From Massariosphaeria phaeospora (Eukaryota; Ascomycota; Dothideomycetes; Pleosporales), in the NCBI GenBank assembly GCA_011032825.1, contig JAADJZ010000006.1, positions 62,001 through 126,000 of the forward strand: a stretch of 64,000 bases of DNA, written 5' to 3'. Both the position numbers and the translations under genes were made by a program. Below the pieces are notes generated by a model, which had not been told where the DNA came from, did not search any database, and saw only the letters and a list, made by a program, of their open reading frames with translations. Shown here one piece after another: positions 1 through 64,000 of the stretch. Within the stretch, counting starts at the first letter, position 1; every line of letters starts with the position of its first letter.

Positions 1-585
1 GATACCCACAACTCATTGATTCATTTCCCTGATCTTCTCTCTAGTCTGCATCATTTAAAAGGACTAGTGCTTTTCAAACTTTCTATGCTGGACAGTATGA
101 AGCAGCTACTTGTCAACATTCTTCGTTTTATAGATTATTATTCTGTATGATGATATCTAGATTCAACACACATCTACTCAATCAATCACTCTTCTCCCAA
201 CTCTATATTGAAAAGTGTCTAGTCGGTTTGCCCGATTGCTCTAGTGCGCACAACAGATTCTAGCCGCAGCGATTTTCACTGTAAGATGGAGTGAAAGCTC
301 CTGGTCAAGCACATGACGTAGCGCACTAGGCGATCTTACAAGACGAAGATCAACGTGACAGTAACAGTGGGTCTTATACAAGACGGGCTAGTCCATTGAG
401 CTCATGTTTGAGATCCCTTTCAGTGTTGGGAGCTTGTAGACGCTGGGCGGCGAATCTGTCGAGGCGGGCACTAATTTCACGCTCGTCAACATTTATATCT
501 ACCACCCACAACCAACCTCCAATCTCCAACCTCCCACCTTCCGTCCACAACCAATCCGACAACCCCCACCACACCCACCGTCAAC
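1..585. other. Upstream intergenic region
   Basis: No gene is recognised here. The last 80 bases are C/A-rich and free of ATG. They run straight into the start codon at 586, as expected for a fungal 5' leader. Confidence 0.5.
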
Positions 586-1539
586 ATGGTCAAGCGGCGA
601 ACTCAGTACCGCAAGGTGCGCCGTGCCAGAGCAAGACAGCTACACGACCTCCAAGCCAAGGGCGTCCTCCCAGCAGATGCCACCTTCCACGATCTGAACG
701 CCTATGACGACTCCAAAAAGTTCAGGCATCAACATGAAGCGTCTACTGCGTATACTACTGCGTCCACTGCTCCCAAAGTCAGAGCCGAAGCCAGCTACAC
801 CGCGTCCAGCAGCCGCGCTCTCGACGTCGCCGCAGCCCAGCTCCCGCTGAGGTTGCGCGTTCACGAACACTTCACTGCCACTCCCGGCGCCGCAGCCCAG
901 CTCCAGCTCCCGCTGAGGTCGCGCGACTACGAATACTACACTAGCACTCCCGGCGCCGCAGCCCAGCTCCATCTCCCGCTTCGGTCGCACTTACACTCAC
1001 ACTCCACCGCCGCAGCAACCGCTCGCCTGAACCGGCTCCGCAGCGTGCACATACTCCCCGAGGACGCCACAATCGCCGACATGTACGCTCGGGATGCTCA
1101 ACTCGCCGCCGACATGGAACTCGCTGCCGCTGGTACTAGATTCGCTGCCAACGAGACCACTACTCGCACTCCCGCCACCGACTCTGCCACTGCCACTACA
1201 ACTATCTCCCGCAAGGCCGCCAAAGCCGCCCGCATGGCTGCCCGCAGCATCGAGCGCAAGAAACAGTACTGGGCCGACGTCAAGCTCGCGAAGCAGCTGA
1301 AGAAGAGCGGGGAGTTGCCGCTCGGGTCGACGGTTAAGGATGTGATGGCGTGGCGGAAGGCGGGGGCGGGAATGGGGGCGGGGGTGAGGATGGGAGTGAA
1401 AGGGGAAAGGGAAATGGAGACGGGTGGACCTTGGCGTACGGGCATGGAAATGGAAACGGAGATGGATATGGAGATGGAAACGGGTGGGTGGTGGGACGCG
1501 GAGAGGGATGCGGGTGGATGGTGGGACGACGAGGTGTGA
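586..1539 (+). CDS. Orphan protein with a triplicated basic motif
   Basis: Single-exon frame of 317 residues; the family is not recognised. The start is chosen at 586 because the ATG follows a CA-rich leader and has a good context (caacATGG). A basic segment ending in a LP-x-(D/G)-(A/S)-T-x-x-D motif occurs three times: near residue 30 (GVLPADATFHDL), near 150 (HILPEDATIADM) and near 245 (GELPLGSTVKDV). This favours real coding. Between the first two lies an Ala/Leu/Arg-rich stretch encoded by a tandem DNA repeat. The C-terminus is low-complexity, rich in Met/Glu/Gly, with two GGWWD motifs. No signal peptide or membrane helix is seen. The strong charge suggests a nuclear or nucleic-acid-associated role, but that is only inference. 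Confidence 0.55.
   Translation: MVKRRTQYRKVRRARARQLHDLQAKGVLPADATFHDLNAYDDSKKFRHQHEASTAYTTASTAPKVRAEASYTASSSRALDVAAAQLPLRLRVHEHFTATPGAAAQLQLPLRSRDYEYYTSTPGAAAQLHLPLRSHLHSHSTAAATARLNRLRSVHILPEDATIADMYARDAQLAADMELAAAGTRFAANETTTRTPATDSATATTTISRKAAKAARMAARSIERKKQYWADVKLAKQLKKSGELPLGSTVKDVMAWRKAGAGMGAGVRMGVKGEREMETGGPWRTGMEMETEMDMEMETGGWWDAERDAGGWWDDEV
829..1008 (+). repeat. Threefold tandem repeat of about 60 bp inside the orphan gene
   Basis: Three imperfect in-frame copies each begin gccgcagcccagctcc and end near actcccggc. They encode AAQLPLRLR-, AAQLQLPLRSR- and AAQLHLPLRSH-type segments. Copy length differs in multiples of three, so the frame is kept. Confidence 0.75.
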
Positions 1540-2008
1540 TGGGTATGAGATAAGTAAGATCTAACCAGTTGAGTGGTTAGGAAGGGGATAGCAGAGCCCT
1601 TCGCAGTTGGAAGTCATTACTAACAAATAAACACAGCCTCGGAGCAATGCTCTTGACGGTACACGAGTTTTCGGCATGAGGTGGGTAGTATGCCTTTGAC
1701 CTTACCAAACCGTATTGTATCTGGGATAGTAGCCGATGTGTGAACAGGAGCTAGATATCGATGTGGATGTGAAAGGGTATGGGCACTTGGGAGCGTGGCG
1801 GGAACGGGGGTATGCTAAGGGGGTTAGGAGGGAGAATATTGCGGTACGGTACCTGAACCGAACCGAACTGGCATTATCAAAGAATCGAAATTCTGTCCAT
1901 TCCACTCACATAGGCCCAACTCTATATGCATGCAGACCCGGGTATATCATATCATCCATCAATCATCCTGCCCATCCCATCCCATCCTATTCCTTATCTA
2001 CCCACAAA
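1540..2008. other. Convergent intergenic region
   Basis: This lies between the 3' ends of the orphan gene (+) and DUS1 (-). It has short cccatc-type simple repeats near 1970-1990. No gene is seen. Confidence 0.5.
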
Positions 2009-3836
2009 CTACGCCCTCCTTCGGCACCTCCACGTTTTCATCCTCCTCCCCTTTCCCACCATCCCCACCCCCTCCTTCTCCACCCTTCCCCCCGGCACCA
2101 ACCCCGCCTTCCGCTCCTCCTCCTCCTGCGCCTCCAACCGCTTCTTCTCCTTCTTACTCAACTGCATGCTCCCCTTCTCAATCGCCTCCTTAGGCAGCGG
2201 CCGCACGTACGGCTGGCACACCCACCAGGGGCGTTTGCAGCGGGCGACGGCCGCAAGCGAGGAAGTGTAGGGGTCGGTTGGTAGGGCAGCGGGGGCGTCT
2301 TCCGCAGGGGTAGTGTCGTCGGTGGCAGGCGTGGTGCAGTCGTGCTCGCGCTCGTTCGCGGCGTCGATCAATCCCTGCTTAACAGCTTCTTCCACGAGCC
2401 GCAGCACCTTCTCAAACCCGTCGATGTCGCCGACGCGGCACCGCGCGAGCGCGTCGCGCACGTTGTGATGCATGGCGACGAGCGGGCGCAGCATGTGGAA
2501 GAGGTGGGCTTGCATGGGCGTGAGGTTCGGGTTCTTGAGTTTCTGTTGTTGTTTGTCGTCGGATTTGGGCTGGGGGGTCTCGGGGTGGGGCTGGGCTCGT
2601 CTCTGTTTCTTGCGCGGCGGGCCTTCTTGCTCTTGCTTTTGGTTTTGCTCGTCTTTTTCTTTTTCTTTTTCTTCTTGTTTCTCGGGCTCGAGGGGTGCTT
2701 CGGGGTCGGAAGGTAGGAAGAGGGGTTTGCGGGTGGGTGGGGGTTGGCCCAGCGCGCATTGGTAGATGATGTCCATGTAGCGGCGGAACACTGCGTCGAC
2801 GCGGTAGCCGCCCTTCCCGTCTCGTCCTCGCCAGTACTCGCGGCCCTCTTCGCCGACGGGAGGTGGTTCCGCGAAAATCGTGGGATCGTGTAGGTTTCCT
2901 TCTGCGCTCATGACGGCATCGGCGCCGGTCTCTTCCAGGCACTTCGCAATGTCTTCATGCTGTAGGATGTTTCCATTCGCAAAGATGACCGTGCCCTTAG
3001 GCAGGTTTTCTCTCAAGTAGCGAATCGTGCTCCAGTCCGCCAACCCGGTGTTGTGTCCCTTCTGCTCTCGCTGCCGCCCGTGCACTGTGATGATACTGGC
3101 GCCAGCATCCAGGAGAACTTTCGCGTATTCCAGCGTCTTTTCCTTGGTCTCTAGTACCCGCATTTTTGCAGTGACGGGCACCTCCAACTCCTCGTGCAGC
3201 TTCCGTATCATCTTCCCGACCAGTGCCCAATCCTCCTGTAGGAACGCGCCGTAGTTCCCCCTCCTCGCGATGCCCTGCGGACACCCCAGATTCAGATCCA
3301 CCGCGTCACAAAACGGAGCAACATGTTTCGCGGCATTCAAGAATTCGTCCGGATCGTTCGAGCAGAACTGCACCGTGAGCGGCCTGTCCATCTCCGGATG
3401 CCCATCAAGATAGCTATCTGCTTCGGAAAGCTGTGAGGTATGGTATGCGTCTGGCGGCGAAGCTATCGGCGTCTTGAGGGGCTGGAAGTGCGAGTCGCGG
3501 TACTTCGGATTCTCGCCGAACATCTTGGAGTGGAACATCGGCGAGTAGGCCAGGAGACTCGAGCGCGCAGGCGGCGGGAGGAAGGACCGAGACAGCAATC
3601 GCCATGCCTGTACGCGACTCCAGTCAGCTACCAGGCGCCTACAGCGAGCGAAGGCGCAAACCTACAAATTCCGACTGCTCCACCATCGGCGCAAGCACGA
3701 TCTTCGGACTCCCAATACTCTCATAAAAAGCCCGTCCATGCAGCTTGACCCTCTTGTTCGCCTGCACCGCAATCCCGTTACTCTGCGCAGCCTCAACCGT
3801 GCTTGCCTGCATCTCGGAACTGCCTTCGGAAGCCAT
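2009..3836 (-). CDS. DUS1: tRNA-dihydrouridine(16/17) synthase (Dus1 type)
   Basis: Flavoprotein that reduces uridine to dihydrouridine in the D-loop of tRNAs. Two exons: 3836-3666 and 3607-2009, joined over a 58-nt intron (gtaggt...acag) in phase 0, giving 589 residues. The splice rebuilds the family block IVLAPMVEQSEF-AWRLLSRS. The FMN barrel starts near residue 47. The Dus signature DLNLGCPQ carries the catalytic Cys at about residue 166. VPVTAKMRV and HGRQREQKGHNTG are further conserved phosphate and tRNA-binding segments. The C-terminal third has a fungal extension: an acidic/basic low-complexity insert (PEKQEEKEKEKDEQ region) followed by a conserved tail with CKRPWWVCQPYVRP and KKEKKRLEAQ. 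The start at 3836 (MASEGSSEM) is preferred over an upstream in-frame ATG at 4058, which would add a non-conserved stretch. Confidence 0.95.
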
Positions 3837-4924
3837 ACCGCCACTGAGGAACCTAGGAAAAGCTTTCGAGTGTCCGCAACCGCGAGGCCCACGGCCCGCG
3901 AGCCTGGAGAACAGCGAACGTATGGCGTAATAAACCCGCTCTCTTACCGTGCATGTGAAGAGACACGTCAGAAGCGAGGTGAAGGCGGTGTGGGGAATAT
4001 GGAAGAGGTCATCGACAAGGAAAAAACGACATTGCGGTCCCACAGGGGTTGCAGCCAATCGGAGGCTGCCAGCCCACCGCAGTGGAGCAGGATAGGGCTG
4101 AAAGGTGAGATGAATATATTCTGACGCATTTCCTCCTTCAATTACTGTGTCCTAATACCATTTTGCCTTGCTCTAAATCAGGTGCAATGGTTTGTGCCTA
4201 GGTGCTCTGACTCACCTGGGCGCCCCTTCTCCATTGTGCAAGGCTTTCAATGCTCCGCGTGCCTAGTAAGTCACCCAGGCCATACCGGCTCCAAATTCAG
4301 CAGGCATGCACCTTCACTTCGAGTCACGAGTCACCATCAAGGTGCTCGAGCAAATATTCTCACAGTCAAGAGCCTCAGAAAGTATTAACATGCTCTTGTA
4401 TTTATCAACTGTACCAGTAGGGTACGCATATTACCGACCATGACGGCTGCATCGAAAGTCTATACCAAAGGAGTCATAGCCCCCTCGAACAGATCAGACG
4501 AGCTCCTCAGAGCAAGCCAAAAAACAGATAAACCTCCCAGACAAGTAACGCCAAACGCCAGCCCACCGTACTCACATCCATCATCTGCACCCGCCATTCT
4601 CCGTCTCCGGTCGGTACTGGTACGAACAGTCGTCTATCAAGAGAAAGACGAAATCATTAGGTTGGATATCTCATCGGCCGTGCGTTGCATACACAACCAT
4701 GACGGTGTGCTGGTGTCTAAAAAATGCCGGAGGTAGGAAACGCTGAATCGCAGTAAGCAGAGCACCACCCATGCTAATTACACTGCGCCGAGAGACCATG
4801 CTATTATGTCGACACTCACGCCCAGGTCCGGAGGTTGAAACGGTCATGTTCGAAGAGCGGAGAACCGCTCGGGATATCATGAAGAGGTGGAATATTCAAA
4901 GTGTTGAGAATCGAGGTCGAAAGT
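3837..4924. other. Intergenic region between DUS1 and the FYVE gene
   Basis: About 1.1 kb. A ccaat box at 4054-4058 lies upstream of DUS1. Short frames on both strands here have no domain-like composition, and no gene is called. Confidence 0.45.
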
Positions 4925-6236
4925 CTAGAAGGTGCTCCAGTTCCACGCTCCCTGGAAGCTTGTTGCAAGGCTGCCAACCCGGTGTGCATCAGGTCGCTTT
5001 GCAGGGGCAGGCGTATCAATGTGCACGGCTGCAGTGCTTCCGGAACTGTCGCTGTTGGCTCGCCTGGAACGCATCTGCTCCCACTCGCGGAACTGGCTGT
5101 GGCATCTATCGCATGAGCGCTGCAGTTCGCCATCGGGGTGGAAAAGAGCGTGTTCGTTCAATCGCACCTGCTGCTGCGAGTGCTGCCCACAGAAGATGCC
5201 ACCGCACTTGCGACAGTGGTGACGGCGATTGAAGAGGCCGAACGGAGTCTGACAGGCCGACGCAGTACACACTGATGTCGAATGATCCGGCTAACCTCTT
5301 GTCAGTGTCGATCATTGAAAAAAAGAAAAAGTTATAAGAGTTGACAGATGGTAAACTAGAGCGGCCATAAGAACATAGTGGGGAAGTCTGTGTGACGAAG
5401 CAAGCGGGCGACCCTGCATTCGCGAAGACTAGTGTGGGATGGAGGAGCGAACAAAGAAGCGGATCCAGAAGTGGCATAGGCGCAATAAGGCAACGTCAAC
5501 TGCGTTTGTGCCCTCTTCTCGCAAATCCGCCCCAAGGTGCATCGAGAGTGGCAATCGGAAGCTCTGTTGAACTCTTCTCGACAGACCGGGATGCGCAAAG
5601 CGCCTCGGAAACCGGCGAATGTGGCCAAGAGAGCAATCGCGCGATCGCGACGCTAAAGCGACCCACCCCGAGGAAGTACGTAACAGTTGGAAAACTTGTG
5701 CAGACGGCAAATGCGAGCACGCGACAACCGCGGGGTCATGTTGGGCGATGGCCAGAACAGAGGAAAGCAAGAGAAAATTCGCAACATACCTGCCAATGGT
5801 TTCTGGTGATTGGGCCAGTGATGGGGGACATGGGCGCGTCCTCGTAGATGCTATGCAAGTCTTCGGTCGCAATGCGCGTGATCGGGGACGCAACGAAGTC
5901 GGCCGTAGACTGTCCGAGTCCTGGACCCGAGCCCCAACTGCTGTTTGGTGTTTCCGCAGCCGAGTCGATCTTCGGGGGTGACTGTCGCCCGGGTTTCTCG
6001 GTCCTCCTCAGCGCCGCAGGAACATAAAGTGGCCCTTGTTTCGGTCGTCCAATATGTGTCGGGGGCGCGTGGAGGGGGAGCTGTGATATAGACCGCGGCG
6101 AGGTGGGAGACACGTTCATCGGCGTGTTCGCACCTGAGGCCAGCGGTGTAGCAAAGTGCGCTGAGGTCTTGTAGGCATGGTGCTGGTATGGCGCGGGCTG
6201 CGGAGCCACCATCGCGGTCGAAGATTGGGTCGCCAT
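4925..6236 (-). CDS. FYVE zinc-finger protein
   Basis: Predicted PI3P-binding endosomal protein of 270 residues. Exon 1 is 6236-5790 and exon 2 is 5290-4925, joined in phase 0 across a 499-nt intron (gtatgt...ttag). The join is supported because it rebuilds the FYVE WxxD motif exactly at the junction (HWQ|PD, residues 148-151). It is followed by C157, C162, the basic ligand-binding patch RRHHCRKC (171-178), GGIFC and the late CDRC pair. Residues 1-145 are Pro/Ser/Thr-rich and disordered, with short PxxSP-like sites. The protein ends in a NWSTF tail. The first zinc pair is spaced C-x4-C where the classical spacing is C-x2-C. No lipase, RING or VHS domain is seen, so it is a small stand-alone FYVE protein. 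Confidence 0.88.
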
Positions 6237-8139
6237 CGTGGATGGTATGGAGGGGAGGAAGAGCGCGTGGTTGAGGAACGAGAGGCGCGCGGTATAAGGG
6301 TGACGCCGAAGGATGCGTAGACGAGCGGCGTCGGCAGGCGGTGAGCTATATCGCGGCAGCGAGCGACAAGTCGGAGAGGTGTCGGTGGAGGAGCAGGAGC
6401 TGGATGGCTGGGGATGGCGAGCGAGGCGGCGAGCGACGAGGAACAGCAGCAATCGGTGCTTTGCGCAGCGGTGCGACTGCTCACCCTAGGCAATATGCCC
6501 CTACAGCAAGCCTGCGGCTCTCTGAGGGTGGTGAGGGTGGATGGCAATTGGAGGTTGCAGCACAGGCGGTGGGCGATAAGGGACGGCAAGCGGTGATACA
6601 ACAGACGCTGGGGCCACACACGACTACTTCAGGGCGAGGAAACGGCACGCATAGTCGGCGCACCAGGATCGCACGCGCGCAAGAGCCAGTGGTGAAAGGA
6701 GCGGTCACGGTGAAAGATGGAGGGGAGAGGCTGGCGGCGGTGACGTTTTGGGAATACGGAGAGGTTTAAGAGAGCGTCCTGGGCTGCTCACGACTGATGA
6801 TCAGCGAGATGCGCGGGCGCAGAGTGGCCAGCCGGCTTGAGGCTTGGGGCTGCCAATGCGGGACCGACGCGATATTCGGGCTAGCATCGGCCGCATAACC
6901 GTGGATCTAAATTTCTTGGGGCAACTGCTCACGCAGCGCCGCGCCTTTCCGTGCTGTGTCGCGCGGCGACCTGGAGAGGCCGCACGACAGCTTTTGAAGA
7001 ACGAGAGGGCGCGTCGCAGCCGTTGCGCACACTGGGCGCATATCAGGTGTGCTCGCCTCCGCCCGCGGGTGCAGGCCAGAAAGCAACTGCAACGGCCACG
7101 GCCACTGCAGCTGCCTCGCCGTGTTTGCTCGCCGTCGAAACGGGAAGCGACAACGCTGTCAACGGCCGCGCCTTCTTTCGGGCACTGCCTTATCTCTGGC
7201 CAATCGCCGCCGCCCGCTTGCTAATTGCCCTCTGAAAAGAGCCGAGCGGCTTCCGGGTACCGCTCTGCGCATGGCCCGGAGAGAGCCTGGAGAGCGTCAC
7301 GGCCATCTTGGATGGATATTGTTCTATATGAAAGGCGGCCCTCTGCCATGCGCCGCGATGCCATCTCGTCCAGTCGCTGTTCGCCAGCGTGCAGGCGTGG
7401 CCCGGTGCTGCGAGCTCGCTCGGAAACCGGTGGGGGGGCAATACAAACCGCTAGGGTCCTGTCACGACTGTCACGAATCAAAGCCGCCGAGGTGCAGAGC
7501 CGCGCCGAGATACATCTGCCTTTGGCTAGTTCCGGGCGCTCAGTTCGCCGCTTGGGCTTTGGCGGCGCGCGAGCCAACCGAAAAGTGGAATCTCGATATC
7601 CAGATTCTCGGCGGATGGTGGGGTTGTGTTTGGTCTGCAGCTCTGATGCGATTGTACTGCGTATTGTCTGTAGGCTAAAGGTGCGGGGCCAGGGTGTGCT
7701 CTGCTAGGCACATAGAGCGCATAAGCGGCGACATGGTCGACCAAAATAAGGTTGTGCTCGTAAGAGACTTCGCCTTCGACAACGACGCTGGGCCGGGCAG
7801 AGTTGGCGATCGAGTGTTGGGAGACGTTGGTGAGGCTCGCAAAGCATTGCCACCAGAGTGGTCAGTGCCAAGTGGCGAGCTCGGGCACCTGGGCAGTCGC
7901 GGCATCTCGTACGCTAGTCCCCTTGAGTTATACCGAGGCCCTCAAGTTTCAACGCGTCATCCCCAGAGCGCGGGGAAGCCGCACGCCAATGCCAGCATCT
8001 CAACTGTCAATGCAATACTATCAACTATGTGCTACTACCTACTCTGAGTTTCTCGCTTAGTTTTTCTACAGCGAGCCTATTACGTCTAGCAGACGAAATA
8101 CCCCCGCCTCTCGGTTCATCAAAAGCAAACCCCTGAGAA
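6237..8139. other. Divergent 1.9-kb intergenic region
   Basis: GC-rich spacer between the start codons of the FYVE gene (-) and the alcohol oxidase (+). Several long open frames exist (for example 7049-7678 +) but they are Arg/Ala/Pro-rich with no recognisable motif. They are better explained by high GC. It probably holds both promoters. Confidence 0.45.
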
Positions 8140-10682
8140 ATGTCTCTAACCACTCAACCTATATCGCCAAAGGCCGCTCCTCTTCCTCCGCTACCATCTG
8201 ACGACCCATTGACCCCAGCACAATGGAGGACCCTGTTGGCAATCTCGGACACGGTCATCCCAGCCATCAAGCCGATGAGTACTGCGAACACAGGGGTGGA
8301 GATGCCAGCGACAGATACCGAGTACTCGAAGGCGATTAGCTGCTTGATGCAACTTACCATGGATTCTGAAGGAGAGGCTTTGGCTACTGCGTACCTGCAG
8401 GAGAGAGCTTCAGCAAATCCGACATTCCGGGAGGGTCTACACAGAACTGTAGCTCTAGACATGCCACCGTCGACGCGCAAGGAGTTGACCCTGATACTAA
8501 ACATCCTAAAGTAAGCTTCCTGACAAAATGGTTGTTGTAATATATGTCTTCCTGGTCGTACTATCGCCTACCTACAAGCAATTAGCTACTATGTACACTT
8601 GCTGAACGCGAGTAGGGAGAATCGTCCCAGGCTCTTACAAAGCTCCTGGGATCACTCCTATCACTCCTATCCCCCACCCGGATGGCAAATGCCTTCTCTT
8701 GATATTGCCTAGCGCTTAGCGAATGTTGCAAGTTTGTACGGCTTTGAGGCATACCCGATTTATATGCTGACTTCTGGAAGCACTCGAGCCGGCTCATTAG
8801 TGCTCACTGGATACACTACGCCCATCTGCCACCAACCACTTCATATCCGAGAGACCATCATCCAGGGTTGGGCTACCGCTAAGCTTCCCCTCTTTCGCCA
8901 ATTGTTTCGCTCCATGACTTCGCTCAGCAAAGTAAACTGGCTTAGAACTACGCCCACAATCTCCCGCGTTCTTGGTATTCCACGCGTTCCCGTTGACATG
9001 AAGCCCGGAAAAGGCTTTGATTACGAATTTATCCAATTTCCACCGGGAAACAATCCAGAGACGGTCGAGACTGATGTAGTCATTGTTGGTAGTGGCTGTG
9101 GGGGTGGCGTTTGTGCAAAATATCTAGCAGAGGCGGGAAACAGGGTCATCATCGTAGACCAGGGGAACCACTGGACTCCAGATCACTACCCAATGGCCGA
9201 GAGGGATGGATGGAGTCACCTCTTCATGCACGGGGCATTGATTACTTGTAAGTGATCTCACATTCTCCAAGGGCTAACTGTTTACATATCACAGCGGACG
9301 ATACATCAACCACGATAGTAGCAGGTGAATCCTGGGGAGGCGGCGGCACAGTCAACTGGTCGGCCTCGTTGCAAACGCAAGGTTTTGTCCGTCGAGAGTG
9401 GGCGGGACAAGGACTACCTCTGTTCACCTCTGCGGAGTATCAAAATTCCCTCGATCGCGTCTGCGAGCGTATGGGCGTCTCAGCAGACTACATACAGCAC
9501 AATCGTACTAATGAAATGTTAATGGAAGGGGCACGCAAGCTCGGCTACGCCCATCGAGCCGTTCCGCAGAATTCGGGCGGAAAGAGTCATTACTGTGGCC
9601 ATTGTACTTTTGGTTGTGGCTCGTGCGAGAAACAGGGTCCAGTTGTATCATTTCTTCCCGATGCAGCTCGAGCGGGTGCGAAGTTTATTGAAGGGTTCCG
9701 TGCTGAGAAAGTCATCTTCTCATCGAAAGGCGGGAAAAGAGTCGCTACCGGTATCCAAGGGACGTGGACATCGCGCGACGTTCACGGCGGTGTGGCAGGC
9801 GAGGGAGTCACCAAACGGCGAGTCATCATCAAAGCCAAGCGTGTAATCGTATCGGCTGGCGCGATGCAATCGCCCCTGTTACTTCTCCGCTCCGGCCTCA
9901 ATAACCGTCACATCGGCCGCAACCTGCACGTCCACCCCGTCTCCGTCCTCGGGGCCATTCACAAAGAAGAAGTCAAGCCATGGGAGGGCGGCATCCTGAC
10001 TGCCGTCGTCAACGAGTTCGAGAACCTAGACAACAACGGCCACGGTGCCAAGCTGGAAGCCACGTCCATGGTCCCTTCATTCTGGCTCAGCTTACTCCCC
10101 TGGAAGAGCGGTTTGGACTACAAACTCAACGCCGCAAAGCTGAAACACATGACAGGCTACATATCCATGGCGCGTGATCGGGATTCCGGCCAAGTCTATC
10201 CTGACCCCGTCGATGGCCGTATACGAGTCAAATACTCGCCCTCCAACTTCGACAAGAAGCACATCCTCGAGGGCCTCATCGCCCTCGCAAAAATCCAGTA
10301 CGTTGCCGGCGCCACCGAGATCTTCACCGTGATCTCTGGTATGTCTACCTTCGTTCGCGACGAGTCGACTCCCGCGGGCGACGGCATCAACGACGCAAAG
10401 TTCCAGGCTTGGCTTGGTGAGATTCGGAATGCGGGTTTCCCGAGCCCCGATAGCATGTATGCGTCTGCGCACCAGATGGGAACATGTCGTATGAGCGCGA
10501 AGGAGAAAGATGGCGTCGTCGACCCGTGGGGCAGGGTTTGGGGCACGGAGGGATTGTATGTGGCGGATGCGAGTGTGTTTCCGTCGGCGAGTGGTGTGAA
10601 TCCGATGGTGACGAATATGGCGATTTCGGATTGGGTTTCGAGGGGCGTGGCGAGGGGGATGGAGGGGAGGGCGAGGTTGTAG
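8140..10682 (+). CDS. FAO1: Long-chain fatty alcohol oxidase (GMC family)
   Basis: FAD-dependent oxidase that converts long-chain alcohols to aldehydes with production of H2O2, in the omega-oxidation route of alkane and fatty-acid use. Three exons (8140-8510, 8781-9247, 9295-10682) give 741 residues, the usual size. Intron 1 is 270 nt (gtaagc...gaag) and restores the family block LNILNTRAGSLVLTGYTTP. Intron 2 is 47 nt and restores ALITSDDTSTT. The Rossmann FAD motif VVIVGSGCGGG is near residue 225. GESWGGGGTVNWSASLQT, the HQMGTCRM motif (about 672) and the C-terminal GMC signature VADASVFPSASGVNPM (about 701) are all present. The N-terminal 200 residues (TPAQWRTLLAISDTVIP) are the FAO-specific cap. 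The location is usually peroxisome or microsomal membrane. Confidence 0.93.
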
Positions 10683-11090
10683 GCAAAGCGTCAATCTACT
10701 CGTGGGATACGATGGCTCGATCCTCCGGACCACTTGCTGGATGGGGAAATGCTGTACCATAGTCGACTTCATGTGCTGAGTACATATTGCGCTCCGTATA
10801 TATCCATGTAGTATTCTTTTCAGGGCTAACACAGTTCAGTTATCTACCTAAGGGTGGGATACTAACTTGTCAACAGGCACACGCATCTCCCTTTCATTCC
10901 ATCGTTAACTATCACCTAGAACCAACGATGCCCACCACCACGAGGCAGTGATGCTCATCATCATCATCAATCCCGCCTCACTCCTCACTCCTCGCTCTCT
11001 TATCTTCCTCACCCTCCAAACCAGACTACCCACTCATTCAACCGCGTCCCGTTTCAAGGCCACACCACCACTTTCTCCACCCATGTACGT
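10683..11090. other. Spacer 3' of the alcohol oxidase
   Basis: Presumed 3' UTR and terminator of the oxidase, then a C/T-rich stretch leading into the repeat block. A short atcatcatcatcatcaa microsatellite lies near 10957. No gene. Confidence 0.4.
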
Positions 11091-14000
11091 TCTTCGTGTT
11101 GTTTTCCAACAGAGTCATATGTCGTACCCGCGTGTTTTTTTCCCTTCCTCACACACCACATCGTTGTCTTGTAGTACTTGTTTCAGACATGCGCCTTTTG
11201 GACAATTGATTTTCTTCCCCACGCGCACGCCGCCATCGAGTAGAGTGGTATGGCCGATGGTTTTTCGCGCGGCAGCGCACACATGGATTTTGTATGTTTC
11301 CGGTTCGGACCTCATGAACAAGAAGACGCGGAATCATGTTTGTTTGGGGCTCTGATGCTCGCGCCGAGTCTATCATGTATCCTCTCCGTTCGTTCTTTTT
11401 TTTACAAAGTTCCTGCGCACGTGTGTCGTTTTCAGTATCGTTTTCGACATCAGACCGTTGAGGATGGGTGTTCTTGAGACTCTGTGTCCCGCGCGCATTC
11501 CGTCGTCATGGCCTTCCTAGTGAAGGGATTTTTCGCGCGGCGCTGCACACACACATGGACTTTTAGTAGTACCATTTCTGAGGTCACGAATTCGAACGCG
11601 TAGACATGTTTGTTTGGGGATTATAGTTTCACGCCCGCGAGGTCATCGTGGGTGTTGTGGAGACTTTGCTGTCGCGGCACACATAGCAACTTTATCGCAC
11701 TTGTTTTTTCCAAGCACCGAGGCACTCATGACGAAGTTGCGGTGCGCTTTTTCCCGCCTCCGTCCTCCCCATGGGTTAATTCCACAACTGTTTCATCCAC
11801 GGCTTTCCCCGCACATCTGTCCGTCGTGTTGGATTTTCATAACACCAGACATATTTGAAGATGTCTTTGTTTTCCCGTCTCCGTCCTCCCGCCATGTGAA
11901 TGGTGAGTATGTATTTCTTCCACGTCTCTCCGCGCACATGTGTCCACTGTGTTGGATTTTCATAACATAAGACATGATGGAAATGGGTTTTGTTTTTCCG
12001 TCTCCGTCCTCCAGCCATGCGGGAGTCCAACCCCAGTTTCTTGCACGGCTCTCCGCGCACATAGGTCCTTTTTGGTACAGTTTCGCAACACCAGACATGT
12101 GTTCTTCTATTTGCCATTTGGGGGTTTTCTTTTTTCAAATTTTGAGTTGCTTGTTCCTACTTCCTTCATGGACACAGTTTAGGACGCTTTTCTGTCTCCG
12201 TTCTCCCGCCATAGTGATTGGTGATCTTTTAATTCTTCCACGCTCTCTGCGCGCACATTGGTGGTTTGTTGATACTGTTTTCGCAAGCCCGGACATGGCT
12301 CCTCTTCTCGAAATTTTCGAAATTTGAGTTGCTTGTTTCTACTTCCTTCATGGACGAAGCCTGAGAGGCTTTTCGTCTCCGTTCTCCCACCATGGAAATA
12401 TAGAACTCTGGTTTCTTCCACGTCTCTCCGCGCACATAAGCCGTTTGATGTGGCCTTTTAGCAACACCAGACTTATGTCTAGAGTGGGATGGATTTTAGA
12501 GCTGCTTGTTCCTACTTCCGGCATGTATCGTGTCTTCTTTCATTCCTTGCTTCTCGCTTTCCGCGCACATAAGGATGACTCGCGGTCTTTTGTAAACACC
12601 AGACATGTATGCCAGCAGCGGCATCTCTAGAAAAGGATCGTTCCAGCAGTTTGATCGGCATAACCAGATTATTCCTACTTCCGGCATATGTTGCGTGATG
12701 TGTTCCTTTCTTTCGTTGCTTGTTTCTCGTCTCTCTGCGCACATGGGCCAATACTGTGGTCTTTTATAGACACTAGACATCAGTACTAGCAACGAATCGT
12801 TCTCCCAGTTTTTTCGGCATCACCATAAGCTAGTCCACTTTCAATCAATCATTCGTGAACCTTTTTTATTCCCGCACACAGCATATCTGCCGAGCTCTTT
12901 TATTTTCCACCCTTGGTTCTCTCGTCTCTGTCTCCACGCACATGAAATGCCGCGCGCTGCTTCTTCACAAACACCAGACAGATATCCACCACTCCTCTCT
13001 CCATTTGTTTTCACATCAATGTGCCGTTTGTGGTTTTGTTGTTCGACTTCACGCAAATAGGTTGTTTTAGCGCAGTCTGTTCTCGAGAATCCCAGACATA
13101 ACTGAGAAGAGAGATGATTTTAAACGCTCCGACACCGCGAACGTTCCATACGCTCTTGTTATTGACGTTTTGTTCTTTGCTTTTCCACAGTCCCTCCAGA
13201 CTAAGTCTTAGGGGTTCGAAAGGGTAGTCTCCGCGCACATTTGATAATGGTATTCTGATTTCCGACATCCATAACCTCATTTTTGGTTTCTATTTACCAA
13301 AGTCCGACGAACACGACATAATCTCCATCGAACATTGTTTTCGAACCAAACTGCACATGAGTCTATGGCTGTATTTTGTTCTAGCTCCCACCGTCTCACC
13401 TCCATGTCGGTTTCCTTCGCAAGTTTTCGAGCAGAGCGCATCAAAAATGCATCTTTTGCTTTTTATTACTGTTGCTTTTCTCTCGTTCGTCCGAGTTGGG
13501 GACTTTACTTAAATGATTGCGTACCACCGCGGACATAACAACTCTCCCATCACCCCTTTACGAACTTATTTTTTGAACCGGATATGTTATCTGAGCATTG
13601 ACGTTTTTAAGTTTCCAGTTGCTCCGGTTTGTACATTTTAGTGTTTTAACGTCCTTTCGACGCACATGAATGCTACATATTGGTCACTTGTAGTGATCGG
13701 GGGTGCGGAAGAAAAGGTCTTGGAAATACGGCGTGTCCGCCACCCAGTCAGTCCAAAACACCATGAACGTGGTTTCGTTTCTATTCTTGACCGCCGCCGC
13801 TTCTTCCACATGTCCTGTGGTTCGGGTGTTTTTGAACAGAGTGCACATGGTGCTGGTGCTATTGTTGTTTAGTCGCATGCGCAAGAATAACGTGAATGTG
13901 TGTGGGTCCAGGTTCCACAACGACGGCGACAAGGCTATATCGAAGAAGTATTTCCGACTCGAACATGCACGGTCATTCGTTTCGTTTTTTCGAGTTTCTC

Positions 14001-16350
14001 AGTCACTCCGTCATATGCTTGTGCGAAGATAGATTCTCGACCGGCGCGAACATGAATGCTAAGTAAGTCTGGTAGTTTGTAGTACTCGTACATTTTCCAG
14101 ACGCGGAGACGTTGGACATATCCAAGAACATGTTTCTTTTTTTCGTTGATATCAGGTGTTCGGTTGGGAGTCGGTGGGTTAGTGTCGTGCCTGGCTGCCG
14201 CATAGTATTTGAGGCTATGTGCTTTTGGAGGTCGGGGTTTGAGGCCATGGTATCTGAGTCCATGGGATGTTAGACACGGTACGTTCAGAGACTGGATTTT
14301 CCTGGTGCCGCAGACACGACGACCCACTCATGGAAGGGGAAGTTAACTTTTCTTTCCCCCTGTAGATTCTTCCAGTTTCTTTTTGTTCCCACACCTCCAT
14401 TCTGAAGTGATTTCGCTCTGCATACGTAGACTCATCTCCTGGTTTATTAGACACAGAACGTCCTCCCTGTGTTTCTTTCGAGTTCCACAAACACCATGCT
14501 GTAGACCCTTGACAGATTCTTTCGATACCTTCCTGACTGCAAGACATAAGGAGACCGAGAGCTGGATTCTGTTCCCACACTCGGTTCAGCACATGGGTGC
14601 TGGACTTTCGTTTCTGGCCCCGGTGCCCTTACTCTTCGTACCCATTGCTTTCTCGAACATTTGTTTTATGTCAGTGCGTTTTGATATGTTTTTCAACTAC
14701 AGTGAGAGGTATTTCTCGGAGAAAAGGGAAGGGAAGAGACATGGCGAGAGAGAGAGAGGGGAATATATAGTCTTCAGGCTCTCTGTCGATGTCTGCTACA
14801 TGAACCTTTCTCTACTCTTCCAAATGACAGTGGGCATCCACACGTTTGTTCCAGCATGGGTGCTCGGCTGGAGGATTATTTTAGTTCCTCCAGCATCAGC
14901 ATTAGAAACATACACCTGTGCCTTGTGGTTTGTTTCTAGATACTGCTTGATCGAGCGGTTAGACAAACACACAAGGCCATAGGCAAATGAAGCGTCGGAT
15001 ATGGCTAACCGAACATGGCGCATCCTCCGCACATTTTAGGTCGCCCATGCAGGACCTCCGCGCGAATTTTAGTCGCGTTACTCAGTTGGTCCATGGATCC
15101 ATTGCTCTCAGGTTTTGCGATAGTGGAGGACTTCAAAACGATAAGCAGCTCTTTCCGCTCGTCTGCCACATAGGATTTTGGTATGTGCATTTTGCTCGCC
15201 AACATTGATCATTGTAGCCATCTTTCTCGACTCGTGCATCAACTGGTGACCTATCCGTCTCATCGCAATGTGATCCAAGAATAACCAATGCGTCGTTTTT
15301 TACGCAACCACATAGCACGACCATCTCAGCGTTCTTACTTCGGCGCACATACCCATACGCGTATGACCCGATTTTTTCTTCTCCGAACACAAACATAGTA
15401 TCGTCACGACTGTATTTTTTCTCGGCGCGAGAGACCACGAAACATACCAAGTCTTCTCTTCTTTTTTGAAATAATTATGAGGACGTGCTTCTCAATCCCT
15501 CCATGCAAAGCCTACTGTTGATGTTATCGAAATGGTAACGTCAACGTGGTTCAGAAATCCCATCCACGAGGTCTAGTGCAGATTTTTGGTATACGTCCCT
15601 TGCGAAACACGTCCCCCAACATCGTTTATTGACGATAACTTTTTCTAAAGGGAAGAGAAGACAGGAGGCCCATGATTTGGTCGACCTGGCTTTTCGATAG
15701 AATGTAATTGAGCGTGAAATCCGGTCTTCTCCATACGCGGTTGTTTTTCCTCTTTCAGAGCCGACGAGTGTGAAGCACTCACAGATTAGGTCTCAGTTGT
15801 TTATGGAAGCACATGTCTTCTCAAGATCAGGTTTTTTGCAACGAGGAGAGCGGGCATGCCCGCTTTAGGGAATTGGTTTTTTAGGAGAAGAAAAGCACAT
15901 CATGCATGTTGTTCGAATATCTCAATGCCAGTCTTCGAACTCGAGCCCGGGCTTTCCATATCTTGTCCTGTGCAGGTTTTCGATATGTAAAGTGCGGATA
16001 TGGTCTAACGGATTGAGAGCTTATAGTTGAGAAGTTATCGAATTTAGTTCTGGCATGCAGCAGAGCAAACATGGTTCTTCCTTAGGTGAGTTTTTAAGAA
16101 ACGAAGAGCGCACGACATGTGTGCGAGGAGTACAGACTTTTAAAGTATTGAGTAGTGATATACGGGATTTGGTGTCTCCATGTCGTTTTCCTTCTTCTTT
16201 TTCTCGAAGCTTAGCTGTGTTCGGCAGCATAAGAAACAAACATAGAAACCATTGTAGTAGTTTTTAATGGGGACATAACGATTCAGAGCAAACATCGAAC
16301 AAACTGTTATCTTTTATGTCTAATGCGACAGACCGTGCTGCCCGTTTCAT
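11090..16350. repeat. Gene-free block of decayed direct repeats
   Basis: Two anchors recur in order on the plus strand: TCTCCGCGCACAT, then about 30-45 nt later CAACACCAGACAT. They are often followed by a CCGTCTCCGTCCTCC-CATG block or by GTTGCTTGTT-CTACTTCC-CATG. Clear first-anchor copies lie near 11811, 11931, 12050, 12250, 12426, 12557, 12730 and 12930, giving steps of about 120-200 nt. Weaker copies continue past 13230, 13660 and 15345. The best-preserved part is 11770-12980. On the minus strand both anchors read ATGTCTGGTGTT and ATGTGCGCGGAGA, so many short frames start there. No transposase, reverse transcriptase or terminal repeat was recognised. Base composition is visibly more AT-rich than the flanking genes. 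Confidence 0.7.
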
Positions 16351-16730
16351 CGGGCGCGGGCCCGTGCGTTTTTTTTTTTGGTCTCCGGTTTGAGAAAGAA
16401 ATGAGTGTAAGAATGAGAAAGGAGAAGGATGAGAGGAGGGCTTATATACCTAGCCGGCAAACGCTGTTGCGGAGGGTTGTAGTTCCTGATTGGGCGGAAA
16501 TCGGTCCGTGTACCTGTGAGTCTCTCTCCATCTCTGCTTAACCCATGTGGGACCATATCATGCCTGAGTTTGAGTTTCGATTCTCCATTAAGAATGTCGA
16601 TACCAAGTCCTTGAAGCGCAACGGCGATGCCGGAGAGTACGAAGGGCAGAAGAAGATGGCTCGCCACCGGGTTGTCGTCAACTAGTCGTTAATGTGTTAA
16701 AATTAATTGAACTTCAATGAAAGGGTATCT
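16351..16730. other. Spacer before the DUF4097-like gene
   Basis: Contains an 11-nt T run near 16370 followed by a purine-rich stretch. No gene is recognised. Confidence 0.4.
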
Positions 16731-18251
16731 CTACAGCCCAAGCTTCAAATCCAGCTCGCCACTCACAACATGTGCGTTGATCATACTCTCGCCCTTACTA
16801 CCCCTCCTCCCTTTCACAGAGCCCTTTTTCTTCTGCACCTTCTTCATCGAAGTACCACCAAACTCCAGTTTCCCTTGCCCGATGTTTGCTTCCACGTCGC
16901 CGAACCAATCATGACCATATGCCAATTCCAGTCTCCCCTTCTCGACCGAATGCTCGCTAACGGTATTGAGAAGTGGGTTGTATTGCCGATGACTCTGCTG
17001 GAACACGTCCCCGACCCGGACATCGAGGTTGCCTAACATCGACTTTGTGTAGATCTCGTTTTTGGCGTTTTGGAGGTTGGTGCTGAAGGGTTGGATGTGA
17101 CAGGTTATGTCGCCGCTGACGCTGGAGTAGTTCGTGAATGAGCCATGTGGTGTTTGGGCACGGATATCACCCGAGACCGACGAGATGCTCAGCCGATGTG
17201 TATAATCCTGGACTGGCCACGGCAAACTGGGAGAAGACATCAAGGTCAACGGCCCCGACCCCGTTGAAACTGAGATGCTTTTGGTGTAAATCCGCTCAGT
17301 GGTATCGAGCAGGTTGGGAAAGATGTAGACTCCGATTTCGCCATCCGTATTATGCAATTCGAGATTCTCTTTTGGCAGAACGAATTCTCCGGTAAGGAGT
17401 CCGTAGGTGGAGCTCACGGAGATGTTGTGTGCGACCATGCGGTCCGGAAACGGTCGAAAAGCCATCATTCTGGTTTCGCCATACGATGTATGAGTGATGA
17501 AGTTGTTGACCTTCCAGCCCAGGCCTTGTTCAAACCAGATATCGAGGGTGTTGGTTCGAATCTCAAAAAGTTCGACTACCTGCTCGATGTTCGGCCGGAG
17601 ATGTACAACGATATCGAAGTCCGTGCAAAGCGCTGCCATCTCTTCTAAGTCGTATCCAATCGTGAGTGTCGACTTCGACTCAGCAAAAGTCAGGTCGTCC
17701 AATCTCGCTTGTTCACTGGAACGGGCAGTGACGTGGACTTCGATATCGGATCCCTGGGACGGAGCGCCTCGCTCGACGAGGATGCGGCCACGAAAGTTCT
17801 TACGTGTGGTCTGGACAGAGTCGAGAAGCTGCCACTGGTTGGGCCCCTCATTGGTGATATTAAACCCAAATTGGCGAGTCTTGAGAGTGTTTGTCATGTC
17901 GCATTGCTCAGGTTCTATCCTGGGCTGTGGCATTTCATGATGGACATGGTATGCGTGAGGCGGTATCGCTGTTTTATTCGAGTTTCCTAAAGGTCGCCGT
18001 AGTTGCAGAAAATGTCTTAAGCATAGAATGACTAGTAACACAACGCAAAATTGCCGCAACCGTAAAGATCTTCGCCATAGGTCGGTTTGCCTTAGAGGAG
18101 CTATTTTCCGACTACTGATGTTCTGCTTAATGTTAGACATAGTTTTGCCAGTGAGCGTGGTACTGACTTTTTGAAGCTCTAAGTCCTGCTTGTGCTGAAC
18201 GTGTTGCCCAAACCGGGCTTTCGTTTCTTCCATTGCTCCTGTGCGGTTCAT
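16731..18251 (-). CDS. Membrane-anchored DUF4097-like beta-repeat protein
   Basis: Single exon of 506 residues. It has a basic cytoplasmic N-terminus and one hydrophobic anchor near residues 66-85 (FCVVLLVILCLRHFL), giving type II topology. A long extracellular region built from repeating beta-strand units follows. Serial motifs such as SVSSTYGLLTGEF, SVSTGSGPLTL, SISSVSGDIRAQ, SSVSGDITCHI and HVVSGELDLKLGL match the S-x-S-G-x-(I/L) ladder of DUF4097 or adhesin-like solenoids. N-glycosylation sequons are common. The C-terminus has a Lys-rich patch (KKVQKKKGSVKGRRG). Related proteins are widespread in Pezizomycotina with no established function. The start at 18251 is the first ATG; MSNIKQN, 37 residues in, is an alternative that keeps the anchor. 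Confidence 0.8.
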   Translation of the reverse strand: MNRTGAMEETKARFGQHVQHKQDLELQKVSTTLTGKTMSNIKQNISSRKIAPLRQTDLWRRSLRLRQFCVVLLVILCLRHFLQLRRPLGNSNKTAIPPHAYHVHHEMPQPRIEPEQCDMTNTLKTRQFGFNITNEGPNQWQLLDSVQTTRKNFRGRILVERGAPSQGSDIEVHVTARSSEQARLDDLTFAESKSTLTIGYDLEEMAALCTDFDIVVHLRPNIEQVVELFEIRTNTLDIWFEQGLGWKVNNFITHTSYGETRMMAFRPFPDRMVAHNISVSSTYGLLTGEFVLPKENLELHNTDGEIGVYIFPNLLDTTERIYTKSISVSTGSGPLTLMSSPSLPWPVQDYTHRLSISSVSGDIRAQTPHGSFTNYSSVSGDITCHIQPFSTNLQNAKNEIYTKSMLGNLDVRVGDVFQQSHRQYNPLLNTVSEHSVEKGRLELAYGHDWFGDVEANIGQGKLEFGGTSMKKVQKKKGSVKGRRGSKGESMINAHVVSGELDLKLGL

Positions 18252-20804
18252 CTCTGGTCATCACCCCAAGGGGGATTCGGCGTAAATAAGACATCGAGAA
18301 CTTCGGAAATGGCAAGGCGACCGTATAAGTACCATGGGCATTTCTAACACGGACCATGTCTGCGGGAAGGATCCGTCAGCGCTAACACTGGGGGCCTTGC
18401 TCGCGCCAGCACACCCCAACATGATGTAAAGGGTATCTAAATTACGCACTTTCAAGCTACAATCCGAACAACAATGAAATCAGTTTTCAGGTTGCTCTTG
18501 TCCTCCCCTGGGATCTCGATACACTTAGTGAAACCAGCTCAAAATTCGCTCTAGGCTGCTTCAAAACTGTGATGATTCTGTGTACAGCCTTGACTAAGCC
18601 TGATTTAGTAACAGTTTTGTAGAAGGGCTGGAATCGTCTCGTGCGAGTGAGTATTGGTGACACACATTGGCCGCAGACATCGCATGTCGGTGAGTACGCG
18701 ACTGCATACAATTGAGACATCACCTTTCTAGAAAGATTCCTGGCATTGCAAGGCCGATGATGAAAATGATGAGTGGGCTTTCGGGATCGCAGACGGGCTC
18801 CCCGACTTCCCGACAGGGCTGAAGACTAGTGTTTCACAAGCCCCGAACGGTTAGTGGTGCATTACGTTTCTCAGGATGACAAACTCAAGGGGAACTGATG
18901 CTTCGCCTGAAGTTACCTGAACGAACGACGCAATGGAACGAATGTGGCTCGTCGCAACAAGCTCGCCAAAACCATTTACCTATCTTGGACGACGCAACAT
19001 CCAACATGCCGATGTGTTGGGCGGTGTTCACGATGCCCCGCCCCGCCCCGAGAAAGCTTTGGGCGTCAATGGCCGGTTTTTCGTCATGCATTGCCGTCAG
19101 TGGGGACCAACGTTCCGAATAACGAATGCGAAAAAACACCAAAAGACCTGAGAAATGAACCGCCGAAAACACCTTTATAAGAGATCTGGGCTCGTCGTAC
19201 AAGCATCGCGAAATGCTCTAAGAATGTTGTATATCGACCCGACCAAACCAAGGGTATTTATCGCTGACCTGAAATTCGCAGGTGCCTGCGTCGAGGCTCG
19301 GTCATCATTGTTTTCTCCGAAAAGACAATCGTGATCTCCGAAACCGCCGTATGTGCGCTCAGCCTTGGGATTCGTAGCGCCCGAACGACAAACGACCATT
19401 CAATAATGGTTGGCTAGATAACAGCGTGTTTGCGAGGGTGACCTAGAACACACAAGCGGTTATGACGAAGTTTTGCGGCCCACCGAATGTTGAATCGTTT
19501 CCAACCAAGCAACGCAGCCGTAACGCCGAGCCAGCAGTAATTTTGGCATGGTGAATATTGATCACTGGTAACTTTATACAGGATGAGGAATATCTCATCG
19601 CGCGGAACTCGATTCTATCTCTATGCCAGAGGTTCAGGCGTGGCTAAGACACATGCCTGGGGTCGCTTCTGGCTTTATTCCACAGTGGAGAGGAACCCGA
19701 TTTAGAGTAGAGAGACTGTGGATGCGGAGAGTAAGAACGAAGTGGCGGTGCTTATATAGCTGAGAGTGACGTACAGACACACGGATTCACCAATAGTATC
19801 CTTCCTTGTCCCGATGCAAACTACACCGCTTAGTTGACCGAACATGTTGTTGATCGGTGAGTAGAGCTCGAGCTCTGTTTTCCTTGTTCTAGCGCGTGCG
19901 GCATTCACACTCAGGTTCGGCCAATGCGAGCCATCGTCCGGGTCGTAGGCCGCCGATATCGGGGGTGGTCAACGTGATACGAATCGAGGTACCATCGAGG
20001 TATCTCGACAATCCAGTATCGAGGTGATTCCAAGCTGTCTTGAATCGAAAGGGTTTTAAGGGATCAGACGACGTGTTACTTCTACCGGAGAAACGAATAG
20101 AAGGACAATGAATACCATGGAGTCCGCGGGCGTCAAGGGGAAAAACTTTGGCGGTCGTGAAGCTAAAGAGGAAGGCGTGCCCAGATACCTTCATTCGCCT
20201 CGATCCTGCTCCCTGGCAAAACCATTCGCGTTCGGCCCGCATCATACCGACGATAGCCTTCATGTCTCGAAAGGTCAGACACATTCCAGCGCTAGCAGAG
20301 TGGTTTCTTCAGCTAGATCACCAAGGCCACCAGGACGAAGGAGGATGATATACTGGTGGGACTGTGTAGCAAAGCATCGTGAACGGCGAGTCTGACACTA
20401 GGACGGAACAAAGTTACATGAGCCTACAAAGGGTAGGGCAGGCAGGAGAGCGAAAATCTCCAGAGTTCTTGAGAACTTGCTGTTTCTATTGGGGATACTT
20501 ATGTGATCCAGGTCATCGCTTCTTCCGTGCTGGCGCGTCGACTTCGCGCACGCTAGATAGAGAGACTACGGCGTCGGTCCTCAGCCTACTACTACACATT
20601 TTATACTCCATGAGTTCCTCGTCGCTCCCTTCCTTCTCTAGACGGAAACAAACCCTCTCCATCGTGCGTATTGGGCCGGAAGGACGGCAACAGAGAGCAG
20701 AAACCATTATGAATATCCCAGCAAACACGCGAGACCATACGATTATCCATGTCACAGCGAAAATTGCGCGATCATGACACTGAGTATCAAGGAAGGGAGC
20801 TGAA
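18252..20804. other. 2.5-kb region without a recognisable gene
   Basis: Open frames exist, such as 19889-20284 (-) and 20513-20755 (-), but none shows a domain, a signal peptide or convincing splice partners. A short lineage-specific gene cannot be excluded. Confidence 0.4.
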
Positions 20805-21833
20805 TCAGAGAAGGCCAGTGTTCCGCCTCTTTATCGGGGACTCCTCGTCAAGGCTAGCAACCGTTTCGTCAAGGCTCTTCCGCTTTCTAGGGTCCTGCGA
20901 GCGACTCTTCTTCGCTGGAGGGGAACCAAGATCGTAGTGGTCAAACCATGTAAACCTCTTACGATCCGGTGTGATGGAAAAAGATTTGAACATCGGAAGA
21001 ATATCAGTGGTCGGATCTTCGACAAAACCAAAATTCCCTTGGGCTTCTTTTAGTGTAATGACGAGTATGAATGGGTAGGCTTGCTGACTTTGCTGAGGCT
21101 TCTCCGGTGTCCCCAATTCCGCTGTTGCCCTCATCTCTAGAGTATTTAAGAACCTCCTATCCATCGAACCGTTCTTCTCGACCCTAAAGTCCAGCTCTTC
21201 CGTGCCACAGATCTGGACTCCAACAGGCTCGAGATCTCCCAGTCGTCTATCGTCGTCATTGTCGTTAACGTGCTCGTAATCATCATCATTCCTGACCTTC
21301 AGGAACTCTTTGACCTTTAGTCTTTGCGTCGGAGATAGCTTGTGGACGTTCTGCGCCTGGGTGTGCGCAGTATGCGCCCGAAGGGATCGCGGTCGTTTAT
21401 TTGCTTCGTCTGGGGCAATCTGCGGTTTCGGAATGGCAGTCAAAGGTTTCGCAGCAAGACATCTCTGTTTGCGAAGTAAAGGAGTGCTTCCAGAAAGATA
21501 TGTCTGCTTGGGGAGCAAATGGGACATCATAAGGGTCGGCTCGATCTCCGGTGGCTGTATATTCTTAGAGTGGCGTAACAAACAAGGTCCGGGCTCCAAA
21601 GTTCTGTTATTCAAGACATACGAAAAAGTGACTGTTAGCCGGGGCCCCGGAATTGGAACGCAATGTGTGGTCGTGCATGTGGGTGTCGCAAGCTCCACGC
21701 TGCCCGTCCAAAGTTGCCGGATTGCACAAGAACGAAAAAGAAGAAACGTGGCAAGAAGGTCCAGTCTGCAAATAGAGTTAAAAATCCTGTTTGGTGCGGT
21801 GTGGGTACGAGCATAGCTCACGGGTGTCTGCAT
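20805..21833 (-). CDS. Orphan protein, possibly nuclear
   Basis: Open frame of 342 residues, not recognised. The first 90 residues look like an untranslated leader read through. A more likely start is MMSHLLPKQ near residue 104, which would leave about 239 residues. From there the protein is Lys/Arg-rich, has an acidic DDDYEHVNDNDDD segment, then a segment with beta character (QQAYPFILVITLKEAQGNFG). It ends in a Pro/Lys/Arg tail with KKSRSQDPRKRK, a plausible bipartite nuclear signal. No homologous family is recognised. The reading frame is longer and more structured than other frames in this gene-poor stretch, hence moderate confidence. Confidence 0.45.
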   Translation of the reverse strand: MQTPVSYARTHTAPNRIFNSICRLDLLATFLLFRSCAIRQLWTGSVELATPTCTTTHCVPIPGPRLTVTFSYVLNNRTLEPGPCLLRHSKNIQPPEIEPTLMMSHLLPKQTYLSGSTPLLRKQRCLAAKPLTAIPKPQIAPDEANKRPRSLRAHTAHTQAQNVHKLSPTQRLKVKEFLKVRNDDDYEHVNDNDDDRRLGDLEPVGVQICGTEELDFRVEKNGSMDRRFLNTLEMRATAELGTPEKPQQSQQAYPFILVITLKEAQGNFGFVEDPTTDILPMFKSFSITPDRKRFTWFDHYDLGSPPAKKSRSQDPRKRKSLDETVASLDEESPIKRRNTGLL

Positions 21834-23095
21834 CAGAGATGTGGCACAAGAGGCTTAGCTATTATGCAATTTCTGAAACCTGATCAATGATCTTGTTGAG
21901 CTCATTGATGTTGATACGTTAAATTTGCGAAGAAGCCCTGAGTGTCCCCGATTTTGACGAGACAACTATTACTGTGGCACAATCAATCTAGTCCTGGGCT
22001 TTATTATGCAGATCGTATCTAGAATCTTCTGTGTGCAAACGTGTGCAAACGTGTGCGTAGGAACGTGCAAATGTGGTAAACGTGTACTGTTCGTAATACC
22101 TAGGAAGCGAGTGGATGATGTGCATTGACATTTCTGTCAGTCTGGATCGGTGCGCCAAGTTCTGTACATGTGCTTAGGTGTATTCCAAGGTTACACTTCC
22201 TTGAGATTATCGGGAGGTTTTGGACCCGACTTCTCTGGCGCGTGGTGTCTCCGGCTTGATGGTGGTTGGTGCACGAGGACGGGTGAGCCCCGGGCCTTCT
22301 GTACATGGTGCGTGACACAGTCATAATAGTGCTGAGCCAAAGGTTATGGAGAACCCCTTCCCTTTTATTCCAGGACCTCCAACCACCAGCTCTAGACATG
22401 TCATCACGACTCTCAAAGTCGCGCTCCTCGCAAGCTTGAGGAGGTCGCCGTATGCATGTCCTACAAATCCAGGAGTCGTTTTTAGAGCCGACATCGAAGC
22501 CCCTTTGCGTTGAGTACATTTCCGCGGTAGCATGAGCGATACAAGCGGCTCACGATCCTCTCTCTTCCAGCATCTTCTTCGTGTTGCTAGCTTGGTGCGC
22601 AAGCAATGACCAGTACCAAGTTTCCCCCTGATATCGGAGTGCTTATCCGAACAAACTATCGTCCGTTTGACTCATCGGGCTGCTATATATGGGGCTCTTT
22701 CGCCCTCTTCTGCCTTTTATCCCCATTCTCGGCGGGTTTAATTCTCCTCTCCCTTCGCTGTTGCAGTGCTGCTTCCGAAGTTCCCTCTATGTGCAGCAAC
22801 TCAGTCGGCTTCTGCACACTCAACTTCAGTCACATGCGCGTGTGAGTACTCAGCAGCGCTCTATCTTCCCCCCGAACCTTTTACTGACGCTCAGAGAGAT
22901 TCCGCCTACGGTTGCGCTACGCAGAACTCCAGATTCTTGAGATCGGTCAAGAGTTGCTTGGGCCTATCCGCTCCCTTGTGATTGTTCTGATCGATTCCGC
23001 AACGAAGAGTCCATGGTTCGCGTTAGGCATCCTCGTTAGCGTCGTGAAGTGAGTCATAACGGCTATCGTGGGACTGCTGAGTCAAGCCTTGTCCA
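21834..23095. other. Intergenic region
   Basis: No gene recognised. It has a doubled gtgtgcaaac repeat near 22030-22050 and a tatata box at 22685-22690 followed by a pyrimidine-rich stretch. The latter may belong to an unrecognised transcription unit upstream of the intron-like array. Confidence 0.4.
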
Positions 23096-23099
23096 TGAC

Positions 23100-23106
23100 T
23101 ATATAG
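23100..23106 (+). promoter_or_regulatory. TATA box before the intron-like array
   Basis: TATATAG is followed by a CT-rich leader with almost no purine runs (23107-23300). This is the usual layout of a strong fungal promoter and start-site region. It suggests that the array downstream is transcribed on the plus strand. Confidence 0.5.
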
Positions 23107-23629
23107 ACGCCTCTCTTCCCTCTTCCTCCTTCTTTTCTTCATCCCTCCTACATCCCACTTCCATCCTCCAACATTGTGTCCTCAGCACACAGTGCCAGCA
23201 CCTTGTCCCACCACCACACTTGCTATCGCCTTTACTCTCCCATGCCTGCTATCGCTTCTTTCTCTTTACATCTTCATTTGACCTGACCTTGCTGCCGCCG
23301 CCTGGGCTCCTCAGCTCGCTCAGCTCCTCAGCCCCTCACCTCGCTCTTCTGTGTTCGGTCTGCTGACTTTTCCAGACTTCGAACTCCTTTTTCCCGATTC
23401 ATCTGGATCGTGTCGCTTCGATAGTAAGTACGACTTTCGCTCTTTCGCTCTTTCGTATTCCGTCTGTTGGTTGTTGCAAGGTTCGACTTCATTTTGATGC
23501 GCGAGATCCGACTGTGTCGTTCGCTAACTGTTTTAGCGAACCAAACTTCGTCCCTTGACCTCGACCAACCAACACACATCGATTCCCAATCACTCGACCA
23601 CTCAACACGGCATCTACTCCAACCCATTT

Positions 23630-24345
23630 ACGGTAAGTCTCGCCTAAGGTAAGAGGGCGGGTCTCCTTGCTTCAATCTCTCCCCTTTGTAGTCGTCGCCT
23701 GCACGGTAAGTTGTGTCTTGCCTCCCGAGGGTTTAGATGTAAGCTCTGTTTTTTTTGTGTAGTCGTCCGCTGTACGGTAAGCTCTACCTGGATGGGTGGG
23801 TGGGTTTCCTTGCTTCCCCCTCTTTCTTTTCCTTCTGTGTTCTCTTGCGTGTCTTTGTACTCCTTATTTCCTTCTGTAGATCACTGTACGGTAAGTCCTG
23901 CCTGAAGTGGGTGGGTGGGTTTCCTTGCTTCATCTCGCCTTCTTTCTACTCCTATCTCCTTCACGTAGGCCCTCACGGTGAGTCGTTTTCCCTTCGTTTC
24001 ATGTCGCCTTCTTTTTTCCCCGCTTTCCTTTTTGTAGGCACTCACGGTGAGTCGTATCTTTCCGTTACTTCAGCTCCTTCCCCCCCCTCTTTCTTCATGT
24101 AGGCACACGGTTAGTCGTCTCTTTTTACTTGTCGCGTCTCTTCATGTAGGCACTAGGTGAGTCGTCTCTTTTTGCTTCATGTCGCTTTCTTTACGTAGGC
24201 ACACGGTGAGTCGTCTTATTTTGCTTCACGTCGCTTTCCTTACGTAGGCACTAGGTGAGTCGTCTTTTCGTTGCTTTGTTACTTTCTTTACGTAGGCACA
24301 CGGTGAGTCGTCATTTCTTTACGTAGGCCCTCGAACGGTGAGTCG
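23630..24345 (+). repeat. Tandem array of intron-like units separated by micro-exons
   Basis: Twelve near-consensus donors (GTAAGT, GTAAGC, GTGAGT, one GTTAGT) start at 23633, 23706, 23777, 23891, 23978, 24047, 24110, 24157, 24206, 24255, 24303 and 24338. Eleven pyrimidine-TAG acceptors end at 23691, 23762, 23879, 23968, 24037, 24102, 24149, 24198, 24247, 24295 and 24326. The segments between acceptor and donor are 14, 14, 11, 9, 9, 7, 7, 7, 7, 7 and 11 nt. The five 7-nt ones alternate GCACACG and GCACTAG, so the distal part is a repeat of about 97 bp made of two sub-units. Most intervening segments are 40-103 nt; one is 24 nt. Confidence 0.85.
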
Positions 24346-24412
24346 TGTTTTTCCTTTGCTTCTCGTCGTCACTACCTAACACCGGACCATCTACAATTTA
24401 TCATCACCATCT

Positions 24413-25100
24413 ACATGCGATTTGCGGGTGGGTTACCATTTATCATCACGATTTATCTGCAATTTGCGGGTGGGCGGGCGGTCACCATTTATTATCACCA
24501 TCTATCTGTAGTCATCTCTTGCCACGTCCGTAGTCTTCTCTTTCCTTTTTCTCTCTTTGCTATTTACTTCGCGATTTGCGGGCGGGCGGGCGGTTGCCGT
24601 TTATTATCTCATCTATCTGTAGTCATCTCTTGCCACGTCCGTAGTCTTTTCTTTCTGTTTTCTCTCTTTGCCATCTACTTTCGCGATTTGCGGGCGGGCG
24701 GGCGGGTACTATTTACCATCTCATCTATCTGTAGTTATCTCTTCAGCCATGTCCGTAGTCCTCTCCTTCTTTCTCTTTGCCATTTACTTTCGCGATTTGC
24801 GGGCGGGCGGGCGGGCGGGCACCATTTATCATCTGCCATTTACCATGTAGACATCTCTTCTGCCATTTACATTCGCGATTTGCGGGCGGGCGGGCGGGCG
24901 TCATTTATCACGTAGTCATCTCTTCTGCCATTTATCTGTAGTGATTTACTTGCGATTTGCGGACGGGCGGGCGGTCACCATCTATCATGTAGTCATCTCT
25001 TCTGCCATTTATCTGTCGTGATCTACTTGCGATTTGCGGGTGGGCGGGCGGCTACCATTTATCACCATATCTCACATATGCGGGAGGGCGGGTGGTGGTC
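24413..25100 (+). repeat. GGGC-rich tandem repeat with G-quadruplex potential
   Basis: Nine copies of gatttgcggg followed by runs of GGGC lie near 24417, 24460, 24571, 24681, 24791, 24874, 24951, 25028 and 25077. The step is about 110 nt in the middle and about 77 nt distally. The linkers are conserved (accatttatcatc, ctgtagtcatctcttgcc, acgtccgtagtc). Copies near 24681, 24791 and 24874 have four or five GGG tracts separated by single C residues, a canonical quadruplex pattern on the plus strand. Confidence 0.85.
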
Positions 25101-25927
25101 ATTTACTTCGCTATCTGCGTACAGTAAGGTGAGTCAGTTCCGTATTCCAACTTCCTTCACCTCGTCTCAGCACCAACTCCTCATCTTTCATCATATCAGG
25201 TAGGTGGGTGGTGGTCCTTGTTCGCTTCTGCCTTTCATTCTGCCAGGTGCTATTTCGTTGCTGGGCGAGGGTGCTGGCGGTGGCCATGCGCGGGATTTGG
25301 TTCTGGGATTGGTATACTGGAGGGTGGAGGTGTGCTTGGTATGGGAAGCATGGGGTGGACGGATGGCTGGTGGTGGAGTTGCGGAGCTGTTGCTGGTGCA
25401 GTGCGGAGGAGAGGATTGGGTAGGTGCTGGGGCACATACGAGGTAGCATAGATATCGATTAGCTTGAATATACTCTTAACTAGATCTCTGAATGCTGCTG
25501 TGCCATGCTCTGACTACAGGAATATTGCGCACGCTCCCAGAATGGCTCGAATCTGGCCACGCTCCGAGTAGAACACACAGTTCAAAGGCCCCGCAATGGA
25601 GCTTACTCATCTCACGATGCGAATATGCGCAAACTCAGCAGCCCCATGACGTTGGCCGGGCACATGGTGTCTGACAGTCTGCGCGTGGTTGTTGATGTCG
25701 TGGTCGTGGTCGTGTTGCGGGCGGGCGGGGTGGCCTGGGCGCCCGTTGCCCAAGCAAACACGACAGGGATTGGTTTGTTTACCTTCCGTGTACCTTCTGC
25801 GCTCGTACCACACTGCTTCTCCATCCATCCAACCCAACATCGCACAAACAATCACTCCACCCTCCGCATCACCGCCGACCTCGTCAACACCGCCAAGTTG
25901 GCGAAACTCACAGACTCGCCGTTCGGC

Positions 25928-28088
25928 ATGGATCCGCCATCGCCGTCGAAATTCCCCATGTCGCCCGGCATGCCCATCTTCTCCGTCAGCCCAGAGCGCG
26001 TGGCGGGGACGAAACCGCTGTACGGCCTGCCCGCACCGCCTTCGCCCTCGCTCCCAGACCTGCGCACCTCGCCGCTACGATCGCACCGACGGAACGACTC
26101 GGACGTCTCCGTGCATGGCCTTGCTGCTATGTTCGAGAACCTGGAGGTTAAGGACTTCAAGGAAGCTCAGGCCAAGTTCCAACAAGCCATGCATGCCTTG
26201 CAAAGAGAGAAGTCAAAGCACGCAAGCGAACTCCGAAAGCTGGAGAAGGATTGCGCGCTCAGCGTCGCTCGCCGCGACATCCGCATCGAGGAGCTCTCCA
26301 ACGAGCTGGACAAGGCGAAGACGTCTCCGGTGGGGTTTATATCCAAAGAAGACCACGACAAAGAGCGCCAGACGAGCCGCGAGGATGCCAAGAAATGGAG
26401 AGAGACAATCGAGAAGGTCAAGGAGGAAAAATGGCAGACCGACAGTAAACTTGTAAGCTGTCGGCCGTTTATACCACACTAGTGAGAGATGCTAATAGGC
26501 TCAGGCGGACGCCATTCGGAAGATCCATCAGTTTGAAGCCAAATACAAGAAGCACAAGGCGATCGGCGAAGAGAAAACCAAGGACTTGGCGGCGGCGGAG
26601 AAGTCATTGGTGGAGTTGCAAAGTAATGCTCATAACCACACACGCACCGTCCAGCTTGTCAAGTCAGACTTGAATTTTCAGACCAATCAAGCTATCATGT
26701 ACAAAGACAAGGCGTGGGCTCTAGAAAGTCAACTTAGGAGCGTACAGACCCAAGTCGACGAGGAGATACAGACGCTGAAAGACAAGCTCCAAGTCACTGA
26801 AGGAGAGCGCGATGCGTTGAAAACAAGCCTACAAGTGGAGGAAGTTTTACGCATCGCTGCTGAAGGACATATTGCTCTTCCTGCTGACACGACGGAAGAG
26901 TCCGAGGAGTTCGGACATCCGATCCGCTCTCCACGGAAACAACGCATGGCCAACAATCATGACGACGACAAGGAGAATGTAGCGCCGAAAAGGGCTGTTG
27001 TCGACAACATGTTCCTCCAGCAAGAACTAACGGTAGAGAAACGTCTGCGCGAACGTGCGCAAGAACAGATCGAGTTCATGAAGATGGAGTGTCAATTTCA
27101 ATGCTGCTCCTGTCGGGTTGCAGATTTTAAAGGAGTCAGATACGTTCATGACAATAGATACGCTGCCGAGATCGAACGTATCAAGGCATCTCTGCCTGCG
27201 ATGACGCCTCCGCCTAGTGATCATGGCGGTGATCCGATGGAGGGGTTGACTATCAAGGAAGAGGCGTTTGACGACGAGCGACCATTTACTCCTCCACCAG
27301 AAGAGACACCACAACAGGAGCTCATATTGGAAGATACTGACTGTTCCCGTGAGGACACTGTGGCACTGAAATCTCAAGTTAGCACGTCGCCGGAACCTAT
27401 CGTGGCGTTCTCTCCCACTACAGGCACATTCCGCTCTGTGCCATCGCCCGTCAAGGCTTCTACATCGATCCATATGGCTACTCCGGCCAAGCCATCTCCC
27501 CTAGGTCTCGGTGCTAATACTGACACCACTACCGAGTCACCTCCATGGACCCCTGATGCTACCAGCACTATGATACAAACTGAAAACGAGCCTGTTCTGC
27601 CCTCGCTTCGAGAGACAATACCTGGTCCTGAGGTGAAGATGGCTCCCCTATCTGTGGAGAAATCCAGTAGCGTCATCATCCACGAAGATGCTATGATGGA
27701 CAGCGACGAGGAAGATGAGCTACAAACGCCCAAGCACGACCCTCTAGGTTCAGCGAGGCCCAACCAATTCTTGACTCGCACCATCACCACCACCACTACA
27801 ATTCCGATTCACTTCTCGCCCATGACACCGGCCACTAAACCAGGCAATCGAATGTTTACACCTTCTACTGTAGCCCATGCGCCAGAGAATGCACGAACAC
27901 CGGTTCTCGGAGAACTCTGTCTCAACAAAGTTCCGATCGATCGAGAGGCGGCGCTTGAGGCAATCCGACAGCGACGCGGCAGAGCTAGGAGCATGGCTGC
28001 TGGGCATGGGACGCCGAGGAAGCAGATGATGGATGGAGTGGGTGAACGAAGGGATATCAGCGCACCTGTGCCGAGGGTACGACGATGA
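25928..28088 (+). CDS. snaD: Coiled-coil spindle-pole-body protein, SnaD-like
   Basis: Two exons (25928-26452 and 26505-28088) are joined in phase 0 over a 52-nt intron (gtaagc, branch gctaat, ctcag), giving 702 residues. The start MDPPSPSKFPMSPGMPIFSV is chosen because the segment is conserved-looking. The in-frame sequence upstream is leader-like (poly-Val, Thr/His-rich). A coiled coil runs over about residues 67-135 and again over 176-320, with heptads rich in Lys/Glu. A small Cys-containing patch (FQCCSCRV) follows near 365, then a Pro/Ser/Thr-rich disordered tail with several T/S-P sites, as in cell-cycle kinase targets. The SnaD assignment (Aspergillus suppressor-of-nud family, at spindle pole bodies) rests on remembered similarity of the N-terminus and architecture. 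Confidence 0.75.
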
Positions 28089-28402
28089 CAAGCACAGGAG
28101 CAGGAAGCTCCTTAAGACTGTCTTCGAAAGCAGCTTTGCTAACGAGGTGCAGCAGTGAAGTTCGTTTGTATAGGATTCCCGGTTATCTCTAAATTTAGTT
28201 GGTTGAATCATAGCATTGCAAGGAGTTGGATGAGCCCGGGGTTATTCTTCGATAGTCAACCTTGCATTTGGATCGCTGTTCTTCGGTTTGGCGTCCCTGG
28301 TTGGGCTGGATGTTCAAACGGGACACTGGATGTTTGAGGCTGGAGGCAGAATTTCCATCGTTGAGACTGATATAGTATCTGAACACCAATAATTGAAGCA
28401 TT

Positions 28403-28456
28403 ACCTCATATTATTTACCTCGTATTGTTCACCTCATATTATTCACCTCGTATCTG
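28403..28456 (+). repeat. 14-bp tandem repeat upstream of RPS5
   Basis: Three full copies and one partial copy of acctc(a/g)tatt(a/g)tt(c/t), with A/G alternating between copies. It lies 200 bp upstream of the ribosomal protein start codon. Confidence 0.8.
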
Positions 28457-28655
28457 TTGGTGCTGTCTTTGATGGCCGCGGGCTTACGTACACGGCCCGC
28501 GGTCTGTGCGCGCCAAGCCACAGCTTAAGCGAGGTCGGCCACCACATCACAAATTCATCCTGGGGAACTTCACGGACTCGCAGCGACCATCGACGACCAC
28601 GCCCAGCGCCTCCTACACCCTCCCGAACCAAGTCGTCTCCTCAACAGTCGCAATC

Positions 28656-29485
28656 ATGTCTGACGGCGAAGTTGAAGTCGAGAGCCCCGCCAGCTACCCT
28701 GTGCTTCCCAAGGAAGTCACCGACGAAATTGGCAGCATAAAGCTGTTCAACAAGTGGAGCTACGAGGATGTCGAGATCAGGGACCTTTCTCTCGCGTATG
28801 ACTCCCAGTTCTTTTGCTTCTTTGTTCCCTCAGTCGATTCGTGGGCGCGCATGGATTTTGGTGACTCTAGCTAATCTGAGCTTCCGTGTAGTGATTACAT
28901 CCAGATCCGCAGCCCCGTCTACATTTCACACTCGGCCGGTCGCCATGCCGTGAAGCGGTTCAGAAAAGCGCAGTGCCCCATCATCGAGCGCCTCACCAAC
29001 TCGCTCATGATGAACGGCCGCAATAACGGCAAGAAGCTCATGGCTGTGCGAATCGTCGCCCACTCCTTCGAGATTGTACGTCCCCGGGCCCGCTAGCCAA
29101 ACTCTTTCATGTCTCAGATCGGTTGAGGCGGAGTTAGGAAAGGATGATGGGTTAACAATTGCTACAGATTCACATCATGACCGACCAGAACCCCATCCAG
29201 GTCGCTGTGGACGCTATCGTCAACTGCGGACCCCGCGAAGACAGCACCCGTATCGGATCTGCTGGTACCGTCCGTCGTCAAGCCGTCGATGTGTCTCCTC
29301 TGCGCCGTGTCAACCAAGCCATTGCCCTCCTTACCATCGGTGCCCGCGAGGCCTCCTTCCGAAACGTCAAGAGCATTGCCGAGTGCCTGGCTGAGGAGCT
29401 CATCAACGCTGCCAAGGGAAGCAGCAACTCATACGCCATCAAGAAGAAGGACGAGTTGGAGCGTGTGGCCAAGAGCAATCGGTAA
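28656..29485 (+). CDS. RPS5: 40S ribosomal protein S5 (uS7)
   Basis: Small-subunit head protein that contacts mRNA and tRNA at the exit site. Three exons (28656-28795, 28892-29075, 29168-29485) encode 213 residues, the normal length. The joins restore [11 protein letters not shown] and [14 protein letters not shown], both conserved. Universal uS7 blocks are all present: [58 protein letters not shown] and [19 protein letters not shown] with the terminal KSNR. The presence of introns and a CT-rich leader is normal for fungal ribosomal protein genes. Confidence 0.99.
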
Positions 29486-30127
29486 AGGGCGCGCGTATGG
29501 TGCGTGGGCAGAATACTGGCGCGGACTGTGCTTCTACGCTTGGGGAGGAGTTTCTATGTGGCTGGTCTGAATGGAACTGGTCTCTTTGGCCGGACGATAT
29601 GGATGGCTAGCATGTATCGGGTCTCTAGGCGAACAACACCTCTTTCATGGTTGCATGATTACAAATATGGACACCGTTCGGTATAATCCAGTCAACGTGT
29701 CACTGTGGGGTGTCTGGGCTGTACCTTGTATAAAATCGAGCCTGCCCAGCGGGTTGAGTCCATCCGCGAAGATTAGTAGCCTCTGTAAGGGGAATGGAGC
29801 ATTACGCATGACCTGAAAATGGAACAGGCTATATATCACGCCCTTATCCTCTGGATGACATCCCGGTTGGTGCTTCAAAAGTCTAGGTAACGCTATATCC
29901 AACATGAAGCAAGCAGTCAAAGTCATGGCTCGGAAAGACACGAATAATTCACACGGTGATCCTGAATAGTTCTTATTCGGTCATGCGAATCTACCTTCGC
30001 CTCGATGGGCAGCACACCTTCTAGGGTATCTACCAGTTCAGCCCCGTGTTCTGTCTCCATCTAAGGATGCCATGACGCCTTTTTGACGCCCCTATCAATA
30101 CCCCCTTTATATTCGTACCGTATCGTA
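29486..30127. other. Convergent intergenic region
   Basis: Spacer between the 3' ends of RPS5 (+) and the coiled-coil membrane protein (-). No gene or clear repeat is seen. Confidence 0.5.
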
Positions 30128-31129
30128 TCATGCCGATGCTGTTGCCGTTGCCCTCGCCTTTACAGCCTTCTCCAGAATGCTTCCGAAGTTCTCATAGCTG
30201 ACTTTGCCGCCGTGCGCGTCCCCGTACGACACTGCCTCGGCATACGCCTCCTGCATGAGCTCCGCGTCGATCCGCACCAGCCAGCAGCCATCGGTGATCA
30301 TGGTATGAGACCCGTCATTCGACGTCTGAGAAAGCAGTCCAGAGGCGCGGATGAGCCGCTCAATCCACAGTCTATCCTTGCCCTCCATGAACGCGAGCTC
30401 CTCCAAGTCCACAGCACCGTTTAGCTGCAGCCCCTCTCGCGTTTGCTGCACTACGCGCTCCCGCCGCGCCTGCTCCTTCTCGAATTCGCGCCGCTCCTCT
30501 TCCTTCTTGCGGCCCCGCACCTCGCGCTCCGACTCTGCGATCTCGCGCTCCACGTCCGCGCGCCGCAACTTCTCGGCGAGCAGCGCGGCTTCCCGCTCGT
30601 CTTTGCCTTCTTCCTCGCGCAGCCGCCGCAGCTCGGCTTCCTGCCGGTGGAACTCGTGGTATGCGCGGCGCTGGTCTTTGCGGGCGAGCGATTTCGCTTT
30701 CTTAGTGCCGACGATGCGGTTTGCCGGCGTGGGCCGCGGACGCTCGGCTGGACCGGGGTCTGCGGGTGCGGCGTCGTTCGGTGGGATGTGGTCTGCTTGC
30801 GGAGGTGGGACGTGTGCGGCGTTGGGGGGTGGTGTGGGTGCGAAGGGCGGGGGGCCGAGTTCTTCGCCGTCGTCGGTGTCGGGTTGCAGGACGAGGTTGT
30901 TGTCTATGGGGAGGTCATCGGTGGGTGCGTCCGGGCCGCCATGCCGGTCATTGGTGGGTCGTTGCGGAAATTGCCGTGAGTTGTAGTACTCGGCGATTTG
31001 AGGGGCATAGTAGAGGGTGCCGCAGAGGATGATGGTATGTATTAGGTCTTGGAGGAGAGGCGTGTTGGCGTTTGTGAAGGGGAGGAGGAGGTTCAGGAGG
31101 GCGCGGGGTGTTGAGAGGAAGGCGCCCAT
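30128..31129 (-). CDS. Single-pass membrane protein with charged coiled coil
   Basis: Single exon of 333 residues from the ATG at 31129 (MGAFLSTPRALLNLLLPF). An in-frame upstream extension to 31303 is not conserved-looking. A hydrophobic N-terminal region with a helix around residues 26-45 (LIHTIILCGTLYYAP) is followed by a Pro/Asp-rich linker. A dense Arg/Glu coiled coil covers about 155-240. A compact C-terminal part (GKDRLWIERLIRASGLLSQ, DGCWLVRIDAELMQEAY, KVSYENFGSILEKAV) looks like the conserved core. The family is unnamed as far as can be recalled. Mitochondrial or ER attachment is possible but not shown. Confidence 0.75.
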   Translation of the reverse strand: MGAFLSTPRALLNLLLPFTNANTPLLQDLIHTIILCGTLYYAPQIAEYYNSRQFPQRPTNDRHGGPDAPTDDLPIDNNLVLQPDTDDGEELGPPPFAPTPPPNAAHVPPPQADHIPPNDAAPADPGPAERPRPTPANRIVGTKKAKSLARKDQRRAYHEFHRQEAELRRLREEEGKDEREAALLAEKLRRADVEREIAESEREVRGRKKEEERREFEKEQARRERVVQQTREGLQLNGAVDLEELAFMEGKDRLWIERLIRASGLLSQTSNDGSHTMITDGCWLVRIDAELMQEAYAEAVSYGDAHGGKVSYENFGSILEKAVKARATATASA

Positions 31130-32305
31130 TGTGTGGGGTGGCGGTTGTTGTACCGCGGGCGAGTGCGTAAGCTTTGCGTGGTGCTGTTGAAGTACTGGAT
31201 AGAAGGTGCTGCAGCACACAAGCGACTGGCTATGGACGGGGTTGGGCCGGAGTTGTCTGTAGTTCGGATTCACGAAATTCACGATGCAACTTCGAATGTT
31301 CACAACGGTGGAGTGGAGCTAGCCCACATGCAGATTAGCAGCTGACTAGCGCCTTCTCGGAAGAAAGTTTTACCCTTCTCAGTGCGGGCATGTGAATCAG
31401 CTTCAGCTTGCTGACTGGGATTCACGGAAGAGCGTATGACTTCGCATATGCACTCTCTCACTCGCCTACATGTGCGAATACGACAGGTATCAGAGGCTAG
31501 AGCTTACCCCGCGCGTATGCTGAATAGTGAACAGCTCCGACTTGTCTCCTCCACCCCTTGGTATTGCTGCCGCCGAGCTTTCCACACGTTACACAGTTGA
31601 TTGAATCCTTTCGCATTCGCATATCCAGTGGTCCGCATGCCCCATGGCCTGTTACTCTTTACAGTAAATGGCGGACTTCTGCGCGTCTCTCTCGGCCGAC
31701 ACCACATTTGCAGTGTTGGCTCCAACAAATTCGGCCATAGCACACATATTGGCCGCGGGTCTTGAAGGGTTGCTTTCCAACAACGCAGCTGAGCCATGTT
31801 GGTCTGTATGCAAGGTTAGAGCGCACCACTACGCACACCACGCGTCTTTAAATTCCCCGGCGTGGCTTGCATGGCTAAGCGAGGAAATATGTTCTCTATC
31901 ATACGTCAGTCGATGGCGCTAGTTTCGTCTTGGTAACGCATTCGTTTCTTGGAGTCTTCTCTTAATCAATTTAAGGACCGGTGTCTCCCTTCGACGGATG
32001 AACTACCTGCCGGGTTAGTGATACAACATCTGTGGTGGGTATATGAAGCGTGGATTGTGCTTCGTCCTTGTCTTCTTCGCCTTCTATGACGTGTGGACTA
32101 GCTGTACACTAGAGAACTTCTCTTCTTGCCGGCGCATCTTCTTTAGCACTCGGGTACCACTCTTGTCGTACATCGCTAGCACAACATCCGGTCCTCAATC
32201 TCCTCCTTTCCAGTGGCGACTCGGCATTGTTTCGAGGGTCGTTCGGGTTCAGCCACACGACTAGCCACACCTCTGCGACGCTCTTCTAGGCATATATCCG
32301 CCAAA
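31130..32305. other. Divergent intergenic region
   Basis: About 1.2 kb between two divergent starts. No gene is recognised. Short frames such as 31504-31797 (-) have no supporting features. Confidence 0.45.
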
Positions 32306-33989
32306 ATGAGTTCTTGGCCGAACGACTCCGGAGTAGGTCTATCTCTAGTCAATGCTACTAGTGCATGTCCTGATCTGACTATCTTAGTTCGATACCGACT
32401 ACGAAGAGCTCGCTCCAGTTGCTCTGACTGTCAAAGGAACCATTCCCAAATATGCGGCTGGCGTCCTCTATCGGACAGGCCCTCTGGGGTACAAGGTCAA
32501 GACTGACGATGGCAAGATCTGGGCAGCCAACCATTGGTTCGATGGTATTTCGTGCGTGCACCGCTTCCAGATCGACTTCCTAAACGAAGATGGCCCAGCC
32601 CATGTAACGTACCGGTCGAGGCGAACAGTAGATGAGTTTCTCGAGATAGTGCGGAGTACGGGAAGACTGGATGGCCTCACGTTCGCTGCGAAGCGTGATC
32701 CTTGCAAGAGCTTCTTCAAGAAAGTGATGGGAATCTTCTACCCCGCAAAGAACGGCAACAATATCGGCGTGACGCTTTCCATCAATATGCCTGGGGACAC
32801 CATAGAGAGGGAAGATTCCGCTGATATCAATGGCCATACCACCGGTGTGGATACACTTCATGTTAAAACTGATGCAAACATGATCAAAAGGATCGATCCG
32901 GAGACGCTGGAGCCTCAGGGCGTTGTGAACCAGACCGTACTCCATCCCGATCTAAATGGCCCACTATCCGCATCACATGCAAAGATGGACCCCGACACAG
33001 GAGATTTGTTCAACTACAATCTGCAATTTGGGCGTGGTGCCACTTACCGCATCTTCCGCACATCGGCTGCGACTGGCAAGACAGATATTCTCGCCACATT
33101 CCCCGCAAAACCGGCATACATCCACTCTCTGTTCCTCAGCAAAAACCACGTCGTTCTTTGTATATGGAACAGCCACATCACCTGGGGTGGTATATCCGTC
33201 CTATATAACCGCAACCTCGTCGATGCCATTGCTCCATTTGACCCCTCCCTGAAAGCGACGTGGTACGTGATTGATCGCACGCATGGCAAAGGCCTCGTAG
33301 CAACTTACGAGAGTATGCCCTTTTTCGCTTTCCACACCATCAACGCTTGGGAAGAACCCTCTGCTAGTGACTCCACTAAGACAGACATCCTCTGCGAGTT
33401 ATCCATGTACGAGAACACCGATCTGATCCACCGTTTCTTCTACGACAATCTGCTCAGCTCCAATGAAGCCACCAATGCCTATGCTGGCAAGAAGCGGGAG
33501 TCATGCCTGCCAATGCAAGCCCAATTCAGGCTGCCCAGCGTTGACTCTAGCGTCTCGTCCTCACAACCACTCCCTGTAGAGCTAGTGTTCAAAGCCGACA
33601 AAATGCTCTCCACAGAACTCCCCACCATCAATCCTCGGTACGCGACGAAACGCCACCGCTTCGTCTACGGCACCACCGACCGCTTGAAATCCTCCTTCAC
33701 CGACGGCCTGGCCAAGTTCGACAACATCACTCAGAAATCGATCTTCTGGGAAACGGAGGGCCATACACCCGGCGAGGCGGTCTTTATCGCCGACCCGCAG
33801 GGCCAGAAGGAAGACGACGGTGTGCTCTTGTCGGTGGTGTTGGATGGGTTCAAGGAGAAGAGTTATCTGCTTGTGCTCGATGCGAGAGATTTGACAGAGA
33901 TGGGGCGCGCGGAGATGCAAGGTCCGATGGCATTTGGGTTCCATGGGGCGTACAAGGCGGGGAAGATGGCATACAGGATCGATACGTAG
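32306..33989 (+). CDS. Carotenoid/stilbene cleavage oxygenase
   Basis: Non-haem iron dioxygenase of the RPE65/CCD family, 542 residues. Exon 1 is only 27 nt (32306-32332, MSSWPNDSG). A 55-nt intron (gtaggt...cttag) leads in phase 0 to exon 2 (32388-33989), which restores the N-terminal family block FDTDYEELAPVALTVKGTIP and PKYAAGVLYRTGP. Expected iron-ligand regions are visible: HAKMDPDTGDLFNYN, HSLFLSKNHVVL, AFHTINAWEE and, at the C-terminus, GFHGAYKAG. The second-shell NHWFDGIS motif is also present. The length fits the soluble CAO-1 or lignostilbene-type branch better than the torulene-cleaving branch, but the substrate cannot be fixed from sequence alone. No carotenogenesis genes lie next to it. 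Confidence 0.9.
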
Positions 33990-34012
33990 GAGTTGCGTAT
34001 TGAAGTGACTTT

Positions 34013-34300
34013 GTTGCTGGAACATCCTACACTGTCAGGAGCATTGCGGATACGCCTCTATTTTACTTAGCTATTACACGATGCTAAGGCGCACTAACGC
34101 GAGAACAGCTTCTTATCTCTACAATATCTGTTTTGGACGTTATCTATTTTGCTGGATACGATGGCCTTTGTTTAAACGATAGGAATATGCTTACCTGTTG
34201 CTAGAATATCCTACACTGTTAGCAGAATTGCGGATATGCCTCTAATTTACGTCGCTATTGTACTTGCTAAGGCGCACCTAGGCAAACACGGCCTCTTATT
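34013..34300 (+). repeat. Diverged direct duplication 3' of the oxygenase gene
   Basis: Copy 1 (34013-34117) and copy 2 (34197-34300) both read gttgct-ga-atcctacactgt ... attgcggata-gcctcta ... gctaaggcgca. They lie 184 nt apart. Several differences are C/T or G/A. Confidence 0.75.
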
Positions 34301-34454
34301 TTTAATATGGTATATCGGACTGGATTTCGGGGCTCTGACTACGGTGCACTTCGTGTGAGTCGGTGTTATTAGCGTCATATCGCGCGATGAGTTTGATGCG
34401 TCCTTCCTACGAGTCGGACCTTTAGAGTCAGAGCCGCGTGAGTCTTTGCGGAGG

Positions 34455-34460
34455 TATATA
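34455..34460 (+). promoter_or_regulatory. TATA box of the 107-residue protein gene
   Basis: TATATA sits 215 nt before the start codon and is followed by a CT/CA-rich leader. Several GAGTC copies lie between 34355 and 34445. Confidence 0.5.
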
Positions 34461-34674
34461 AGTCCTCTCGCGGTGGCCTTGCTTCCTTCTTTCTTTACAC
34501 ACCTTCCTATCAACATATCAGCACATCAACAACGGCGATCGAATTACCAAACATCAACTTCTCTGCATAGCAAACAACATCTTCCGATACACCAAATCGA
34601 ATCCTCGAGCCTGATATCCCCACCGCGTACGGTCAATCATCTACACATCAGCATACTGCGCGGATACCGTACCG

Positions 34675-35059
34675 ATGTCAGACCCTACGCCAGCGGAAAA
34701 GCACGTTGGAGGTTCGTAGTCCACGGCTAAGCAAGTGGCGGTTTGGATAACGACTGACGCGAATCTCAACAGAAAGGCCACAGAACCTTCGCTTCATCTA
34801 TACTAGTGCACCCCAAACTACATTTACGAGACGAAACATCGCCGTAAACATGAAGGAATATGTAAAGAACGCTTTACCCGCAGCTCCGGGGGAGTACGAC
34901 GGCGCGAAACGGCTAGCCCGAATGTTGAGAGATGTGAGGGCGCGTGAGAATCCAGAGACATACCCATTCACTGCCGATGAGATAGCAGAAGCAATGGGGA
35001 CCATGAGATGGATGGGTAATGATCAGCTTCCGAGAACTACAATATATCTGCTGACATAA
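34675..35059 (+). CDS. Small orphan protein (107 residues)
   Basis: Exons 34675-34711 and 34773-35059 are joined over a 61-nt intron (gttcgt, branch ctgac, aacag), completing a Glu codon. The product begins MSDPTPAEKHVGERPQNLRF and has a helical middle (KEYVKNALPAAPGEYDGAKR, LARMLRDVRARENPE) and a short C-terminus. It has no cysteines, signal peptide or membrane helix. The donor is weak, so the first exon is less certain than the second. First of four small genes in the same orientation with leaders of similar style. Confidence 0.5.
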
Positions 35060-35769
35060 TAGTAGCGGAAACAAAGATTGTGATCGATGAAGTCTATTCG
35101 GGGCCAGGGAACCAAGATTAGACAACTGCAAAGATGAGGCTGGTCGGCATACCGTGTGGTAGGGGAACGTGTACATTCCCCAACACCACCAGACCTCAAC
35201 TCCGGGCATTGAGCCCTTTGCTATGGTTCATTCCTATTTGCGGCACAGGCGGGTTTGGATTTCGGTAGATAGTTCACAATCATTCACTGTACTTTGATGT
35301 TCTCACACATCTCTTTACTCATAATCTGCGCCGAGATCTTTTTCGCGTCATCATCTTCATCTTCATCTGATCTAGTAGTCTACTGGCCCATTCACCGTGA
35401 CTATAGGTGAGTCGCGATGCTGTCATGTTTCGTAGCTATGAACTGACTCGGACTATAGTCATCGAATTATTATGAGTGTGTTCGTTCTGTGAGTCAAGAT
35501 TGGGATGCATCGTCATGTGTATGGTAGTCACGGCGTATGATGAGTCTTCGAGACATGGTATAAAGACTCTCCGTAGTGCTTCGTACTTCCTCTTCTCTTC
35601 ACAACACCTTCAAGCAATCAAACCGATACGAATATCAACTATCTTCAAACAGATTATTATCTTACACACACGTATATCCACGACGAACGCTATCGACGAA
35701 AACGAAAAGTTCAGCCCGGAACAGCCAGCGACCATTTCTACGAACGAGCCGCTTCGGTCATATTTGATA
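35060..35769. other. Intergenic region with promoter of the next gene
   Basis: Contains ctatag|gtgagtcgcg near 35403, which resembles the acceptor/donor units of the 23.6-24.3 kb array. It also has repeated GAGTC/GACTC motifs and a TATA box. Confidence 0.45.
35559..35564 (+). promoter_or_regulatory. TATA box of the 119-residue protein gene
   Basis: TATAAA lies 206 nt before the start codon, after gatgagtcttcgag. It is followed by an A/C-rich leader typical of fungal transcripts. Confidence 0.5.
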
Positions 35770-36129
35770 ATGTCCAAGACCTTCACAATCAATGCCATGG
35801 TAGCCCCTGTCTACCGACCAAATCATTCCAGAGACCACAACCGACGTGTCGATGTGCACAAGCTCCCCGACATGAAAAAGGAGCACAAAAAACACATTCA
35901 ACTTGTGTTCACGGAAAGCGAAATTCCGGACGAGGCACGTTGCCCGGAACTCAAGAGTGGAGGATCGTGTGACAAAGAGCACTATGCCTTTGAGGTCGGG
36001 AAGCACCTAATCCCCAACGGGTCGGTCCGATATGAGCTGACAGGGTCGAACTTGGGAGATCCGTTTCAGAACCAGGAGATGAAGAATAACCGATACGACG
36101 AGAAGGTCAGGTGTATCCTCCAATGTTGA
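35770..36129 (+). CDS. Small cysteine-motif orphan protein A (119 residues)
   Basis: Single exon. The start at 35770 (MSKTFTINAM) follows a leader with the same style as its neighbours. The earlier in-frame sequence is leader-like. The hydrophilic protein carries RCPELKSGGSCDKEHYAFEV, matching RC-x2-(L/V)-x(n)-C-x(n)-Y-x2-E motifs in the genes at 36608 and 38326. It ends in a second Cys pair (RCILQC). No signal peptide or membrane segment. Function unknown. Confidence 0.55.
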   Translation: MSKTFTINAMVAPVYRPNHSRDHNRRVDVHKLPDMKKEHKKHIQLVFTESEIPDEARCPELKSGGSCDKEHYAFEVGKHLIPNGSVRYELTGSNLGDPFQNQEMKNNRYDEKVRCILQC

Positions 36130-36607
36130 GTGTTCTCAAATCTCAACACACCAAGTTGGGGACGCACTGGAATCAGATTCACGGTCAAGGGGTTCTATAT
36201 GGGCTGTACTTTCATTAATTCGGATATGAGCATTTGATATTTCGGCTAGGGAGCATTCCGGTGCGTGGCCATGGCACGAGATGAACGGGTTGTCGTGTAT
36301 ATGCAGGAAGTAATGGCGGGTGTGTTTCACGACTCTTGTCTCGGGTTTTCTTTCTTTGGTTCTTTCTGTCTTTGAAGTAGCTGGGTTACCTGTCTCTCTT
36401 TCATCTTAAATATATCTCAGTCTATATGTACCTTGTAGTAATATCATGAATGGTTTCCCACGTAGCATGACGTTAAGTCTCAAATCTTCGAGATCGCGAT
36501 GACCACTCACAGACTCTGACATGTCCTATATGTAGGGCCGAGACTTCGAAGTGCTGCGTCTTCTATGACGCGTGTTCCCATACGCCCAACTCGAAAGCCG
36601 TTTCACT
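36130..36607. other. Intergenic region
   Basis: Spacer between small orphan genes. The promoter side has a GAC/GAG-rich patch (36470-36560) with ctcaaatcttcgagatcgcg and a weak TATA-like tatatg at 36528. No gene. Confidence 0.4.
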
Positions 36608-37198
36608 ATGAGTGAAAACAACGCGAGCCTACAACAAATGGACAAACTTGATCTTCCAGTCCCACGCATCAAGTCCAGGCATAAGATTAAGTGGCCAGAA
36701 CCAAGACCGCGTGGACAGCTCCTCGAACCCGAATTCTTTAAAATCGAGGTAAAACCACAGGACCTGAGCGAGAACTTCGAGGTTCAAGTGCGAATAGCTG
36801 GACATCTACCCAAATCCGTTACCCTCGACGGTTCGAATCATCACCTTCGGCCGGGGACTTTGCTCGGATTGCCGACGATGAAGTTATGGCTGCTGAAAAG
36901 TGTCGTGGAAGAGAAACAGAGGTGTGCACACTTGCCAACGAATTCAAAGTGTGATGCTGAGGGCGCTACCTGCTACTTGTTGGAGTATACAAAAGGATCC
37001 GAGAGAATCCTGGCAGGAGCCGTGCCTATGATCTGGAAGGAAAGCTTGGTCATGGGAATTCAAACTGCGAAGATGAGACAATATGGGTACCAAGTTCGGT
37101 TCATTGGGAGCGAGGGAAAAGATCGGAGCATGGATGACGATGGATGTATAGAGGAAAGAGAGAAGAGAGAAACCGATGCAGGGGATGATTGCAATTAA
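36608..37198 (+). CDS. Small cysteine-motif orphan protein B (196 residues)
   Basis: Single exon starting at 36608 (MSENNASLQQMDKLDLPVPR). The core has a charged beta-rich region (FFKIEVKPQDLSENFEVQVR), then RCAHLPTNSKCDAEGATCY-LLEYTKGS. The latter aligns with the Cys motif of proteins A and C. The acidic/basic tail is low-complexity. No secretion signal. It is likely a diverged paralogue in the local cluster; function unknown. Confidence 0.55.
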   Translation: MSENNASLQQMDKLDLPVPRIKSRHKIKWPEPRPRGQLLEPEFFKIEVKPQDLSENFEVQVRIAGHLPKSVTLDGSNHHLRPGTLLGLPTMKLWLLKSVVEEKQRCAHLPTNSKCDAEGATCYLLEYTKGSERILAGAVPMIWKESLVMGIQTAKMRQYGYQVRFIGSEGKDRSMDDDGCIEEREKRETDAGDDCN

Positions 37199-38325
37199 TA
37201 TGGGAGAATGCCGAGGCAGAGAAGGAAGAGGCACTGCAGTTGAGCCTACGAGCTGTACCATGTAGTGAATGATAATGACTTGATGAAGATTGCCCTGGTC
37301 TTGCCGCGATGTGACATGGCGAGTCGTGCTGCGGATCGCGAACGCGAGGTGCGAGGCTCGGCAAAGCGCAGACACACGGCCTCTTAGTCATAAGCTTAGT
37401 GTGAGCTAACCTTTTCGGAACTGGTGAGCGTCTTAGCGCTGGACAAAGTTCCAGCGTATGAATGCTGGACTCGGAACGCACGTGCACCTGAAGTATGAGA
37501 ACATGCACAAGGTGAACTCAGGTTATTAATGGTTCCGTTGGAGAGCTGCATTCCGAGTCAAATCAACCACGTCTTATTTTCTATCTACAGGCGTGGATCT
37601 GATGTTCAGAATCATGGTATCTAGTCACGTTCTTGTGGGGACACACGCATCCGTAAACGTATGCATTGTCTTGGGTTCGCTGACTAATTAGCTGTTTAGA
37701 CCCCCAACATCTTCCCCCACGACCGACCGTTGACGTCTCAACGCCTTCCACAACACACTCTTAACCCAATGCTCCATCCTTACTCACTACTTGGGTATTG
37801 GTATCTTACTCGTAGGGGATGGTCTTGAGGCTGCTACGCAACCAAATGACGAATTTCCGACCATCCACAGTCTCGATGCTCCGCATTGCCTACGTGGCCG
37901 AAATCATCGCGATACGCGTGCGTTCGAATGCCTGATTGGATCTCCTGGTATACTACTAGTTATTCTCGTTGCCCTCAACTTGCGCCAACCTTCAATAAGT
38001 ATCGACATTGATGCGGCTTCCGGATTATTTTAAGATACTCCGTATCATAGCGCAGAGACGTGAATGCTCTGTCTATATGCCAGTCGCTTGAATGTTTTCC
38101 CTCTATAACAATGTCTCCGTTTGCCCTTCACAGCCACGTTTCCCGCACTAGCCGGATCCGTCGCATTCACAATCTCTTTGTCCACTTCACAGCTTGCTCC
38201 GTCAAATGCACATTGCTCAACTGCACAACGCACAACTCTCTCACATATAGACTCCAACAAGTTTCTCTCTTCCACATCCAATTCAACTCCACCGAAACCT
38301 TGCCACGAACACACGATATCCAGAC
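37199..38325. other. Intergenic region
   Basis: About 1.1 kb without a convincing gene. The frame at 37791-38033 (+) is not supported by composition or motif. Confidence 0.4.
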
Positions 38326-38850
38326 ATGTCTACCTCCGCCGACAACATTCCAGCTCCGATAGGCCAGGCCTACGACCCTGCGGGCGAATACGAGTTTCAA
38401 GATACAGTCTACACGTTGACCGTGTGGACTCCACCGCGCGCCCCACCGAAATACCTCCCCAAATTTCTATCCCGGGAGTCCGTCGACACGACCTATGGTC
38501 GGTCCCTTGCCACCTACCCCGTCATCCGCCATGAAAAGAAAGACCATACTTCTGAATTTGGTATTTGGAATCTGAAGCACTTGGAAAGCAAGACGATCAA
38601 GATCAAATCAACTTATTTTGACTTGGATATGAGGTGTGAGCACGTGCTCAAGAGCAGGCACGACGCTAGGGAGTGCAAGCAGGGCTGCTATGTGCTGGAG
38701 AAGGGCGGGAAAGACTATACCCATCGGAAGTGTAAGAGGGCTGACTGTGAAGGTCATGTTTACGTGGACCCGATCAAAGAAGATGAGAAGGGGCGGGCGT
38801 GCTTTGGAAAGAAGGGGGAGAGGCTTGTTTGCCTCAAGGATCCCTTGTAG
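38326..38850 (+). CDS. Small cysteine-motif orphan protein C (174 residues)
   Basis: Single exon starting at 38326 (MSTSADNIPAPIGQAYDP), after a long CA-rich leader. The N-terminal half is Pro/Thr-rich. The C-terminal half is Lys/Cys-rich: RCEHVLKSRHDARECKQGCY-VLEKGGK, then HRKCKRADCEGH and RACFGKKGERLVCL. The first part aligns with the motif in proteins A and B. With eight cysteines in the last 105 residues and no signal peptide, metal binding is possible but unproven. Confidence 0.6.
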   Translation: MSTSADNIPAPIGQAYDPAGEYEFQDTVYTLTVWTPPRAPPKYLPKFLSRESVDTTYGRSLATYPVIRHEKKDHTSEFGIWNLKHLESKTIKIKSTYFDLDMRCEHVLKSRHDARECKQGCYVLEKGGKDYTHRKCKRADCEGHVYVDPIKEDEKGRACFGKKGERLVCLKDPL

Positions 38851-39431
38851 AAAGTTCCCGGCGTCTAGCGAACGCATGGCACGTATCTAGTGTTTTTTTG
38901 CTTTAGTATTTCGGCGAAATCCTGCTTCGAAGAATTTTGCAAGTCCACGGCGAAGCAAAGAATTTTGTAGAGCAAAATTCCGAGTTTCCACACTCTTGTA
39001 TGTATAATCGATTTAGTACCCATGTAAGCTCTCGCTCTATCTATTACTCCTAGCGAATGACTTAATTTATTCAGACTGTCGGATCGTTGCACAATCCCAC
39101 TTGAAAGCGCGGCGTGAACTCCCTCTAATAGTTACGTAGCCGATCCTGTAGGTAACGTTACTTCTCGTCGAAAACATGATTAGTTGGTCTTTTATTTCGT
39201 CCTCCACTGTACCTGTACACCAGTTTCAACCCCGCACATCGCGCTTCGACCTGCCCGCTGTATGGCTCGACCGCATACACAACACATTCTGTGTTTCCTA
39301 CCTCTGGAGTACAAATATACGTTCTTAATCTTAATTCAACCCTTGTACAGTGTCCATGGCCTGCATTTAAGTACAACGCCCGCTGCATCGCCGCATCATT
39401 CGCAGTTTCTCGACTTCGCGTCCCTTCCGCG
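38851..39431. other. Intergenic region
   Basis: Contains the 3' end of the orphan C transcript with the hairpin below, a gtaacgttac palindrome at 39151-39160, and the leader of the next gene. Confidence 0.4.
38960..38980 (+). other. Perfect small hairpin in a 3' region
   Basis: Eight-base arms gaattttg / caaaattc flank a 5-nt loop. A related agaattttgca copy lies at 38931-38941. It sits about 110 nt after the stop codon of orphan C and may shape the mRNA 3' end. Confidence 0.6.
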
Positions 39432-41490
39432 ATGACATACACTATTCGCTTCCTAGGACTGCGCAAGAAAGATGCCACCATCTCCACGGCGCTAGAGAGA
39501 GATCCTAATGCAACAGTCGATTCAGCCTCTAGCGAAGAGTCTCTTAGTGTCACCGGTTGGCCTAAAGAACCGCAGAGTATTGGAAGCTCTTCACTCTGGA
39601 TTGTCGCGGATATCGCTTTACTTCTGATGCCTATTGCGTTCATAGGTAACGTTAAGTAAGATGAAACTGAAAGCGGACTAACCGTACCGCAGCATTAGCG
39701 ATTCTCGCGTACAGACTTGACAACGAGCCCATCTCGGACTACGGACAATCGATTGAGAGCGTGATTCTTCTCGGTCCCACCATATTCCCTCTCGCCTTCG
39801 CCGCACTCGGAGGAAGAAGCCTGAAGAAGATAGCATTGTGGAAAGCCGAAAAAGGTACAACACTTGGGGTGCGTATACAGATCCTTATAAGATTTAGAAT
39901 TATCTCCTCATCGTATGGTAGATCTTGGAGCACTTAGTAGGCAGCCACGGTCTTGTGGCTGCCCTAGGACACGCTATATCTCTCCGGTCCCTAAGCCTTC
40001 TTACCCTTGCCATACTATGATTTTGGGCATTATCTCCCCTCGGCGGCCAAAGTGCGTTGCGACTTATTCGTGAGACAAATCTGACGCTCTCGGAAACCCA
40101 TCCCGTCTTCTACGCAAGTTCCGGAGCTCCCAGCGAGTTTCCAAAGGAATCATATAACGAGGATGCTGTAAACTTTGTAAGCGCGGCGGTTATGACAGGC
40201 CTTGCAACTTCGAGCTCAATGGAGAATGTATCAATCAATATTTGGAATCATGTCAAGATCCCTCGCCTCGCGATTCTCGAACAAGATGCCGCTAACCATG
40301 TTAGCGGACGTCCCTTGATTGATGTTGAGAGCAACGCGAATCCAAACTATGCGTCATTCGCTGGCGTCAACGTTGTGAATTTGTGGTAAGATATGGACTC
40401 AACTTTTACAATTCCTTACGAATACATGTACTTCGAGTGCAACCTACACAACAGCTCGAGTAACGGAACTAAAGATCACGTCGGCGAATACTTGGACCAA
40501 CTTGATCGTCAAGATGCAATTGAGGCCCCAGGTCCTTACGGTGGGCGCCTATCATTATTCCAAAACACCTCCTTCTTCATCTATGGCGTTGTCAACAAAA
40601 GCCACTATCATCTTGATAAGCTTCTGTATGGTGGCAGGCGACTTAATGACTGTTTTCTCTAGGAATGCTCCATCAACAGTCTCTTGGTCGAGGCCAGGAT
40701 TGGTTGTCGCTCAGATACCTGTGCGGTTGAGCGTCTGCGCCGACTCCCCATGATTCGGTCTGAGATGTCCTCGGATGTAGGCATTCCACACGATGTGGTT
40801 CACGCGGGTCACATAGCCAAATACTTCATCCGCCACATTCCTGGAATTGGTGGACCCGTCTCCCAGTTCACATACCACCCGCTTGACGACTATGTGTATG
40901 GCGTGACCCCGTGGAGCGGCACCACTAATGGTCTTGTAACTCATCTGCATGATTGGAGAAACGTTACAGGCGCCGATATGTCGCGGCGGCTGACAAGAGT
41001 GTTGAATATATATTGGGATGCTTCGCGCTGGCCACAGAATATCGTGCGCAACGACCCCTACGCCAAATCCTCCCTAAACGAAACCAGCGGCGAGCCCCCA
41101 ACGCTTATGATGATGAACCGAACCGACGCTTTATTCACCTGGCAAGAGCCCATCTACAAAGCCAACATACCCTGGGTCATATCCCTGCTTCTCTGCTCGG
41201 GCGTCCTCCTACTCCTCGGCATCGTCAGCCTACTCCTATCATTCCGGATCACGGCACACGACATCTTCGACTACGTCTCGTCCTTCACACGAGACAATCC
41301 GTACATCGACGCCCCCGCCGGGGGCTCCCATCTCGACGGCGCCGAGCGCGCGCGTTTGCTGAAGGGGTTGAAGGTGCAGTTGGGGGATGTCGATGCCGGT
41401 GCGGAGGTTGGCTATATTGCTTTGAGGAGTGTCCGTGGCGAGGAAGAGTGCGCGGAGGGGAGGATAAAGAGGGGGCGGATGTACCGCTGA
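39432..41490 (+). pseudogene. Multi-pass fungal membrane protein gene with two in-frame stops
   Basis: Homologous frame over four exons: 39432-39645, 39693-39868, 39922 to about 40587, and 40663-41490. The first two introns (47 and 53 nt) have clear sites. Features typical of a large unnamed Pezizomycotina family are WIVADIALLLMPIAFIG, LGPTIFPLAFAALGGRSLKK, LEHLVGSHGLVAALG, FWALSPLGGQSALRL, TFTIPYEYMYFEC, ECSINSLLVEARIGC and a last helix IPWVISLLLCSGVLLLLG. A TGA at 40018-40020 interrupts LTLAIL*FWALSPLGGQ, and a TAA at 40387-40389 interrupts VVNLW*DMDSTF. The flanking frame is unchanged and no suitable intron removes either stop. The gene is therefore probably inactive, or yields truncated products. 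Sequencing error cannot be excluded. The third intron's donor (40588 or 40591) is uncertain. Confidence 0.65.
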
Positions 41491-41680
41491 TTCGACGACT
41501 CAGTCATGTCTCGGGTGGAATAGCGAAGATTTGGTACCCATAACTTGCCATAGTTCATGAATCAACTTGTACCATAATATAGACCACTAATAAGCAGTAA
41601 ACATTCCGGCATGGAGACCATAATTACATTATAATATTGTATAACTATGCCCCATTACATCTTTCATCATATTCCATCGC

Positions 41681-42523
41681 CTACAGCACAAACGCAGCCA
41701 CTGCAGCACCCAGACCCGCCAACATCGGAGCCATGGTAATAACCGGTGCAGCCGCACCAGTTGCCTCCACCGGAGCTGTCGCGCTAGATTGGGGTGTGCC
41801 GCTGCCGCTGGCACCACTGCCAGAAGCAGGTGCCGAAGAAGACTCAGCGGAAGTGCCAGTAGCCTTCGCACCGGTGCTCGAGGGCGTAGCGCCAGCGGTG
41901 GCGCTAAGTTTATCCATTCCTGCTGTGATGACCACCTGGTACAGGGAGGCACCGGAGCTTTCCATGGTGACTGTGTCGATGGCGATGTTCTCAGGGAGCA
42001 CCGAGCCAGTGCCGCAGAAATTTCCAAGGGTGTCTTGGTTGTCGTAGGTGAGGACTGTAGAATAGACGGAGTCGGAGTCCAAGCTTTCTACGTAGGTTAC
42101 GGTTTCAGCTGCCGTCTTGTACGTGAAGTCCTCGCAGTAAGCGCTGAAATACGCCGGGCCGTTCATCGAGTGTGTGCAGACCGTTTCGTCGCGTGATGTT
42201 ACGGCGCATTCCATGCTGATGGTGAAGCTGAGGTCGCTGTCGGGAGCAGTTGTTGTAGTACTCCATTCGAAATAGGTAGAGCCGCCGACAGTGATGGTTT
42301 CGGGCTCATTCGAGAGTATATCGAGTGCTTCGGTATTGGTATTGTCGTCGTAGACGACAGCGAGTGTGAGACGATCGCCGTCAGCGCCAATCACTGATCC
42401 GTAGTAACCAATCTCCTCTGCGCTGCCTCCACTGGATTGCCAGCTGGGTAGCCAGAGAGAGGTAGTCATGTCGGCAGCCGCTGCGCAAGCCACAAAAATG
42501 AAGGTGGAGAGGAATGGAGACAT
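41681..42523 (-). CDS. GPI-anchored secreted surface protein
   Basis: Single exon of 280 residues. It has a signal peptide (residues 1-17, MSPFLSTFIFVACAAAA) and an ectodomain of about 190 residues with paired cysteines (MECAVTSRDETVC, YCEDF, NFCGTG). A Ser/Ala/Thr/Gly-rich stalk covers about 208-255. The hydrophobic tail APMLAGLGAAVAAFVL ends at the stop codon, as in GPI attachment signals. The layout is common in fungal wall and plasma-membrane proteins of unknown function. It is convergent with the disrupted membrane gene. Confidence 0.85.
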   Translation of the reverse strand: MSPFLSTFIFVACAAAADMTTSLWLPSWQSSGGSAEEIGYYGSVIGADGDRLTLAVVYDDNTNTEALDILSNEPETITVGGSTYFEWSTTTTAPDSDLSFTISMECAVTSRDETVCTHSMNGPAYFSAYCEDFTYKTAAETVTYVESLDSDSVYSTVLTYDNQDTLGNFCGTGSVLPENIAIDTVTMESSGASLYQVVITAGMDKLSATAGATPSSTGAKATGTSAESSSAPASGSGASGSGTPQSSATAPVEATGAAAPVITMAPMLAGLGAAVAAFVL

Positions 42524-43794
42524 TATTGTAGATGGGTGGTGTTGTGAATGAGCGTGGGGTTCGAATTAAAAATAATGGTAGGTAGATCTCTCAACGTAAC
42601 GATAGACACCACAGGAAACGATTGACAGCGGTGTGAGAATCTGCGGTGTTGCGACAAAAGACAAATCGGTCTACTTATCTAGTAACCGGACGGAGTCACC
42701 GTGGGAGCTCGCATAACGATTGAGATACAAAGCTAGGGCCTCTAATGAATTAGTGTAACACTGGAACGTTAACGTAGGCACGATTTGGTTAGCAGATAAC
42801 CTACTCTAGCGTGCTCTACTACTATTTTGGAAAGACCTACTTGGCAAAGGATCAAGAAATTTGGCTCGGCTTGACTACTAAACATTCTATTGGTGGACAC
42901 GCTTACTTCGGGACATCGTCACATCGGTCGGTTGCAATAGCTCCAGGCAACAACCTCACGAGGCTCGCCGTTGAATATCGGACGCGAAAAAGTGGGTGTA
43001 ATGTTAGAGGATCAAAGGGCTCGTCTAGATGCGTCCGAACAACATATCGAAAGGCCATAACAGGTGCTGTTCAGTTGCGAGTAGACCAGTGGTTCTCGCA
43101 CGAACAGAGGGCGAGCAAATGCTCTCCATGGTTTATGCGAAACTCGTGAAGCCGCCAGTAGTGAAGCGTTCGTGACTACGGGCCGAATTTCCGGAGACTA
43201 GGTACCACTCCCGAAGCCCAGGCGCCTGATGCGAAGAAAACCCATTCGATGCAGGAGCATCGCCAAAATCCTTCTATCATTGCCTCCCTCGCTTTTACAA
43301 AGTCTTGCAGTATTTGCGACAAGCGAACTGTGCAAAAGCGTGAGATTGGCAAGGAGAATGCGAAGATGGACAGGAAAAACGTCGAGATACGGCCGCGGAC
43401 AAGCAACACGGCCTAGCGAACCGCAATAAGCACCTTTATCTGACGCGGGGGCATCGCTGAAGCTATGGATGTGATGCGCGAACAGAACGAGGCGGTAGTA
43501 GAGTGATGAAGTCGAGTGCAGTGGAGATGGATGGTTCGTTGAGGTTGAGATAGCCTTCCACGTGGTGTAGGGTGCGCACCTTCCGAGATGACATCAGCGC
43601 ACCAACACGAGCAGTTCAACGAGCATCGCAACACAAAGACAGTACACTTTCCTACCATCTACACCTTCTCTCAGCTGAGTTCCCCTCGCTACAAGGAAAA
43701 AGAATCGAAGAGAAACATTCCCTATTACTACCCCCAAAAAGTAATCTAGAACCGCACCTTCACGCCCTGCGCAATCCATCAACCTCCCATACCC
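42524..43794. other. Intergenic region
   Basis: About 1.3 kb between two minus-strand genes. Frames at 42811-43149 (+) and 43413-43658 (-) lack motifs. No gene is called. Confidence 0.4.
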
Positions 43795-44226
43795 TCACCC
43801 CCTCCGCCTCCCACCCCCCGCAAAATTATACTCATCATCCAACCCCTCCTTCGCAAACAGCAACTCCCTGCTCCACCCCCTAAACAGATTAAACCGCTTC
43901 TTCTTCTTCTTTTTCTCCTTCTCCTCCTTCTTCGCCACCACTTCCCCGCTCGCCTCCCCCTTCTCTATAACCGCCTGCGCACCCGCAACCGTGTCCGCCG
44001 TAGTAGGCGCAGATGCCGCGGGGCCTGTGGAGTGTTGGATAACGGCTGTCTGGTTGGTGTGTGAGGTTGCCGTGTTGAATGGGGTGATGGGGGTGGATGG
44101 GTCGTTTTTGGAGGAGGGTGGTGAGTGGGGGGAGGCATGGTGGCGGGTGGAGAGTGGTGGTGCGGAGTAAGAGTTGGTGGTGGGTTTGATGGGTTGAGGA
44201 GGCCGCTTTGGTGCAGAAGCCCGCAC
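43795..44226 (-). CDS. Small low-complexity protein with basic C-terminus
   Basis: Open frame of 143 residues, not recognised. The N-terminal two thirds are Pro/Ser/Thr-rich and disordered. Then follow EKGEASGEVVAKKEE, a poly-Lys run and RFNLFRGWSRELLFAKEGL. The last element looks like a real amphipathic segment. The start is uncertain: another frame upstream (to 44470) overlaps, and a short first exon may exist. Low confidence. Confidence 0.35.
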   Translation of the reverse strand: MRASAPKRPPQPIKPTTNSYSAPPLSTRHHASPHSPPSSKNDPSTPITPFNTATSHTNQTAVIQHSTGPAASAPTTADTVAGAQAVIEKGEASGEVVAKKEEKEKKKKKKRFNLFRGWSRELLFAKEGLDDEYNFAGGGRRRG

Positions 44227-44692
44227 AAGATACTGTCTCAGGTGCGGGGTCGACAGAGGATGTATGGGTGTACCGGTAGTTGGAGTCGTAAACCGTAGTT
44301 ATACTCAGAGTTGTAGTAGGAGACTCTGAGTTTTCTCGCGCACGGTAAGAAGCTGCTACGACAGTAGAGCAGGGCTGGCACGCATTAACGCGGGGAGCGC
44401 TCGTTGATATACCTATGAGGTTGATAGATTGTCGACATGGGTTTATAGAGCCCTGGAGATGACGAAGCACGACGTCACGCTTAACGAATTATCGGTGGAC
44501 ACCTTAGATTGGAAAATTCGGCTGGCAACGTTGAGGATTTGGTTGCTAGAGGGAACCACAGGTGCTAGATTAGAGCGCAGTTCTTGGAAGTAGGGGGAGC
44601 AGAGTAATGCACAAATCTACAGCCGAAATAGCGAGTGTAACTTTGTGTTATCTCAACCACCGAGAACAGTACATGTCCTGTGCACTCTACAT
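44227..44692. other. Intergenic region
   Basis: Spacer upstream of the small low-complexity gene and downstream of ALO1, both on the minus strand. Nothing else is recognised. Confidence 0.4.
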
Positions 44693-46465
44693 CTACATCT
44701 TATTGAAGACATTCGTCCCTCCAAGTCCTGTTTCCGACCCATCCCTAATCCTTCGATCGACATCCGGACTCGAAAAATCGTCTCGTAGACTCTCAAACAG
44801 AACACTGTACTCGGCCTCTGCACCAGCCATCAGATCAAAGCTTTCTCCACTCTCGCTTCCATTCTTTTCGTGCACATCAACGCCTCCATCCCACCACCGA
44901 CCCTGCTCGCCGATCCAATCAGCACCGCCAGTCTTGCGTTCTCGCCTAACGACTTCTTTTTCCTCAAGCGGGAAAATCGGCAATTCCGACTTGGAAGGGA
45001 GGATTGTGCGGCGATGCCACGCGCCGAGGAACATGCCCTCGGGGTCCACTTCGTTCCTGACGCGCAGGTAGTCGTCAAGGTCTGACTCATACACTGATGA
45101 GAGATAGGCATGGTCTACTGATTCAAAATTCTTGGCCCAATGAGGCCGGCCGTTGTATTCCTTCATCAGGTGTTCGAAAGCTTGATAATATCGTTCGCGG
45201 CATACGGGGTCTTGGCCGTAAGGGCGGTAGAGGGTGGCGTTGAGGTAGAGCGAAGGACTATGCTCAAACGAGGTGTCGAGATAAGGGCGTGGTGTTCTGT
45301 TCACCGTATTTGCCACTCGGACCTCGATAGGGGAATGGACATAAAGTCCTTTCGGGCTAAAAGGGATGGCAGAGCCGTGCTCATCACCGTTGAGCCACTT
45401 GGTTAAACGAGTCAAGGCTTCGGGGCCATCGGACAACGGGATACTCCACTCGTTGACGAATTGCGAATAGAGGCAGTTCATGAGCAACCCAGTCCGCTGC
45501 TCTTCAACGGCGCTGGTGACGGCGCGAGGCTTGAAGCCATACTGCATGCCAAACACAAACCACTCAATCCAGGGGAGAGTACGAGGAACGTACTGCGAGA
45601 CCCAAAGCAGGATGTGGTAGGTGTGATAACCAACGCTTCCGCCATACCAGTTGTATTCTGGCTTTCGAGGCGGTTTTGTAGTCTTGGAGGCCCGCCACAC
45701 GACAGCACGGCGTAGATAGGGCAGCCACCAGACGCGCACAAAGTCATCCGACGTCCACAGACCTTTGTTCCACTCCGCAAATATATCGTCAATGGGCAAG
45801 ATGGTCTGCACCCACTCAATGTCGGAGTGCTCGACCATCTGGAACTCGATCTCGACGATGATGCCCAATGCGCCGAGAGAGACCAAGGCAGCCCGGAAGA
45901 GGTCTGGCGACTGTGAAGCCGAGCACTTCACCGCCTGGCCGTTGGCGAGCACGATGCGCAAACTGAGCACCGAGTCGGACAGGAGGCCGTGGAAAATGGA
46001 GCTGCCGTGGGTGGCAGTCGCAATGGCACCCGCCAGCGACTGGTCGTCGATGGAGCCCAGGTTGGGCATGGTCAGGCCGTGTTCCTTGGCCGCCAGATTC
46101 AGGCTGTGCATCCGTATCCCCGCCTGCACCATCATTGTCTTGCGCTCCTTGTCGACCGCCAACACCTGAGCGAAGTCATCGAGGTTCACCATCCAGGCCG
46201 ACGTGCACGTGAGCTCCGAAGGCGAGTGTGCGCAGCCGACCGTCACCAGCCTGCGCCGCATGCGCCGCGCCAGTGTGACGATCTTCTGTACCTCGGTGAG
46301 GCTCTGCGGGCGGATGTACAGCTCCGGGCGGGAGTGGAAGGTGCGCGCCCATGTGTGGTGCACATGGGACTGCGATGCGCGGAAGGCGACGTCGGGTTCG
46401 AGCTTCTCGAGTTCTGCGGCGAGGTGCGAGGGCATGCTGGCCGGCGAGAAGGGGGGGTGCGCCAT
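44693..46465 (-). CDS. ALO1: D-arabinono-1,4-lactone oxidase
   Basis: Mitochondrial outer-membrane FAD enzyme for the last step of D-erythroascorbate synthesis. Single exon of 590 residues from the ATG at 46465. An in-frame upstream extension to 46618 is leader-like. The N-terminal PCMH FAD domain (about 45-215) has VTVGCAHSPSEL with His80, the site of covalent flavin attachment in the family. NLGSIDDQSLAGAIATATHGS is also present. The C-terminal ALO domain has the family ending GRPHWAKNFE near residue 500 and DLDDYLRVRNEVDPEGMF. A helix near FVNEWSIPL and hydrophobic segments agree with membrane association. A (CAA)n tract lies in the leader. Confidence 0.95.
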   Translation of the reverse strand: MAHPPFSPASMPSHLAAELEKLEPDVAFRASQSHVHHTWARTFHSRPELYIRPQSLTEVQKIVTLARRMRRRLVTVGCAHSPSELTCTSAWMVNLDDFAQVLAVDKERKTMMVQAGIRMHSLNLAAKEHGLTMPNLGSIDDQSLAGAIATATHGSSIFHGLLSDSVLSLRIVLANGQAVKCSASQSPDLFRAALVSLGALGIIVEIEFQMVEHSDIEWVQTILPIDDIFAEWNKGLWTSDDFVRVWWLPYLRRAVVWRASKTTKPPRKPEYNWYGGSVGYHTYHILLWVSQYVPRTLPWIEWFVFGMQYGFKPRAVTSAVEEQRTGLLMNCLYSQFVNEWSIPLSDGPEALTRLTKWLNGDEHGSAIPFSPKGLYVHSPIEVRVANTVNRTPRPYLDTSFEHSPSLYLNATLYRPYGQDPVCRERYYQAFEHLMKEYNGRPHWAKNFESVDHAYLSSVYESDLDDYLRVRNEVDPEGMFLGAWHRRTILPSKSELPIFPLEEKEVVRRERKTGGADWIGEQGRWWDGGVDVHEKNGSESGESFDLMAGAEAEYSVLFESLRDDFSSPDVDRRIRDGSETGLGGTNVFNKM

Positions 46466-47626
46466 GTTGGCTGGTTGGAGCGTGAATCGGACCGCTGAAA
46501 GGGTGGTGACGGCAAGAAGTCGATGACGTTGGTGCCCCGCTGATCGTTGCCACGCAGCTATCAACGCAGCGCTCGAGACTCGAAGAAATCCGCAGGACCG
46601 AAGCGCTTGGGGACGCAAAACATGGGCTGATGTTTAGCGGTCAGACTGCTCGCCATGGCGCGGCTGTTGTTGTTGTTGTTGTTGTTGTGGCAGGACAGTG
46701 GGCGAGGGCAAAGCGAGGAGGGGGAGGGGTCCAGATGATGGTTCCATCTGATGCCAGCTCGAAAAAAGATTAGCGCGCCAAGGCTCAATGTGCCGACCCC
46801 ATCTGGAGTCCCAGCCTCAACCTCTTTTCTACCAGGACACATCTGCAAACTGCAAAATCAACGGGGCTCTCGTTTTCGAGCAACTACCCTAGTTCTGCGG
46901 CTCAAGTGGGCTGCGCCGAGTCTTTCACATACGCCAAAGCGACACTCTAGGCGTTTGGTGTGCCTGGAAGAGGGCTTGATTGGGCTCGGGTTCCAACCGA
47001 GGGGCATATGTAGGATCGTGTCTGACTGAACAGGGGTTCCTGGGGACCCTTATCAGTCTGTACACAGTATATCGGTACTGGTAAGTTGTCGCTATTCAGG
47101 TACCCCTTGGCTAACTCCTTCTAGTCTAGCGTCCCCAATCAACCTCATCAGAGCTCAACCCCACCCTGCTTGCCCTTGACTCCCGGCCCTCACATCGCTA
47201 CGCATGCCTTCATCCGTCTTGCAGCATCCGAAATGTGTAACGCCTGCCTTAACCCCCTATCCCCAGCAGATACCCAGAAGCAATAGCGGTATACCGGCGT
47301 CAAAGGAAAGCAACCGATTGGACCAGCTCCGAGCGCCACATCCATGGCCAAAAGAAAAGTCCGAACGAGCTGAAAATATAGTCAACATACATGTACGAGA
47401 ACGCGGGAAGGCCCAAGTAAGTGTGGTGCGAGATGCTGTAGGTCACAGGTGTATGCAGAGCTTTTCTTTTCGTATCGTTTCGGGCTGCAGTGCGGCTGTG
47501 GAGCTGGCCGAGGGTAGACTGCATACATGAAAGTATATACTGAACACCAGTGCGCCAGCATGCCGGCGGACGCTGTGCTGTATTTTCTCTCGCCTTCATT
47601 GTCTGCTCTAATTCTTCGACTTCGCG
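46466..47626. other. Divergent intergenic region
   Basis: Promoter space between ALO1 (-) and the five-exon membrane gene (+). Apart from the trinucleotide repeat no feature is recognised. Confidence 0.45.
46664..46688 (+). repeat. (GTT)n microsatellite
   Basis: About eight uninterrupted gtt units lie roughly 200 bp upstream of the ALO1 start codon. Confidence 0.9.
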
Positions 47627-49499
47627 ATGTCTATCTTCCTCTACGTCCTGTCGTTTGTTCTCCTTGTCGCCACTATACATGCACAGAACAACCTTACACA
47701 GACCTTCGACCGCCGTAGCTTCTTCGACGTACGAGATCCATGATCGATAGACATATCAAGTACTAATCCGACTCACAAAGGCCCTTGACCAGAATTGCGG
47801 CTATCTTGCTGAAATCCTAGAAGCGACCCCCGAGCACTCGAAGAACTCGACGAAAGACCGCTTCGGCGTCGCTGAGGTATACAGCGAATGTCTGGCTACG
47901 CAGTATGTCCAATGCCTAAGTGTACTGGCTGGAAGCAGTTTTGACTGAAGCCATACAGATATACCAGCATCTTCGCGTGCTCCAAACCCTTCACGAAGCT
48001 AAAATTCGTCCGCATCGAGCCGTTCCCTGCCATGAAGCGCCTCCAGCTTAACCAGACAAGTACCTGGGAGAACGCGACGATTCCCAGTTTCACGAAGAAG
48101 GGTGGGAAGGAGAAGCTTCCGCGTCTAGTGCCGGTACATGGCCCTGGCTCCTGAATAACTTGATCATATCGCTGACGATGCTGTAGATTATGGAGAAAGC
48201 CTGTGTTTTCGACTACGGATACCTCACCAACAGTACATGCTGCGAGAACCTTGATGCTAAAGAGCCTTGCGGAGAGGAATCATTCAATCTGCTCTCTTGT
48301 AGTATCCAGAGGTATGCACCACTCTCCCAAAGACATACACACATGGCAGAACCCCGCAATTGATACCGCCCAGCCTCCGCACGTACGTCGGCTGCACCGC
48401 CAAAGACAACGTCGACGTCTCCCAATGCGTCGTGGGCACCGCATCGCGCATCAACTTCGTGCCGATCGGCTTCCAAATCGACAGCAACGGCAACGCCTGC
48501 CCCGAGGCAACGTCCACCATCATGCATCTGGCGCGCGTCACCATAGTCGATTTCTTCGTCTTCTTCCTCTTTGACAACCCCGGGTTCTGGATCCGCATCT
48601 GGCGCCGCTTCGTCCGGGGCGAGAATATCGCCGTCCGCACCCGCAGCTTCCGCGTCTCGAACTTCGGCTTGTGGGCCACAATCGCAAAGGACGTGTGCGA
48701 GAACGTCGTGTTGGTGGGCGTTGTGCTGCAGCGCCAGGGGTATAAGATCGACCTGTTCAAGAACTTCGTCATGTTTTCTGTCCGCCCACGCGGCGCTTTC
48801 TTCCACGCGCTGCTCGGTTACATTGACGGCGGCTGGGGCCCGGACGCCATGATCGACATGATTGCACAGATCTTGCTCTCCGTGTTTGGAGGCTACGTCG
48901 CGCTGTTCGGGGCCGTGTCCGCGAACCACACGCTGGATCCCTCGCGACCCTTGTGGTGGAAGACGTACGTCGTCGGCGGCGCCATGGCGAGCATCGTTAG
49001 CGACTTCCTGTCGCTATACATGTTCGCCGTCGGCATCTCCCTAACGCTCGTCTGCTGCGGTGGCGCCGCCGTCCTCGCCTATCTCGTCACCGTCCCCGCC
49101 GTGCTGGCCTGGCTCATGCTCATCGTCTCCCCCTTCAAGGAACTGATGCTCATGATCAAAAACATGTACAACCTACTGCGGCGCCGCTCGCGCCACCAGG
49201 ACCCTGAATCGCTCTTTTCTTTCCACAACGTGTGGTTCTCGCGGTGGTACAAGATCTCCATGTTCATATCGCTTGTGTTGTTCATCGGCAGCTGGATGTT
49301 CTGGAATGGGTTCCTGCGCCTCAGTGGCGATCTGTACTGCCCGCAGGATCTGGCGTATTTAGATTTGACGATGATAGGATTTTATGCGGCGTGTGTTGTT
49401 GTGAGGAAGCTGTTTAGCTTTTTGCAGGGGGAGAAGGCGGTTGTGGAGGACGAGGTAGCAGAGGTGATAGGGCTGCAGGAGTTCACGAAGATGCCTTGA
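47627..49499 (+). CDS. Secreted-domain multi-pass membrane protein, five exons
   Basis: Exons 47627-47728, 47781-47902, 47959-48133, 48187-48311 and 48350-49499 keep one frame and give 557 residues. A signal peptide (MSIFLYVLSFVLLVATIHAQ) is followed by a Cys-containing luminal domain of about 230 residues with several pairs (DQNCGYL, FACSKPF, NSTCCENLDAKEPC, VGCTAKDN, VSQCVVG). Then come about six hydrophobic helices, including VDFFVFFLF, MIAQILLSVFGGYVALFGAV, GISLTLVCCGGAAVLAYL and KISMFISLVLFIGSWMFW. A short cytoplasmic tail ends the protein. The last intron would be only 38 nt, so that boundary is the weakest. The architecture suggests a receptor-like or transport-related surface protein, but no named family is recognised. 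Confidence 0.75.
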
Positions 49500-49719
49500 T
49501 AGAGGTGAGGTGCAGTATTTAATGACGGACTTGATGATTGTATGTACCATAGTAGGAATAGCAAATGATAATTTAGGAGATACAAGAACACATGCGCGAG
49601 GAAGACAAACGAAACTAGGTATTTCCCTGAAGCCCTTTGAACGCCAAACGCCATCCGATATCTGCTGCAAGCCCAAGTCGACAAGTGATTGACCATTATG
49701 ATCCGGACATCGAAAACCC

Positions 49720-49981
49720 TCATTCGTGTTTATCTTCTTCCTGTTCCAACAAACGAGTCCCATATGCAGACATCGCCTGGTTTCCCCGTTGCATTTGCTG
49801 TTGCCAACGCGTCCGTGCTGCATCGATCGTATTGCCCTCGGCTCGAGCTTCGATAGCGGTGTATGTAAATGAGAGAGCTGCATATCTGTTAGTTTGCAAC
49901 TCGGTGATATCGTTGGTGTCAGTCAGGCTTACCAAGAAAGGCAGCGAGTGCAGGCCCGTAAGACTTAGTGGCGATGGGCAT
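49720..49981 (-). CDS. 68-residue conserved-looking small protein
   Basis: Exon 1 is 49981-49933 and exon 2 is 49877-49720, with a 55-nt intron (gtaagc, branch ctgac, gcag) joined in phase 1. The product starts MPIATKSYGPALAAFLALSF, an N-terminal hydrophobic helix, and continues as a charged helix (EARAEGNTIDAARTRWQQQM, then YGTRLLEQEEDKHE). The size and layout fit a small mitochondrial or ER membrane subunit, which is inference only. The consensus splice sites and clean reading frame support a real gene. Confidence 0.6.
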
Positions 49982-50877
49982 GATGTTTGGATGCGAGTAG
50001 CTGAATGCAAAGTTGGATAGCCGATCGGGGAGGTTGGTTGCTGGTTTTGGAAGATGGTGGTTGGATTCGGTTTGTGTATGGGCAGATGGGGTGTACGTTG
50101 ATTTGGCTTGTGTATGGGCAGATGTGATGTACTTTGCTTTGAGTAGAGGTGACTGATGTCGTAGATGAAGTGGGAACTGCACCTAGCTTTTGTAGTGGTG
50201 ACACGCAAGTACGCAATAGCTTTAGGCACGGTGGATTCCGATGACTTTTGCCCGGAACATCATCGTATAGCGTGATACTGTCAAATCTTACCTAGTTTCC
50301 CTTCCACACACCACCTGAGTCTTGCGTCAGGTAACTCTGGACTCCGGCTGAGCCCGAAGCTATACAGTGATATGATTGGTAGATTGAGAAACAGGAAGCA
50401 GGAGAATATGATCTCAAGTCTTGATGTTAACAGCATCTGGGAACGTGAGGTGGCGAGATACTGAACTCATGTGGAGCGTTGTTGGGTGGGGTGATCTGGG
50501 TCCTAAAAGTCGTACGACAAAACCGTGACAGCAACGGCAGCAACGACAGCGAAGAATAGGGACCCGAGCTACAGAATACCGTTTGGATCTACTCACGATG
50601 ATGAAGCGGACTGAAGATGCACTGTATAGCTGAAATGCGGGGTGAAAGTTGAGGTATATACTCCACTCGGTACTTCAGACCTCGGCTAGTATCATTTTTG
50701 GTATAGCGCCTTAGCATGCGCCAGCACCTCTTACCCATCGACTTCGCCATATCCATCTCCATCATCATCATTTCCCATCATTATCGTCAACCAGTTTTGA
50801 ACATACCGGTACTGTTCATAACTATTGTCTTTTGCATATCAGCCTTGACTGTAGCCCCGGGCCTCTTATCGTGCCGC
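49982..50877. other. Intergenic region
   Basis: Contains a doubled segment (tttg(t/g)gtatgggcagatg) near 50070 and 50106 in the leader of the 68-residue gene. No other gene is recognised. Confidence 0.45.
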
Positions 50878-51765
50878 TCAAGTCTTCTTCTTCAGAGCAC
50901 CTCCATCGACAGTAATGTCTTGCTACACGTCAAATTAGCATGGCCACTGGGCAAGGAAAGGACAACACTTTACCCCGGTAACGAATGCTGCATCTATCAG
51001 ATACAAAGCCGCATCTGCAATGTCCTTGGGGCGACCGGCTCGATTCGTTGGATGATCGTCGACGTCCTTCTCCGCCACCTGCTCTTCCCAACCAGTGCCC
51101 TTCTCATCGCCCTCCTTACACTCATGCGCCACTTTTATTCGACCAGGCGCAATGAGATTGACCCGAATTCCCAAATGACCGAGGCTGATGGCCATAGCCT
51201 GCGTCAAACCAAGCTGTCCCGCTTTCGTCGCGGCATATCCCTCCTGGTTTGGATCACTCATCTGTGCTCGGAAAGAACCGATGTGGATGATGCAGGGTCC
51301 GGCTTCGTGGATTTGTTGTGCTCCAGTCTTGTTGTCGGCAGCTTGTGTCTTCATGTATGGAATGCAGGCCTGGCTGATAACGAAAGCACTGGTCAAATTC
51401 GTCTCGACGTACGCTTGCCATTCCTTCAACGTGTCAGAGTCTTCCATGGTCTTGTTGTCCGACCAGTATGGACTCGCAATGCTGGCATTGTTGACCAAGA
51501 CGTCGATGCGGTTGTCGAAGAATTTTGCCGCTGCTTCCACTTTCTTGCGGATCTCGTCTACATCGCGGAGGTTGCAAATTGCAGATTCGACTTGGCCGCC
51601 CTGGTGGAACTTGGCAAGGTGCACTTTGGTCGTGTGCTCTAGCTCCTCTTCGTTGATATCGAGGATGTAGACCCGATGGCCGGCTTCTAAGAAGTAACGG
51701 CTCATGGCTCGACCGATTCCTCGACCGCCGCCGGTGATGACGATGTTCCTTGAGGACGCAGGCAT
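50878..51765 (-). CDS. Short-chain dehydrogenase/reductase (classical SDR)
   Basis: NAD(P)-dependent oxidoreductase of 278 residues. Exon 1 is 51765-50974 and exon 2 is 50922-50878, joined in phase 0 over a 51-nt intron. The join supplies the expected ending AAFVTG-QDITVDGGALKKKT. Cofactor motif TGGGRGIG is at 11-18, and Asp36 after the second strand suggests NAD(H) preference. NNAS is at 92-95. The catalytic tetrad is Asn123, Ser164, Tyr177 and Lys181 (YAATK). The substrate loop RIKVAHECKEGDEKGTGWEE has no diagnostic match. The similarity is to the glucose-dehydrogenase/FabG-like classical group; the substrate is unknown. Confidence 0.93.
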
Positions 51766-54202
51766 GTTGAAGGATGGTCTTGTCGTTGATTGTTGTAATG
51801 TGAGTTGAGAGTCTGGAGACTGAGGTACGTATGGTCGCCCAAGAAATTATTCCACCAACGTCGATGTGACGTCATATGCCAGCGTCACAAACACTGGACT
51901 GCAGACGGTCAGAACAACTTGACGGAAAACGGGATTAAGCTTTAGTGGACAAGCTTTTGCCTTCGTTCTACCCCTTTTCGCCTACTCCGGCTGGATCTAT
52001 CAAAACATACATAGAAGAATTCGCCTACACGAGTCGCCGGAACGCAAATACTTCATAGCCGTGGCCCTCAGAGATCATACTGTCGCCAGCGCCAGCACCA
52101 GCGTCAATGATATATACTTTTCCAAAGCTCCATCGAGACAATAACTAGCGTGTATGTTATCCTCGGCGGCGCCCGTTTTGCTTTTCGACCTAGCCAATTT
52201 TATTATACGATTACGAGGATCCCGCCAAGTTATGAAACCATCATCGTCCTGACGAGAAGTACAATAGACCACACAGGCGTTATAAGGGGCCGTATCGATG
52301 CCGGGAGAGCATACAGAATATGGGCATGTACTGCAATGCAGGGGCTTGGAGTTCAGCTAATAATTACCAAACGTCGTCCTAACTCAACCCCCATCATCTG
52401 AGTCTCCGTTCCGGCATCAATCTACCCAGTCAATAGGAGTCGAGCATCATCGCGCAATCCAGTCCACCTACCCATCCACCCTTCCACAGCGCTACCGCAC
52501 GCCTCCCGCTGCATCATCTCATAAATTCTGATTTATAGGCCAGGATCCTGACGACATATCAATTTACATGCGACTCTTTTATACTATTAAAAGTGCTTTC
52601 CGCATAGCCGACGGTGGCAGCTCGTTTTGAGGGTGTCGTGAAGTCTGGGTAGTGTGGGTGGGACGGGTGTAGGATGGGTCAATATCCGGGTATGAAGCGT
52701 CTGCCGAAGTCGGCGAGTATACAGTAGGCTGCGGGGAACAAGGATATATCGAGCATTAATTAGAATTGCGGGGGATAAGCGCATGGGGTGAAGAGGCTTA
52801 AAGGTTGCTTGGAAGTGGCGGTCTGATTGGGGTGGGATGGTTGTCTGCAGTGCGTCAGAAACTGTACGGCGTAGGTGAATTCGGCTCATTTCGAGAGACC
52901 TTTTCCTGTTTGAAGCTCCTCGAATAAACAAATATAGCAGGTAAAGAAGAGTTCATAGTTGAATGCTGGATCGCATCTATACCCGGTCAGGCCTAGTCCC
53001 GCCAAGCTTGGTCCCGCTCCCACAACTCGCCTGCGTCATCCAATTCTTCTCTTGAAACCGTACCTTGCATTTCCACATCGCTTCAAGTCCCGCTTAGTCT
53101 ATTCCATCTCTTGAAATCAAGTTCATTGCAGCTACATCCGGCGACTACAATCGAGCGTGCGTAAGGAAAATTTTCCGGAATCTCTGGATGGATAAGTCGA
53201 AAGCATCGGCCAGATTAACAGTCTTCACGTTGAGCGCTAGGCTACTATCGATACAGATGGTCATCTCTCTTTCCACTAGCTTCTTCCTTCTAGACTCAGC
53301 ATTCTGTGTAGAGTGTACTCGTACGCTAGCTGCCATCAAGTCTTGCTGAGAGTTCTATCCCATAGTAGACTCCTGAACGCGTCCCAACCTCCCATGCTTA
53401 AATCTACTAGGTGTTTCTAAGACGATAGCTTCGGGTCCAGCTTCATACTAGGATATTACACCATCTTGCAGCATATCGGAGTAATCAAACACCACCGTCA
53501 ATCTGAACCCCACGACCGGGCTCCCAAGTTTCCAGGTCTATCGTTCAAGTCTCGATTCCCGCCCGCGGCTATACACCCTTGTACTGACGCATAGCTTCAG
53601 GACGAAAGCCAAAGCAAGGAAGACAACAGCTCGATCACAAAATCTCTGAACCGGCTCCTCGGTCAGACCCGGATGAGTTTTCGGGTGATGTGCAATCAAA
53701 AAGTCGTGTCAATACGTAAAAGCGTGGGACATGACTGCTCGAAGTTTCTCAAACCTTGCGAATATCACATCGTTCTCGCATCTTTCATTGGAACTCATTT
53801 GGCAGTAGGACAAGCTTTGGATGATCTACCCGCATAACCCGCCAAGCTCGTAAAGTTAATATGTGCAGCGGTTTCGGGAGCTGATTACGCTCTTTTCGGA
53901 GACTTAGCCGACCACTAATTGCCGGAATCAACGAGACACATATTGGAGAGTAGCACGATCGTATTGCTCATTGTTAAGGCGTCGAGGATGTTTGATGCGA
54001 CCGGTCCGCAATATAAGAAATGTAACAGGTCGAGCTGCAAGCCCTGATCGTCGCTTTCTTCTCTTAGGTACGACCTCATGGACATTCGATTTCAGATTCT
54101 TTTTCTGGATGGACTCGCGGTGTACAGACGTTACTATGTGTTGAGCAGGCGATAGTTTTTGCTCGATCTTTTAGTCAAGCGTTACGGAGGCCGACGTCCG
54201 CT
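51766..54202. other. 2.4-kb region without a recognisable gene
   Basis: It begins with the SDR promoter. Small frames, for example 52587-52931 (-) and 53145-53339 (-), have no domain or splice support. Confidence 0.45.
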
Positions 54203-54934
54203 ATGAGAGCAGCCCTGCCGTCTTCTTCGCTTCTCCTTCTCCTCGCACTCAGCCCTATCTTCGTCAGGCTCATTGCTGCCCAAACATCAGCGCCCCCTCA
54301 CCCGGAACCGTCGTATATCTCGCAGCCGATCCTCCATCCTACCCATGACGACCTCATCGAAGCCGGTGGCATCTTCTCTATCGAATGGACCCCCGATTCC
54401 GCCTTCCAAAACGTAACCTTGGAGATTTGGGACAACACTTCGTGGGGCTACAGCCGTGATTTCGGATCACTATGCTACCACTGGATCAATCCTTTTTGCG
54501 GAACCATCGTGTCTCATGCGCCGAATACGGGGACTTACGAGTGGCATGTCCCGAAGCCAGGCTCCGACTTCCCGCGGGGAGAGTGGGTGTTCTGGATCAA
54601 GATGTACGTGGATGACTTCCTGCATCATGAGATTGGAAACACGTCGCCGGTGTTGAGCTATAGCCAAACTTTTGCGTTCAGGCCGGAACCAGGGCAGGAG
54701 ATACCCACATACAGCGAGACGGAAAGCATACCAACGCCCACCGCGGAGACGTCACAAGCCACGAACTCAGGCAGTGTGAAAAATAGCACGACGGCTATGA
54801 TGTCAGATCCAAGTGCTACGCCTACGGCTAGGTCCGGACAAAACGCTACGTTGCCTATACCAAGTCAAGGGTCAGCCTTCAGATTCGCTCAAATGGTACC
54901 GAGTTTTGTGCTTCTAGTTGTGGGGTTAATCTGA
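54203..54934 (+). CDS. Kre9/Knh1-like GPI-anchored wall protein
   Basis: Single exon of 243 residues. The signal peptide spans residues 1-26 (SSSLLLLLALSPIF...AAQ). A Kre9/Knh-type Ig-like N-terminal domain covers about 40-160 with GGIFSIEWTPDSAFQNVTLEIW and GTYEWHVPKP. A Ser/Thr-rich stalk with several N-glycosylation sites follows. The tail FAQMVPSFVLLVVGLI is a GPI signal. The family is linked to beta-1,6-glucan assembly or wall organisation. The start is preceded by gctATGAG and gives a perfect signal peptide. Confidence 0.85.
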   Translation: MRAALPSSSLLLLLALSPIFVRLIAAQTSAPPHPEPSYISQPILHPTHDDLIEAGGIFSIEWTPDSAFQNVTLEIWDNTSWGYSRDFGSLCYHWINPFCGTIVSHAPNTGTYEWHVPKPGSDFPRGEWVFWIKMYVDDFLHHEIGNTSPVLSYSQTFAFRPEPGQEIPTYSETESIPTPTAETSQATNSGSVKNSTTAMMSDPSATPTARSGQNATLPIPSQGSAFRFAQMVPSFVLLVVGLI

Positions 54935-55691
54935 TTCCTTACATATGTGGAAGCACGTCTCTATTCACAGGAGTTCAGGTGGTTTCTGGGCTGTCAGCCG
55001 CAGCATTTGCATAAATTCAATAGCCGCATAAGAGTTGTTACGGGTCTTTCTCTATAAAGGAAAACTACATTCGCGACAGCAAAAAAATTTGAGATAAGAG
55101 GGGAATACAGATGCGGTAGTCTATACCCAACTAGACCGTAGGACTGGTCTACAGTACTCCTTCGATGGAGGTATCCTGTAATTATCGATATTGTCACTAG
55201 GGTGCGCACGCACTGTATATAGGAAAGGACTACCACCTATCATGACGAACATCTTCTAAGGTTCGTCCTCGACATTGATTCCATCTCAAGCATGTTACAG
55301 CTGACAATACGCAGCGTACTGCTACAACAAAATCCTATTGTTCGCTTTTGCTGCCTATTGTAACAATAGCACAATAAGACCAGGTTGCACGGGCGCCGCC
55401 TTCCCCCACAATCCCACCCACGCCTCCACTTTTATCCAAGCCGCTTCGAGCCACTACAGCTGCCCAAAACCCAGCGTGAAGCCGGAATACCTACCTGCAG
55501 TGAAGGCAGAACCCACATGTCAGTCGCCTTTTGCCACCCTAGCCTAGCCTGCAACAGGCCAAGCGCGATCGAGCGGAAGTAAACATGGCGTCGCTGTCGC
55601 TCGCTGCCGTGCTACCTCCCTCACGGCTCTCCACGCACCTCTATTACTTGCAACTAATTATCAACAAACGCGTTTGGTCCGTCTACTATCT
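54935..55691. other. Intergenic region
   Basis: No certain gene. A 59-residue frame begins at 55585 and runs across the proposed start of the next gene in a different phase (see findings). Confidence 0.4.
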
Positions 55692-57006
55692 ATGGCGGCT
55701 GACGCAGGCAGGTGCGCAGGCAGCATTTGGGCGTGCGGTCCGCCTGATGCGGATCCTGAGATGAGGTTCTGGCAGGGCTACCAGTGGCTTCAGAGGTTAG
55801 TACAGTGCCGAGAGAAGGTTTTCACTTTGGGTGGTACTCTTGCGCGACAGCGAGCTAAGCTAACGAGTCTGCAGTCATATTCATAGTCGGTAAGGAACCA
55901 TCCCCGACTGCGTTTGGATTCAGATGTACGAGAAGACGAATCCGACTATCTAACGCCTTTGTAGGATACAGCGAGACAAAGTCCCCCTTCAATACCAGTC
56001 CGGCTACATCATCTTGTGCGTCCCTCGAGTCCTCACTCACATACGGCCAACCAACAGAACAAACCACTAACTGACCCGTCCCACACAGTCACTTCTCCCA
56101 GCAAATCGCCGCACTATCTCGCCTCGGCGTCTCCACGCTCGCCCTCCGAGTCGCCACCCTCCCGCGAGAAGTCCGAGACCTGATCTACGACCACTATCTC
56201 ACCGCGCAGCCCCGCCTCTCCATCCCATACGCCTCCTCCCCACCGCCAGACCTACGCCCCTTGCTCCAGGTTTGCAGCCAAGACTTGTCCACCAGGGGCT
56301 TCCCCCCAGACCTCGCCTCAGAGCTCGCAGCCCAGTACCTGAAGCGCCGCGTGTACCTCGAGCTGCACGACTACCGCGCCATCGCTTCGTGGCAGGCCGA
56401 CCCTGTCTGGACGAGCGCGCCGCACAGCGCGGTCCGCTGCTGCGTCATCCACGTGCTGCCGGAGGACCATGTGATTGGGAGCCTGCAAGTGCACACTGAG
56501 CCGGACGGTCGCACGGTGGGGACGTTGGATGTGCATGCCAGCGCGAGGAGTGCGTATAAGCCGCTGCTGGACATGCCGGTGCGCGAGGGCACGCAGATCG
56601 ACTTCGAGCTTACGCTGGACAGCCTCGTCAGTGTGAGGTTGCAGTTGCTGGCTGTGCTGTACGTGGCGGATGCGTTGAGGTACAAGGGTGTGCGGGTGAA
56701 TCTACGAGGGCCGTTGGAGGAGATAGAGGAAGATGAGAGTGCGTATGGTTGTGGGAAGTTGGCCGTGCGTAACTTTACGTGGCTCTTGTTTGTTCCGTGG
56801 GATGATGCTATTGAGATCCTGTGTTCGGTATACTTTACGGTAAGTGGCGGATAAGAATTCTTGTTCCCTGAACCTTCACTAACCTGGTTGTGCAGATGCG
56901 GAATCTCAGCTACCCTGTTTACGATCTCGACCGATATCTGCTACCTTCACGATTGCAAATGAGCGTCGCCAACGAGGATGGGAAGGTTTTGGACTGTCAT
57001 CATTAG
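55692..57006 (+). CDS. F-box-like/LPxEVRxxIY domain protein
   Basis: Exons 55692-55795, 55965-56015, 56089-56839 and 56896-57006 (338 residues) have consistent phases. The joins give WLQRIQRDKVPLQYQSGYII and FHFSQQIAALSRLG. The core LPREVRDLIYDHYL (residues about 77-90) is the F-box-like motif found in very large, expanded families of filamentous ascomycetes. The rest is a mixed domain with LPEDHVIGSLQVH, NFTWLLFVPWDDAIEIL and a Tyr-rich end SYPVYDLDRYLLPSRL. The role is probably in substrate recognition, but partners are unknown. The N-terminus is the weak point. The first intron would be 169 nt, and the true start may lie elsewhere. Confidence 0.65.
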
Positions 57007-57173
57007 GATGCACGAGTGTCTCTTGGTAACCAGTTTTATCATCTTCAGGACCTGACGAAGTTATGATCCATGTAGATACCGTTTTAGGCAATAGCTTGAC
57101 GTCTCAATCACATGCTTTTGTCCATTTGCTCTTCCACCCCTTTCATAACACGCCACAATCTGCAGTGCACCCT

Positions 57174-57820
57174 TCAAAATTCCATAAGCATTCCAGTGAT
57201 AGCTGAAAACATGCCTATCGAGACCTACAACGTGTTAGCTTTCCGCAACCAAGCGGCTAGGCATGTCATACCGGCAATCCGAAAGTGAACGACATCAAGA
57301 AGGCGACCGGGTCAACCGTGACAATCAGGTAACATCCACAAAATCCCAGGGCATACAGCGCCGCAACAAGCGCGCCTCCACGCCACACGTTCCCAAGCTG
57401 ATACGCCCAGATCTTGACAGCAACAGCGAGACGGATCAGTCCCAACTGCCAATTCCTCGTCAGTTTTGATGCTGAAACTTTGCGTATGCGTTGGAGAGAA
57501 CTTACCGGTATGAAGAAGAGCCAGAAGAATATCAGCGGAGATTTGTCTTCGGCTTCTTCGACGATCTTGTAGGCCGTGGTGCAGAGTACGAGATACACGA
57601 GGACAGCGATCGCGCTGCACATCTCGACACGTGTGGCGGTGAGCATTTCGGTGAGCATGTCGGTGAGCATGTCGGTGAGCGATCCGTAGTTGCGCCTGTA
57701 GTAGTCTTGAAAGGTCGTGGGCCGCGGGGTCTTGACCTCGGTGTCGACGTCGTCCACGAGGGTGGATTTGCAGTTTGCGCAGTAGGTTTCTGCCAATGTG
57801 GTCGGAGGTGTTATGGTCAT
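57174..57820 (-). CDS. Small multi-pass membrane protein with CxxC N-terminus (single-unit copy)
   Basis: Exons 57820-57506, 57445-57272 and 57224-57174 join in phase 0 (introns 60 and 47 nt) to give 179 residues. The N-terminus MTITPPTTLAETYCANCKST has a CxxC pair (14, 17). It is followed by a repeat-encoded SLTDMLTDMLTEMLT stretch. Four hydrophobic segments follow: AIAVLVYLVLCTTAYK, IFFWLFFIP, LVAALYALGFCGCYLIV and the exon-3 end. Exon 2 starts LGLIRLAVAV and contains NVWRGG...VDP, both shared with the neighbouring two-unit gene. The first intron donor (CCG|gtaagt) and the second (CCG|gtatgacat) are at the same places as in the second unit of that gene, so the copies share ancestry. Function unknown. 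Confidence 0.7.
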
Positions 57821-57991
57821 TGTTGGGGGGCGGTGGGGTGATGGTGGAAGATGGGCGATTGCGCGAACGAGGGTCGCGACTTCTAGAAAGTTGGGTGTTT
57901 ACACCGCCCTCTCCTGTTCCATGGATCTAGCGCGGCAATTGCTCAATGGCCCACCTGTGGGACGCAAGACAGGACCTATACAGCAATCTAG

Positions 57992-58150
57992 GCATCCTCC
58001 AGCCGATAGCCGTGTTTTGAAAATGGTGTTCCGAGAATGGTGCTGCTGAGCAAAAGGAGTCGGGTGGGCCGCTAAGGGGTACCGCACCAGTGACCGTGGT
58101 TCTGGGGCTGACGTCACAAAGCACTACACGCACAAAAGCGTGAAACAGTT
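57992..58150 (-). repeat. Upstream duplication, copy 1
   Basis: Aligns with 59980-60112: catcctccag-agata, a gtgttt-aaaa-ggtgtt block, then tggtgctg-gc-aggagt and gctgacgtc-caaa. Copy 1 carries an extra segment of about 25 nt before gctgacgtc. It lies about 170 nt upstream of the single-unit gene start. Confidence 0.75.
58109..58116. promoter_or_regulatory. Palindromic ATF/CREB site
   Basis: TGACGTCA is the perfect bZIP (ATF/CREB) consensus, inside the duplicated upstream block. The second copy has TGACGTCG at 60075-60082. The site lies about 290 nt upstream of the single-unit gene. Confidence 0.5.
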
Positions 58151-58328
58151 CTCGCAAAAGTAACAGTCGTGAAGATTTTCTCCACTACGTTTTGTTACAA
58201 GGCGTCCATAATGGAACGGGACCTTCAAGTTCTTACGCTATACGTAGATAGAAGCTTGTGCAGTACTGGTGATATTGATGATATGGGAATTTGGGGGTAC
58301 ATCGCCCATTTCGAATGTAGATAGCGGT

Positions 58329-59627
58329 TTAGCAGCAAGGTGATGTGTCCGTTCGCCAACCTTCATCAACCTCATCCTCTACAGCTGGCTCGCTACGCCC
58401 GTCGCACTCTGCACTGTCTGACTTAAAGTCGAGAAATTGTTCCACCATCAATGCAGCACCTACCGCGAAGAGCGCTATGCAAGACTAAACGTTGTTAGCT
58501 TTCTATGACATGAGTGCTGCAAGGGATGTCATACCGGCAGTAGAAAAATGTACCAGAGTAAAAACTCAATACGCATAAAAGTCCCAAGGACGACATAGCA
58601 GGCAATGGTTCCTAGCATGTAGAAGGCCGCTGCAAGATGACAAGCAGCCTCCCAGTCGTCGAGAAAGCGGTGTAAGGCGCCGGTAGCGACACCGATAGAG
58701 AATAGTCCCAACTTCAATCTCTTTGTTAGAATTTTGGTCGTGATGGCCTAGGGAGTCATGTAACATGTTGGAGAGCACTTACAGGTACGAGAAAGTACCA
58801 GAAACAGAATAGTACGGATTCGCTCATCCGGCCTTCGACCCACTCCACGAAGACCACGAAGCAGTGGTGGCAATACGCTACGCCCATGCATACGGAGATT
58901 GTCTCGATAGGCTTGGTGGCAAGCATTTTGTGGAACCAATCGGAGAAATCCAAGTTTTGGAAGATGTTTTTGCAGTGGCAGTGCTGATTGCAGCTCTGAC
59001 AGTGGTCTTGGGTTGAGGTCGCAGACTGAGAGATTTTGGCCTCGGCGTACACTGGGATGAATACTACACAGGGGTAAAAAATTGTCAAGAGGACCAAGGG
59101 CCACTATCGATGATTAGTTTGTGTGCCGGAGCTGTGGAGGATTTTGGGAATTATACTAGAACTCCTGGACATATCCAGGCAGCAACGAAGCTTTCCGGGT
59201 CGCTAATACCCAAGCGCATGAGATTATATGCCAGTATGAAGAAGGTCAACACGGGTAGACCAGTCCGCCACACATTCCGCACCGAGTGCACTCTCGCGAG
59301 CCACGAGCAGAAGTTGACGATGAGATATTCGAACCAAGACAGTGCCACTTTTGATCTTCTATCAGTACGACTCGGGTGACCGTTGATTTACGAGTTACTT
59401 ACAATCATAAATACCCAGAACGGTTGACGACATTTCGCCCAAAATTGGGCTTCGCTGGCGGCCTCGGTGACAAAAGTGCAGAGTGTAAGAAACACAACAG
59501 CAACAGCTATAGCGACCACTTCGACGCGTGTGGTAAAGAATTCGAAGAGAGAACGGAGGTTGCTGCCGGTGCAGTTGCACTTTGCGCAGGAGGTTTCTGC
59601 CATTATGGCTGCAGATGTTTTGGTCAT
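58329..59627 (-). CDS. Two-unit fused membrane protein, paralogue of the neighbouring gene
   Basis: Five exons (59627-59399, 59347-59157, 59103-58783, 58711-58535, 58484-58329) with introns of 51, 53, 71 and 50 nt stay in frame and give 357 residues. Unit 1 (about 1-160) begins MTKTSAAIMAETSCAKC with a CxxC pair at 14/17 and contains NVWRTG...SDP. Unit 2 (about 165-357) begins with DHCQSCNQHCHCKN (Cys175, 178, 182, 184), then FCFWYFLVP, LGLFSIGVAT and SCIALFAVGAALMVEQF, and ends in an acidic tail. Each unit resembles the whole 179-residue gene, including intron positions. The first exon-exon join uses a less usual donor (gtaact). Two separate genes are an alternative, but unit 2 has no in-frame ATG before its CxxC segment. 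Confidence 0.65.
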
Positions 59628-59979
59628 TGTTGGGCAAAGCGGTGATATTGAGGGAAAAGGATGATTGAGAAGAGGATTGAGAGATTGCGACTGCTAAATA
59701 GCTGCGTTGTTGCACTGACCTTCTCCGTGCCATAGGTTGGGATATCGTGGCTCCCTCATCCGGATGCAACCAACGACTGCGGCAATCCGTGGTGGACATC
59801 ACGACTCTTTCTACTATGAATGGATACTAGTGTCTCCGAGCCACAGTGTGTTCTATGATTGCTGCTGTATGTGCTCAGCGAATATTGAGGCTACGTGAGT
59901 GGATGAGTGGATGCTCTTGAGCATGCCCGCGGTACCGAGGATGACGTGGCAAACCGTGCGCACGATGGAACCTTTGGAA

Positions 59980-60112
59980 GCCATCCTCCAGCAGATAGAT
60001 AGTGTTTCAAAAGCGGTGTTTCGAACCTGGTGCTGTAGCGCGACAGGAGTTGGATGGGTCGTTGATTCCAGGGCTGACGTCGCAAACCACCGCACGCACA
60101 GAAGGCAGTGAC
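59980..60112 (-). repeat. Upstream duplication, copy 2
   Basis: Diverged partner of 57992-58150, located about 350 nt upstream of the two-unit gene start. Order and orientation of shared blocks are the same. Confidence 0.75.
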
Positions 60113-61560
60113 TATGGTGAAGTTTTTACGCACCGCTTTGCACCGATGTAGGCAGTTAGCAGGATATGTGGCCGGCGGCAGAGGCTGGCAATAGAGGCGG
60201 TGCCGGTTTTCCGTTTGCAAGATGTGTGAGGTCATGCTCACGGTCGCGCCTGCCTGCCCCGTTAGAAGTGCCCGCCACTGCGCCCACGTGCGCCCTCATC
60301 ATCACCAACCTTGGAAGGTGCTCATGCCTCGGGGGCAAACAAGAACTTGCATGAACATGAAGATGTTCGTGTGCAAACCTTGGAAACTTTTGCAGCCGAG
60401 TGTGATGCCTATTCTATACACCCACAAGCGAAGTGAGAGGTAGCGAAGCCACTGGGTAATGTCGGGGCTTAGAGAATCGAGGATATGATGCAGGAACGTG
60501 GCTGCCATAGATCCGGTTCGGGTAGGGGATTGGTTTGCTGGAGATGTATTGAATTAACTGTTCGAATGTAAGGGCAGTCGAGGAAGGTTGTGTTGGGTGA
60601 GACTGATGCGGGTGTATGAAAATTAGTCAGACCTCTCTCTAAAATAATGAGTACATATAGTATAGCGCATTAGCCTCATTACATCCATAGGTAACAACAT
60701 GTGACATCACTTGCCTGGTAGGTCCACGGGTAGGTTGAATGGCCCGGGGGGCCTTGGCTTAGACATGTGATCGCACTGGTGCCTGTCTGCCTAGAGTCCG
60801 TATCATCACAAAACATACCACATAGTATCTAAAACAGGGTATATTGCAGAAGCTAAACTCAAGCCTCGATTCGCCCTCCCGGAGATTGCGGTCCGATGTG
60901 CACCGCCCGTCGAAGGTAGAGGTAGGTGGATGGTAGTGCTGATTCAGACGCGATGACTCCTCCACCGAATGCGCATGCCCTTCCCTGGTGCCATGTAGGC
61001 AGCGACGCTCAATCCAAGAGGTGTGTATGCATGCGAGCCAATAGCTCCCGCGGATACACACCCTGACGTGCATCAAGCCGCCCCAAAGCACCATTTTGCC
61101 TTGTTCCACCGCGCATGCGTTAAACCGGAGTCCTAGGGCAGGGCTTTGTTGGACCGATCCAGCACCCGCGTGCCAACCCAGCCGAGTTGCACGACGGGCG
61201 CCTTCACTGCTGCGAGTCCTCGCCCCGTTGTATCCCACGCCTCCGGCTCGGCTGTCAGAGTTCACCGGGTGCCTGAATCCGGTTGATTACCGCAGCTTGT
61301 CACCCCATCACTGCCTCAGGCGAATCGTAGTTGGGGGTATGGCTGTGTGCGCAGCGTCCGTGAAGGAGAGTGTTGTATTGCTACGGACTGAAGCGCAAGC
61401 CCGCCTGCTGGGAGTCAACGGAAAGAAACGTCACCTGCAACAGACTGGAGGATATGAGCGTCGTTTAATTTCCTTCCACCTAACAACAGCGGGAGGTCGG
61501 AGTGGAGAGTGGAGAGTGGAGAGTGGAGAGTGGGCTGGGTGAAGAGAGAAGACGAAGGCG
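60113..61560. other. Intergenic region
   Basis: About 1.4 kb. Frames at 60759-61265 (-) and 61096-61542 (+) overlap each other and show no domain. No gene is called. Confidence 0.4.
61501..61536 (+). repeat. 7-bp tandem repeat (agtggag)n
   Basis: Four copies of agtggag and a partial fifth, just 3' of the small conserved gene on the minus strand. Confidence 0.9.
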
Positions 61561-61929
61561 TCAGGGATCTTCGTAGTCGATCTCGCCGTCGAACAGATCC
61601 ATAACGACCTTCAACATTGGCTCGAGAAGGCTTACTTCGTCGCCCGCTTCACCGCCAAAGTAATGAATCCGAAGTCTCTCGGCTTCCAAAGCTTGCGCTT
61701 GTTCCTGTTGAATTTGGAGCCGGGTTTGCCAAGCGGTATATGTTTGATGCCAGTGATCCGTGGGCTGGTTCGCGAGTGGAAACGTGGAGGGTTGAAACGA
61801 AGAATATGCGGTCGAATAGGACGAGTTTGTGTCGACCGAGGGGGTTCGGGTGTGATTTGAGGGTGGTTTGCCACCGTCACGATGGCGAGGCCGACTCCTC
61901 GTCCGCTTTCTGTTGTGACGCTTGCTCAT
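61561..61929 (-). CDS. Small conserved fungal protein (122 residues)
   Basis: Single exon from the ATG at 61929 (MSKRHNRKRTRSRPRHRDGG). An in-frame upstream extension to 62106 is less likely because the segment is leader-like. The protein has a very basic N-terminus, a Ser/Thr-rich middle, then a helix (TRLQIQQEQAQALEAERLRI). It ends in the compact block FGGEAGDEVSLLEPML and VVMDLFDGEIDYEDP, which is the conserved-looking part and is reminiscent of small uncharacterised Pezizomycotina proteins. The N-terminus could be a nuclear signal. Confidence 0.7.
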   Translation of the reverse strand: MSKRHNRKRTRSRPRHRDGGKPPSNHTRTPSVDTNSSYSTAYSSFQPSTFPLANQPTDHWHQTYTAWQTRLQIQQEQAQALEAERLRIHYFGGEAGDEVSLLEPMLKVVMDLFDGEIDYEDP

Positions 61930-63678
61930 GTTTGTTTGAAAGGCGAGCAGAGAAGAGGCGAGACAGAGAGAGTGGCGGAGACTGTGAGTTTTGGGGGTGG
62001 GGACGGAAACAGGAGACGCCCACCAAGACTTATATACTACGGAAGGCCATGTCAAATCTTTGCCGCAGTCAAAAGGCTGCAGTGACTCAGAGCCGCAATC
62101 ACGCACTCGACCTCACGGTACCGTGGTGTGAGTGTGGGAGAATGGCGCCGAACTGGATCTCTAATCGATCCGTGCCGACGCATGACTGGTCGGATGACTG
62201 CAAAAAGTGGGGCCGTGCCCAACCGATGTCGGGCTCGCCACATCATCGGGCCAGCACGACACGGAGTCATCGACGTCAACACACACTCACACACTCACCA
62301 AGCACCAGCAGTCTGCCTTTTCACCTGGCCCTCCGCACTCGCCATGGCCTGGCCACACGCGACACACGACTCCTGCGCTGCCTCGCGTGCCAGTGTGGCT
62401 TCGCACGCGCGCGGCAGCTCATTGGCCCGCCCGCCGTGTGCACGTGGCTGTGCAAGTCACTTCTTCATTCTTTCGAGGCCTCGACGCGCATCCTCTTCCG
62501 TATACTCGCTCAAGCACCCGGACAGATGCAGTCGACAGGGCAGACTCAACGACAGCTGCGCTAGAACGGCCAAGGTCGCAATGCCTCAGAGCTCCTTGCT
62601 CGGGCGGCCCAAGGCGCTTTCGGACCGCCTTAGGACCTGCGAGTATCATCGTCGAAGGTATCGGGATACGTGGACCAAATTCGAATGTTTGAACGGTGCG
62701 GGCATGTTAAGATAGGTCACGCTTGGTCCTCTTGTGCCTCGTGGTCGTCGAATGTACCGTCATGTGCCTGTTCCGACTGTCAGCCTAATCAAAGCCACTC
62801 ATCAACTTTATGATTTACATATAGAAGAGGGAGTCAAACCCGTTGCGCCCTTGCTTTGACTCAACGGCCGTCCTGATGCCTACGCATAGGCTACCACTGC
62901 CGCCACCGCCCTGGCAGAGTTGCTTGCTGATCCTGAGAAAGTGTACGCGATCCTCCTGACAGTATATGAGATTCCAGCCGATCTAAACGGGCTTACCTTT
63001 GTCCTTACAACGTCCGATTGTACGTGGCACACTAGGTCATATCATCAACAGACTGAGCCTGGCATCGCGATGAACTGTGCCACAGAGTGCCTCATGGAAG
63101 CGAACACCACAACGAACCGTATACATGGAATTACAAGGCAACTCTCTTCGGCTCGAAGAAAGAGGGTGCAAAAGTATCAAAGAAAACTGCACAGCGGTAG
63201 GCTGTCATCTCACGCTTGGCTGATGCACGGTCGGAGGATAGCGCACGTTTTCGCCGATATCTATCATCGGCTCTCCACCATCTGCTTCTCCGGAACGCAA
63301 CAGTGGGTAGTGCAGCTTAGCCACTCACGTCCTCTAGATTCCTGATGCAGACGCGTAATCCGGGGAATTAATATAGGGATCGTCGTCATTTGCGTCTCAC
63401 TTGTGTCTTTGCACGACCTTCGACCGGCTCCGCGCGCAGGTGTTGCGTGGCAGTCTTCGGCTCAGCTCTAGTACCATTGGATAAGTAGTAGACGTTCCTT
63501 CAGTTTCCTTGCAGCCTTTCAGGTGTCATTTCGTCGCCTCAAAACCTTCTATTTCATTGCTGGAGCCTACTTTTCATGATGACTCTTCGATCAAGAGCGG
63601 TTTTCCTTGGCCTCGGTAATACAACTTCCTATATTTCGCACTTCGGTAAAGACTCACCATTGTATAGCTACTCTTGCG
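61930..63678. other. Divergent intergenic region
   Basis: About 1.7 kb. A 141-residue frame at 62920-63345 (+) has no recognisable domain and is not called. Upstream exons of the cytochrome b561 gene could be hidden near 63570-63670. Confidence 0.4.
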
Positions 63679-64000
63679 ATGGCCCAGTACGGACCTAGTG
63701 GTCAATATGGCCCTGGCAATAACAACAATAATAACAACCCCTACGGAGGTGGCGGTGGCGGCAGTGGGAGCGATCAAGGAGGTAGTTTTGGCGGCTTCAA
63801 TGGACAAAGTTTCCTCGGCGACCGACAAAAGTTTCTCATCGCTCACGGCGTCCTCGCAGCCCTCGCTTTCGTAGTCTTTTTCCCACTAGGCTCGATCCTC
63901 ATCCGCCTAGGCTCATTCCGAGGGGCCTGGATCGTCCACGCAAGCTTCCAGATCTTCGCATACACGCTGTACATCGCAGCATTCGGCATCGGCATCTGGC
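63679..64000 (+). CDS. Cytochrome b561-type membrane protein, 5' part only
   Basis: The frame from ATG 63679 runs off the window end after 107 residues. A Gly/Asn-rich start (MAQYGPSGQYGP, seven Asn, poly-Gly) leads into GDRQKFLIAHGVLAALAFVV, the first b561 helix with the haem-ligand His in AHG. FFPLGSILIRLGSFRGAW, then VHASFQIFAYTLYIAAFGIG (second His) follow. This matches the Cytb561/ferric-reductase transmembrane domain, usually fused in fungi to an N-terminal DOMON domain. No DOMON or signal peptide is visible upstream in this frame. It is either a DOMON-less form or the start lies in an unrecognised upstream exon. Confidence 0.75.
   Translation, partial: MAQYGPSGQYGPGNNNNNNNPYGGGGGGSGSDQGGSFGGFNGQSFLGDRQKFLIAHGVLAALAFVVFFPLGSILIRLGSFRGAWIVHASFQIFAYTLYIAAFGIGIW

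Follow-up and report, generated by a model that had tools for sequence, protein, structure and literature searches.

Splice-junction-like modules in a tandem array at a single locus of Massariosphaeria phaeospora

The genome of Massariosphaeria phaeospora, which we take to be a pleosporalean Dothideomycete, comprises 42.1 Mb in 51 contigs. A stretch of 64 kb from it (the window, to which all coordinates refer unless a contig is named) was analyzed. On the forward strand of this window a TATA-like box (TATATA, 23100–23105), a putative promoter element, is followed on its 3′ side by a pyrimidine-rich stretch which presumably includes the start of transcription. Further 3′ lies a canonical-looking intron of 113 nt (23424–23536) with a GTAAGT donor, a CTAAC branch site (branch A at 23527) and a TTTAG acceptor, the splicing of which is predicted from these signals. 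The presumed exon 5′ of this intron contains one ATG (23242). The CA-rich exon on its other side (23537–23632) contains none, and its 3′ edge, ending in TTTACG at the first donor, is the start of an array of splice-site-like modules on the forward strand (array 1, 23633–24343). Even if this exon is joined with all eleven short spacers of the array, the resulting sequence is free of ATGs. The TATA-like site, the canonical intron and the ATG-free exon 5′ of the array suggest that array 1 is probably located in a transcript leader or in a non-coding transcript. Transcription through the array, any use of its sites and any effect on a gene are inferred.

Array 1 is composed of 12 donors and 11 acceptors, which delimit eleven intron-like pieces, each followed by a micro-exon-like spacer of 7–14 nt. 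With every unit counted from the first position of a donor to the G of an acceptor, these are, from 5′ to 3′, unit 1 (23633–23691, 59 nt; spacer 23692–23705, 14 nt), unit 2 (23706–23762, 57 nt; spacer 23763–23776, 14 nt), unit 3 (23777–23879, 103 nt; spacer 23880–23890, 11 nt), unit 4 (23891–23968, 78 nt; spacer 23969–23977, 9 nt), unit 5 (23978–24037, 60 nt; spacer 24038–24046, 9 nt), unit 6 (24047–24102, 56 nt; spacer 24103–24109, 7 nt), unit 7 (24110–24149, 40 nt; spacer 24150–24156, 7 nt), unit 8 (24157–24198, 42 nt; spacer 24199–24205, 7 nt), unit 9 (24206–24247, 42 nt; spacer 24248–24254, 7 nt), unit 10 (24255–24295, 41 nt; spacer 24296–24302, 7 nt) and unit 11 (24303–24326, only 24 nt; spacer 24327–24337, 11 nt). 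The twelfth donor starts at 24338. GTGAGT is the most frequent donor (seven of twelve), followed by GTAAGT (three), GTAAGC (one) and GTTAGT (one, in unit 7), and GTAG is present at all eleven acceptors. At the level of splice sites the units therefore resemble ordinary U2 introns of fungi, with GTNAGY at 12 of 12 donors and TAG at 11 of 11 acceptors. Unit 2 includes an extra TTTAG-AT-GTAAGC module (acceptor 23736, 2 nt, donor 23739), which ends at 23744. The spacers of units 6, 8 and 10 read GCACACG and those of units 7 and 9 GCACTAG, whereby the latter two offer the option of a zero-length AG/GTGAGT junction.

The original prediction of eleven acceptor-(7–14 nt)-donor modules could be confirmed, as the pattern YAG-N(5–16)-GTDAGY occurs 11 times in 23600–24360, whereas 2000 dinucleotide shuffles of this region contained it 0.53 times on average and never more than 5 times. 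Neither the reverse strand nor the reversed sequence of this region contains the pattern. In 264 kb of the genome (both strands, window included) 197 modules were found in all, and no cluster of more than four modules per 761 nt was observed there outside array 1. All five genome-wide matches to the core pattern of the array (at most two mismatches) are located inside array 1. Patterns led by GTGAGT and GTAAGT had 46 and 81 matches in the genome (three and one of them in the array), numbers which are not above chance because the reversed-pattern controls yielded 82 and 73 matches, respectively. Among the matches listed, chains outside the array consisted of at most two such matches, with both patterns overlooking units with GTTAGT or with longer pieces. 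Introner-like elements are introns multiplied over many genes, and array 1 differs from them by its occurrence at one locus: near-identical introns at many loci were not found, as a whole-genome search with array 1 returned, among the best candidates that were scored, only array 1 itself. Such elements are described as multiplied intron-like sequences known from Dothideomycetes in the excerpt available from PMC4457414. A separate observation concerns dispersed, near-identical repeats with paired GTAAGT..TAG..GTAAGT at G000 C1:275681–275779 and, in similar form, on C2, C18 and C50, which are probably copies of a transposable element.

Downstream of the array, a gene on the forward strand (25928–28088) encodes a protein of 702 amino acids, the spliced translation of which is identical to a public M. 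phaeospora protein (hypothetical protein BDV95DRAFT_488295). Its two coding exons (25928–26452 and 26505–28085 plus stop) have 5-mer coding scores of +0.30 and +0.18 bits per codon, and its intron (26453–26504, 52 nt) contains GCTAAT. This gene could be the user of an array 1 leader. There are nine ATGs in 25492–25695, and the CA-rich stretch directly 5′ of 25928 looks, by its sequence, like a separate leader; both suggest that the array may sit in an independent, possibly non-coding transcript. The antisense frame at 25111–25458 (115 aa) had no homologue in the search and a coding score of −0.08 per codon. On the other side of the array, the upstream neighbor is uncertain, as the minus-strand frame at 20805–21833 (342 aa) had itself as sole match in a protein search; whether it is an orphan gene or a misread frame is likewise uncertain. 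A further minus-strand frame (16731–18251, 506 aa) matches DUF4097 (Toastrack) with 23.5 bits, the Pfam cut-off being 22.9 bits. No RNA family reached its gathering threshold in the whole 64-kb window, and two weak matches (E 0.13 and 4.6) lie outside both array 1 and the adjoining array 2 described below. A tRNA scan yielded no hits, nor did a scan for bacterial promoters and terminators, which is not meant for a fungus.

To follow the changes among the units, gap-free blocks around the eleven spacers were used for a neighbor-joining tree, on which the inferred changes were counted per column. The six splice-critical positions (acceptor A and G; donor +1, +2, +4 and +5) exhibited no change at all, compared to a mean of 1.5 in the 22 nearest other columns and of 2.55 in all 40 others. 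Donor and acceptor are thus indeed the best-kept parts of the units, as had been claimed, and the even change across the unit which a neutral minisatellite should exhibit was not observed, with the reservation that the units had been recognized by these very sites. In a permutation, random sets of six columns were free of change with a frequency of 2e-5 (all columns) or 4.7e-4 (22 nearest), and a simpler column count for the invariance of the splice positions gave P = 3.6e-4; all of these values are rough, because of the ascertainment just mentioned, because the invariant columns had already been noticed before the test, because tract borders were picked by eye and because the units arose by copying from one another. 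Donor position +3, at which the splice consensus tolerates variation, is occupied by A, G or T. Moreover, the pyrimidine tract from −12 to −6 (acceptor G = 0) contains no purine in any of its 77 cells despite 13 inferred changes, and none in the 42 cells of the first six units, compared to 25 purines in the 88 cells from −20 to −13. Four of the 40 columns that are not splice-critical are also invariant, and for the invariance of acceptor −3 (G) and donor +9 (T) no splicing reason is known to us. Taken with the caveat of ascertainment, the splice-like constraint in the sequence of array 1 looks real.

In principle, the array could also be an element acting at the level of DNA, such as a pyrimidine-rich promoter repeat or a cluster of transcription factor sites, with its splice-like look being coincidental. 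Its position upstream of the 702-aa gene, the strong strand asymmetry of its composition and a 20-nt core that the young units have in common would fit with this idea. Nevertheless, it appears very improbable, as mainly splice-type positions survive across old and young units, spacers range from 7 to 14 nt and a change from GTAAGT to GTGAGT would leave a donor intact, though not a fixed binding site.

Judged by their sequence, the units of array 1 are tandem duplicates. Tandem Repeats Finder (TRF) assigned to 24089–24312 periods of 49 nt (score 254) and 96 nt (score 293). The higher score of the 96-nt period fits with the distal alternation of GCACACG and GCACTAG, which had been pointed out before and is real in units 6–10; it is explained by the duplication of a two-unit repeat. 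Gaps ignored, units 8 and 10 are 95% and units 2 and 4 are 64% identical, and units become shorter toward the 3′ end.

This ordinary tandem structure, with its two periods and its shortest units at the 3′ end, leads to the main rival explanation, in which a minisatellite grew by chance from a real exon–intron junction, in a leader intron or between genes, and is now a neutral relic consisting of young or homogenized copies with unused sites. The lack of CTRAY branch sites in the units, the piece of only 24 nt, the ten GTAG sites and missing donors of array 2 and the two invariant columns that splicing does not account for would all be in line with it. On the other hand, the 5′ units are strongly diverged elsewhere and have still retained the splice-critical positions and the pyrimidine tract, for which P is about 5e-4 if columns are exchangeable, a value subject to the ascertainment bias. 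A decayed unit was suspected within the 103-nt piece (unit 3, with both sites lost), but its best block (P = 0.009) was not significant as the best of eleven (P = 0.14), and this candidate was dropped. We consider the neutral relic a serious contender, though with distinctly less than an even chance of being correct. The doubt expressed in the original prediction, that a neutral minisatellite would not be expected to keep splice signals preferentially, holds insofar as a plain minisatellite does not account for the array in the most economical way, since the signals are the best-kept parts, are found on the forward strand only and follow a plausible leader intron and exon. In a relic, young and homogenized copies would imitate such constraint.

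The similarity to ordinary introns ends at the branch site. According to an excerpt of PMC5677156, 91% of 2022 Fusarium introns carry CTRAY, with TTRAY and CTHAH being rare, and their lengths range from 42 to 529 nt. None of the eleven units contains CTRAY or TTRAY, and CTHAH was found in the interior of two of them (units 3 and 9), so that the branch site of an ordinary U2 fungal intron is not what the units exhibit. The near-perfect splice consensus that had been predicted consequently holds true for donor, acceptor and pyrimidine tract, but not for the branch site. For comparison, an intron set was derived from the M. phaeospora genome without the use of branch sites; in this noisy set, CTRAY was present in 25 of 41 introns with a score above 20 (shortest 47 nt) and in 40 of 118 with a score above 12 (shortest 30 nt), with 13 candidates from an earlier round of self-training being set aside. 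Sequence of this kind may well lack CTRAY by chance (shuffle mean 1.2, P = 0.30), and as the units are mutual copies their eleven misses are not independent. This suggests that no standard branch site has been kept or selected in the units, and not that branch sites have been removed. With regard to length, eight of the eleven pieces have at least 42 nt, the Fusarium minimum, and the others 40, 41 and 24 nt, so that some pieces are below the usual size of a fungal intron.

A true multi-micro-exon RNA or a recursive ladder, as originally proposed, would require that most or all of the eleven pieces are removed serially via degenerate branch sites, with every acceptor having such a site on its 5′ side. 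Both splice sites are present in every recognized unit, and a YTNAY match lies inside nine of the eleven, partly in the TTGCTTCA element that forms the middle of the units. It is also in favor of such a ladder that the best six-letter CTRAY-type motif occurs in only ~43–51% of the introns of four filamentous ascomycetes (Aspergillus fumigatus, A. nidulans, G. zeae and N. crassa), as stated in an excerpt of PMC2483917. However, the array contains 16 YTNAY compared to 11.3 in shuffles, which is a small excess, the A of TTGCTTCA is not kept in all copies, and in units 6, 10 and 11 the A of the sole YTNAY is only 5 nt away from the 3′ end of the piece. Together with the complete lack of CTRAY and TTRAY and the three pieces below 42 nt, this makes serial removal of the pieces unlikely. 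A working ladder of 7–14 nt micro-exons, serial or combinatorial, with recognition by pyrimidine tract, TAG and GTRAGT, is equally doubtful; it would involve very short introns in which standard branch sites are missing and a copy number that shifts by tandem duplication. Zero-length YAG/GTRAGT junctions, which would suit a ladder, were found at just two places in 23500–25300 (24154 and 24252), and a third zero-length junction inside array 1, at 23646, reads AAG/GTAAGA. In the form in which they had been proposed, the multi-micro-exon RNA and the recursive ladder were thus not upheld.

The ratchet points of recursive splicing, as far as excerpted in PMC8605326, are juxtaposed acceptors and donors in long Drosophila introns. 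Two of the eleven junctions in array 1, at which an acceptor can be directly followed by a donor, are similar to them. In contrast, the region spans about 0.7 kb and its spacers otherwise have 7–14 nt.

At the distal end of the array, the terminal donor (24338) is followed by the first CTRAY since the array start (CTAAC, 24376–24380) and by a TAG at 24509–24511, which may together constitute an intron (24338–24511). The distance from the branch A to this first AG is 132 nt, with no AG in between compared to 6.1 expected from composition, in a stretch that was chosen after being seen. This distance seems long for a fungus. The predicted RNA folds of array 1 (z = −0.64) and of 24338–24511 (z = −0.05) are not unusual.

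The end of this putative intron overlaps with array 2 (24460–25070, forward strand), the repeats of which have lengths of 112 nt and 77 nt and include runs of GGGC. GTAG occurs at ten sites in this array, and a strict G-quadruplex pattern is matched three times. No GTNAGN donor occurs between 24344 and 25120, and a genome search with array 2 had array 2 itself as sole match. In comparisons with array 1, six of 100 shuffles were as good as the whole arrays and one of 200 was as good as the block of unit 1; the other ten blocks of array 1 gave no signal. The evidence for a kinship of array 2 with unit 1 is therefore no more than suggestive. A coding repeat was rejected, as 112 and 77 are not multiples of three and coding scores were negative (−0.27 to −0.28 bits per codon for three open frames in or near the arrays).

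Tentatively, and with slightly less than an even chance, we favor the explanation that a splice-junction cassette was duplicated in tandem and that its copies now provide competing splice sites within one composite leader intron. The cassette would be composed of a pyrimidine tract, a TAG acceptor, a small exon remnant of 7–14 nt and a GTRAGT donor, and it would have been multiplied by one and two units per step within the leader of a forward-strand transcript. As the duplicated segment lacked a standard branch site, the pieces between the copies would probably not be removed as eleven ordinary introns. Instead, the copies, which would hold both splice sites under splice-type constraint, might compete as donors and acceptors inside the composite intron, with the strong branch site CTAAC (24376) lying beyond the last donor. 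Micro-exons would then be included rarely at most, and splicing of the leader is predicted to be heterogeneous or slow. What this explanation is built on, namely the anatomy of the array, its single locus, the pattern of constraint and the missing CTRAY, was observed directly. The lack of modules on the opposite strand, the canonical-looking intron and ATG-free exon 5′ of the array, and the CTRAY beyond the last donor with its AG-free stretch also speak in its favor. Of the three ideas in the original prediction, an expanded intron acting as a splicing sink is the one that fits best. Against a duplicated cassette it can be argued that competition among donors alone for the distal branch site would give the acceptors no cause for invariance. 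The 132 nt between branch site and AG and the ATG at 23242 in the first presumed exon also speak against it.

In the open-licence PMC literature, no fungal splice-site array of such a kind was described among the matches listed. The nearest known kinds are intron gain by tandem duplication, stwintrons, introner-like elements and recursive splicing, none of which array 1 equals in all tested features. Where introns are gained by tandem duplication, donor and acceptor are both part of the repeats and an intron may span several copies, and array 1 likewise consists of tandem repeats with splice sites. As far as excerpts of PMC3629103 and PMC4974935 show, these gains occurred in coding exons, with repeats that contain AGGC or AGGT or with copies of a parental intron and exon. 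The repeat of array 1, in contrast, runs from pyrimidine tract and acceptor over a short exon to a donor, is present in eleven copies in a presumed leader and has no CTRAY. Stwintrons (spliceosomal twin introns) of ascomycetes are complex introns with several donors and acceptors, consisting, in the excerpts available, of two nested introns of which the inner one splits a splice element of the outer one (PMC12403724, PMC8469720). The modules of array 1 differ from this arrangement by following each other at distances of 7–14 nt without CTRAY, and an internal intron splitting an outer donor, branch site or acceptor was not recognized, as the units have no standard branch site. Nested use is conceivable at 23649 or at 23736–23739.

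If any of its sites are used, array 1 would constitute a naturally occurring copy-number series of one splice-junction cassette. It would then reveal how a fungal spliceosome selects from about a dozen donors and acceptors that resemble each other when a single branch site is good, and how splice sites can be multiplied by tandem duplication while no complete introns are formed. If the sites are unused, the array would be a satellite that convincingly mimics an array of exons, and thereby a warning for gene predictors. Other tandem repeats were noted elsewhere in the window, namely a 123-nt repeat with 2.6 copies (11749–12062) and a 12-nt CGGTGAGCATGT repeat with 3.7 copies (57637–57680), which is located within a minus-strand frame (57266–57820).
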